From the NCBI GenBank assembly GCA_003248125.1, contig QJXZ01000219.1, forward strand, positions 1-44,108: DNA of 44,108 nucleotides, written 5' to 3'. How positions within the stretch are numbered: position 1 is the stretch's first letter; every line of letters begins with the position of its first letter. Both the position numbers and the translations under genes were made by a program. Positions 1-44,108 of the stretch are shown in pieces. This stretch comes from Gammaproteobacteria bacterium (GTDB lineage Bacteria > Pseudomonadota > Gammaproteobacteria > Pseudomonadales > Azotimanducaceae). The notes beneath the pieces were generated by a model. That model had not been told where the DNA came from. It searched no databases and saw only the letters and a list, made by a program, of their open reading frames with translations.

Positions 1-761
1 TCGGTGCCGAGTGCCTTGGTGAACGAAGCAATTGCGGCGTTGTAGTCGCCGCTCGCAGCCGCCTCGCGACCATGCGCCAGGGCTTCGCTAGCCGCAGTCT
101 GTTCGACGTTGGTTTCTGCCGCGAGTGGTGCAGCGGCAGCCGCCTGCATTGGTGCACCCACGTGCGCATCGGTGGGCGCGACCGTCACACGAGTTGAGTT
201 CGCGACTTCGGGCGCGATGACGGGTGGGGTGGCGGCCACTACGCGTTGCGAGACTTGCGTCGATGCAGCCGTGAACGCGGTCGGTTGCTCCGTGGCAACG
301 GGTTCCGTCGGCGCCGTATCGTCTGCAGCGATATTGGCGATCGGCGAAGGCGCGGCCGATGCCATCGCCTTGCCGAGATGAGCGATGCGGAACTCGAGCC
401 GGCGCGGATCCGTCTGCGTCAGCAGGTCGATGGACTCGCCGTTCGTCAGTGAGATCGTCAAGGTGAGGCCCCGTGCCGGATAGCCTTCGACGGTGACGTT
501 CAAGGTGGCGTCGATCGCCGGATACAGACTCAACGTCTTGCTCTCGAACGCCGGTGGTGCCTCGAGTTTGGTGTTGAGCTTGGCAATCAGTGTGGCGTCC
601 TCGCGCGTCGGTGTACCGTCGAGCCGCACGTCGTGTTCGAAGGTGATGACGTAGAGGTCGTTTTCCGTGTCGGATCCGCGAACCTCCACGCCCGCCAGCA
701 TGTCGGCTAGCGCTGGAGCCGCAAGCAGAAGCACAAGGAGAAGAGTAGAGGTCCGTATCAC
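1..761 (-). CDS. Exported TPR-type protein, 3' end outside window
   Basis: An open frame runs from a GTG at 761 to the left edge with no stop, giving 253 residues. The N-terminus (MIRTSTLLLVLLLAAPALA) is a clear signal peptide. Residues about 20-120 form a beta-rich stretch I do not recognise. Residues about 125-215 are Ala/Thr/Pro-rich, like a flexible linker. The last visible residues (ALAHGREAAASGDYNAAIASFTKAL) read like the start of a TPR helix pair. The start lies 11 bp after the stop of the 35-haem cytochrome gene, so the two are probably cotranscribed. A role in assembling or anchoring the cytochromes in the envelope is inference from position only. The ribosome-binding site is weak, and a start at a later codon cannot be ruled out. 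Confidence 0.7.
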   Translation of the reverse strand, partial: MIRTSTLLLVLLLAAPALADMLAGVEVRGSDTENDLYVITFEHDVRLDGTPTREDATLIAKLNTKLEAPPAFESKTLSLYPAIDATLNVTVEGYPARGLTLTISLTNGESIDLLTQTDPRRLEFRIAHLGKAMASAAPSPIANIAADDTAPTEPVATEQPTAFTAASTQVSQRVVAATPPVIAPEVANSTRVTVAPTDAHVGAPMQAAAAAPLAAETNVEQTAASEALAHGREAAASGDYNAAIASFTKALGT

Positions 762-772
762 TGGATGGTCTC

Positions 773-3475
773 TTACCAGTCCCGCTGGCGGACCGAGTGC
801 TCGTTCGTTCTGGTACGGAGGATCGTCGTAAAGGTGTTGTTGGTGTACTGGTGGCACGCGCTGGAGCAATCGCGCAGCTCGGAGACCGTATAGAAGATCG
901 TTGTCGGAACCTCCGTCTTCTTATGCGGGTCCTGCCGATAGTTGTTCGCGTGACAGCCGGCGCAATCGGGTTGATAGGGGAAGCGCCAAGTCACCGCTTC
1001 GGCGTTCGCCGTGTGGCAAGCGGTGCAAGGCGGATTGGTGGCGTGGTCGCCCGGATAATCGGGCGACGTATGCCGGAACACCGAAGGCGTCCAGAAATCG
1101 GTGGTGTGGCATTCGTCGCACGACCGGTTCGTCTGAAAGTGGTTGGCCGACATGCCGGTCGCCTGTACGCCGTTGTGGCAAGAGGCGCAGGTGCCGGGTG
1201 CCACGTTGGCGTGATCGAAGCCGGCCGGAATCCAAGCGATGGTGGAGTGGCACGCGTCGCACGATGACGTGGTCGGCAGGTGATTAGCCGGTTTGCCAGT
1301 GGAGGTCGTACCGTTGTGGCACGTCTCGCAGCTGCCGGGCGCCACTCCAGCGTGGTCGAACACGGCCGGCGTGAACGCGATCGTGGTGTGGCAGTCGTCG
1401 CATGCATCCGAGCTCGGAATGTGATTGGCGGGCTTTCCAGGCGCCGTGTTGCCATCGTGGCAGCTCACGCATGTGCCGATGACATGCGTGTGATCGACAG
1501 TGACGGCCGGTGCCCACGTGGTAGTGGAATGGCAGTCCTCGCAGAAGTCGTCGGTGCGGATGTGGTTTGCGGTCTTACCGGTGGCGGTCGAGTTGTTGTG
1601 GCACTGTGCGCAGCCGCTGGTGATCCCGGCGTGGTCGAAGCTCGCAGGTGTCCACGCGAGCGTCGAATGACAGGTGTCGCATTGTGCGGTGGTGGGCAGA
1701 TGATTGCCGGGCTTGCCCGTCGCCGTCGTGCCGTTGTGGCACTGACTGCAGCTGCCCTGCACGTGGTCGTGATCGACCATGAACGCCGGTGCAAACGAGG
1801 TGGTGGTATGGCAGCCCTCGCAGACATCGTCGGAGTTGATGTGCGTTGCATTCTTGCCCATTGCCCGAGTGCCGTTGTGACATTGAGCGCAACCCGAGAC
1901 GATGCCCGTGTGGTCGAACCGGGCAGGCCGCCAGGCGAGTGTCGAGTGGCATGAATCGCACTCTTCGGTGGTGGTTGGATGCTCTGGCGTCTTGCCTGTT
2001 GCGATCGTGCCGTTGTGACAACTCGAGCAACTACCGAGCACATGATCGTGATCGACCGTTGTTACGGGTACCCACACGCCGGGTGAATGGCAGGCTTCAC
2101 AGACGTCGTCCGTGAGAATGTGGTCGTTCGACTTGCCGGTGGCCGTGCTGCCGTTGTGGCATTCGATGCAATTGCCGGTCACGTTGTCGTGGCTGAAGGC
2201 TGCGGGTACCCATGCGAGTGGTGAGTGGCAGGCGTCGCACTCGAGGGTGGTGGGTATGTGGTCGGTGGGCTTGCCGGTTGCCGTCGTACCGTCGTGACAC
2301 TGGCCGCAGCTGCCGAGCACGTGATCGTGATCGACCACCGAGGTCGGCGACCAGGCGGTGGTCGAATGGCACGCCTCGCAGACATTGTCGGTGGCGACGT
2401 GGGTGCGCGACTTGCCGGTGGCACGTGTGCCGTCATGGCATTGCGCGCAGCCCGAGTCGATGCCGTCGTGGCTGAAGGTTGCCGGGGTCCAGGCCAACGT
2501 CGAGTGGCAGCTGTCGCACTGCGCCGTGGTCGGAATGTGATTCGCCGGCATGCCCGTCGAGATGACACCGTTGTGGCAGCTTGAGCAACTGCCCACCACG
2601 TGTGCGTGATCGACGAGCAATGCCGGCTGCCAGAAGTCGGTGCCGTGGCAGCCTTCGCACACGGCGTCGGTGGTGATGTGGTTCGGCGACTTGCCGGTCG
2701 CCTGCGTGCCGTTGTGGCACGACGCGCAGTTGTCGACGATACCGACGTGATCGAATGTCGCCGGCCGCCAGGCGAACGTGGAATGGCACTCGCTACACTC
2801 GGCCGTTGTCGTCACGTGGTTTGCGTGCTTGCCCGGCGCAGTCGTGCCGTTGTGACAGCTCGAGCAGCTGCCGAGCACGTGGTCGTGATCCACATACCAA
2901 GTCGGCTGCCAGCGTCCGATCGTGTGGCAGGCCTCGCAGGTGTTGTCACTGGTGATGTGGCTCGCCGATTTACCCGTGGCATCGCTGCCGTTGTGGCAGC
3001 CGAAACAACCGTCGGTGATCCCAGCGTGATCGAATCCGACCATGCTGAAGATCAGCGTGTTGTGGCAAGCGGCGCAATCGTCCGAGGTGGTGGGATGGTT
3101 GGCAGGCTTTCCTGGCGCGAAGAAATCGTTGTGGCAACCTGCGCAGTCGCCAACGACTTCGTCGTGGTCGACGCGCGGAATGGCGGCCCAGCTCGCGGTC
3201 ACATGGCAGGCCTCGCAGAGATTGCTCGACTGAATGTGATTCGGCGGCTTCTCCGTTTGTGCACGAAAATTGGAACCGTCGTGGCAAGTGCCGCAAGCAT
3301 GCGGCGTGCCCTTGAAGATCGACTGCACGTGACAGCTGTCGCAGGGCGCGAACTGATGCATGCCATCGAGCTCGAAACCGGTGGCGAAGTGATCGAATGC
3401 TTCTTGCGCGCGCGCATGCAACGCGCACAGCAAGGGTACGCAGAAGAGGAGTTGCGCGATCGTCTTCCGGGTCAT
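773..3475 (-). CDS. Giant multihaem c-type cytochrome, 35 CXXCH plus one CX3CH
   Basis: The product is 900 aa from the ATG at 3475, which has AGGTGG six bases upstream and opens a signal peptide ending HARAQ. An open frame extends upstream to 3544 but overlaps the previous gene and lacks a leader. I count 35 CXXCH motifs and one CSSACH near the C-terminus, about one haem per 25 residues. Residues in the middle repeat as a 93-aa module seven times. Each module has four CXXCH motifs plus extra His (VDHDH, NH, FDH) suited to bis-His ligation. No transmembrane or beta-barrel segment is visible, so the protein should be periplasmic or exported beyond the outer membrane. Long-range electron transfer is the likely role; the redox partner is unknown. 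Tentative family: cytochrome c3/paired-CXXCH proteins. Confidence 0.9.
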   Translation of the reverse strand: MTRKTIAQLLFCVPLLCALHARAQEAFDHFATGFELDGMHQFAPCDSCHVQSIFKGTPHACGTCHDGSNFRAQTEKPPNHIQSSNLCEACHVTASWAAIPRVDHDEVVGDCAGCHNDFFAPGKPANHPTTSDDCAACHNTLIFSMVGFDHAGITDGCFGCHNGSDATGKSASHITSDNTCEACHTIGRWQPTWYVDHDHVLGSCSSCHNGTTAPGKHANHVTTTAECSECHSTFAWRPATFDHVGIVDNCASCHNGTQATGKSPNHITTDAVCEGCHGTDFWQPALLVDHAHVVGSCSSCHNGVISTGMPANHIPTTAQCDSCHSTLAWTPATFSHDGIDSGCAQCHDGTRATGKSRTHVATDNVCEACHSTTAWSPTSVVDHDHVLGSCGQCHDGTTATGKPTDHIPTTLECDACHSPLAWVPAAFSHDNVTGNCIECHNGSTATGKSNDHILTDDVCEACHSPGVWVPVTTVDHDHVLGSCSSCHNGTIATGKTPEHPTTTEECDSCHSTLAWRPARFDHTGIVSGCAQCHNGTRAMGKNATHINSDDVCEGCHTTTSFAPAFMVDHDHVQGSCSQCHNGTTATGKPGNHLPTTAQCDTCHSTLAWTPASFDHAGITSGCAQCHNNSTATGKTANHIRTDDFCEDCHSTTTWAPAVTVDHTHVIGTCVSCHDGNTAPGKPANHIPSSDACDDCHTTIAFTPAVFDHAGVAPGSCETCHNGTTSTGKPANHLPTTSSCDACHSTIAWIPAGFDHANVAPGTCASCHNGVQATGMSANHFQTNRSCDECHTTDFWTPSVFRHTSPDYPGDHATNPPCTACHTANAEAVTWRFPYQPDCAGCHANNYRQDPHKKTEVPTTIFYTVSELRDCSSACHQYTNNTFTTILRTRTNEHSVRQRDW
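1220..3172 (-). repeat. Seven tandem copies of a 279-bp, four-haem module
   Basis: Translated on the minus strand, the segments opening with VDHDEV, VDHDHV, VDHAHV, VDHDHV, VDHDHV, VDHDHV and VDHTHV follow each other at exactly 93-residue (279-bp) spacing. Each holds two half-repeats: CxxCHNG..ATGK..NH..TT..CxxCHSTxAW, then a similar second half ending in a second VDH. The copies differ at many positions, so this is an old internal duplication inside the cytochrome gene. It is not a satellite or a CRISPR array. A shorter degenerate continuation (FDHAGVAP, FDHANVAP) follows at the C-terminal side. Confidence 0.85.
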
Positions 3476-3489
3476 TCGCAGCCACCTGG

Positions 3490-5052
3490 TTATGGGAGTG
3501 TCACCGCCGTGTCGAACGACTCGGTGGTGTGGCAGCGACCACAATCACCGCCGAAACGGCCCTCGTGGGCGTCGTCTTTGCGGTGGCAGGCGATACAAAG
3601 TGTTTGCAATTCTCCGGGTTCTACGCTGTCTGGAGTGTGACAGGCATCACACTCCAATTTCCGGTGGGCGCCGGTGAGCGGGAAGCCGGTCTGGGTGTCG
3701 TGATCGAATACCCAACGGTTCCAGCCATTCGGGTTGTGGCAATCGGCGCACGCCGCGCCGAATTTGCCATGGTGGTAGTCATCGCCGGTGTGGCAATCGA
3801 GGCAGGCCTCGGGTACGTCGTTGAACACCGTACCGGAGTGGCAGTCCTCGCAGGCCGCGGTGCGGTGCTGACCGATCAACGGAAACGAAGTGAAGTCGTG
3901 GTTGAAGCGAACGTCGTGCCAGGAGCGTTCGTCGTGGCACCGCTCGCAGTGCGGTTGCGTGCCGTCGTGGGCGTCGTCCTCGGCATGGCACGTATCGCAA
4001 GTCTTCTCCAAGGGATCTTCCAGCGCGCCGACGTGACACACCGCGCACGTTAGGTCCACATGGGCGCCTTTGAGTTCGAATCCAGTCTCGGCGAGGTGAT
4101 CGAAACGGGTGGTTTTCCAGTCGTCGACCGAGTGGCACTTGACGCAGTCGCGACCGTGGCGCCCACCGTGAACATCATCGAAGCTGTGGCAACCGATACA
4201 GCTGTCGGGCGGCTTGGGCCGTGCCATGTCCTGCAAGTGGCAGGCTTCGCAGGCAATCGAGGCATGCGCGCCACGTAGCCGGAAACCTGTCTTTGCGAAG
4301 TGATCGAATGATTCGACCTTCCAGCTCGACGTGACATGACAGTTGCCGCAATCCTTGCCTCGCGTTCCGCGATGCTGGTCGTCGACCGCATGACAGGACA
4401 CACACTTCGACGCGAGGTTCTCCCAAGTCTGGCCGACGTGGCATTGCATGCACGTGGTGTCGCGATGCGCTCCCGTCAGCGCAAAGTCGGTGGACGAGTG
4501 ATCGAACTCGACATTCGTCCAGCCCGCGGTCGAGTGGCAACCAGCGCAATCGTCACCGAGACGGCCCCGGTGCGGTTGATCGTCTTCGTGACAATCGATG
4601 CAACGTGACGATGCGTCTCTGGGCAGTACGTCTGCTTCGTGGCAGCTGATGCAGGGTTGGCTGATGTGACCACCATCGAGAGGGAAGTCGGTTACCGCGT
4701 GATCGAATAGCTCGACATTGAGCGTGACCACGTCTGCCGCACGTCCTTGGTGCTCAGCATGGCAGTTCTGGCAGAGCTGTGGATGTGCGCTCAGCTGCTT
4801 GCCGTGAAAGCCGTTCTTGTTGGTGACGTCGGCGGCGACCGCATCGTGGCAATCGAGGCATAGGCCGTCTTGAGCACCGCGCGCGAACGAGGCGTGGCAC
4901 TTGCCGCACTCCGTTTCGAATTCGGCATGCCCTTCGATCACGGGACCCGGCATGACCAATTGCTCGAGCGATGCGGCGAGCAGCGGCTGGGTCGATACCG
5001 CGAGGTAGGCGAACAACACAGTGAAGAGGGATCGTCCCCGCACAACCTCCAC
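3490..5052 (-). CDS. 21-haem periplasmic cytochrome c
   Basis: The product is 520 aa from a GTG at 5052. It has a signal peptide over residues 1-27 (hydrophobic core LFTVLFAYLAV) and then EQLVMPGPVIEGHAEFE before the first haem site. I count 21 CXXCH motifs spread evenly over residues about 50-510. Many are followed about 20 residues later by FDH or GAH motifs able to give the distal His. A recurring unit (TGFxLxGAHxxxxCxxCH) appears about six times. No membrane segment follows the leader, so a soluble periplasmic electron carrier is likely. The gene starts three bases after the stop of the membrane cytochrome gene and has no clear ribosome-binding site, which suggests translational coupling. 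It ends 14 bp before the larger cytochrome. The three genes probably form one electron path. Confidence 0.88.
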   Translation of the reverse strand: MEVVRGRSLFTVLFAYLAVSTQPLLAASLEQLVMPGPVIEGHAEFETECGKCHASFARGAQDGLCLDCHDAVAADVTNKNGFHGKQLSAHPQLCQNCHAEHQGRAADVVTLNVELFDHAVTDFPLDGGHISQPCISCHEADVLPRDASSRCIDCHEDDQPHRGRLGDDCAGCHSTAGWTNVEFDHSSTDFALTGAHRDTTCMQCHVGQTWENLASKCVSCHAVDDQHRGTRGKDCGNCHVTSSWKVESFDHFAKTGFRLRGAHASIACEACHLQDMARPKPPDSCIGCHSFDDVHGGRHGRDCVKCHSVDDWKTTRFDHLAETGFELKGAHVDLTCAVCHVGALEDPLEKTCDTCHAEDDAHDGTQPHCERCHDERSWHDVRFNHDFTSFPLIGQHRTAACEDCHSGTVFNDVPEACLDCHTGDDYHHGKFGAACADCHNPNGWNRWVFDHDTQTGFPLTGAHRKLECDACHTPDSVEPGELQTLCIACHRKDDAHEGRFGGDCGRCHTTESFDTAVTLP

Positions 5053-5055
5053 TCG

Positions 5056-5985
5056 CTAATAGAGGTGAACCGCTATGACGTGCACGACGGCGGACAGCAC
5101 GAGCACGATGAACAATGGATAGTGAACCACGTGCCATAGCGACATGAGTCGTTCGAACCACGCAAATTGAGAAAATTTGCGCAGCGCGCGCATGCGGTTG
5201 GCGATGTAGCGTGTGGCATTGCGCTTTAGACGGCGTCGCTCGCGTTCGAGCAGAGGAGAAGTGCGACATGCCTCGGCGACGGCGCCCCTCAGGTGCCAAC
5301 GTGCCTTGAGCGCGGCCCATCGAGTTAAGACGCTTGCCTGCAGTGCGGCCACGAACGACTCGAGTACGCCAATACGCGGTGTCATCAATCGCTGTTCGAC
5401 GGGCTCGAGATCGGCAATGACCGCCGGCAGCAGCCGCGCGAGTGTCGAGCCGCTGTCGCCTAGATTGGAGAAATCGCTCCGCAGCGACTCGAGTGTCGCA
5501 TGACGGCCAGCCAATCCGTAATGCACGCGCGAATAAAGGTAGCGACCGAACAGGCCGCTGGTGGCGACCACCAGCGTCGAGAACAACGCGATTTGGCTAT
5601 TGAAGGAGCCGAGTTCGAAGTTGGAGTGATAGAGAATGAGTACCGGCCCGATTACGCCGAGTGTCATATGCACGCGAAACCAGGTGGACACCTTGCCCCA
5701 GGTGCGAATCCGCCGCCAACGCTTGCGCAACGGGTAGAGGAACAGCGATGCCATGGTCGCGGCGCCGACGATACCGAGCCAGTATCCGGTGCCGAACTCC
5801 GGCGATAGCAAGCGTTGGTCGCGAATCGACCAGCCGCCCCAAATGACTAGCGCGGTCGAAAGATAGAAGGTGAACGCGGCAGCGCGCCGCCGAAATGATT
5901 CTCGTTTCGAACCGTTGGCTGTTGGCGCGCGAGATCGGCTAGTCACCGCGTGGGGCGGACTAATCGCTGCTGCGCGCGTGGCCAT
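5056..5985 (-). CDS. Five-helix membrane protein with cytochrome-b-like di-haem His pairs
   Basis: The product is 309 aa and starts at an ATG at 5985. Likely membrane helices lie near residues 37-52, 66-84, 103-121, 131-150 and 284-306. A basic soluble stretch (about 151-283) separates helices 4 and 5. Arg/Lys clusters before helix 1 and after helix 2 put the N-terminus and the soluble domain in the cytoplasm. H106 and H120 lie 14 apart in helix 3; H288 and H302 lie 14 apart in helix 5, which runs in the same direction. This is the spacing used by cytochrome b to hold two stacked b haems. The ferric-reductase/b561 superfamily is a looser alternative. The protein probably carries electrons across the inner membrane to the 21-haem cytochrome encoded next. 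Confidence 0.75.
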   Translation of the reverse strand: MATRAAAISPPHAVTSRSRAPTANGSKRESFRRRAAAFTFYLSTALVIWGGWSIRDQRLLSPEFGTGYWLGIVGAATMASLFLYPLRKRWRRIRTWGKVSTWFRVHMTLGVIGPVLILYHSNFELGSFNSQIALFSTLVVATSGLFGRYLYSRVHYGLAGRHATLESLRSDFSNLGDSGSTLARLLPAVIADLEPVEQRLMTPRIGVLESFVAALQASVLTRWAALKARWHLRGAVAEACRTSPLLERERRRLKRNATRYIANRMRALRKFSQFAWFERLMSLWHVVHYPLFIVLVLSAVVHVIAVHLY

Positions 5986-6005
5986 TCGTCATGTTGTCGT
6001 TCGTG

Positions 6006-6021
6006 TGTGCGGATTCTCACA
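6006..6021. promoter_or_regulatory. CRP/Vfr-like site in the divergent cytochrome/flavoprotein promoter region
   Basis: TGTGC-N6-TCACA matches the CRP consensus TGTGA-N6-TCACA at nine of ten conserved positions. It sits in the 115-bp gap between the divergent membrane-cytochrome and flavoprotein genes, where it could act on either. No FNR-type TTGAT-N4-ATCAA site was found in the gap. Clear -35/-10 boxes were not identified. Confidence 0.4.
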
Positions 6022-6100
6022 TAAAGCGTGATTGGGACTGTGACAGAATCGGCACAGCGAGGGGATTTGTTCGAGTCGACGGACTGGGTGCGGCCCGCGA

Positions 6101-7435
6101 ATGACCGATTCCGTGATGAACTGGCTGCCGTACGCGGCCTACGTTGCGCCGGCAGCATGGATTCTGCTTCGGCTTGGGCGCAGCAAGACTCGACGCCAGC
6201 ACGCCGCCATGAACGCGTTCCGCGAGTCTCGCGAAGCGGGATTGGATTCGCCGGCTTCGCTTCATCCCGTCATCGACCACGCCAAGTGCATAGGTTGCGA
6301 AGCGTGCGTGCATGCCTGCCCCGAGTATCCGAACCACAACGTCCTCGGCGTGATGCGCGGCAAGGCGCATCTGGTTAGCCCGAGCGATTGCATTGGTCAC
6401 GGCGCATGCAAGACAGCGTGTCCGGTGGGCGCTATCCGCTTGGTATTCGGGACGGCAGAACGGGGTGTCGATATCCCGGAAGTGAAACCCAACTTCGAAA
6501 CCAACGTACCGGGCATCTTCATCGCGGGTGAGCTAGGTGGCATGGGGCTCATCCGGAATGCGATCGAACAAGGCCGTCAGGCCGTCGATGGCGTCAAGAG
6601 CTATCTCGGCAACACGCGACCGGTGCCCAAGGTGGTCGACCTGCTCATCGTTGGCGCGGGACCGGCAGGCTTGTCTGCCGCGCTGGCTGCCAAAGCATCG
6701 AAGCTCGACTATCTCGTGGTCGAACAGGATTCCCTGGGCGGCACGGTGGCGCATTTCCCGCGCCGAAAGCTCGTCATGACAGCGCCCGCAAAGCTTGCGT
6801 TGGCCGGCGAAATGCAGTTCAAGGAAACGACCAAAGAAGTCCTCATGGACTATTGGCAGAACGTCGCAAAGCGGTATCAGATCAAAGTCGCGAGCCCCGA
6901 GCGAGCCACGGGTATCAAGCCGCACAGCGACGGCACGCTCGAAGTGTCCACGACGAAGGGCGTTCGCAGAGCCCGTGCTGTGCTGCTCGCGCTCGGCCGA
7001 CGCGGCACACCGAGAAAACTGGGTGTGCCGGGCGAGGAGTTACCCAAGGTGGCCTACCGGCTCGCCGATCCTGCCGAGTACGCGGGCAAACGCATGCTGG
7101 TGGTCGGCGGCGGCGACAGCGCCTTGGAAGCCGCACTTGCGCTGGCCGAGACGCCAGGAACGCAAGTCACCGTTTCCTATCGTTCCGAGAGCTTCTCTCG
7201 CGCGAAGCCAAAAAACCGCGCGCGTATCGAGGACATGGAAACGAAAGGCAACTCACGGGTGCTGCTCGAGTCGAATGTGGTCGCCATCGGCAAGGAAAAG
7301 GTTCGTATGGCGCAAGGCGGCAAAGAATTCGACCTTGCCAACGACTATGTCATCGTCTGCGCTGGCGGTGAACTGCCGACTCCATTCCTGAAGCAGGTGG
7401 GCATCAACGTAGAAACCAAGTACGGCACTGAATGA
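6101..7435 (+). CDS. Membrane-anchored 4Fe-4S / FAD / NAD(P) oxidoreductase
   Basis: The product is 444 aa. Residues 7-25 are a single N-terminal membrane helix followed by RSKTRRQ, placing the rest in the cytoplasm. Residues 63-73 (CIGCEACVHAC) are a standard 4Fe-4S motif. The second motif, residues 97-107 (CIGHGACKTAC), has His100 where the second Cys should be. Residues 136-160 (VPGIFIAGELGGMGLIRNAI) resemble the C-terminal FAD motif of thioredoxin-reductase-like enzymes, yet they precede the FAD-binding GAGPAG (185-190) and the NAD(P)-binding GGGDSA (336-341). The order suggests a circular permutation. The protein ends shortly after VIVCAGG with no second copy of that motif. It likely oxidises NAD(P)H or passes electrons to or from the divergently encoded membrane cytochrome. 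The next gene overlaps by four bases. Confidence 0.85.
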   Translation: MTDSVMNWLPYAAYVAPAAWILLRLGRSKTRRQHAAMNAFRESREAGLDSPASLHPVIDHAKCIGCEACVHACPEYPNHNVLGVMRGKAHLVSPSDCIGHGACKTACPVGAIRLVFGTAERGVDIPEVKPNFETNVPGIFIAGELGGMGLIRNAIEQGRQAVDGVKSYLGNTRPVPKVVDLLIVGAGPAGLSAALAAKASKLDYLVVEQDSLGGTVAHFPRRKLVMTAPAKLALAGEMQFKETTKEVLMDYWQNVAKRYQIKVASPERATGIKPHSDGTLEVSTTKGVRRARAVLLALGRRGTPRKLGVPGEELPKVAYRLADPAEYAGKRMLVVGGGDSALEAALALAETPGTQVTVSYRSESFSRAKPKNRARIEDMETKGNSRVLLESNVVAIGKEKVRMAQGGKEFDLANDYVIVCAGGELPTPFLKQVGINVETKYGTE

Positions 7436-8352
7436 GCGTGCTGCGTCAGCTGCTCTTGATGTTTGTGCTGCTGCCCGGCATTGCACTCGCAGCGTACGAC
7501 TATGGCGCGATCAACGAGCTGATCGTGCGTAAAGAATTCGTGCTCGCCGAGACTGCCCTTAAAGAGAGAGTCGCCCGCGGTGAGACGGAGGCGATGTTCC
7601 GGCTCGCATCGATGTACCGCACCGGCCAGGGCGTTTTTCGGCGCCTGGACGATAGCGCGCGTCTGTTCGCCGATGCCGCAGAGCGCGGCCATCTGCGGGC
7701 GATGTACATGCTGGCGCAATGCTATGAACGCGGCATCGGCGTCGAATCCAACGCGGCGCTCGCACGACATTGGTACGAGGAGGCCGCCGCGCGTGGTGAT
7801 GAGCGTGCGCAGACACGGCTGCAGACGCTCGGTAGCCGACAGCGCAATTTGTTCGAGGCGCTTGCGCAGTGGGGTGATGCACCGACCACTCTGGCTCGAG
7901 TGGCCGATGCCGATCTCAGCAGCCGCGACACTCACGATCGCACGTTGCTGATCGCTGCCGTTGCGGCTGACGCGCCCGAGGTGGCGGCTAAGCTCATCGA
8001 GCGCGGTGTCGATGTGAACGCTATCGATCGCAGTGGTCGATCCGCCTTGTTCTACGCGGTCGAACGAGATGATTCGCAGATCGTGCACATGCTTATTGCC
8101 GCGGGTGCGCAAGTAGCCGTGGCAGATGAGACGGGCAACACCGCGTTGCACTTGGCGGCATCACGGGGATCGACGGCGATTGCGACGTCGTTGGCACAGG
8201 CAGGCGCGAGACCCGACGCAGTCAATGCCGATGATTGGAGCGCGCTCGACATTGCAATCGCCCGCGATGACGAGGCGATGGTGTCGGCGTTGCGATCGTT
8301 CGGCGCCATGCCGAAGCGAAATCTCGGCGGCAGTACGCCGGCTCGGCGATGA
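7432..8352 (+). CDS. Exported Sel1/ankyrin-repeat protein, 5' part of a frameshifted gene
   Basis: The product is 306 aa, with its ATG overlapping the flavoprotein stop (ATGA). Residues 1-20 are a signal peptide (LLLMFVLLPGIALA). Residues about 52-128 contain two Sel1-like repeats (MFRLASMYRTGQGV, MYMLAQCYERGIGV). Residues about 165-290 are ankyrin repeats (GRSALFYAVERDDSQIVHMLI, GNTALHLAASRG). The frame stops at 8350-8352, but ankyrin repeats go on in the next frame to 9298, so this is probably the first half of a protein of about 620 aa. Periplasmic protein-binding or scaffold roles are typical for such repeats. Coupling to the flavoprotein gene suggests a role with the electron-transfer cluster, but this is not shown. 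Confidence 0.8.
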   Translation: MSVLRQLLLMFVLLPGIALAAYDYGAINELIVRKEFVLAETALKERVARGETEAMFRLASMYRTGQGVFRRLDDSARLFADAAERGHLRAMYMLAQCYERGIGVESNAALARHWYEEAAARGDERAQTRLQTLGSRQRNLFEALAQWGDAPTTLARVADADLSSRDTHDRTLLIAAVAADAPEVAAKLIERGVDVNAIDRSGRSALFYAVERDDSQIVHMLIAAGAQVAVADETGNTALHLAASRGSTAIATSLAQAGARPDAVNADDWSALDIAIARDDEAMVSALRSFGAMPKRNLGGSTPARR

Positions 8353-8359
8353 AGGCTTG

Positions 8360-9298
8360 GTGCGTGAACGGCTGCGCACGGACGCGGTCGACTCGAGCGG
8401 TAGCGAAGGTCACACGGCACTGTACTGGGCGGTGGTGCGCAATCACGCGGCTGTCGTCGATCAACTGCTCGCCGCCGGGGCAAATGCTCGGCTCTCGCTC
8501 GGCGCAGAAGGTACATTGGTGCACGTGGCCTTGATGGGCAACCACGACGCGATCGCACGGCGACTAATCGATGCCGGCGCGAATTTCGCTGACACGGACA
8601 GGGACGGCGCGACCAGTCTCATGTTGGCCATCCGACGCGGCGCTGTAGAAGTCGCGCTCTCGCTCCTCGTGGGCGGGGCACCGGTCAATCAAACAGATTC
8701 GAACGGTGTCAGTCCGTTGATGGCGGCGGCAACCTGTCAACGTTGCGTGCAAGCGCTGCTCGATCGCGGTGCGCGAGTCGACACATTCGATACTTTAGAG
8801 CGCTCCGCGCTCTGGTTTGCGGCGGGTGAATCGAACGTCGAGGTGGTCGAGATGTTGATGGCGCACGGTGCCACGTTCTTGGCCGATCGCGATGGCGTGA
8901 GTCCGTTGCATCGGGCCGCAACGAGCGGTTCACCGGCGGTGGTTGCCGCATTGCTGCGTGGCGGTCATACCGTCGATCCGCTGACTTCGAGCGGTAGTTC
9001 CCCATTGGCGATCGCCGCCGCTCGCGGCGCGACCGACATCGTCTCGCAGTTGGTGACGGCGGGCGCTGATGTGAACGTGCGCGACGGCGCCGGCGATACG
9101 CCACTGCACAAGGCGGCGCGCAACGGCCAACTCGATGTCGCGAGAGCCTTGCTCGATGGCGGTGCGAAACCCGAGCTGCGCAATTACCGTCAGGCCAACG
9201 TCTTCGACATTGCGGGCCAGCGCAATGATACGGCGCTGCTCGCATTGCTCGATGAGCATCGATCGGTGCTGGCGCGATTGATTGGCGGGCGGTCCTAG
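8360..9298 (+). CDS. Ankyrin-repeat continuation in a shifted frame, 3' part
   Basis: This frame is one base ahead of the preceding gene and encodes at least seven ankyrin repeats (GHTALYWAVVRNHAAVVDQLL, GVSPLHRAATSGSPAVVAALL, GDTPLHKAARNGQLDVARALL), ending LARLIGGRS. The frame is open upstream beyond 8126, but ankyrin-like sequence begins only near 8340. A GTG at 8360 has GAAGG four bases before it and could be a re-initiation start. A separate protein would lack a signal peptide, although the first half is exported. A single-base indel (real or from sequencing) or a +1 frameshift therefore seems more likely than two genes. The coordinates give the reinitiation option. Confidence 0.65.
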   Translation: MRERLRTDAVDSSGSEGHTALYWAVVRNHAAVVDQLLAAGANARLSLGAEGTLVHVALMGNHDAIARRLIDAGANFADTDRDGATSLMLAIRRGAVEVALSLLVGGAPVNQTDSNGVSPLMAAATCQRCVQALLDRGARVDTFDTLERSALWFAAGESNVEVVEMLMAHGATFLADRDGVSPLHRAATSGSPAVVAALLRGGHTVDPLTSSGSSPLAIAAARGATDIVSQLVTAGADVNVRDGAGDTPLHKAARNGQLDVARALLDGGAKPELRNYRQANVFDIAGQRNDTALLALLDEHRSVLARLIGGRS

Positions 9299-9371
9299 TC
9301 GGTTGTGCGGTGAGGAGTTGGACTCATCTCCGCTCGCCCAATGAGAGACGGAGCCGTAAGGAGTCGATCGC

Positions 9372-9941
9372 ATGATGAGGATGGCGATCCTAAGTTTCTT
9401 GGCTTGGCCTCGGGTATGCGCGGGTGTAATCCTGATCCTTGCCACGTTGCTGTTCGCCGACCCGGTCGAACCTTCGGTAGATCCGCAACCGAACGAGCCA
9501 CCGATCGAGGATGCATTGGCTACGTTGCAAGCCGAATACGCGGCGCTGGTGGGCGAGCTGGATGCGATCGAGACGGAGCTGCTTCATCCCGCTAGTTCGC
9601 GAGTCGTCGTCTACCTATCCATGGACGTGAAGGAGCCGCTCGATATTCAGAGCATGGACTTGGAAATCGACGGACGGGCTGCGGCGCATCTGCTCTATAC
9701 GGCTCATGAAGCAAACGCATTGTTCATGGGCGGTGTTCAACAAGCCTACCTCGGCAACCTCGAACCCGGTGTGCATCGGCTACGCGCCACATTGCGGTCG
9801 CTCGGCAAGCGCGGAAAAACAGTGACGCGAGAAGCGGAACTCGAGTTCGAAAAGGTGTTCGCATCGATGGTGCTGGAGTGCGCGATCTCGGGTGCGGGTG
9901 GCAACGCCAAGCCCACGCTGGTCGTGCGCGTAGTCCGTTGA
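9372..9941 (+). CDS. Single-helix or exported protein of unknown function
   Basis: The product is 189 aa. AAGGAG lies eight bases before the ATG at 9372; the second ATG at 9375 is also possible. Residues about 12-29 are hydrophobic (WPRVCAGVILILATLLF), acting as an anchor or leader. Residues about 45-70 look coiled (ALATLQAEYAALVGELDAIE). The remainder is a compact alpha/beta stretch ending in VVRVVR. I do not recognise the family. It opens a plus-strand run of five genes with TPR lipoproteins, so a role in the same envelope complex is inferred from position. Confidence 0.75.
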   Translation: MMRMAILSFLAWPRVCAGVILILATLLFADPVEPSVDPQPNEPPIEDALATLQAEYAALVGELDAIETELLHPASSRVVVYLSMDVKEPLDIQSMDLEIDGRAAAHLLYTAHEANALFMGGVQQAYLGNLEPGVHRLRATLRSLGKRGKTVTREAELEFEKVFASMVLECAISGAGGNAKPTLVVRVVR

Positions 9942-9959
9942 TGTGGTGATGACTTGCAG

Positions 9960-11669
9960 ATGACCACTTTGTGCGATTGGTTGCTGCTCTGCGCGCTCAC
10001 GACACCAATGGGCGGCAACGAGTCGCTGAACGAGCGTGCGGTGCTGTACGACTACTACGATGGCCGCGGACTGGATGCGATCGTGCGCGCAACCAGCATT
10101 GCATCAGGGTCGTCCCTTGCTCCCGCCGAGCGTGAAGAACTGGCACTGCTCGCACAGACCGTTGCCTACGAATCGAATGTGGCAGTCGAACGCTTCGCAC
10201 CATTCGCGCTCGAGGAAGTCGATCTCGATGCTGCGCAGCGCCTGCGTCTCCATGTCGCGCGTGCGCGCAGTCATCATTGGCGCCAACGATGGAGTGAGCT
10301 CGAAGGCGATGTCGATTCCGCGGAAGCAGTGCTCGCAACGCTTGCGTCGAGTGGTGCGTCGGTCGAAGACGACATGCGCACAGAGGTCGCGTTTCTGCGT
10401 GCCGAGCAGTTGATCGCGACGGGCAGATTCGAGCGGGCGAAAGCGATCGTTCTCGCCATGCCCGTCAAAGATGCGCGCCGTGCCTACGCGATGTACAACC
10501 TCGCCGTCGCACAGTACACCGCTGGGGCGTTGGATCTCGCGGAAGCGTCCTTGCAGGAGCTCGCCGGCGCCGACGTCTATACGCACGATGCGCTGGATCT
10601 GAAGAGCCGTGCCGCTATTGCGCTTGCGCTGGTGAGGCTGCTGCAGACCAAGTCGGCGTCGGCAGAAGCAGCGTTGCGCACCGTTCCGGCACAGAGTCGC
10701 TACCGCGATGGCGCGCTCGCCAAATTCGGTGAGCAGGCCATGATCGATGGCGAATGGGAGCTCGCTGCTCGCTTGTGGACGACGGTGCTCGCCGATCAAA
10801 AGTGGTCCGCCACCGGTGTGACGGCCCAACTCGCGCTGCCGATGAGTCTCGAGTTCAGCGAGACGCCTGCGCAGTTGTTGGCGCGCTATCGAGACATCGA
10901 ACAAGCCTACACAATGCGTGCTGCTGCACTGAGACAGCTGCTTGCGCGCATCGAAGGCGACGAGACGTGGTGCAAGGCGGTACTGCGTGGCATCGCGTAC
11001 TCGTTCGCGGGTGGTGAGCCCGCGACGTTAGACCAATTCGACGAGTTCACTGCTGCCGTGGATCACCCGGACTGGGTAGGCTGGTTCAGCGAGGAGGACA
11101 CACAGCGCGTCCTCGATGGGCTGTTGACCGTCGATTCGATGATCGCGCAGCTCGAGGCGCGCGCCGCCCAGCTCCGCGCGCTGAATGTCGTCGCCGCGGA
11201 CAACCGAGAGCGGGCCGTCAAGATTCGTCGCGCAATCGAGGCTCATGATCTCGACGCGCGTCTGGCGCGCATTGCATCCAAAACGGCTGTGGTCAGTGGA
11301 CTCATAGAGCAACTGGCGGACGATCCAGAGACCGACGCAGACTCGGTGCAGCAATACAGGACAGCGATTGCAACGTTCGAGGCCGAAGACGAAGCGACGC
11401 GCGCCCGCGTTTTGCACGCCGAAACCGCGGCCGACGCGATGGAAAGGTGGGCGGCGAAGTTCGATCTCGACGACGCATCAACGCGAATCCGCGACCTCGT
11501 GAATCGGTTGGCGGCGGTGCGCGATGACTTGGACCGAGACCTTGCAGACCGATTGCACGTGCACGTGCAATCGGAGGTGGACGTGCTAGACGAACAGATG
11601 CGTGCGACCAAGCTCGCGATGGCACACACAATGGATCGCGTGACGGACGAATCGCGGGGTGACCGGTGA
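9960..11669 (+). CDS. TPR/coiled-coil envelope protein of unknown function
   Basis: The product is 569 aa from the ATG at 9960; a TTG at 9954 would add two residues. The N-terminus (LCDWLLLCALTTPMGG) is a short leader-like segment. Residues about 40-300 are helical and TPR-like (YAMYNLAVAQYTAGALDLAEASLQEL). Residues about 400-560 are rich in Asp, Glu, Arg and Ala with heptad character, likely coiled coil. The stop overlaps the GTG of the next lipoprotein gene, so the two are translationally coupled. The function is unknown; scaffolding beside the TPR lipoproteins is the simplest idea. Confidence 0.75.
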   Translation: MTTLCDWLLLCALTTPMGGNESLNERAVLYDYYDGRGLDAIVRATSIASGSSLAPAEREELALLAQTVAYESNVAVERFAPFALEEVDLDAAQRLRLHVARARSHHWRQRWSELEGDVDSAEAVLATLASSGASVEDDMRTEVAFLRAEQLIATGRFERAKAIVLAMPVKDARRAYAMYNLAVAQYTAGALDLAEASLQELAGADVYTHDALDLKSRAAIALALVRLLQTKSASAEAALRTVPAQSRYRDGALAKFGEQAMIDGEWELAARLWTTVLADQKWSATGVTAQLALPMSLEFSETPAQLLARYRDIEQAYTMRAAALRQLLARIEGDETWCKAVLRGIAYSFAGGEPATLDQFDEFTAAVDHPDWVGWFSEEDTQRVLDGLLTVDSMIAQLEARAAQLRALNVVAADNRERAVKIRRAIEAHDLDARLARIASKTAVVSGLIEQLADDPETDADSVQQYRTAIATFEAEDEATRARVLHAETAADAMERWAAKFDLDDASTRIRDLVNRLAAVRDDLDRDLADRLHVHVQSEVDVLDEQMRATKLAMAHTMDRVTDESRGDR

Positions 11670-14401
11670 GCATTTGCCGGTACTTCGTTGCCGTCGCGGC
11701 ACTGCTACTCGCCGCCTGTGCTGGGCAAAAGCCCCTGGTTGCCGAAGGCCCGGCGGCGACCGACGTACTGGAGGAAGTCGCCAGTTCGCCTGAACCGAAT
11801 CCATCGGAACCGTCTCCGGCCGAAGTGTCGCAGCGATACCGAGAAGCCATGGCAAATCTTCCGGCACAGGCCGACTCACGAGCCATCGAACGCCGATTGG
11901 CCGATTTGGCGGTGCAATCGGCCGATGAAGGTGAGGTGCCGGACGCTACCGCGTTGCGCGAAGCGATTGCTCGCTACGAACTGCTGCTTGCCGATCCGCA
12001 GAGTCGCGAAAGGGACTCGATTACCTATCGGTTGGCACGCGCCTACGAGCTGATCGGCGATCTCGATCAGGCGCGTGGATACCTAGACGCGCTGATCGAG
12101 CGATTCCCCTACAGCGAATACGTCATCGAAGCGCGTTTCCGACGCGCCGAGCAGCGCTTCGTCGCGGAACGGTATGAAGCAGCAGCCGAGGACTACGACT
12201 ATGTGTTCGCGAACGGTGAGGGCGGGCCATACTGGCTGAACGCGGGCTACATGCTCGGCTGGGCTAAGCTCAAGCTGTCGCGGCCCGACGAAAGCTTGCA
12301 GCATTTCCTGGACGTTTTGCCGTCGACACTCGAGCGCGATGCGCCGCGCTCGTCTTCGCGCGAACTCTTCGACGATGTTCTGCGGGGGATAACGCTGGTT
12401 GTCGAGAACCTCGATGGTCCGCGGACGCTCGCGCTCGCTACCAGGCAACTCGACCATCCGCCCTGGCAGCACTACCTGTTCGAACGATTGGCCGACGAGC
12501 TCGAGCGTGAACAGCGCTTCCTCGACAGCGTCGCAGCCCTCGAAACCTTCATCGATGAAAACCCGATGGATTGGCGCGCGGTGCTGTTCGAGCGTCGTGC
12601 GATCGAAACGCTCGCGAAGGGCGACTTTCCCTCTGATGTGCGGCGCCACCAGGACATGTTCGTTCGACGCTACGGTGTGGGCACGAACTATTGGAACTCG
12701 TATGCCGGCGACGAGCGCAACGATTACCGATCGACGCTGCGCGGCTATCTGCTGGAATTGGCGCGGGGGGCGCACGCCGACGCGCAGTCGAGCGGCGACG
12801 TTGCCGACTTCGATAGTGCAGCGCGCTACTACGACCAATTCGCTTCGTCGTTTCCCGACGACCCCGAGGTGGCGAGCAATTTGTTCCTCATGGCCGAGGC
12901 GCTTACCGATGCGGGTAAGTTGGAACGCGCGGTGGCGACCTTCGAGCGCATCGTTGCCGAACATCCAGACTTCGATCGAGCGGGCGAAGCCGCCTATGCA
13001 GCCGTCCTCGGCATCACGAAGATGATCGAGCTTCTGGCGGCCGGACAAGACTCGCGCGAGCTGGAGTTGCGACGGGTGACCGCCGAGATTTCGTTCGCGG
13101 ACGCCTTTCCCGACCATCCGCGCGCATCCGAGGCACTCCTAGCTGCGGCAGTCGCGAGCTTCCAGTACGAAAACTACCAACAAGCATTCGATCTCGCGCA
13201 ACGGGTCGAGGCGCGCGCGTCGAATCCGGATGAATTGCGGCAGCGTGCGTTGGTCGTGGCAGGGCACAGTGCCTTCGAGCTCGAGAATTTCGTTGCGGCG
13301 GAGCAGGCGTATGCCGAGTTCCTCGCCGGTACCGAAACGGCGACCGCCGAATCCCAGAATGTCGAACCGAAGTTGCTCGCGAGCGTGTTCGAACAGGGCG
13401 AGCGCGCACGGCAGGCAGGCGACTTGGAGCAGGCGGTACACCATTTCTTGCGCATCGAGTCGATCGACCCTACGGCGGCGATTGCGCTCGAGGGTTACCT
13501 CAACGCCGCGTCGATTCGGGAGACGCAAGAACGATGGATGGACGCCGCCGAACTGTTGAGCGCCGTGCGCACGCGTTTCGAACCAACACCGACGACGCGC
13601 GACATCGTTCTCAGGATCGCAACGTGCTATGAGAATGCGTCGTCGCCGCGATTGGCGGGCGACCAATATCGGATTGCCGCCACGGAGGTGGACGATCCGG
13701 ATGTGCAGAGGCAGTCGCTCTACCGAGCGGGCGAACTCTATTTGCAAGTCGATGAATCGGCGGCGAAGGAGACGTTCAGCGACTATGCGATGCGCTACCC
13801 GGTGCCAGCGGACGTGGCGGTGGAAGCCATGCACTACGTTGTCGAGCTGAGTGCGGGCGAGGAGAAGCGCGTTTGGCAAGCGCACATCCTCGAACAGGTG
13901 GATTCGTTGGTAGAGCCCACCGATCGCGAGCGGTTCCTTGCCGCCGAGTCCGCGATCGAATTAGCGGACGGTGCGCGCACGACGTTCTCGTCGATCGCGC
14001 TGGAGAACCCGATTGCCGATAGTCTGAAGCGTAAGCAGCTGGCATTGACGAATGCGGTGACGGCCTACGAGCGCGCCGCGGGCTACCAGGTATTGGCAGT
14101 CACCACTGCGGCGACCTTCAACATTGCGGACGTCTATGCGGAACTCGCGACCGCCATTCTCGATTCGAGCCGTCCCGACGACCTGTCGGATCTCGAGCGC
14201 GAGCAGTATGAGCTTCTATTGGAAGAACAGGCGGACCCGTTCGTGGACCAGGCGATTGAGCTGCACGAGACCAATGCGCGGCGGGCGTGGGAGGGCACCT
14301 ACGATGAGTGGGTCCGACGCAGCTTCGAACGATTGCGATCGCTGCTTCCCGCACGATTCGACAAGTCGGAGGTATTGGCGAGTGCGACCGAAATTCACTG
14401 A
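11666..14401 (+). CDS. Large TPR outer-membrane lipoprotein
   Basis: The product is 911 aa from a GTG at 11666 that overlaps the previous stop (GTGA). The lipobox LLAAC places the lipidated residue at Cys18, followed by Ala-Gly, so outer-membrane sorting is expected. Residues about 100-700 carry many TPR pairs of the BamD/YbgF kind (YRLARAYELIGDLDQARGYL, LFLMAEALTDAGKLERAVATF). No catalytic motif was seen. The protein should be a periplasm-facing scaffold. Its end overlaps the start of the next lipoprotein gene by 20 bases. TPR lipoproteins of this shape are known beside ExbB/ExbD/TonB-like and gliding systems, but no such motor gene lies in this window. Confidence 0.82.
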   Translation: MSICRYFVAVAALLLAACAGQKPLVAEGPAATDVLEEVASSPEPNPSEPSPAEVSQRYREAMANLPAQADSRAIERRLADLAVQSADEGEVPDATALREAIARYELLLADPQSRERDSITYRLARAYELIGDLDQARGYLDALIERFPYSEYVIEARFRRAEQRFVAERYEAAAEDYDYVFANGEGGPYWLNAGYMLGWAKLKLSRPDESLQHFLDVLPSTLERDAPRSSSRELFDDVLRGITLVVENLDGPRTLALATRQLDHPPWQHYLFERLADELEREQRFLDSVAALETFIDENPMDWRAVLFERRAIETLAKGDFPSDVRRHQDMFVRRYGVGTNYWNSYAGDERNDYRSTLRGYLLELARGAHADAQSSGDVADFDSAARYYDQFASSFPDDPEVASNLFLMAEALTDAGKLERAVATFERIVAEHPDFDRAGEAAYAAVLGITKMIELLAAGQDSRELELRRVTAEISFADAFPDHPRASEALLAAAVASFQYENYQQAFDLAQRVEARASNPDELRQRALVVAGHSAFELENFVAAEQAYAEFLAGTETATAESQNVEPKLLASVFEQGERARQAGDLEQAVHHFLRIESIDPTAAIALEGYLNAASIRETQERWMDAAELLSAVRTRFEPTPTTRDIVLRIATCYENASSPRLAGDQYRIAATEVDDPDVQRQSLYRAGELYLQVDESAAKETFSDYAMRYPVPADVAVEAMHYVVELSAGEEKRVWQAHILEQVDSLVEPTDRERFLAAESAIELADGARTTFSSIALENPIADSLKRKQLALTNAVTAYERAAGYQVLAVTTAATFNIADVYAELATAILDSSRPDDLSDLEREQYELLLEEQADPFVDQAIELHETNARRAWEGTYDEWVRRSFERLRSLLPARFDKSEVLASATEIH

Positions 14402-14957
14402 TGTTGCTGCGCTCGCGCTCGCGGTGTCGCTCGCGGCGTGCACATCGACGCCGACTTGCCTGGTCGAGGACGTTGCTTGCGCAGTGATGGATGAATTCGA
14501 CGCCGCCCTAGCGGCAATGAATGACGAAGACTACCCGCGCGCAGCACGCCTGCTGGACGAGATCACCACTGCGGCGCCCGATCTGTCCGGCCCATGGGCC
14601 AATCTAGGTGTAGTTCGTGCGGAACTCGGCGACGAGGTAGGGGCACGCGATGCCTACCAAAGGGCAATCACACTCGATGAGCGCAACTGCACGGCGCAAA
14701 CGGGCCTCGGAATTCTTGCGCGGAATGCAGGCGAGTTCGCGCAGGCCGAGGTCCACTATCGTGCGTGCCTGGCGGCCGACTCCGAATTTGCGCCGGCGCA
14801 GTTGGATCTCGCCATCCTGCTCGAACTCTATCTTGGCCGACTGCCCGATGCGCTCGCAGCGTACCGGCAATACCAGGCCATGGAGAGCGAAGACGATCCT
14901 CGCGTGTCGGGATGGATCGCCGATCTCGAACGCAGGCTGGCGAGGGAGGATTCGTGA
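14382..14957 (+). CDS. Small TPR lipoprotein
   Basis: The product is 191 aa from a GTG at 14382. GGAGG lies at 14368-14372, nine bases upstream, inside the end of the previous gene. The open frame reaches much further upstream, but only this start gives a proper lipoprotein leader: MRPKFTDVAALALAVSLAAC, lipidated at Cys20. Residues about 35-150 hold three TPR units (AARLLDEITTAAPDLSGPWA, ARDAYQRAITLDERN, AEVHYRACLAADSEFAPAQL). It is likely an outer-membrane-anchored adaptor acting with the 911-aa TPR lipoprotein. The stop overlaps the next ATG. Confidence 0.82.
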   Translation: MRPKFTDVAALALAVSLAACTSTPTCLVEDVACAVMDEFDAALAAMNDEDYPRAARLLDEITTAAPDLSGPWANLGVVRAELGDEVGARDAYQRAITLDERNCTAQTGLGILARNAGEFAQAEVHYRACLAADSEFAPAQLDLAILLELYLGRLPDALAAYRQYQAMESEDDPRVSGWIADLERRLAREDS

Positions 14958-15253
14958 TGCGCGGTGCCTGGGGTCTGCTCGTGTTCATGATCTTCACCAT
15001 GCACGCAGGAGCGGCCGAGCAATCGACCGGCGATACGGTAGAACTCGAGAAGACCATCATTTCAGGCGACGAAGAACTGCCGAAGGTGTTGTACATCCAA
15101 CCGTGGCAGAGTCCCGGTGGTGTGCCGGGGCTCGCCATGCCCCCGCAAACTGATTTGCACTGGGTACTGCGGCGTGTCTACCCGCAGTCCTATCGTCGGG
15201 CGCTGGAGCTGGAAACTAACATACGAGCGCAGGGGCCGAGTCGCCGACAGTGA
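14957..15253 (+). CDS. Small exported protein of unknown function
   Basis: The product is 98 aa. The ATG at 14957 overlaps the previous stop and has GAGGGAGGA six bases upstream; the GTG at 14954 is too close to that site. Residues 1-19 are a signal peptide (LLVFMIFTMHAGAAE). The mature part contains VELEKTIISGDEELPKVLYI, then a proline-rich turn and a basic helical C-terminus. I do not recognise a family. It closes the five-gene run and is likely an accessory periplasmic part of the same complex. Confidence 0.75.
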   Translation: MRGAWGLLVFMIFTMHAGAAEQSTGDTVELEKTIISGDEELPKVLYIQPWQSPGGVPGLAMPPQTDLHWVLRRVYPQSYRRALELETNIRAQGPSRRQ

Positions 15254-15268
15254 AAGCCAAAAGAGCGA

Positions 15269-15297
15269 CCGGCTGAAATCCCGCGTTCGCTAGCCGG
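15269..15297 (-). terminator. Weak hairpin between convergent genes
   Basis: CCGGCT at 15269-15274 pairs with AGCCGG at 15292-15297 around a 17-base loop. On the minus strand the stem is followed eight bases later by TTTT. It overlaps the bamE stop and could end bamE transcription, but the stem is short. Confidence 0.25.
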
Positions 15298-15682
15298 CTT
15301 GCTCGGGCTGTTGCGGTTCGCCGTCGGCTGCCGGTTCAGATGCCTCGGTGTCGGTGCCGATTGCACTTGGCTTCAAGTCGCCGGAGAAGCGTGCGAGCAG
15401 ATCGTTGTCGAAGAACAGCGACATCCGCACGTGCGACTCGCCAACCCGGGGCACCACGATCGTGTAGACGTAGTCCCAACGGTCGGCATCGAAGGGGTTG
15501 TGTAGGACGGGTTCGCCCATGATGAAAGCCACCTGGCGGCGAGTCATGCCGGGCTTCAGCTTGTCGATCATCTCCTGGGTTACCACGTTGCCTTGCTGCA
15601 CGGTGATGCGATGTACGCGCGGCCAGCTGAAACTGCAGGCCGCGAGTGTTGCCCAAACGATCAGTACCAATACGATGCGCAA
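15290..15682 (-). CDS. bamE: Outer-membrane assembly lipoprotein BamE (SmpA/OmlA)
   Basis: The product is 130 aa. The lipobox TLAAC puts the lipidated residue at Cys16. The body has the BamE pattern: VTQEMIDKLKPGMTRRQVAF, then MGEPVLHNPFDADRWDYVYT, then a beta strand LFFDNDLLARFSGD. The Glu/Pro/Ala-rich tail (about residues 108-130) is probably disordered. BamE supports the BamA-BamD machine that inserts outer-membrane barrels. The gene stands alone on the minus strand after recN, with 73 bp between, and faces the TPR operon tail to tail. Confidence 0.93.
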   Translation of the reverse strand: MRIVLVLIVWATLAACSFSWPRVHRITVQQGNVVTQEMIDKLKPGMTRRQVAFIMGEPVLHNPFDADRWDYVYTIVVPRVGESHVRMSLFFDNDLLARFSGDLKPSAIGTDTEASEPAADGEPQQPEQAG

Positions 15683-15755
15683 AGTCTGAGGTTCCTTGCT
15701 GGGCCGCAGAGTGTAGCCGACGAGCGCTCGCGTTCAAGCCGTGGAGCACTGGCGC

Positions 15756-17414
15756 TCATGCCCCGCCGGCCTCGATCAGCTCCGCGGCGTACTCGCGCGT
15801 CTTGCGGGTGATCTCACGGCCGCCGAGCATGCGGGCCAGCTCTTCGATGCGCTCCGTGCCGGATAGCGGCTCGAGAATCGTTTCGCCCGCGTCGGTCTTG
15901 CCGACGCGGACGTGGTGATTGCCGATAGCGGCCACCTGCGGTGCGTGAGTGACACAAAGCACCTGCGTGTGACGACTCAAGCCTTTGAGGAGGCGACCAA
16001 CCACGTCTGCCGTGGTGCCGCCGATGCCGACGTCGGCCTCGTCGAGCACCAGCGCAGGCAGCCGTGCCTTCTCGGCAGCCACCACGTCGATGGCGAGACT
16101 GATGCGCGAACGCTCGCCGCCCGAGGCGATGTCTTTGAGCGACGCCGAGGGCGATTTCGGATTCGTTCGAACTCGGAAATCGATGGCGTCGATGCCGGAC
16201 GCCGATTCGGTGTCCGTGAATGCGATCTCGAGTGCGCCGCCCTTGATACCGAGTTCTCGCATGACTTCGCTGACGCCGCGTGCGAACGGTTTGGCCGCCT
16301 TGTGACGGGTCTCGGATAGGGTGCGCGCGAGCGTTGCGTAGCGCTTTGCTGCATCGTCGACTGCCTTGGTGAGGGTGGTGAGCGACGTTTCGTCGGCAGC
16401 CAAGCCGTCGAGCTCGGCAATGAGCGCGCGGGCGTGTGCCGGTAGGTCTTCGGGCCGCACACGATGCTTGCGGGCGAGATCGGTCATCAAATCCAGCCGC
16501 CGCTCCAGCGCCGTGAGTGCCTCCGGTTCTTCCTCCAAGGAATCGGCGTAGCGACGTAGTTCCGTACCCGCCTCGTCGAGGTGCGCAAGCGCAGTGCGCA
16601 GCAGATCGCGCACCGCTGCGAGCTGCTCGGCCTCGTCGTCGATGCCCTCGAGTAAGCGCAACGCGGCAGCCGGATCGCTACTGCTGTCCTCCGACTCGCC
16701 GCTCAGTATCGATACCGCCTGCGCGACTTTGTCGCGGGTCTCGGCGAGATGCGCGAGGCGCCGGAAGCGCGCGTGCGCGGCTTCGTATTCGCCGTCGTCG
16801 AGGTTCGCTTCGGAGAGCTCGGTGACTTGGTAGTCGAGCAGCGTTCGGCGATCGCGGGTGGCGGTGGTGCGCGCGCGGGTCTCAGCAAGGGTGTGCTTGG
16901 CGCTTTCCCACGCGCGGAAAGCGTTGCTGACCGCAGCGCGCGCGGGCAAGGCGCCGGCATAGTCGTCCAGCAGCTCGAGCTGCGCCGGACGATTCAACAA
17001 GAGCTGATGCTCGTTCTGGGCGTGGATGTCGATGACCGAGTGGGTCAGGGTGGCAAGGTCGGCGAGGTTGACCGGCGTACCGTTGATGAATGCCCGCGAG
17101 CGACCGTCGCGGCCGACGACACGGCGCAACAGGCAGCGATCGGCGGCATCAGCATCGACGAGACCGCGATCGATCAGGAATCCCGCCGCCTCGCTGCCGT
17201 CGCGCAGCTCGAGCTCGGCAGTCACTTCGATGCGATCGGCGCCGTCGCGAATGTGCCCGGTGTTGGCTCGATCACCCATCACCAGGCCGAGTGCCGCGAG
17301 CAGTATGGTCTTGCCCGCACCGGATTCACCGGTCAACACGGTCAGCCCGGGCTCGAAGTCGAGTTGCACTTCGCGCACCAGGGCAAAGTCCCGCACGGTC
17401 AGGTGCCGTAGCAT
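15756..17414 (-). CDS. recN: DNA repair ATPase RecN
   Basis: The product is 552 aa from the ATG at 17414, which gives the family start MLRHLTVRDFALV; an ATG at 17444 would add ten residues. The Walker A motif is GESGAGKT (commonly GETGAGKS). An ABC signature appears as ASGGERSRISLA, with Walker B at LPALVLDEADVGIGG. A long coiled-coil middle (about residues 150-370) is typical of SMC-like proteins. RecN helps repair double-strand breaks in the cytoplasm. No LexA box (CTGT-N8-ACAG) was seen in the short gap to hrcA, so SOS control is not supported here. Confidence 0.93.
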   Translation of the reverse strand: MLRHLTVRDFALVREVQLDFEPGLTVLTGESGAGKTILLAALGLVMGDRANTGHIRDGADRIEVTAELELRDGSEAAGFLIDRGLVDADAADRCLLRRVVGRDGRSRAFINGTPVNLADLATLTHSVIDIHAQNEHQLLLNRPAQLELLDDYAGALPARAAVSNAFRAWESAKHTLAETRARTTATRDRRTLLDYQVTELSEANLDDGEYEAAHARFRRLAHLAETRDKVAQAVSILSGESEDSSSDPAAALRLLEGIDDEAEQLAAVRDLLRTALAHLDEAGTELRRYADSLEEEPEALTALERRLDLMTDLARKHRVRPEDLPAHARALIAELDGLAADETSLTTLTKAVDDAAKRYATLARTLSETRHKAAKPFARGVSEVMRELGIKGGALEIAFTDTESASGIDAIDFRVRTNPKSPSASLKDIASGGERSRISLAIDVVAAEKARLPALVLDEADVGIGGTTADVVGRLLKGLSRHTQVLCVTHAPQVAAIGNHHVRVGKTDAGETILEPLSGTERIEELARMLGGREITRKTREYAAELIEAGGA

Positions 17415-17503
17415 CGAGTTGGATTCGTCGAACTTTCGTGCCATTTTAGGTGTCGATCTCGATACCGGTAAACGTGTTCAGCGAACCGCGGAGCGGCTAG
17501 ATC

Positions 17504-18559
17504 GTGAAGAAGCAGCCGATGCCCGACGACGGCGTGAGCGAGCGCGCCCAGCAGCTCTTCAAGCTGCTGGTGGAGCGCTATTTGCTGGACGGGTCACCGG
17601 TGGCATCGAAGATCCTCGCTCATCAGCCGGGTGTCGAAGTGAGCCCGGCAACCGTGCGTAACATCATGGCCGATCTCGAGGCACGGGGTCTCGTGCAGTC
17701 GCCGCATACCTCGGCCGGCAAGGTGCCGACCACGATCGGCTTGCGGTTCTTCGTCGACAGTCTGCTGTCGGTGCAGCCCATCGATCATGCGAGCCTCAGA
17801 GTGCTCGAAAGCGAGCTGAACCCAGATCTCGCACCGACCCGGCTCGTCGAGCAAGCGTCGGCGCTGCTGTCCGGCATTACCCAGATGGCCGGGCTCGTGA
17901 CGCTGCCGAAGGCCGACCGCGCTTCGCTGCGGCACGTGGAATTCCTACCGCTGTCCGGATGCCGCGTGTTGGTCATCCTGGTGCTGAACGAACGCGAAGT
18001 GCAGAACCGTGTGATTCGCACCGAGCGCGAGTACAGCGAAGCCGAACTGATCAGGGCGGCCAATTTCTTGAACCGCCAGTTCGCCGGCCGTTCGCTGCTC
18101 CGGGTGCGCGATGCGCTGATCGACAGCATGCGGTTGGACAAGGAACGGATGGACGAGCTCATGCAGCTGACCATCGATGTCGCTAGCAAGGCATTCGGCA
18201 TGGCGCAGGACGACTCCGACACCGACTTCGTCGTCAGCGGCGAAGCCAACCTGCTCGGCACGCAGCCGGATGTCGAGTTGTTGCAGCAGCTGTTCGACGC
18301 GTTTGCGCAAAAGCGCGACATCTTGCACTTGCTCGATCGTTGCGTGGCGACCGATGGCGTGCATCTGTTCATCGGCCGGGAATCGGGCTATCGGCTACTC
18401 GACGATTTCAGTTTGGTCACCGCACCCTACCGCGTGAAGGGTCGCGTCGCGGGTGTGCTCGGCGTGATCGGACCCACGCGCATGGCCTATCAGCGTGTGA
18501 TTCCAGTGGTGGACGTCACCGCGCGGGTGCTCGGGGCCGCGTTGGAAAGCAACGACTGA
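17504..18559 (+). CDS. hrcA: Heat-inducible transcription repressor HrcA
   Basis: The product is 351 aa from a GTG at 17504 with GAGCGG seven bases upstream; an ATG at 17519 is an in-frame alternative. Residues about 10-75 form the winged-helix domain (ERYLLDGSPVASKILA, VSPATVRNIMADLEARG, SPHTSAGKVPT), which matches HrcA well. The C-terminal GAF-like region ends with VIGPTRMAYQRVIPVVD, a family hallmark. HrcA represses chaperone genes through CIRCE operators and is stabilised by GroEL. No CIRCE was found upstream of grpE or dnaK, so its target is probably elsewhere, for example groESL. Confidence 0.95.
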   Translation: MKKQPMPDDGVSERAQQLFKLLVERYLLDGSPVASKILAHQPGVEVSPATVRNIMADLEARGLVQSPHTSAGKVPTTIGLRFFVDSLLSVQPIDHASLRVLESELNPDLAPTRLVEQASALLSGITQMAGLVTLPKADRASLRHVEFLPLSGCRVLVILVLNEREVQNRVIRTEREYSEAELIRAANFLNRQFAGRSLLRVRDALIDSMRLDKERMDELMQLTIDVASKAFGMAQDDSDTDFVVSGEANLLGTQPDVELLQQLFDAFAQKRDILHLLDRCVATDGVHLFIGRESGYRLLDDFSLVTAPYRVKGRVAGVLGVIGPTRMAYQRVIPVVDVTARVLGAALESND

Positions 18560-18599
18560 TCGTCGACCACCACCAAGTTCGGCGGGCGGAGGGGGTGTG

Positions 18600-19112
18600 A
18601 TGACCATCGAAGAACTGGGCGCGTTGGGCGAGTTCGTCAGTGCGATCGCCGTGGTCGCGACCCTTGCCTATCTTGCCGTACAGGTGCGCCAGAACACGCA
18701 TTCGCTGGAAGCGGCGCAGCGGCTCGCGCTGTCGCAGACCTATCAACTGCGGGCCGATGCCCTGCAGGCCATGACCGTGCAAGCGGCCGCATCACCGATC
18801 GGCACGGTGATCGTCAAGCTGACCGAAGCGGGCTATCCGCAGAACGTCGATGCGCTCGATGCCCTCACGGCCGAGGAACGCGGCCGTTTTCGGCTGTGGC
18901 AGATCGCCCAGCAGACTCACTGGGACAACATGCACTTCCAATATCAGCAGGGCTTCCTGGACGAGGAGTACTACCGCGACGCGTTCGCCGAACGGGTGGT
19001 GCGGCTGTATCCGACGTGGAAGGCGCTGGGCTTGACGGGTGGCCGCGCGAGCTTCTTCGCCGAGCTCGAGCGTTTGCAGCAGGCGACGGAGGCAAGCGAC
19101 TCGCGTTCTTGA
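18600..19112 (+). CDS. Small membrane-anchored protein of unknown function
   Basis: The product is 170 aa from the ATG at 18600, just after a strong GGAGGGGG; a GTG at 18597 is in frame but too close to it. The N-terminus holds one membrane helix (about residues 9-28, FVSAIAVVATLAYLAVQV) followed by RQNTHSLEAAQRLALS. The rest is helical and rich in aromatic residues (FRLWQIAQQTHWDNMHFQYQ). Proteins of this shape are common and uncharacterised in marine Gammaproteobacteria. It separates hrcA from grpE, and its 3' end lies just before the grpE heat-shock promoter. Confidence 0.82.
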   Translation: MTIEELGALGEFVSAIAVVATLAYLAVQVRQNTHSLEAAQRLALSQTYQLRADALQAMTVQAAASPIGTVIVKLTEAGYPQNVDALDALTAEERGRFRLWQIAQQTHWDNMHFQYQQGFLDEEYYRDAFAERVVRLYPTWKALGLTGGRASFFAELERLQQATEASDSRS

Positions 19113-19129
19113 GTCCGCGCGCCGGGTCG

Positions 19130-19157
19130 GTTGCAATCGAGGTGACGGGCCCCATAT
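19130..19157 (+). promoter_or_regulatory. Sigma-32 heat-shock promoter for grpE
   Basis: A -35 box GTTGCAA (19130-19136), a 13-base spacer and a -10 box CCCCATAT (19150-19157) match the sigma-32 consensus CTTGAA-N13-15-CCCCAT-T. The grpE start lies 38 bases downstream. Confidence 0.65.
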
Positions 19158-19194
19158 TGGCCGTTCCGAGCTTTCATGGGGTGTTGCGAGCGTC

Positions 19195-19779
19195 ATGGTC
19201 GATGACAAGAACGCACCGCGCGAAGACGCAGCCGAGGGCGGTGACGGTGCCCCGGCCCTGGAGGGGCCGACCGTTGGCGCCCTGGAGGCGCAGCTGGCCG
19301 AGGCGCGCGAATCGATAGAAAACCTCAAAGATCAAGCACTTAGGGCGAAGGCAGAGGCCGAAAATACGCGCCGTCGAGCGGCCCGCGACGTGGAAGCGGC
19401 GCACAAGTTCGCGCTCGAGCGCTTTGCCGCCGACCTGTTGCCCGTGGTCGACAGCTTGGAGCGGGCGGTGGACGCCGGCGCGGCCGAGGACGCCAACATC
19501 GGCGCCATCGCCGAAGGGGTGGGCCTATCGCTCAAGCTGTTCCTCGACACGCTCGCCAAATCCGGCATCGAGCGCATCGATCCGGTCGGTACGCCGTTCG
19601 ATCCGCAGTTCCATCAGGCCATGTCGATGGTCGAGAGCGACAGCGCCGAACCGGGATCGGTGCTGAGCGTGCTGCAGCGCGGCTATACGTTGCATGGCCG
19701 GCTGGTGCGGCCCGCCATGGTGATCGTCGCGAAGGCGGCGCCAAAGACCGCCGAGCAGGATGGCGACGAGACAGGCTAA
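19195..19779 (+). CDS. grpE: Nucleotide exchange factor GrpE
   Basis: The product is 194 aa from the ATG at 19195; the frame is open upstream, but the sequence there is not GrpE-like and lies across the heat-shock promoter. The acidic N-terminus leads into a long coiled coil (about residues 25-85, ENLKDQALRAKAEAENTRRR). The beta domain follows, with the family motif GTPFDPQFHQAMSMVES and RPAMVIVAKA. GrpE is a dimer that releases ADP from DnaK. The gene lies 96 bp before dnaK, each with its own sigma-32-like promoter. Confidence 0.95.
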   Translation: MVDDKNAPREDAAEGGDGAPALEGPTVGALEAQLAEARESIENLKDQALRAKAEAENTRRRAARDVEAAHKFALERFAADLLPVVDSLERAVDAGAAEDANIGAIAEGVGLSLKLFLDTLAKSGIERIDPVGTPFDPQFHQAMSMVESDSAEPGSVLSVLQRGYTLHGRLVRPAMVIVAKAAPKTAEQDGDETG

Positions 19780-19792
19780 ACGCGGCAGCGCG

Positions 19793-19820
19793 CTTGAATT
19801 CTCGCGGCGCGGGCCAATAT
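19793..19820 (+). promoter_or_regulatory. Sigma-32-like promoter for dnaK
   Basis: CTTGAA (19793-19798) is a perfect -35 core. After 14 bases, GCCAATAT (19813-19820) matches the CCCCATNT -10 at about six of eight positions. It lies 56 bases before dnaK. Confidence 0.55.
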
Positions 19821-19875
19821 TCCGAATGTGTTGAAACGGCCGGGCAGCCCCGGCAATCACGGAGAATCAACGGTC

Positions 19876-21801
19876 ATGGGCAAGATCATCGGCATCGACC
19901 TCGGCACCACGAACTCGTGCGTCGCCGTTCTGGAAGGCAAAGAGCCGAAAGTCATCGAAAACTCCGAGGGCGATCGCACGACGCCTTCCATCATCGCCTA
20001 CACGGAGGATGGTGAGATCCTCGTCGGGCAGTCGGCCAAGCGTCAGGCGGTCACCAACCCGAAGAACACCTTGTTTGCGGTCAAACGGCTGATTGGTCGC
20101 CGCTTCAAAGACGACGTGGTGCAAAAGGACATCAAGATGGTGCCCTACCAAATCGTCGAAGCGGGCAATGGCGATGCATGGATCGGCATCAAGGGCGAAA
20201 AGCTCGCGCCGCCGCAAGTATCGGCGGAGGTGCTGAAGAAAATGAAGAAGACTGCCGAGGACTATCTCGGCGAAACGATCACCGAGGCTGTGATCACGGT
20301 GCCTGCGTACTTCGACGACTCCCAGCGTCAAGCCACCAAGGACGCCGGCCGCATTGCCGGTCTCGACGTCAAGCGAATCATCAACGAACCGACCGCGGCT
20401 GCCCTTGCTTACGGCATGGACAAGCAGCGCGGCGACGCGAAGATCGCGGTCTACGACTTGGGCGGCGGAACCTTCGACATCTCGATCATCGAGATCGCCG
20501 ATGTCGACGGCGAAAAGCAATTCGAAGTGTTGTCCACCAATGGCGATACGTTCCTCGGCGGCGAAGACTTCGACAAGGCATTGATCGACTATCTCGCCGA
20601 CGAATTCAAGAAGTCGCAGGGTATGGACCTGCGTGGCGATCCGCTCGCCATGCAGCGCCTGAAAGAAGGCGCCGAGAAAGCCAAGATCGAGCTCTCTTCG
20701 AGCCAACAGACCGAAGTGAACCTGCCCTACGTCACAGCCGACGCGAGCGGGCCGAAGCATCTCGTGCAGAAGATCACGCGCGCCAAACTCGAGTCGTTGG
20801 TGGAAGGTCTGGTGGATCGCACTGTCGGTCCATGCCGCACTGCACTGGACGACGCTGGGCTAAAAGTGTCCGACATCGACGACGTAATCTTGGTCGGTGG
20901 TCAGACACGCATGCCGATGGTGCAGACCAAAGTGAAGGAAATCTTCGGTAAGGAGCCGCGCAAAGACGTCAATCCCGACGAAGCGGTGGCGATGGGCGCT
21001 GCGATCCAGGCTGCAGTGTTGTCGGGTGACGTCAAGGACGTGTTGCTGCTCGACGTTACGCCGCTATCGCTCGGCATCGAGACATTGGGTGGCGTGATGA
21101 GTGTGCTGATCGAGAAGAACACGACCATCCCGACCAAGAAGCAGCAGGTGTTCTCGACCGCCGATGACAATCAAACGGCCGTGACGATCCACGTGTTGCA
21201 GGGCGAGCGCAAGCAAGCATCGCAGAACAAGTCGCTTGGTCGATTCGATCTCGCCGACATTCCGCCTGCGCCGCGCGGCATGCCGCAGATCGAGGTGAGC
21301 TTCGACATCGACGCCAACGGCATCTTGCATGTGTCGGCAAAAGACAAGGCGACCGGCAAGGAGCAATCGATCGTCATCAAGGCGTCGAGCGGTTTGTCGG
21401 AAGGCGAAATCGACAAGATGGTGAAGGACGCCGAAGCGCACTCCGAGGAGGATCGTCGATTCGAAGAAATGGTGAACCTCCGTAACCAGGCCGATGGTCT
21501 AGTGCACGCGGCACGCAAAGCCGTGAAAGATGCCGGCGACAAGGCGACGCAGGACGAAAAGGACAAGATCGAGGCGGCCGCGAAGGCGCTCGAGGAGGCC
21601 ATCAAGGGCGGCGACAAGGACGACATCACCAAGAAGATGGAATCGTTGAGCGAAGCATCGGCGGCGCTCGCGCAGAAGATGTACGCCGAGCAGGCGCAGG
21701 CGGCGGGTACCGATGGCGGCGCCGACGGCGGTCAAGCCAAGGTCGACCCGGGTGCGGTGGATGCCGAGTTCGAGGAAGTGAAAGACGAGGACAAGAAGTA
21801 G
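19876..21801 (+). CDS. dnaK: Molecular chaperone DnaK (Hsp70)
   Basis: The product is 641 aa from the ATG at 19876 (GGAG 11 bases upstream); a frame extension to 19828 adds a non-homologous leader. Residues 5-14 give the phosphate loop [23 protein letters not shown] and [10 protein letters not shown] are the other nucleotide-site motifs. The linker [14 protein letters not shown] joins the ATPase and substrate domains. The tail [11 protein letters not shown] resembles the usual EEVKDKK end. DnaK folds and protects cytoplasmic proteins with DnaJ and GrpE. A GC-rich hairpin (19839-19854) sits in the leader ahead of the ribosome-binding site. Confidence 0.97.
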
Positions 21802-21822
21802 ACTCGGCGCCGATTGATTGAG

Positions 21823-21853
21823 GGGGCGCCGCACGAGGCGCCCCACGTCTTTT
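21823..21853 (+). terminator. Rho-independent terminator after dnaK
   Basis: GGGGCGCC (21823-21830) pairs perfectly with GGCGCCCC (21837-21844) around a six-base loop, followed by ACGTCTTTT. Position 22 bases after the dnaK stop suggests partial termination before dnaJ. Confidence 0.65.
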
Positions 21854-21881
21854 CGCGAGGCGTCTCTTACTGGCGAGGAGC

Positions 21882-23012
21882 ATGGCGAAACGCGACTACT
21901 ACGAGGTGCTGGGATTGTCCCGGGACGCATCGGAGGCCGACATCAAGAAGGCCTACCGGCGTCTTGCCATGAAGTTTCATCCGGATCGCAATCCCGACGA
22001 TCCCGGTGCCGAAGAGAAATTCAAGGAAGCGACCGAAGCCTACGAAGTTCTCACCGATGCCGAGAAGAAGGAGGCCTACGACCGCTTCGGGCATGCCGGT
22101 ATCGATCCGAACGCCATGGGCGCCGGCCGCGGTTTCTCGGGCACCAGCTTCTCCGACATCTTCAGCGACGTATTCGGCGACATTTTCGGCGCGGGTGGTG
22201 CCGGGCGTAGCTCGGTCGCGCGCGGGGCCGATCTGCGCTACACGCTCGAGCTCGAGCTCGAGAAGGCGGTTTCCGGCTCGACGGTCGAGATTCGCGTGCC
22301 CGTGCTCGGTGCGTGCGAGGAGTGCAGCGGCACGGGGGCCAAGAAAGGCACCACGCCCACCCCCTGTGCGGACTGCGGCGGTGCGGGCCAGATCCGAGTT
22401 TCGCAAGGCTTCTTTTCACTGCAGCAGACCTGCCCCCGTTGTCGTGGCGCCGGTAAGGTCATTCGCGATCCTTGCCGTACCTGCGGCGGTAGCGGTCGCA
22501 CGGAGCGCCGCAAGACGCTGTCCGTGAAGATTCCACCGGGGGTGGATACCGGCGATCGCATTCGCCTAGCCGGTGAGGGTGAGGCTGGATTCAACGGCGG
22601 CCCACCGGGCGACTTGTATGTGCAGGTGGCAGTGCGCGAGCACGCAATCTTTCAGCGCGAAGGCAGCGATTTGTACTGCGAAGTGCCCATCTCGTTTGCC
22701 GACGCAGCGCTCGGCGGCGAGCTCGAGGTGCCCACGCTCGATGGCCGCGTGAAGCTGAAGGTACCCGCCGAGACGCAGACTGGCCGGCTGTTTCGTCTGC
22801 GCGGCAAAGGTGTGAAACCGGTGCGCGGTGGCTCGACTGGGGATCTCTTGTGCCGGGTGGTGGTGGAAACGCCGGTCAAGCTCACCGCCGAGCAGAAAGA
22901 GCTGTTCGAACGCCTGCGGGCGTCGTTGCGACACGGCGGCGGCGGACACTCACCGCGGGAAGCGTCTTGGTTCAAGGGCGTCAAGGATTTCTTCGACGGC
23001 CTGAAGCCCTGA
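21882..23012 (+). CDS. dnaJ: Co-chaperone DnaJ (Hsp40)
   Basis: The product is 376 aa from the ATG at 21882, with GGCGAGGAG upstream. The J domain (residues 1-70) contains HPD in [12 protein letters not shown] Gly/Phe linker follows ([17 protein letters not shown]). Four zinc-binding CXXCXGXG motifs are present: [24 protein letters not shown] and CRTCGGSG. The C-terminal substrate-binding domains end near KDFFDGLKP. DnaJ delivers clients to DnaK and stimulates its ATPase. It is separated from dnaK by a terminator, so its level may be lower. Confidence 0.97.
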
Positions 23013-23030
23013 TCGGCTAGACTCGCGGCC

Positions 23031-23846
23031 ATGGCGGGTTCCGACATTCGTGTGGCGATCACCGGCGCGGCGGGGCGTATGGGCCGCACGCTCGTCGCGA
23101 CGATCGCGGCAACCGATGGCGTTTCATTGACTGCCGCGTTCGAACGGTCGGATTCGGCGGTGTTGGGCGCCGATGCCGGCGAAGTCGCGGGCGTTGGCCG
23201 GCTTGGAGTCGCCATCGGCTGCGAACCGAGCACGGCGATCGACCACTTCGATACGCTCGTCGACTTCAGCGTGCCGGCGGCGACGCTGACCATGGTTGAT
23301 CTCGTTCGCCGCCATGGCCGGCGGTTGGTGATCGGCACAACCGGGTTCGATGCGCGTGGGCGGGGCCAGATCGAAGCGGCGGCGCGCGATGTGCCGATCA
23401 TGATGGCCGCCAACTACGCAGTCGGTGTCAACTTGAGCTTCAAGCTCATCGAGCTCGCCGCGCAGGTGCTCGGTGACGACGTCGACGTGGAGGTGATCGA
23501 GGCGCACCACCGACAGAAGGTGGATGCACCGTCCGGGACCGCGCTGCGCATGGGTGAAATCCTCGCCGAAGCCTTGCACCGTGATTTGGAAACAGATGCC
23601 ATCTATGGCCGGCAAGGGATCACCGGCGCGCGCAATCGCGAGACCATCGGCTTCTCGACCATCCGTGCGGGCGACATCGTGGGTGAACACACCGTGATGT
23701 TCGCCGGCACCGGCGAGCGGTTGGAGATCACCCACCGTGCCTCCAGCCGCGCCAACTTCGCGGGCGGCGCGGTGCGTGCGGTGAAGTGGCTCGCCAGCCG
23801 CCCGCCCGGCCTATACGACATGCAGGACGTGCTCGGTTTCCGCTAG
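23031..23846 (+). CDS. dapB: 4-Hydroxy-tetrahydrodipicolinate reductase
   Basis: The product is 271 aa. The dinucleotide-binding motif is [13 protein letters not shown] near the N-terminus. The DapB signature [15 protein letters not shown] (about residues 157-171) carries the catalytic His pair and Lys. GTTGF and AANYAVGVN are further active-site loops. The enzyme reduces the dipicolinate intermediate with NAD(P)H in lysine and peptidoglycan precursor synthesis. It follows dnaJ by 18 bp, a neighbourhood also seen in other Gammaproteobacteria, where dapB precedes carA. Confidence 0.95.
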
Positions 23847-23860
23847 CGCCCTCGGCGCCA

Positions 23861-23922
23861 AACTTTGCCTCGGAGCAACGATCGTGCCCCGGAGCAACGC
23901 CTCGCTACGAGGCAAGGGGCAC
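23861..23922. repeat. REP-end-like sequence and nested hairpin
   Basis: AACTTTGCCTCGGAGC at 23861-23876 is the exact reverse complement of 29996-30011, the right end of the REP-like element before rlmE. Just after it, GTGCCCC (23884-23890) pairs with GGGGCAC (23916-23922) and encloses the inner stem GCCTCG/CGAGGC (23899-23904 with 23908-23913). It lies between the convergent dapB and ppa genes. No T-run follows on either strand, so intrinsic termination is doubtful. Confidence 0.5.
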
Positions 23923-23934
23923 ACTGCGGCTCGC

Positions 23935-24537
23935 TCAGCAGAACTTGGCTTCGTAGTCTTCGATCGCAGCTTGCACGACCGCGAGTGCGTGCTCGTGACC
24001 GTACGTGGCCTCGACCGTCAGCGCCGCCGGCTCATCCGGGATCAGCTTGTAGGTACTGAAGTAGTGACGGAGGCGCTCGATCAGAATGGGCGGCAGCTCG
24101 TCGATGTCCTCGATGGCGCCGTATAAGTAGTCGTTCTCGAGTACGGCGACGATCTTGTCGTCGGCCTCGCCATGATCGATCACGCGCAACCCACCCACGA
24201 CCTTCACGTTCAGGATCACTTCGCTCTTGCTGATCGGGCGTTCGCTGAAGACGCACACATCGAGCGGATCGAGATCGCCGCACGTGGCGCCGGGCGATAG
24301 CTTGCAGACGCGATGGTCGCAATACGTCTGCGGAATGAAGCCGTACAGCACCGGCGGCTGCGAGGACGTGCGCTGCGGGCGGTCGACGCGCAAGTACCCC
24401 GTCGTCTTGTCGACTTCGTACTTCACGAGATCGAAGGGCGTGATCTCGATGTACGCTTGCACGAGCTTCGGGGGGCGACGACCGACCTCGAGTCCGTGCC
24501 ATGGGTGCGGTCGCCAGCGATAGAACGAATCGGCCAT
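23935..24537 (-). CDS. ppa: Inorganic pyrophosphatase, family I
   Basis: The product is 200 aa from the ATG at 24537, the first start with family-like sequence; the frame stays open upstream to 24729 across the carA leader, where it is unlikely to be coding. The metal-binding motif appears as GDLDPLDV, with a second acidic set at [10 protein letters not shown] and the Tyr-Lys pair in [23 protein letters not shown] matches the conserved substrate-binding strand. The enzyme splits pyrophosphate in the cytoplasm. A Cys/His-containing insertion ([16 protein letters not shown]) lies before the motif, unlike E. coli Ppa. The gene is divergent from carA. Confidence 0.88.
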
Positions 24538-24552
24538 GAGCGGCGGTATTCC

Positions 24553-24581
24553 GTGACAGTCTAAGGACACGACACTAGAAT
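24553..24581 (+). promoter_or_regulatory. Sigma-70 promoter for carAB
   Basis: GTGACA (24553-24558) and TAGAAT (24576-24581) are separated by exactly 17 bases. Each matches the consensus at five of six positions. The predicted transcript starts near 24588, leaving a leader of about 130 bases before carA. Confidence 0.6.
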
Positions 24582-24635
24582 ACGCGCCTAGCCTGCGTTC
24601 GACCTCACCGCGCTCTCCTTCGCTCAAGGAGCGGC

Positions 24636-24668
24636 GTGCGATCGAGCGCGGCCATTGCGATGAATTGA
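24636..24668 (+). CDS. Possible leader peptide of the carAB attenuator
   Basis: A ten-codon frame ([10 protein letters not shown] if the GTG is used) follows AAGGAG at 24626-24631 and stops at 24668, six bases before the terminator stem. The spacing between ribosome-binding site and start is short, four bases. The content shows no run of one regulatory amino acid. It is reported because of its place in the leader. Confidence 0.3.
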
Positions 24669-24673
24669 AGACG

Positions 24674-24702
24674 ACGGGTGGGAACCTCCCCCCGTTTTTT
24701 TT
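24674..24702 (+). terminator. Transcription attenuator in the carAB leader
   Basis: ACGGGTGGG pairs with CCCCCCGT through one bulge around a short AACCT loop, followed by eight T residues (24695-24702). It lies 15 bases before the carA ATG. No plus-strand gene ends nearby (dapB stops 828 bases earlier), so it most likely regulates carAB. Confidence 0.7.
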
Positions 24703-24716
24703 ACCGCGGGAAGGCC

Positions 24717-25850
24717 ATGCAGCGCGCACTACTCGCCCTCGAAGACGGCAGCGTCTTCAAGGGCACCTCGATCGGGGTGTCCGGCACGACAGTCGGCGAA
24801 GTGGTGTTCAATACGGCGATGACGGGGTATCAGGAGATCCTCACCGACCCGTCGTACGCGAGCCAGATCGTCACCCTCACCTACCCGCACATCGGCAACA
24901 CCGGCGCCAATGTCGAGGACGTCGAATCCGATCGAGTATGGGCCGCGGGCCTCGTCATTCGCGATCTGCCGCTGCTCGCCAGTTCTTGGCGGCGTACGAT
25001 CACGCTGAGCGAGTTCTTGCGCGCGGAGAACGTGGTCGCCATTGCCGATATCGACACGCGCCGTTTGACCCGGCTGATCCGCGAGAAGGGTGCACTGGCC
25101 GGCTGTATTCGGGCGACGGACACGGCCGATGCGGACTCGGCGATTGCGGCGGCACGCGCATTTCCCGGCTTGAAGGGCATGGATCTGGCGCGCGAGGTCA
25201 CGGCGAATGACGTGCGCGAATGGCGTGAGGGCAGCTGGCAGCTCGGCCGCGGATATACGCGCCCCGACACGTCGCGCTTCAACGTCGTCGCCTACGACTT
25301 CGGCGTGAAGCGCAACATCTTGCGGTTGCTCGCCGATCGTGGCTGCGCGGTCACGGTAGTGCCTGCACAAACGCCGGCCTCGGACGTGCTCGGCCGCCGA
25401 CCCGATGGCGTGTTCTTGAGTAACGGCCCGGGCGACCCGGAGCCATGCGGCTATGCCATCGATGCCATCAAGACCATCGTCGAACAAGGCGTGCCCACCT
25501 TCGGCATCTGCCTCGGTCATCAGCTGCTCGCGCTCGCGAGCGGCGCCAAGATCTTGAAGATGGGTCACGGGCACCACGGCGCAAATCACCCGGTCAAGGA
25601 CCACAAGACCGGTCGCGTAATCATCACGAGCCAGAACCATGGCTTTGTGGTCGACCCGGCGACGCTGCCGAACTGCCTGACCGTGACGCACACGTCGTTG
25701 TTCGACGGCACCCTGCAAGGTGTCGAGCGCACCGATCGGCCGGCGTTCGGTTTCCAGGGGCATCCCGAAGCGAGTCCTGGGCCGCAGGACTGCGAGTATC
25801 TGTTCGATCACTTCGTCGACTTGATGTCGGGGGCAAACGCGCATGCCTAA
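24717..25850 (+). CDS. carA: Carbamoyl-phosphate synthase small subunit
   Basis: The product is 377 aa from the ATG at 24717 (GGGAAGG upstream), giving the family start [14 protein letters not shown]; an upstream in-frame start at 24678 would fall inside the attenuator stem. The C-terminal class I glutaminase has its nucleophile Cys265 in [10 protein letters not shown] and the His-Glu pair in [11 protein letters not shown]. The subunit makes ammonia from glutamine for CarB in pyrimidine and arginine synthesis. Its end overlaps carB by eight bases. Confidence 0.97.
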
Positions 25851-28800
25851 GCGGACCGACATCGAGTCGGTACTCATCATCGGCGCCGGACCGATCATCA
25901 TCGGGCAGGCGTGCGAGTTCGATTATTCCGGCGCGCAAGCGTGCAAGGCGCTGCGCGACGAGGGCTACCGCGTCATCCTCGTCAATTCGAATCCAGCGAC
26001 CATCATGACCGACCCGGCGATGGCCGATGCCACCTACATCGAGCCCGTCGAATGGCGCACCGTCGCGGAAATCATCGACCAAGAACGACCCGATGCGTTG
26101 CTGCCGACGATGGGCGGCCAAACGGCGCTCAACTGTGCGCTCGATCTGGTGCGCGAGGGCGTGCTCGAGAAGTACGGTGTGGAGCTGATCGGCGCAAGCC
26201 AGGACGCGATCGACAAGGCCGAGGACCGCGAACGGTTTCGCGATGCGATGAAGGCGATCGGTCTCGAAAGCCCGCGCGCAGCGCTCGCGCACAGCCTCGA
26301 AGAGGCGCTGCAGGTGCAAGCGCAGCTCGGCTTCCCCTGTGTCATTCGTCCGTCTTTCACATTGGGCGGCAGCGGCGGCGGTGTGGCCTACAACCGTGAG
26401 GAATTCATCGAGATCTGCACGCGCGGGCTCGATTTGTCGCCAACCAACGAACTCTTGATCGACGAGTCTTTACTCGGCTGGAAGGAGTTCGAGATGGAGG
26501 TCGTTCGCGACAAGAACGACAACTGCATCATCGTTTGCTCGATCGAAAATTTCGATCCGATGGGCATCCACACGGGTGACTCCATCACCGTTGCGCCGGC
26601 GCAGACGCTCACGGACAAGGAGTATCAGCTGCTGCGCAATGCGTCGATTGCGGTGTTGCGCGAGATCGGCGTGGAAACGGGTGGGTCGAACGTGCAGTTC
26701 GCCATCAATCCGGCCGACGGCCGGATGGTGGTGATCGAGATGAACCCGCGTGTATCGCGTTCATCGGCGCTTGCATCGAAAGCAACAGGGTTCCCGATCG
26801 CGAAAGTTGCCGCAAAGCTCGCAGTCGGCTACACGCTCGACGAGTTGATGAACGACATCACGGGTGTCACACCCGCCTCGTTCGAGCCGAGTATCGACTA
26901 CGTGGTCACCAAAGTGCCGCGCTTCACCTTCGAAAAATTTCCGAACGTCGACACGCGGCTCACCACGCAGATGAAGTCGGTCGGCGAAGTGATGGCGATT
27001 GGGCGGACGTTTCAGGAGTCGCTGCAAAAGGCACTGCGTGGACTCGAGACCGGTAAAAGCGGCCTCGATCCTGTCATGGCGATCGAATCTAAGGACGATC
27101 GCAATCTGCTCGTTCGCGAGCTGAAGAGTCCGAGTGCGGAACGTATCTGGTATGTCGCGGATGCGTTTCGTGCCGGATTTTCTTTGGCCGATGTGGCCGA
27201 GCTGACCGGCATCGATCCATGGTTTCTCGTCCAGATCGAAGACATCGTACGCGAGGAAACCACGCTCACGGGTAGCTCGCTGGATGCGATCGATGCCGAA
27301 GGCCTGCTGCGTCTGAAGCGAAAAGGGTTTTCGGATGCGCGACTTGCGACATTGCTTGCAACCGACGAGTCGACCGTGCGCGAGCGGCGCAAGTCGTTCG
27401 GCGTGACGCCTGTTTTCAAGCGCGTGGATACCTGCGCAGCGGAGTTTCCGGCGGCGACTGCGTACATGTATTCCACGTACGAGGAAGAGTGCGAAGCCTC
27501 ACCTTCGGACCGGAACAAGATCATGGTGCTCGGCGGCGGCCCGAACCGAATCGGCCAAGGCATCGAGTTCGACTATTGCTGTGTGCACGCGGCGCTGTCG
27601 ATGCGCGAAGATGGCTACGAGACCATCATGGTCAACTGCAATCCGGAAACGGTCTCGACCGATTACGACACGTCGGACCGGCTGTATTTCGAGCCAGTCA
27701 CGCTCGAGGACGTGCTCGCCATCGTCGATGTCGAGAAGCCGCGCGGCGTGATCGTGCAGTTCGGTGGCCAAACGCCGTTGAAACTGGTGGAGGATCTCGA
27801 AGCGGCCGGCGTGCCCATCATCGGCACCAATGCGGAGGCCATCGACCGAGCCGAGGACCGCGAACGGTTCCAGGCGTTGATCCAGAAGCTCGGTCTCAAG
27901 CAACCGAAAAACCGCACCATCACTCATGCGTCGCAAGCGGCAGCTGCGGCAGAGGAAATCGGTTTTCCAATGGTCGTGCGCCCGTCGTACGTGTTGGGCG
28001 GGCGCGCAATGGAGATCGTGCACACCATTGGCGAACTCCAGCGTTATTTGAAAAGCGCCTTCGAGGTGTCGCACTCCTCGCCGGTCCTGCTCGATCACTT
28101 CCTCGATCAGGCGGTGGAGGTCGACGTCGACGCAGTGTGCGACGGCAAGCAAGTCGTGATCGGCGCGATCATGCAGCACATCGAGCAAGCAGGCGTGCAC
28201 TCGGGCGACTCGGCGTGCTCGCTACCGCCCTTCAAGCTCGATGCGGGCATCCAGGACGAGATCCGTGCGCAAGTGCGCAGCATGGCAGTGGAACTCGGTG
28301 TGGTGGGGCTCATGAACGTGCAGATGGCGGTGCAGGAACGCGACGTATTCGTGCTCGAGGTGAATCCGCGGGCGTCGCGCACGGTGCCGTTCGTATCGAA
28401 GTGCATCGGTGTGTCGCTCGCCAAAGTGGCGGCTCGTGCGATGGCCGGTACCAGCCTCGAGGCGCAAGGGTTCACCAAGGAGATCATTCCGCCTTACGTC
28501 AGCGTCAAGGAATCGGTGTTCCCGTTCGTAAAATTTCCGGGGGTTGATCCGATTCTCGGGCCGGAAATGAAGTCCACGGGTGAAGTCATGGGCGTCGGCG
28601 ATAGTTTCGCCGAGGCATTCTCGAAGGCGTCGATGGGGGCGGGTGAACGCTTGCCGAAGGGTGGGCGTGCGTTCCTGTCACTCAAGAAGTCCGACAAGCA
28701 GCTCGCGTTGCACATGGCTCGCAATCTGGTGGAACTCGGCTTCGATCTGGTTGCGACACGCGGCACTGCGCGCGTGCTTTCCGAGGCGGGCCTCCAGGTC

Positions 28801-29061
28801 GCGGTGGTAAACAAGGTTACTGAGGGGCGGCCCGACATTGCCGACCTGTTGAAGAACGAAAAGGTCGACTTGATCGTCAACACGACCGAAGGTCGTCAGG
28901 CGATAGCGGATTCGGCGGTGATTCGACGTTTGGCGCTGCTCAACAAGGTGTGTTACACGACCACGCTCGCCGGCGGAGAAGCATTCTGTACGGCGATTCG
29001 CTTCGGTCGGAGTAGCACCGTGCGCCGCCTGCAGGATCTTCATGCGAGGATTGCGTCGTGA
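25843..29061 (+). CDS. carB: Carbamoyl-phosphate synthase large subunit
   Basis: The product is 1072 aa, the usual length. Two ATP-grasp halves are visible. The first begins [20 protein letters not shown], with the glycine loop [12 protein letters not shown]. The second begins [20 protein letters not shown], with LGGRAMEIV. The oligomerisation region lies between (about residues 400-550) and a C-terminal allosteric domain (about 930-1072) binds effectors such as UMP and ornithine in relatives. It makes carbamoyl phosphate from bicarbonate, ATP and ammonia. It overlaps carA, and its stop overlaps the greA GTG. Confidence 0.97.
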
Positions 29062-29531
29062 AAGTGCCGATGACGCTGGAAGGAGCCGAAAAGCTGCGCG
29101 AAGAGCTGCAGCATCTGAAGTCGGTGGTGCGGCCGAGCATCGTCGAGGCGATTGCCAAGGCTCGTGAGCACGGCGATCTGCGTGAAAACGCCGAGTACCA
29201 TGCCGCCAAGGAACAGCAGGGATTCACCGAAGGACGCATCAAAGAGATCGAAGGAAAGCTCGCCGATGCGCAGGTGATCGACATAGCGAAGATCAAACAC
29301 ACCGGCAAGGTCGTGTTCGGCGCGACGGTTACGATGATCGACGTCGAGTCCGACGAAAAGAAACGCTACAAGATCGTCGGTGAGGACGAAGCCGACCTCA
29401 AGTTCAACAAGATCTCGGTGATGTCACCGATCGCGCGCGCATTGGTGGGTAAATCCGAGGGCGATGTCGTCTCCGTGCAAACGCCCGGCGGCGTGGTCGA
29501 GTACGAAATCGAAGCCGTCGAGCACGTGTAG
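29058..29531 (+). CDS. greA: Transcription elongation factor GreA
   Basis: The product is 157 aa from a GTG overlapping the carB stop, which gives the family-like [20 protein letters not shown]. The N-terminal coiled coil carries the acidic tip in [19 protein letters not shown]-type sequence (here [20 protein letters not shown]). The C-terminal domain ends [15 protein letters not shown]. GreA rescues backtracked RNA polymerase by stimulating transcript cleavage. carB-greA adjacency is common in Gammaproteobacteria. The gene ends four bases from the convergent yhbY. Confidence 0.96.
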
Positions 29532-29535
29532 CACT

Positions 29536-29850
29536 TCAATTCTGATGCCCAAACCGGGCAAGGTTGGACAGGCGCGGGTCGGCATCTGGGTTCGGCCTGT
29601 ACAAGACCCAAACCTTGCCCACCACCTGCACCACGTCGGCGCCACACGTCGTCGCCAGCTCATCGCCGACCTCGCGGCGGACGCCACGATCGCCGATGTT
29701 GACCTTCACTTTGATGAGTTCGTGGTCGGCAAGCGCGCGGCTGGTCTCGACGATCACCCCCGGACTCGCACCGTTGTCGCCGATCAGGACGACGGCATCG
29801 AGGTGATGAGCGATCTGGCGCAAGCGTCGTTTGTCTTTCGCAGTTAGCAT
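29536..29850 (-). CDS. yhbY: CRS1/YhbY-family RNA-binding protein
   Basis: The product is 104 aa. It has the CRM-domain fold pattern: MLTAKDKRRLRQIAHHLDAV, then VLIGDNGASPGVIVE, HELIKVKV and VQVVGKVWVLYRP, close to E. coli YhbY. The protein associates with ribosome precursors in the cytoplasm. It is divergent from rlmE, the usual arrangement. A perfect TATAAT lies only six bases before the ATG, so the mRNA may be leaderless. Confidence 0.92.
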   Translation of the reverse strand: MLTAKDKRRLRQIAHHLDAVVLIGDNGASPGVIVETSRALADHELIKVKVNIGDRGVRREVGDELATTCGADVVQVVGKVWVLYRPNPDADPRLSNLARFGHQN

Positions 29851-29856
29851 CGCGGC

Positions 29857-29862
29857 ATTATA
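29857..29862 (-). promoter_or_regulatory. TATAAT -10 box of yhbY
   Basis: The reverse strand reads TATAAT six bases before the yhbY ATG. The expected start of transcription, about seven bases downstream, falls at or next to the A of the start codon. The region 17 bases upstream of the box (CCGAGG) does not look like a -35 box. Confidence 0.4.
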
Positions 29863-29878
29863 GAAAGGTTCGAGGCTC

Positions 29879-30011
29879 GCCTCGGAGCCGAAATTGGGGA
29901 CAGTTACCTATTTCCCATTTGGGTGGCTATCACCGCAAACCAGCAGAAGGAAATAGGTAACTGTCCCCAATTTCGGCTAACTGTCCCCAATTTCGGCTCC
30001 GAGGCAAAGTT
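29879..30011. repeat. REP-like long inverted repeat between yhbY and rlmE
   Basis: The left arm (29879-29915) is complementary to the right arm (29949-30005). The arms run from GCCTCGGAGCCG through AATTGGGGACAG to TTACCTATTTCC. In the right arm CTGTCCCCAATTTCGGCT is duplicated (29961-29978 and 29981-29998), so one copy loops out. About 33 bases separate the arms. GGGGACAG-type palindromes of this kind recur in many proteobacterial genomes and are linked to RAYT (TnpA-REP) transposases. No transposase gene is in this window. Confidence 0.75.
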
Positions 30012-30665
30012 GTGACAAAACGTTCGAAATCGTCGGGTCGCTGGCTCGAGCGGCAGCGCCGCGATCGCTACGTGGCGCAGGCCGCGCAGCAAGGGCTCGG
30101 CTCCCGTGCGCACTTCAAGCTGAAGCAGCTCGACGAACGCTTCAAGCTGATTGCCAAGGACGCGGTCGTCGTCGAGCTTGGCGCAGCGCCCGGTGGTTGG
30201 ACGCGTTACTTGGCGACGCATGCGGCGCGCGTGATCGCTATCGACATACTGCCCATGCCGAACATCGCGCCGAACGTCACCGTACTGGCGCTGGATGTGT
30301 ATTCACGCGACTTTGACGCGCAATTGGCATCATGGCTGGGTGTCCGCAAGGCCTCACTTGTGTTGTCCGACATGGCCCCCAATATCAGTGGCATACGCGC
30401 GGCCGACCAGGCCGCCACCATGGATCTGGTCGATCTCGCGACAGCGGTGGCACATCGTCATCTGAACCGCGGCGGCCATCTGGTGGTCAAGATGTTTCAG
30501 GGCGAAGGTGTCGATGCGTGGCTCGCGGCGCGGCGTAAGGAATTCGACCGCGTGGTGCTCGCCAAGCCCGATGCCTCTCGCGCGCAGTCCCGGGAAGTGT
30601 ATGGGGTTGCAATGGGTTTCTCTGGGAAAGCGGATCCGTGCCTCGCCGCGGAGTCCGAGGTGTAG
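30012..30665 (+). CDS. rlmE: 23S rRNA (uridine-2'-O-)-methyltransferase RlmE
   Basis: The product is 217 aa from a GTG at 30012; GAGG at 30001-30004, inside the repeat element, lies seven bases upstream. The SAM site is VELGAAPGGWTRYL, and the catalytic K-D-K-E set appears in AHFKLKQLD, LSDMAPNISG, VVKMFQGEG and SREVYGVA. RlmE (FtsJ/RrmJ) methylates U2552 of 23S rRNA on the 50S subunit. It lies 45 bp before ftsH, the conserved heat-shock pair of Gammaproteobacteria. Confidence 0.95.
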   Translation: MTKRSKSSGRWLERQRRDRYVAQAAQQGLGSRAHFKLKQLDERFKLIAKDAVVVELGAAPGGWTRYLATHAARVIAIDILPMPNIAPNVTVLALDVYSRDFDAQLASWLGVRKASLVLSDMAPNISGIRAADQAATMDLVDLATAVAHRHLNRGGHLVVKMFQGEGVDAWLAARRKEFDRVVLAKPDASRAQSREVYGVAMGFSGKADPCLAAESEV

Positions 30666-30677
30666 TAAGCTCGAACG

Positions 30678-30696
30678 CCTCCGCACGTAGCGGAGG
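30678..30696 (+). promoter_or_regulatory. Hairpin in the ftsH leader
   Basis: CCTCCGC (30678-30684) pairs with GCGGAGG (30690-30696) around ACGTA. No T-run follows. It ends two bases before the likely ftsH ribosome-binding site GAGG (30699-30702), and its right arm also contains a GGAGG. It could tune ftsH translation or be an mRNA processing site. Confidence 0.4.
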
Positions 30697-30710
30697 CCGA
30701 GGATAAGTCA

Positions 30711-32642
30711 TTGAACGATCTAGGAAAAAACCTCCTGCTCTGGCTGATCATCGCGGCCGTGTTGCTGACCGTGTTCAACAACTTCAGCGTCAAGCCCGAG
30801 CCACAGGAGATCACCTACTCGAACTTCGTCACCGAAGTGCAGGGCGATCAGGTCGCCGAGGTGGCAATCGACGGCTTGGTCATCGTCGGCAAGCGCCGCT
30901 CGGGTGAGGGCTTCAAGGTCGTCCGCCCGCCGATCGACGATCCGAAGCTGATGGACGACCTCATCAACCACGGCGTCAACGTCATCGGCAAGCCGCCGGA
31001 GCAGCAGAGCATTTGGGCGCAGCTGCTGATCGCGAGCTTCCCGATTCTCATCATCATCGCCGTCTTCATGCTGTTCATGCGGCAGATGCAGGGTGGCGCC
31101 GGCGGCCGTGGCGGACCAATGGCGTTCGGCAAGAGCAAAGCACGCCTGCTGTCGGAAGATCAGATCAAGACCACTTTCGCCGATGTCGCCGGTGTCGACG
31201 AAGCGAAGGAAGACGTTCAGGAGTTGGTCGACTTCCTGCGCGATCCGGGCAAGTTCCAACGCTTGGGCGGCCGCATTCCGCGCGGCATTCTCATGGTGGG
31301 CCCACCGGGCACCGGCAAGACGCTGCTTGCGAAGGCGATCGCCGGCGAAGCAAAAGTGCCGTTCTTCACTATTTCCGGCTCCGACTTCGTCGAGATGTTC
31401 GTCGGCGTGGGTGCCTCGCGCGTGCGCGACATGTTCGATCAGGCGAAGAAGCAATCACCGTGCATCATCTTCATCGACGAGATCGATGCCGTCGGTCGTC
31501 ATCGAGGCGCGGGCCTCGGCGGTGGTCACGACGAGCGTGAGCAAACGCTCAATCAATTGCTGGTCGAGATGGATGGCTTCGAGCCGAACGACGGCATCAT
31601 CGTCATTGCTGCGACCAACCGCCCCGATGTCCTCGACCCGGCGCTTCTTCGGCCCGGGCGATTCGATCGTCAGGTGGTGGTGGCGCTGCCCGACATCCGC
31701 GGCCGCGAACAGATCCTCAAAGTGCACATGCGCAAGGTGCCGCTCGCCGATGACGTCAATGCCAGCATCATCGCGCGCGGAACGCCGGGCTTCTCCGGTG
31801 CCGACCTCGCCAACCTCGTGAACGAGGCCGCGCTGTTCGCAGCGCGTGCAGGCAAGCGTCTGGTGGAGATGCTCGAGTTCGACAAGGCAAAGGACAAAAT
31901 CATGATGGGTGCCGAGCGGCGCTCGATGGTGATGTCGGAGAAGGAGAAACGAAATACCGCCTACCATGAGGCCGGCCACGCCATTGTCGGACGCTTGGTG
32001 CCCGAGCACGATCCGATCTACAAGGTCACCATCATGCCGCGCGGTCGTGCGCTCGGCGTCACCATGTTCTTGCCGGAAGAAGACCGCTATAGCTACAGCC
32101 GCCAGGCCATTCTGTCGAAGATCAGCTCGTTCTTCGGCGGTCGTATCGCCGAAGAGATGGTGCTCGGACCCGACGGCATCACGACCGGTGCATCGAACGA
32201 CATCGAGCACGCCACGCAGCTCGCGCGCAACATGGTCACGCGTTGGGGTTTGTCAGAGAAACTCGGTCCGCTCAAGTACGATGAAGACGAAGGCGAAGTG
32301 TTTCTCGGCATGTCCGCTGCGACCCGACCGAAAGCCGTGTCCGGTACCACCGCGCGGCTGATCGACGAGGAGGTCCGTCGCATCATCGATCAGTGCTATG
32401 GCCGGGCGCAGCAGATTTTGACCGACAATGAAGACAAGCTGCACGTCATGGCGAATGCGCTCATCGAGTACGAGACGCTGAATGCCGATCAGATCGACGA
32501 CATCATGGCGGGTGCCAAACCCCGTGCACCGGGAGACGATGCAGGCCCCACCGCCAGAGGCGCGGCGCGGAGCGAGAGCGGGCGTCGCCGCGAAGGCGAC
32601 GAGTCGTCCGGCAACATCGGCGGTCCGGCCGAGGAGCACTAG
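30711..32642 (+). CDS. ftsH: ATP-dependent membrane zinc protease FtsH
   Basis: The product is 643 aa from a TTG at 30711, supported by GAGGAT eight bases before it and by the family-like start [17 protein letters not shown]. Membrane helices lie at about residues 7-23 and 104-123 with a periplasmic loop between. Walker A is GPPGTGKT (197-204), Walker B is [12 protein letters not shown], and the protease site is HEAGH (about 420). FtsH degrades unstable and membrane proteins, including sigma-32 and LpxC in E. coli. The C-terminal 50 residues are hydrophilic and variable. folP follows after 20 bp. Confidence 0.97.
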
Positions 32643-32662
32643 CGCCCGACGCGAGATCGCAC

Positions 32663-33592
32663 ATGCTGCTCAGGCTGCGCGAGCGCGACCTTGATCTCTC
32701 GACACCGCGCGTGATGGGCGTGCTAAACGTCACGCCCGACTCCTTCTCCGACGGTGGGCGATTCTTGCTCGATGGCCGCGTCGACCTTGCCAGGGTCGAG
32801 AGGGCGGCCGTTCGCATGGTGGAAGACGGTGCAGCCTTGCTCGACATTGGCGGCGAATCGACCCGACCAGGCGCCAAGGCGGTGTCCGAGACGGAGGAAA
32901 CGGATCGCGTCCTACCGATTGTCGAGCGTTTGCGCGGCATCGATGCAGTGTTGTCGGTGGATACTCGCAAGGCAGGGGTCGCCCGGGCGGCCATCGCAGC
33001 GGGTGCGGAACTCGTCAACGACGTAGGCGGTTTGCGGGACGCCGACCTGCTCGAGGTAGTCCGTGCGCTCGGCGCGGCGGCGTGCATCATGCACATGCAG
33101 GGCGAGCCGGAATCGATGCAGCAGGCACCCTATTACGACGACGTGGTCGTCGATGTGCGCCGGTTCCTGCGTGAACGGATCGACGCAGCGGTGGCCGCGG
33201 GCATTGATCGGGCGCGCCTGCTGGTGGACCCTGGCTTCGGGTTCGGCAAGTCGCTTGCGCACAACTTACAACTGTTGCGGGAGCTTTCGCAGTTCGCGGC
33301 GCTCGGCTGCCCCATACTGGTCGGTGTATCGCGCAAGCGCATGATCGGTACCCTCACCGGGCGCGACGTCGAGGATCGTACCGCCGGCAGCGTGGCGGCG
33401 GCCATGTTGGCGGTGCAGAACGGTGCTCGTATCGTGCGGGTGCACGACGTTGCCGCAACCGTCGATGCGCTGGCGGTGCTGGCCGCCGTGCAAACGGCGG
33501 GCACAGAGGGAACTGCGGGGACCGTACAAACGGCCGGCACCGTGGAGACCATGGGCACCGCCGGGGCGCGTGATGTAGGACGAGGGCAGTGA
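32663..33592 (+). CDS. folP: Dihydropteroate synthase
   Basis: The product is 309 aa. Family motifs are VMGVLNVTPDSFSDGGRF, DIGGESTRPGA, VSVDTRKAGVA, MHMQGEP and DPGFGFGKS. The enzyme joins p-aminobenzoate to dihydropterin pyrophosphate in folate synthesis and is the sulfonamide target. The core ends near residue 275. The remaining tail is low-complexity, with repeated TAGT-like units (TAGTEGTAGTVQTAGT) not expected in DHPS. The gene lies four bases before glmM, in the conserved ftsH-folP-glmM order. Confidence 0.95.
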   Translation: MLLRLRERDLDLSTPRVMGVLNVTPDSFSDGGRFLLDGRVDLARVERAAVRMVEDGAALLDIGGESTRPGAKAVSETEETDRVLPIVERLRGIDAVLSVDTRKAGVARAAIAAGAELVNDVGGLRDADLLEVVRALGAAACIMHMQGEPESMQQAPYYDDVVVDVRRFLRERIDAAVAAGIDRARLLVDPGFGFGKSLAHNLQLLRELSQFAALGCPILVGVSRKRMIGTLTGRDVEDRTAGSVAAAMLAVQNGARIVRVHDVAATVDALAVLAAVQTAGTEGTAGTVQTAGTVETMGTAGARDVGRGQ

Positions 33593-33595
33593 GCG

Positions 33596-34933
33596 ATGGC
33601 GCGTAAGTACTTCGGCACGGACGGCATTCGCGGTCGAGTGGGCGAAGCGCCCATGACACCCGAGTTCTGCTTGCGACTCGGCTGGGCCGCCGGCCGGGTG
33701 TTTGCGTCCAACGGTCGGCGCCGGATCGTGATCGGCAAGGACACGCGCGTTTCCGGTTACATGCTGGAGTCACTGCTCGAGGCGGGCCTGTCGGCGGCGG
33801 GGGTCGACGTGCGGCTATTGGGTCCGATGCCGACACCGGGTGTCGCTTATCTCACGCGTACGCTACGTGCCGATGCGGGCATCGTCATCAGCGCTTCCCA
33901 CAATCCGTTCTACGACAACGGCATCAAGATCTTCGATGCCAACGGTGACAAGTTACCCGACGAGAAAGAGGCCGCTATCGAGGCCGAGCTCGACACGCCG
34001 ATGGTGTGTGTCGCTTCCGAGGCGATTGGCAAAGCGAAGCGCGTCGAGGACGCCCGCGGCCGCTATATCGAATTCTGCAAGGCGACCGTCGATCGCGGTC
34101 TGCGCTTCGCTGGGCTCAATGTCGTGCTCGATTGTGCGAATGGCGCCACCTACGACGTGGCGCCCCGCGTATTCGCCGAGCTGGGTGCCGAGGTCACGGT
34201 GATCGGCGCTGATCCAGATGGGCTCAACATCAACGAGAATTGTGGCTCGACTCATCCCGAACGCTTGAGCCGCGAAGTGCGCGCGCGAGGTGCCGATGTC
34301 GGTGTCGCGTTCGATGGCGACGGCGATCGCGTGATCATGGTCGACGAGACCGGGGCGATCGTCGATGGCGATGAACTCCTGTTCCTGATCGCGGCGCATC
34401 GACACGCGGCCGGCGTGCTGGCGGGCGGCGTGGTCGGCACTGTCATGTCGAACTTGGGGCTGGAGCGCGCCCTCTGCGCACGCGGCATCCCGTTCGTGCG
34501 CACCAAGGTGGGCGATCGCTACGTGCTCGACGAGCTCAGGCGGCGCGGTTGGCAGCTCGGCGGCGAGTCGTCGGGCCACCTCGTTTGCCTCGATCTCAAC
34601 ACCACCGGCGACGGCATCGTCTCGGCGCTGCAGGTGTTGGCGGCACTGGCGATGAGCGGTCAGCGTTTGGGTGAGGCACGCCGGGCGGTGGCCAAGATGC
34701 CGCAGACACTGGTCAACGTGCAGGCGAGCACGCCTCAGGTCCTTGTCGGCCACGCGCTGGTGCAAGCCGCCATCGCGCGTACCGAGCATGCCCTGGAAAA
34801 GCGCGGCCGTGTTTTGTTGCGTCCGTCCGGGACCGAACCGTTGGTGCGCGTCATGGTCGAGGGTGAAAGCGCCGACGAGGTCGAACGGCTCGCCAACGAG
34901 CTGGCCGACGTCGTCCGCGCCGTTGGCGCCTAG
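33596..34933 (+). CDS. glmM: Phosphoglucosamine mutase
   Basis: The product is 445 aa, the usual size. It starts [17 protein letters not shown]. The active-site phosphoserine lies in [15 protein letters not shown] (about residue 102). The metal loop is [12 protein letters not shown], the sugar loop GEQSSGH-like sequence is GGESSGHLV, and the phosphate-binding loop is [11 protein letters not shown]. The enzyme converts glucosamine-6-phosphate to glucosamine-1-phosphate for UDP-GlcNAc and the cell wall. It is followed by a 129-bp gap with its own candidate promoter for tpiA. Confidence 0.97.
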
Positions 34934-34967
34934 CGTTCGAGCCCGCTCGCACGACCCACGCAAGCCG

Positions 34968-34996
34968 TTGTTTCGGCAGGGTCCCTTGTTTAAGAT
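34968..34996 (+). promoter_or_regulatory. Candidate promoter for tpiA-secG
   Basis: TTGTTT (34968-34973) and TAAGAT (34991-34996) have exactly 17 bases between them. Both boxes match sigma-70 consensus only partly. They lie in the glmM-tpiA gap. Confidence 0.35.
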
Positions 34997-35062
34997 GGCC
35001 GGCCTTTTTTGACCCGCCTGCGCCGGCCGTGCGCGGCCGAGTCGCAAAAGAAGGAATGCCGC

Positions 35063-35806
35063 GTGCGCCGACCGCTGGTGGCCGGGAATTGGAAGATGCA
35101 CGGCAGCCGCGCGCAGATTCGCGAGTTGCTCGATGCCCTCGTACCAATTCTGGACAATCGTGCCGAGGTGCTGCTGCTGCCGCCCGCGACCTACCTGAGT
35201 CAGGTGGTCGAGCGCGTTGCCGGAACCGCGATTCGAGTCGGTGCGCAGAACGTACACGGTGAGAAGGCAGGTGCCTTCACCGGTGAGGTGGCAGCCGAAA
35301 TGGTGCGCGATCTGGGTGCATCGTTTGCGCTGGTGGGGCACTCCGAACGGCGCACCCTGTGTGGTGAAACCGATACGGTGGTGGCCGCCAAGTTCGCGGC
35401 GGTGCAACGGGCGGCCATGGTGCCGATCCTATGCGTTGGCGAATCGCTCGCCGAGCGCGAAGCCGGTCGAGCGGAAGCGGTGGTGATCGAGCAGCTCGAA
35501 GCCGTCATCGACACCGCCGGTGTCGATGCCTTCGCGAGTGCCGTCGTTGCCTACGAGCCGGTTTGGGCCATCGGCACGGGGCGCACGGCGGCAGCGGCTG
35601 ACGCGCAGGCGATGCATGCCGTGATTCGCGCCCGTGTCGCCGACGAGCGTGCGGCGATCGGTGCAGCACTCAGGGTGCTGTATGGTGGCAGCGTGAAGGC
35701 AGCGAATGCCGGTGCGCTGTTCCGGCAACCCGATATCGACGGCGGCTTGGTGGGCGGTGCATCCCTCGATGCGAGGGAGTTCGCCCGAATCTGTAACGCA
35801 GTGTGA
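35063..35806 (+). CDS. tpiA: Triose-phosphate isomerase
   Basis: The product is 247 aa from a GTG at 35063 with AAGGA seven bases upstream; the frame extends upstream, but the family begins RRPLVAGNWKMHGS here. Catalytic residues are visible: Lys in GNWKM, His in ALVGHSERR and Glu in AYEPVWAIGTG. The phosphate loop is YGGSVKAAN. The enzyme interconverts dihydroxyacetone phosphate and glyceraldehyde-3-phosphate in the cytoplasm. secG follows after ten bases. Confidence 0.96.
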   Translation: MRRPLVAGNWKMHGSRAQIRELLDALVPILDNRAEVLLLPPATYLSQVVERVAGTAIRVGAQNVHGEKAGAFTGEVAAEMVRDLGASFALVGHSERRTLCGETDTVVAAKFAAVQRAAMVPILCVGESLAEREAGRAEAVVIEQLEAVIDTAGVDAFASAVVAYEPVWAIGTGRTAAAADAQAMHAVIRARVADERAAIGAALRVLYGGSVKAANAGALFRQPDIDGGLVGGASLDAREFARICNAV

Positions 35807-35816
35807 CGAGTGCGCG

Positions 35817-36182
35817 ATGGATACCTTGGAAACGATACTGCTGATGCTCATGGTCGTAGATGCCGTGGCGCTTGGCGTGCTGGTGTTGCTCCAACAGGGC
35901 AAGGGTGCCGACATTGGGGCTGCCTTTGGCAGCGGCTCGTCGAATACCGTGTTCGGCAGTGCGGGCTCGGCATCGTTCTTGGCGAAACTCACGACGTGGC
36001 TCGCGATCGGCTTCTTCCTGATCTCGTTCGCGCTGGCATACACGGCGAAGGAGCGGGCGATGTCGTTGCGCGATGCCGGCATGCCGACCATCGAGGTGCC
36101 AATCAACGATGCATCAGAGGCGCCGGGGGATGAGTTGACAGTGCCCGCCGAACCAGTAGATTCCGACATCCCCGACGTATAG
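35817..36182 (+). CDS. secG: Protein translocase subunit SecG
   Basis: The product is 121 aa from the ATG at 35817; the frame is open into tpiA, but that part is a shadow. Two membrane helices lie at about residues 5-25 (LLMLMVVDAVALGVLVLLQQ) and 56-76 (TTWLAIGFFLISFALAYTA). GKGADIGAAFGSGSSNTVFG between them is the SecG hallmark. An acidic, proline-containing tail follows. SecG assists SecYE in protein export. The tRNA-Leu gene starts 18 bases later, as in E. coli (secG-leuU). Confidence 0.95.
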   Translation: MDTLETILLMLMVVDAVALGVLVLLQQGKGADIGAAFGSGSSNTVFGSAGSASFLAKLTTWLAIGFFLISFALAYTAKERAMSLRDAGMPTIEVPINDASEAPGDELTVPAEPVDSDIPDV

Positions 36183-36200
36183 GGACGCGATTTTCGCAAT

Positions 36201-36287
36201 GCCGAAGTGGTGAAATTGGTAGACACGCTACCTTGAGGGGGTAGTGGGCGAAAGCCCGTGGAGGTTCGAGTCCTCTCTTCGGCACCA
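36201..36287 (+). tRNA. leuU: tRNA-Leu(GAG)
   Basis: The gene is 87 bases, with encoded CCA. The acceptor arms GCCGAAG and CTTCGGC pair fully. The anticodon stem CTACC/GGTAG encloses TTGAGGG, giving anticodon GAG. The long variable arm (GTGGGCGAAAGCCC) marks a class II tRNA, and the T loop reads TTCGAGT. It lies between secG and the initiator tRNA. A small hairpin (36289-36304) follows, without a T-run. Confidence 0.96.
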
Positions 36288-36337
36288 ACCCTTTGATCTA
36301 AGGGCCAATATCGACCCTCGTCACGGCCATCGTTTGG

Positions 36338-36366
36338 TTGACCGGTTCTGGTGCCCTACCTATAAT
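36338..36366 (+). promoter_or_regulatory. Strong sigma-70 promoter for the initiator tRNA operon
   Basis: TTGACC (36338-36343), a 17-base spacer and a perfect TATAAT (36361-36366) lie 13 bases before the tRNA. It probably drives metY-rimP-nusA-infB and beyond. Confidence 0.8.
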
Positions 36367-36379
36367 CCGCGACCGCTGA

Positions 36380-36456
<77 letters not shown>

Positions 36457-36466
36457 AAGGAAGCTG

Positions 36467-36489
36467 AAGGCCCCGATTGGGGCTTTTTC
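36467..36489 (+). terminator. Rho-independent terminator after tRNA-fMet
   Basis: GCCCC (36470-36474) pairs with GGGGC (36479-36483) around GATT, followed by TTTTTC. A-T pairing can extend the stem. Read-through would feed rimP-nusA. Confidence 0.8.
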
Positions 36490-36546
36490 GTCGGGGATCG
36501 CGGTCTAGTGCGCTCATGCGCGATTAGCGAAGCGGATCCCATCCAG

Positions 36547-36568
36547 ATGGGCGTCAGCCCATTTTTTG
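36547..36568 (+). terminator. Second terminator/attenuator before rimP
   Basis: ATGGGC (36547-36552) pairs with GCCCAT (36557-36562) around GTCA and runs into TTTTTTG. No gene ends here, so it probably attenuates expression of the rimP-nusA operon. A competing palindrome, CCCATC/GATGGG, overlaps its left side. Confidence 0.6.
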
Positions 36569-36641
36569 TTTCTGGGCGCCAGAAAATTGCGCCTTGAGAA
36601 TACGCGCTTCGTTGAGGCGCACGAAGCCGGGTTCGGTCGGC

Positions 36642-37103
36642 ATGACGAGAAAGGAACGGGAACTGGAGCAGCTGCTCACGCCCAGCATCGAGGCCCTGGG
36701 GCTACGAATTTGGGGCATCGAGTTCCGTGGTCAGGGCAGGCGCGCCATGCTCCGGGTCTACATCGACAACGAGGCTGGGGTGTCGATCGACGATTGCGAG
36801 CGCGCATCGAAGCTGATCGGCGGCGTGCTCGATGTCGAAGATCCGGTGGGCTCGAGCTACACCCTCGAAGTGTCTTCGCCTGGCCTCGACCGGGTGTTGT
36901 TCAAGCCCGAGCAGTTCGCCGAGAGCCTCGGCGAGGTTTTGGATGTGCGGTTGAGCTACCCGTTCGAAGGGCGCAGGCACTTCGTCGGACGGTTGAACGG
37001 CATGGAACGCGACGAGATCGCAGTACAGGTCGACGACGAGGACGAAGTCGTGATTCCGCTCGCCAACGTGCAGCGGGCGCGTATCGTGCCGCAATTCGAC
37101 TAG
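36642..37103 (+). CDS. rimP: Ribosome maturation factor RimP
   Basis: The product is 153 aa from the ATG at 36642 (MTRKERELEQLLTPSIEALG); an upstream TTG at 36594 would add 16 residues not typical of the family. Motifs include WGIEFRGQGRRAMLRVYIDN, ISIDDCE-like sequence (SIDDCERASKLI) and LEVSSPGLDRVLFKPEQF. RimP helps assemble the 30S subunit. The ribosome-binding site is weak. It sits nine bases before nusA in the conserved operon. Confidence 0.94.
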   Translation: MTRKERELEQLLTPSIEALGLRIWGIEFRGQGRRAMLRVYIDNEAGVSIDDCERASKLIGGVLDVEDPVGSSYTLEVSSPGLDRVLFKPEQFAESLGEVLDVRLSYPFEGRRHFVGRLNGMERDEIAVQVDDEDEVVIPLANVQRARIVPQFD

Positions 37104-37112
37104 GTCGGAAAT

Positions 37113-38627
37113 ATGAGCAAGGAAATATTGCTGGTTGTCGATTCGGTCTCCCACGAGAAGGGGGTATCGAAGGAAGTCATCTTCGATGCGCTCGAGCACG
37201 CGCTCGCCAGCGCAACGAAGAAGCGCTATCAGGAAAATGCAGAGTTTCGCGTCGCGATCGATCGCAAAACCGGTGAGTACGAGACCTTCCGGCGCTGGGC
37301 CGTGATCGAGCCCGACGCGCTCGAAGAAGAGGAGTTCAATCCGGCGGCCATGCTCACACCCGAGCAAGCACGGGAGAAAGATCCTGCGCTCACCATTGGT
37401 GGTTTCTTCGAGATCCCCGTCGAATCTGTGGAGTTCGGTCGCATAGCGGCGCAAACCGCCAAGCAAGTGATCGTGCAGAAGGTGCGCGAGGCAGAACGCG
37501 CACAGATCGTTTCGGCATTTGCGCCACGCGTGGGTGAACTGGTTGCGGGCACGGTCAAGAAGGTCACCCGCGATGCCGTATTCGTCGATCTCGGCAACAA
37601 TGCGGAAGCGTTGCTCGGCCGCGAGAATTTGATTCCGCGCGAGACGTTCCGCGTCGGCGATCGATTGCGAGCGTTGTTGCTCGAAGTGCGGCCGGACGCG
37701 CGCGGGCCGCAGCTGGTCCTGTCGCGTACTGCACCGGCCATGCTGATAGAGCTGTTCAAGATCGAGGTGCCGGAGATCGCCGAGCAGGTGATCGAGATTC
37801 GGGGTGCTGCTCGCGATCCGGGCTCGCGCGCCAAGATTGCCGTCAAGACCAACGACGGCCGCATCGACCCGGTCGGTGCCTGCGTTGGCATGCGCGGTTC
37901 GCGCGTGCAGGCGGTTTCGGGCGAGCTGGCCGGTGAGCGCATCGACATCGTGCTATGGGACGACAATCCTGCCCAGCTGGTCATCAACGCGATGTCGCCA
38001 GCGGAAGTCGCGTCGATCGTGGTCGACGAAGACGACCACTCGATGGATCTCGCAGTCGCCGAAGACAATCTCGCGCAGGCGATCGGACGCGGCGGGCAAA
38101 ACGTGCGGCTTGCGAGCGAGCTGACGGGCTGGACGCTCAACATCATGACGCTCGACGAAGCAGCGCAGAAGCAAGAGCAAGAAGCGAGCACCATCGCTAG
38201 GGCGTTCATCGAAGCGCTGCAAATCGACGAAGACATGGCGCTGGTATTGGTCGAAGAGGGTTTCACGTCGCTCGAAGAGGTCGCCTACGTACCGATCGAG
38301 GAGATGCTCGCGATCGAAGGCTTCGACGAGGAGCTAGCGCAAGAGCTACGCAACCGGGCAAAGGATGCGCTGCTTACCAAAGCCATCGCCGATGAAGAGA
38401 AGCTCGGCGACGTCGAGCCAGCGCAGGATCTACTCGATCTCGAAGGCATGGACCGGCGACTCGCGTATCGATTGGCGAGCCGCGATGTGGTCACGCGCGA
38501 GGACTTGGCGGAGCAATCAGTGCAGGATCTGATCGACATCGAGCCGATGGACGAGGAAAGAGCAGCCGCGCTCATCATGGCGGCGCGTGCGCATTGGTTC
38601 GAGGAAGCGGAAGAGGGCGCCCAGTAG
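37113..38627 (+). CDS. nusA: Transcription termination/antitermination factor NusA
   Basis: The product is 504 aa. The N-terminal polymerase-binding domain (1-125) starts [20 protein letters not shown]. An S1 domain follows (about 135-200, [20 protein letters not shown]). The KH domains contain [20 protein letters not shown] and [15 protein letters not shown]. Two acidic C-terminal repeats (about 360-500) bind the polymerase alpha subunit in relatives. NusA controls pausing, termination and antitermination. infB follows after 29 bp. Confidence 0.97.
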
Positions 38628-38656
38628 GCCGGGTGTGCGGGGAGATGGAGTAAGGC

Positions 38657-41197
38657 ATGTCTGACGTCACGGTAAAGGAACTCGCGGACACGGTCGGTGC
38701 GCCCGTCGATCGCCTGCTGAAGCAAATGCAGGATGCGGGACTGCCCCATACCAGCGACGAACAAGTGGTTTCTGAAGAGCAGAAGCAAGAGCTGCTCGCG
38801 TTCTTGAAGCGCAGTCACGGTGAGTCGGCGTCTGCGCCACGCAAAATCACTTTGAAGCGCAAGTCGGTGAGCACGGTCAAAGCGGGCGGTCAGGGTAAAG
38901 GCCGAACGGTCGCGGTCGAGGTTCGCAAGAAGCGCACTTACGTCAAGCGCGGCGAGGCCGGGCTGGAACCTGCGAAGCTGTCGACCGTCGAGGCCGAAAC
39001 GCCGCAAGTGAAAGGGCAAGCGGAGCTCGAAGCCGAACGTATTCGGAGCGAGGAGCTGTCGCGCAAGGCTGCGGAAGAAGAAACGCGGCGTAAGGAAGCA
39101 GAGCGCAAAGCCGAAGACGAGCGTCGCCGTGAAGAAGCCGAGCGTGCGAAGGAGCTCGAACAAGCGGCCAAGGAACGTGAGGCTGCAACCGAGGCGAACA
39201 AGGCAGCCGAGGCAGCGGCAGAGGTTGCCCGCGCTCAGGCCGCGGCGCAGAAAACCGCAGAGGGTCGTACGGGGGGCAAACGCGCCGCCAAGGAACGTGG
39301 CCGCGAACGACAGCGCGAGGGGCGCGACGAGTTCGATGACGGCCGTACACGGCGCCGTGAGCTCACGCTCAGGACGGAGACGCGCCGTGTGAAGCGCAAA
39401 CCGGTCGAGCAGCGTGGTGGTGGCTTCGAACGTCCTGCGGACTTCATCCAGCGTGAGGTGGCGATCCCGGAAGTCGTCACCGTCGGCGAACTCGCAAAGA
39501 GCATGTCGGTGAAGGCCGGCGAGGTGATCAAGACCCTCATGGGTCTCGGTGTGATGGCCACCATCAATCACGCGCTCGATCAGGATACCGCGACGCTGGT
39601 GGTCGAAGAGATGGGCCACAAAGCGAAGACCGTCAGCGCCAATGCCATCGAGCATGCGCACGAAGAATCCTTGCAGGTGGAAGGCGAGCTTCAGCCACGG
39701 TCCCCTGTCGTGACCGTCATGGGTCACGTCGATCACGGCAAGACATCGCTACTCGACTTCATTCGCAAGACCAAGGTCGCGAGCGGTGAAGCCGGCGGCA
39801 TTACGCAGCACATCGGTGCCTACAACGTCGAGATTCCCAAAGGTCGGATTACCTTCCTCGATACACCTGGCCATGCAGCGTTCACCGCGATGCGAGCGCG
39901 CGGCGCGCAAGCAACCGACATCGTCATCCTGGTCGTCGCCGCCGACGACGGTGTCATGCCGCAGACCGAGGAAGCGATTCAGCACGCCAAGGCCGCCGAG
40001 ACACCGTTGATCGTCGCGGTCAACAAGATCGACAAGGAAAGCGCAGATCCGGAACGGGTCAAGAACGAGCTGGCCGCGAAAGGTGTGATTCCCGACGACT
40101 GGGGCGGCGACACCCAATTCGTCAATGTCTCGGCAATCACCGGCCAAGGTATAGACGAACTACTCGATGCGGTGCTGCTGCAAGCAGAACTGTTGGAGCT
40201 CGGTGCGGTCGAGGATCTGCCCGGCCGCGGTGTCGTCGTCGAATCGCGCTTGGATCGCGGCCGCGGCTCGGTCGCGACCGTGCTCGTGCAAAACGGCACA
40301 CTGAAGCAAGGTGACATCGTCATCGCGGGTGAGTTTTACGGACGCGTGCGCGCAATGATCGACGACCGAGGTGAGGCGGTGCGATCCGCCGGGCCTTCGA
40401 CACCGGTCGAGATTCTCGGCCTATCTGGCACACCCGAGGCGGGTGATAGCTTTGCCGTGGTTGCCGACGAACGGACCGCGCGTGATCTCGCCGATCACCG
40501 CAAGGCGCGTAGCACCGAGCATCGCATGGCAGCGCAGCAGGCGACCAAGATCGAGAACATGTTCGCCACTATGCAGGAAGGCGAAAAGCGGGTGCTGCGG
40601 CTGGTCATCAAAGCCGACGTGCGCGGATCGCTCGAGGCCATCATGCACGCCATCTCGGAGCTCGATACCGACGAGGTGAAGGCGGTCGTCGTCGGCTCCG
40701 GAGTCGGCGGCATTTCCGAATCCGACGCAATGCTCGCTGTCACTTCCAACGCCGTGATCATCGGTTTCAACGTGCGTGCCGACGGCGCAGCAAAGAAAGT
40801 CATCGAGCGCGAAGGGCTCGATCTGCGCTACTACAGTGTCATTTACGAGCTGCTCGACGACGTCAAGAAGGTGATGTCGGGCATGCTGGCGCCGGAAGTG
40901 CGGGAAACCATCCTCGGTGTCGCGGAGGTCCGTGACGTCTTCCGCTCGCCGCGCTTCGGTCAGGTGGCGGGTTGCATGGTCGTCGAGGGCACCATTTACC
41001 GGAACAGGAAGGTGCGCGTGCTGCGCGACGACGTCGTCATCCACGAAGGCGACCTGGATTCACTGCGACGCTTCAAAGACGACGTCGCGGAAGTCAGGAA
41101 CGGTCTCGAGTGTGGCATCGGCGTGCGCAACTACGACGTCAAAATTGGCGACAAGATCGAGGTATTCGAGTCCAAGGAGGTCGCGCGCACGCTGTAG
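38657..41197 (+). CDS. infB: Translation initiation factor IF-2
   Basis: The product is 846 aa. Residues 1-55 form the IF2-N domain. Residues about 110-230 are a charged Glu/Lys/Arg/Ala helix. A second IF2-N-like part begins near [17 protein letters not shown]. The GTPase domain has [17 protein letters not shown] and NKID. The C-terminal domains that bind fMet-tRNA follow and end [16 protein letters not shown]-2 places initiator tRNA on the ribosome. No secondary start was examined in detail. rbfA follows after 15 bp. Confidence 0.97.
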
Positions 41198-41212
41198 CGT
41201 GGGCGGCGAGTG

Positions 41213-41596
41213 ATGAAGTCATTCGGTAGAGAGCTGCGTGTAGCGGACGACCTGCGGGAGCGTCTCGCCGACATCATCCGCTCGCGCATGCGCGATCCGC
41301 GCGTCGGTATGGTGAGTATCAGCGAGGTCAGGGTCGCGAAGGATCTCTCGGTCGCGGATGTCTATGTGTCTTCGATCGCTGCGGATACGCCTGATAAACG
41401 GCAGGCGCTGGAGCGCGTGCTCAACAACGCGGCCGGTTTCCTGCGCAGCGAGATTGCGCAGCAGAGCACCATGCGGGTGACGCCGAAGCTGCGCTTTCAT
41501 TTCGACGAAATCTGGCAGCGTGCAGGTGAGCTCGACGAGCTGATCGACGACGCGATAGCCGCAGATCGCGCCGCGCACGACGGCAAGGTGAAGTGA
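41213..41596 (+). CDS. rbfA: 30S ribosome-binding factor RbfA
   Basis: The product is 127 aa from the ATG at 41213; a GTG directly before it is in frame. The KH-type fold motifs are RVADDLRERLADIIRSRMRDPRVGMVSISEV and the strand RVTPKLRFHFDE, broken here only by naming. RbfA matures the 5' end of 16S rRNA and supports cold adaptation. The stop overlaps the truB ATG. Confidence 0.94.
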   Translation: MKSFGRELRVADDLRERLADIIRSRMRDPRVGMVSISEVRVAKDLSVADVYVSSIAADTPDKRQALERVLNNAAGFLRSEIAQQSTMRVTPKLRFHFDEIWQRAGELDELIDDAIAADRAAHDGKVK

Positions 41597-42525
41597 TGGC
41601 GAGACATCGCACCCGCAAAGGTCGTGAAATCGACGGCGTATTGGTGCTCGACAAGCCTCGTGGAATGAGTTCCAACGACGCCGTTCAGCGTGCCAAGCGC
41701 TTGTTCAGAGCGCGCAAAGTTGGTCATACCGGTAGCTTGGATCCGCTGGCGACCGGTGTGTTGCCGCTTTGCTTCGGCGAAGCGACCAAGTTCTCGCAGT
41801 TTCTGCTGGAGTCCGACAAGAAGTACTGGGCGCGCATCAAGCTCGGAGTTCGCACGAATAGCGGCGATGCCGACGGTGAAGTCATCGACACGTCGCCCGT
41901 AGTTGGTGTCACACGGGAACGCATCGAGGCCGTGCTCGCGAATTTTCGTGGCGAGATCGAGCAAGTGCCGTCGATGTTCTCGGCCGTAAAACACCACGGT
42001 CAACCACTCTACAAGCTCGCGCGGCAAGGAATCGAAGTTGAGCGCGCATCGCGACGCGTGATCATTCACGCCAATGAACTGACACGCCTCGAAGGTGACG
42101 AGCTAGAGCTCGAGATTCACTGTAGTAAAGGCACGTACGTGCGAACGCTGGCAGAAGAGATCGGTGATGCGCTGGGCTGCGGTGGGCACGTGGTGGCACT
42201 GCGGCGCCGCAAGGCTGGGCCGTACGGTGAGGCGGAGCTGGTGACGTTCGATGCAGTCGAAGAAGCGCTGCAGAAAGGCGGATTTCCCGCAATCGACGCG
42301 ATGCTGCTGCCGATCGCGACGGCGGTTCGCGACTGGCCGACGGTGAAGCTGTCGGAATCGACGGCGTATTACGTTCGGCAAGGGCAGCCTGTAATCGTAC
42401 CGCATGCACCCTCGCGCGGGTGGGTACGGCTCATGGAAGGCTGCGACGGAGAATTCATGGGTGTGGGCGAGATATTGGACGACGGGCGTGTTGCGCCACG
42501 ACGTCTGATGAGCGCCCACGGATGA
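41596..42525 (+). CDS. truB: tRNA pseudouridine-55 synthase TruB
   Basis: The product is 309 aa from the ATG overlapping the rbfA stop; a GTG at 41593 is an alternative. The start motif is IDGVLVLDKPRGMSSNDAV. The catalytic Asp lies in GHTGSLDPLATG (about residue 48). Further motifs are YWARIKLG, QVPSMFSAVKHHGQPLYKLA and CSKGTYVRTLAEEIG. A C-terminal PUA-like part follows. TruB makes the universal pseudouridine 55 in tRNA. Confidence 0.96.
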   Translation: MARHRTRKGREIDGVLVLDKPRGMSSNDAVQRAKRLFRARKVGHTGSLDPLATGVLPLCFGEATKFSQFLLESDKKYWARIKLGVRTNSGDADGEVIDTSPVVGVTRERIEAVLANFRGEIEQVPSMFSAVKHHGQPLYKLARQGIEVERASRRVIIHANELTRLEGDELELEIHCSKGTYVRTLAEEIGDALGCGGHVVALRRRKAGPYGEAELVTFDAVEEALQKGGFPAIDAMLLPIATAVRDWPTVKLSESTAYYVRQGQPVIVPHAPSRGWVRLMEGCDGEFMGVGEILDDGRVAPRRLMSAHG

Positions 42526-42533
42526 AGATGCGG

Positions 42534-42561
42534 CGACGACTGTAGATATGCGTGGTCGTCG
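42534..42561 (+). promoter_or_regulatory. Hairpin in the rpsO leader
   Basis: CGACGAC (42534-42540) pairs with GTCGTCG (42555-42561) around a 14-base loop, 66 bases before rpsO. S15 represses its own translation through structured leaders in E. coli. Whether this stem does the same is inference. Confidence 0.3.
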
Positions 42562-42626
42562 ACCGGTATCGCGCTCGGCATGGGGCCCTGCGCGTTCATA
42601 ACTCGAAGCATATTCGGAGAATCGAA

Positions 42627-42896
42627 ATGGCACTGTCTGCCGAAGCAAAATCGAAAATCGTAGAAGAGTACCAACTGTCAGAGAACGACACCGGATCCCC
42701 GGAAGTTCAGGTAGCGCTCTTAACGGCCAACATCAACACGCTGCAGGATCACTTCAAGTCACATCAGAAGGATCACCACTCCCGGCGCGGCCTGATTCGC
42801 ATGGTGAATCAACGTCGGCAACTGTTGGATTACCTGCGCGAAAAGGACGTCGACCGTTATACGAAATTGATCGAGCGCTTGGGGCTGCGCCGGTAA
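42627..42896 (+). CDS. rpsO: 30S ribosomal protein S15
   Basis: The product is 89 aa, the standard length, from the ATG at 42627 with CGGAGA six bases upstream. It reads [20 protein letters not shown], then [19 protein letters not shown], and ends [13 protein letters not shown], very close to E. coli S15. S15 binds the central domain of 16S rRNA early in assembly. It lies 23 bp before pnp in the conserved order. Confidence 0.97.
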
Positions 42897-42919
42897 GCAA
42901 TCCTCGAGGAGGAATCACT

Positions 42920-44108
42920 TTGAACATAGTAAGAAAAGAGTTTCAGTATGGTGAGCACCGGGTGGTGCTCGAAACGGGCCGAATAGCGCGTCAGGCGACT
43001 GGTGCCGTGTTGGTGACCATGGGTGATACCGTAGTGCTATGCACGGCGGTGGGCCTGCATTCGTCGCGCCCTGGGATCGACTTCTTTCCGCTCACGGTCA
43101 ACTATCAAGAGAAGACGTATGCGGCGGGAAAGATCCCCGGCGGTTTCTTTCGACGCGAAGGACGGCCATCCGAAAAGGAGACGCTCACCTCGCGTCTGAT
43201 CGATAGACCGATTCGTCCACTGTTCCCGAAGGGCTACAAGAACGAAGTCCAGGTGGTCTGTACGGTCATGTCAGCGGACAAAGACACAGATCCAGACGTC
43301 GCTTCGCTGCTCGGTGCATCCGCGGCGCTCGCGATCTCTGGCATTCCATTCAATGGCCCGATCGGCGCTGCACGTGTCGGTTACAAGGATGGCAACTATC
43401 TGCTGAACCCGGGCTACGCAGCCACTAAGGAGTCGCTGTTGTCCATGGTGGTGGCCGGCACCGAGTCGGCTGTGCTGATGGTGGAATCGGAAGCGAGTGA
43501 GCTCACCGAAGACCAGATGCTCGGCGGCGTGCTGTTCGCGCATCAGGAAATGCAAAAAGCCATTGCGGCAATCAACGAGTTGGTCAAGGAAGCAGGCAAG
43601 CCACGTTGGGAGTGGCAGCCCCCGCAACCCGATTCGGAACTCGCCAGCGCCGTGGCCGATCTGGTGAAGACAGATTTGGGCAGCGCGTACCGGGTCACCG
43701 ACAAGCAAGCGCGTCAAGGCCAGGTTGGTGAACTGCGCGACAAAGCGATTGCCACGCTCGCGGGCGGTGATGCACCGCGGTGGAGCACTGCCGCCGTGGC
43801 GGACGCGTTCTCCAAGCTCGAGAAGGAGATCGTGCGTCAACGCGTGTTGAATGGCGACCCAAGAATCGACGGCCGCGACCTACGCACGGTGCGACCGATC
43901 AGCATCGAAGTCGGCGTGTTGCCGAAGACCCACGGTTCTGCATTGTTCACTCGTGGTGAGACGCAGGCGATCGTGGTAGCTACGCTCGGCACCTTGCGGG
44001 ATTCTGCGATCGTCGATGCATTGGAAGGCACGTTCAAGGATCAGTTCCTGCTGCACTACAACTTCCCGCCGTTCAGCACCGGCGAGGCGGGCATGATGGG
44101 CGGGCCGA
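42920..44108 (+). CDS. pnp: Polynucleotide phosphorylase, 3' end outside window
   Basis: A TTG at 42920, with the strong GAGGAGGAA at 42906-42914, opens a frame of 396 codons that runs off the right edge. It reads [20 protein letters not shown], then [14 protein letters not shown] and [15 protein letters not shown] in the first RNase PH domain. The helical linker domain follows, and the second RNase PH domain begins [13 protein letters not shown], reaching [13 protein letters not shown]. The KH and S1 domains would lie beyond the window. The enzyme degrades RNA from the 3' end using phosphate as part of the degradosome. Confidence 0.96.

Follow-up and report, generated by a model that had tools for sequence, protein, structure and literature searches.

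Which kind of electron conduit is encoded by a locus that combines an NAD(P)H-type flavoprotein, a presumed cytochrome b and two very large multihaem cytochromes, and in which direction might it carry electrons? We examined this question in a window of 44,108 nucleotides, the whole stretch of DNA analysed, which is the entire contig G000:C42 of a gammaproteobacterium of the Azotimanducaceae. The four open reading frames of the original prediction, which had described a porin-less transenvelope conduit that fits no described type, are present at the same positions. The putative conduit stands, and the flavoprotein regularly accompanies it, in genomes of 33 families within one class sample, but the absence of a porin and the undescribed type do not stand. 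We are confident that the locus is the PCC3 porin-cytochrome conduit of He et al. (2017), a known system that is thought to span the whole cell envelope, and the layout at this locus is not new. To this conduit the locus adds two proteins that regularly belong to it, a Sel1/ankyrin protein and an NAD(P)H-type flavoprotein that is predicted to face the cytosol.

The accessible text of He et al. (2017; PMC5566968) describes PCC3 in Sideroxydans, Leptothrix and Amphritea, with medians of 34 and 21 haems and a membrane protein of about 300 residues that carries two WX3HX13H motifs and SGXXG. The window shares the membrane protein motifs, the 21-haem periplasmic cytochrome, the very large extracellular cytochrome, the gene order and, as far as its start, the porin. 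The gene at 5056..5985 (minus strand) encodes a 309-residue inner-membrane protein with SGXXG and two WX3HX13H motifs, presumed to be a di-haem cytochrome b; its AF2 model has a pLDDT of 89.9. Both histidine pairs noted earlier are borne out (W102-X3-H106-X13-H120 and W284-X3-H288-X13-H302), and W102, H106, H120, G144, G147, W284, H288 and H302 are invariant in all 46 sequences of alignment A2 and all 63 of alignment A4, the window included; the serine of SGXXG is kept in 45/46 and 63/63, respectively. Five transmembrane helices, the number expected of a PCC3 membrane protein, would agree with the AF2 helices at residues 23-53, 65-80, 99-120, 128-154 and the end of 250-308, but a hydropathy scan at 1.5 flags one segment only. 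A basic helical insert, with 22.5 K/R versus 11.4 D/E, lies between presumed membrane helices four and five. The protein matched no Pfam family at E 0.001, PF01794 included, and Foldseek returned no PDB match at E <= 0.001, the VIA rows being unrelated helical proteins. The protein may nevertheless adopt a known fold. Since comparison of the model with the PDB also brought up no b-type cytochrome, it is from the four histidines that we infer the binding of two b-haems.

Next to the membrane protein gene, 3490..5052 (minus strand) encodes a putative periplasmic cytochrome with 21 CXXCH motifs in a three-haem repeat of ~67 residues, and it is followed at 773..3544 (minus strand) by a putative extracellular cytochrome, so placed from the PCC3 literature, with 35 CXXCH and one CX3CH in a four-haem repeat of ~93 residues. 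Because shuffled sequences contain on average only 0.3 (3490-5052) and 0.55 (773-3544) CXXCH motifs, with maxima of 2 and 4 in 500 shuffles each, the count of 56-57 haem sites given in the original prediction is correct. Across relatives, the cytochrome that adjoins the membrane protein has 18, 21 or 24 CXXCH in all but one of 90 distinct complete cases, and these three-haem steps suggest a periplasmic rod whose length is fitted to the periplasm. Sequence searches of the PDB gave no match for the 21-haem cytochrome and one weak match for the 773-3544 product (6r2q_A, E 1.2e-4), which we take to be an Mtr complex entry and whose molecule name, as printed, seems not to fit. Relatives of both the membrane protein and the flavoprotein were found in a named PCC3 bacterium, Amphritea atlantica DSM 18887, where a single locus (L166) holds 63- and 21-haem genes, porin ORFs, the membrane protein, the flavoprotein and an ankyrin gene; 63 and 21 haems are given for the PCC3 cluster of A. 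atlantica in the accessible text of PMC5566968.

The MtrCAB and MtoAB systems also combine a porin with multihaem cytochromes, but they use decahaem cytochromes and the quinol dehydrogenase CymA, whereas the window has the membrane protein with the flavoprotein. No model for decahaem MtrA/MtoA or for the MtrB/PioB porin scored above its cut-off among the ten window proteins, of which the cut gene is represented by the part within the contig, and the DmsE-family decahaem model reached 126.4 of 192.2 bits on the 773-3544 cytochrome. An Mtr or Mto system at the window locus was rejected on these scores. The sole MtrB/PioB match of the host genome is located on contig C345, in a separate MtoAB-like operon.

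That no porin is visible holds within the window only, because the contig end at base 1 cuts the gene at 3..869 (minus strand), which appears to be the N-terminal part of the PCC3 outer-membrane porin gene. The listed reading frame starts upstream of where the gene probably begins, and the fragment comprises a signal-like start, a beta-rich domain, a linker and a TPR-like end; the barrel itself lies outside the window. Against a profile of 29 PCC3 porins the fragment scored 24.3 bits (E 5.5e-6 among 9,899 ORFs), and in a shuffle control the best of 500 shuffles reached 12.2 versus 24.7 for the real fragment. It has no Pfam match, and BLASTP against the one porin of genome G009 gave nothing significant (E 0.22). 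Its place behind the surface cytochrome is that seen in relatives, many of which have a porin at the end of the PCC3 gene order. The apparent absence of a porin is thus most likely an artefact of a contig that stops partway through the gene that follows. The first reading, of a new conduit that has no porin and belongs to no described type, could draw on the lack of a whole porin gene in the window and of a Pfam match for the cut gene; given the contig end, the profile match and the gene order, we regard it as extremely improbable and reject it.

In the accessible texts on PCC3 (PMC5566968 among others) the system comprises four genes, to which the window locus adds the flavoprotein and the Sel1/ankyrin protein. 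The terms "flavo", ankyrin and Sel1 are absent from the PCC3 main texts searched, while the supplements or figures of He et al. might still list a flavoprotein, and among the literature matches listed none of relevance links NADPH, a flavoprotein, Sel1 or ankyrin to PCC3 or to multihaem cytochromes; the flavoprotein as a fifth PCC3 part therefore seems to be novel. The gene at 6101..7435 (plus strand) encodes an NAD(P)H-type flavoprotein with two Fe-S motifs and an N-terminus that is predicted to anchor it, as supported by Pfam matches (Pyr_redox_3 and Fer4), an AF2 model (pLDDT 90.5) and linkage. The Fer4 and Pyr_redox matches agree with the earlier reading of a flavoprotein with Fe-S motifs, to which we add that the second motif is of the Cys3His type and that the cysteines and histidines of the motifs are conserved in the alignment. 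As seven of the eight cysteines lie within the Fe-S motifs, no redox disulfide is expected. Lysines and arginines average 5.3 after the N-terminal hydrophobic stretch versus 0.1 before it, and since both this region and the insert of the membrane protein are basic, the positive-inside rule predicts that they face the cytoplasm. The modelled C-terminal FAD/NAD(P) domain resembles YpdA, a thioredoxin-reductase-like FNR (Z 24.2, rmsd 3.5 over 266 residues, 27% identity), to which the flavoprotein adds the anchor and both Fe-S motifs. The YpdA bacillithiol disulfide reductase family model reached 174.3 of 339.9 bits, below its cut-off and over residues 180-440 only. A YpdA or thioredoxin-reductase function was rejected, given a match confined to the C-terminal domain and the lack of a redox disulfide. 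Directly downstream, at 7432..9298 (plus strand), lies a Sel1/ankyrin-repeat gene that the original prediction had not included; a frameshift at ~8307-8321 splits it into ORFs 7432-8352 and 8126-9298, and in relatives it is usually a single ORF.

The linkage proposed as a check on the original prediction was found, in that the set co-occurs and co-localises in genomes of 33 families within one class sample and in named genomes. In a draw of 369 genomes of the class, the flavoprotein is present in 41/42 genomes with a PCC3-type membrane protein, defined by a match below 1e-20 (a cut chosen after the results) irrespective of other PCC3 genes, versus 4/327 others (Fisher p 1.2e-48). The 41 genomes with both genes span 33 families, and in 37 of them the two genes share a contig and are no more than 12 kb apart; in this draw and in that of the phylum, scoring covered the best four flavoprotein and best six membrane-protein candidates per genome. 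Six genomes fall below the cut (G133, G250, G261, G339, G350 and G434; membrane protein E 1e-11 to 1e-14), and when all 48 genomes are counted, 41 have the flavoprotein at 1e-60. Seen from the flavoprotein, with a profile built from PCC3-linked copies and linkage counted for the flavoprotein/membrane-protein pair, the membrane-protein gene is present at 66 of 80 named loci; these loci, drawn with the flavoprotein alignment, are the best 80 of at least 535 relatives, are biased towards close ones and partly overlap the class draw. Each of the 14 remaining loci among these best 80 of at least 535 meets a contig end no more than 5.1 kb away on at least one side. We conclude that the flavoprotein is very probably a working part of the PCC3 system.

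There are exceptions to this pattern. In four of the 41 genomes the two genes are on different contigs; in G097 the membrane protein lies more than 20 kb inside a 73.6-kb contig, so that the genes are apart, and in G091 (L013) the flavoprotein adjoins the 21-haem gene, with the membrane protein on another contig. G285 has a flavoprotein fragment only. Genome G009, of the same family and 96% complete, carries the membrane protein, 21-haem, 9-haem and porin genes, but its genome lacks the flavoprotein, and the 32 kb examined around the PCC3 genes contain no ankyrin gene; this implies that the PCC3 wire can exist without the flavoprotein. Joint absence of this kind would suit a role for both additional proteins outside the electron path, in which they would help to assemble the giant cytochromes or control their quality, for instance through redox priming or the reductive attachment of haem. 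Both Sel1 and ankyrin repeats typically serve as scaffolds that bind other proteins, and the Sel1/ankyrin gene immediately follows the flavoprotein, on the same strand, in 58 of the 74 named loci that extend more than 500 bp downstream (among the best 80 of at least 535), a count more telling than mere presence because the ankyrin profile can match other ankyrin/Sel1 proteins. Such an assembly role is nevertheless improbable, since the flavoprotein, which has two Fe-S motifs, lacks a redox disulfide and is predicted to place its domain in the cytoplasm, is better suited to electron delivery than to periplasmic maturation. Against it also stand the six genomes below the cut, which from their haem numbers and gene order look like PCC4. 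All six carry a related, longer flavoprotein (794-860 residues, E 1e-48 to 1e-55), beside a distant membrane-protein relative in 5/6 loci. In the accessible text of PMC5566968, PCC4 has, like the window locus, a membrane protein with two HX13H motifs together with other redox proteins; the PCC4-like loci differ in their 10-haem cytochromes, in having no giant extracellular cytochrome and in the longer flavoprotein, matched over its FAD/NAD(P) part only.

On paper, the system resembles in its working the NADPH oxidases and ferric reductases (FRD, PF01794), which likewise use NAD(P)H, FAD and two haems held by two HX13H pairs to move electrons out of the cytoplasm. They differ in that the window membrane protein has no PF01794 match or PDB fold match, and in that its FAD and Fe-S centres would reside on a separate YpdA-like protein. 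We consider it fairly probable that an NAD(P)H-fed path runs through the flavoprotein, the membrane protein, the 21-haem rod, the porin and the 36-haem surface rod. NAD(P)H would reduce the FAD, from which electrons could pass to the two Fe-S clusters and, with the flavoprotein presumably docked on the membrane protein, to a cytoplasm-side b-haem (H106/H288) and then a periplasm-side b-haem (H120/H302). The latter may reduce the 21-haem periplasmic rod, which would hand electrons to the 36-haem surface rod, crossing the outer membrane within the porin, and the surface rod would in turn reduce an acceptor outside the cell. The potential of NAD(P)+ is about -0.32 V, and because electrons that Fe(II)-like donors feed into a passive wire are unable to reduce NAD(P)+ against the membrane potential, the downhill, outward direction is favoured. 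Outward flow at this locus is plausible, and we give net outward flow driven by NAD(P)H an even chance. A broader proposal, possible if rather doubtful, is that PCC3 as a whole is a six-gene NAD(P)H-driven exporter, in which a NOX-like transmembrane step, made up of the flavoprotein and the two-b-haem protein, is wired directly to a periplasm-spanning rod of three-haem modules and on to a surface rod that can reach 81 haems or more, bypassing the quinone pool. If so, the main job of PCC3 would be to dump or trade electrons, and not the Fe(II) oxidation that is usually proposed.

The accessible text of PMC12442390 states that PCC3 is functionally unverified, and the published model (He et al., 2017) runs the other way, from an extracellular donor such as Fe(II), minerals or a cathode through the surface rod, the porin, the 21-haem rod and the membrane protein to the quinone pool. 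The flavoprotein would then be an accessory, for example a branch set by redox state or one used under other conditions, as the PCC3 of G009 without it would allow. In the accessible parts of these sources, the inward direction is further supported by that model and its comparison with cytochrome b, by the habitats of PCC3 bacteria (PMC5566968), and by Sideroxydans CL21, where the membrane-protein gene of PCC3 copy 2 is upregulated when cells are able to oxidise iron (PMC12442390). Also on the side of the inward reading is the MtoA/MtoB-like operon that the host genome has on another contig, with its 4-haem gene of CymA-like build. This direction leaves the presence of the flavoprotein in 41/42 genomes unexplained, however, and no RuBisCO was found in the host genome (100% estimated completeness). 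In Sideroxydans ES-1, the accessible magnetite proteome table gives no clear rise of PCC3 proteins and lists the surface cytochrome Slit_1448 as 0 in 8/8 columns (PMC12016527), and both PCC3 clusters are downregulated on Fe(II) in the accessible text of PMC8788666. We therefore judge the quinone-coupled inward conduit unlikely at this locus. Many bacteria are listed with PCC3 as a system that may oxidise iron, and the flavoprotein that accompanies it across the 33 families of the class sample provides a concrete handle on NAD(P)H versus quinone coupling.

The four ORFs of the original prediction lie where it placed them, and the CXXCH counts of two of these, encoding a putative 21-haem periplasmic cytochrome (3490-5052, minus strand; 21 CXXCH) and a putative surface cytochrome (773-3544, minus strand; 35 CXXCH and one CX3CH), are far above those of shuffled sequences. 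A Pfam scan of the window proteins matched both cytochromes to Cytochrome_C7 and related models and the flavoprotein (6101-7435, plus strand) to Pyr_redox_3 and several Fer4 models, and gave no match for the putative di-haem b membrane protein (5056-5985, minus strand). We assign the locus to PCC3 as a new member. This type of porin-cytochrome complex was described by He et al. (2017; PMC5566968) as a porin, extracellular and periplasmic cytochromes with medians of 34 and 21 haem sites, respectively, and an inner-membrane protein of ~300 residues that carries SGXXG and a pair of WX3HX13H motifs. The window holds the extracellular cytochrome, periplasmic cytochrome and inner-membrane protein in the order published there. 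The W, H and two G residues of the membrane-protein motifs are invariant in two overlapping sets of aligned sequences (46/46 and 63/63), the Ser of SGXXG being replaced in one aligned sequence. In Amphritea atlantica DSM 18887, named by He et al. (PMC5566968) with 63 and 21 haems, cytochrome genes with these haem numbers lie together with porin ORFs, an ankyrin gene and the genes for the membrane protein and the flavoprotein.

The original prediction reported no MtrB-like porin, a statement that applies to the window alone. The window is the entire contig, which therefore stops at base 1, inside a gene at 3-869 (minus strand). What is present of this gene matches the N-terminus of a profile built from 29 PCC3 porins, with 24.3 bits (E 5.5e-6 among 9,899 ORFs) against a best score of 12.2 in 500 shuffles. 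The N-terminal part present on the contig gave no match in the Pfam scan, and none of significance by BLASTP against the porin of G009, a genome of the same family, alone (E 0.22). G009 has the same gene order, ending with a full 720-residue protein that resembles OMP_b-brl weakly, scoring under the cut-off of Pfam. Because of the contig end, the profile match and the gene order in G009, the absence of a porin is most likely an artefact.

To define the distribution of the flavoprotein, 369 genomes of the class, including the window's own, were searched with the membrane protein (48 matches at 1e-10, 42 of them below 1e-20) and with the flavoprotein (45 matches at 1e-60). Counting membrane-protein matches below 1e-20, both proteins occur in 41 genomes, spread over 33 families, and neither in 323 (Fisher p 1.2e-48). 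One genome, G285, has the membrane protein alone, and it retains a flavoprotein fragment. Four have the flavoprotein alone, namely G193 and G395 (partial), G272 (72% complete) and G234 (where just a portion of the protein matches, and weakly); a repeat search scoring all candidates did not find the membrane protein in these. Searching 398 genomes drawn from the phylum for the flavoprotein gave eight matches at 1e-60, of which those in G234 and G462, both without the membrane protein, are weak and partial. The six strong matches include G000 (the window's genome) and G181, already in the class count; the membrane protein is present in each of the remaining four genomes, on a different contig in the case of G805. 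The anticipated co-occurrence and co-localisation were thus borne out, with the flavoprotein accompanying the membrane protein in 41/42 genomes of the class sample and lying within 12 kb on the same contig in 37/41, and we assign the flavoprotein, on this genomic evidence, to the PCC3 set.

Exceptions to linkage were also observed. The flavoprotein is on a different contig from the membrane protein in G097, G181, G280 and G364, and in G091 flavoprotein and 21-haem genes are head-to-head with the membrane protein on a separate contig. A single TGA breaks the flavoprotein frame in the one-contig genome G129 (locus L054, 10407-12032). In G009 the wire genes are present; the flavoprotein was not found when all 32 candidates were scored, nor an ankyrin gene within the 32 kb fetched around them.

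Gene neighbourhoods were compared in named genomes, some overlapping the class sample, using the best 80 of 535 flavoprotein relatives. These loci contain the membrane protein in 66/80, a cytochrome with at least five motifs in 61/80, a porin in 41/80 and an ankyrin-profile match in 62/80; in all 14 without the membrane protein, the contig stops no more than 5.1 kb away on one or both sides. Among the 66, flavoprotein and membrane protein are head-to-head in 54 by script, plus L198 with overlapping ORF starts, and on the same strand in six; in the other five, the flavoprotein and ankyrin genes form a pair at the distal end.

The periplasmic cytochrome has a three-haem repeat every ~67 residues and the surface cytochrome a four-haem repeat every ~93. 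In 115 loci with the membrane protein, the adjoining cytochrome is complete in 99 and distinct in 90, and carries 21 (70), 18 (11), 24 (8) or, in L175, 7 CXXCH motifs, hence a multiple of three in 89/90. Numbers given for Gallionellaceae (21, 24 and 27) are again multiples of three (PMC10734462). The next cytochrome downstream is variable (7 to 67 CXXCH in complete ORFs), and a surface cytochrome in L064 (12022-19501) has 81 in the part covered before the ORF leaves the stretch.

At the N-terminus of the flavoprotein a helix is predicted (residues 9-45; hydropathy peak just 1.27), the second half of which contains basic residues. In the first Fe-S motif of the protein, CX2CX2CX3C, the second Cys is replaced in 5/37 and 3/46 sequences; the His of the second, CX2HX2CX3C, is invariant (37/37 and 46/46). 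Its model (pLDDT 90.5) matches YpdA (Z 24.2, rmsd 3.5, 266 residues). A PDB search found no fold match for the membrane protein, the model of which (pLDDT 89.9) has a long helical insert separating presumed membrane helices four and five. As this insert is strongly basic (22.5 K/R versus 11.4 D/E), the positive-inside rule places it in the cytoplasm, where it could dock the flavoprotein. Electrons would likely pass from NAD(P)H through FAD and the Fe-S clusters of the flavoprotein to a presumed b-haem near the cytoplasm, a presumed b-haem near the periplasm, the 21-haem rod, the porin and the surface rod. The model of He et al. has electrons entering through the wire and reaching the quinone pool (PMC5566968). 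For a passive wire, delivering electrons to NAD(P)+ from donors like Fe(II) is uphill and against the membrane potential; should the flavoprotein feed the wire, net export is thus the likelier direction. Published expression data do not agree on direction: in Sideroxydans ES-1, the two PCC3 clusters decrease on Fe(II) (PMC8788666), tabulated levels of PCC3 proteins show no clear increase on magnetite (PMC12016527), and one PCC3 membrane-protein gene of Sideroxydans CL21 increases in cells capable of iron oxidation (PMC12442390).

The words flavo*, ankyrin and Sel1 are absent from the main texts of PMC5566968, PMC10734462, PMC12442390 and PMC13386937, and a literature search found, among the matches listed, no other work joining PCC3 with the flavoprotein or Sel1/ankyrin. 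As far as these main texts and listed matches go, neither the regular presence of both genes alongside PCC3 nor the stepping of the periplasmic rod by three haems appears to have been described. Most relatives have the Sel1/ankyrin gene as a single long ORF (34 that are complete exceed 550 residues); in the window (7432-9298) it is split by a frameshift at ~8307-8321, either an assembly error or real decay. Beyond it (9372-14401), two genes encode a protein of 189 residues and a TPR protein of 911. Their relatives are arranged likewise in G091 (L013, 840-6336), a genome from another family within the same taxonomic order.

A search of the window's genome found haem-copper oxidases and no RuBisCO. 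On a separate contig is an MtoA/MtoB-like operon (L242, 8744-13265; G000:C345) with 10-, 2- and 4-haem cytochromes and an MtrB/PioB porin (276.3 bits, above cut-off). A second, PCC4-like set (L016, 1-4203; G000:C364) comprises genes for a cytochrome, truncated at the contig end and with 3 CXXCH, for a protein distantly related to the membrane protein, and for a flavoprotein of 858 residues that has cyclic-nucleotide-binding as well as Fe-S domains.
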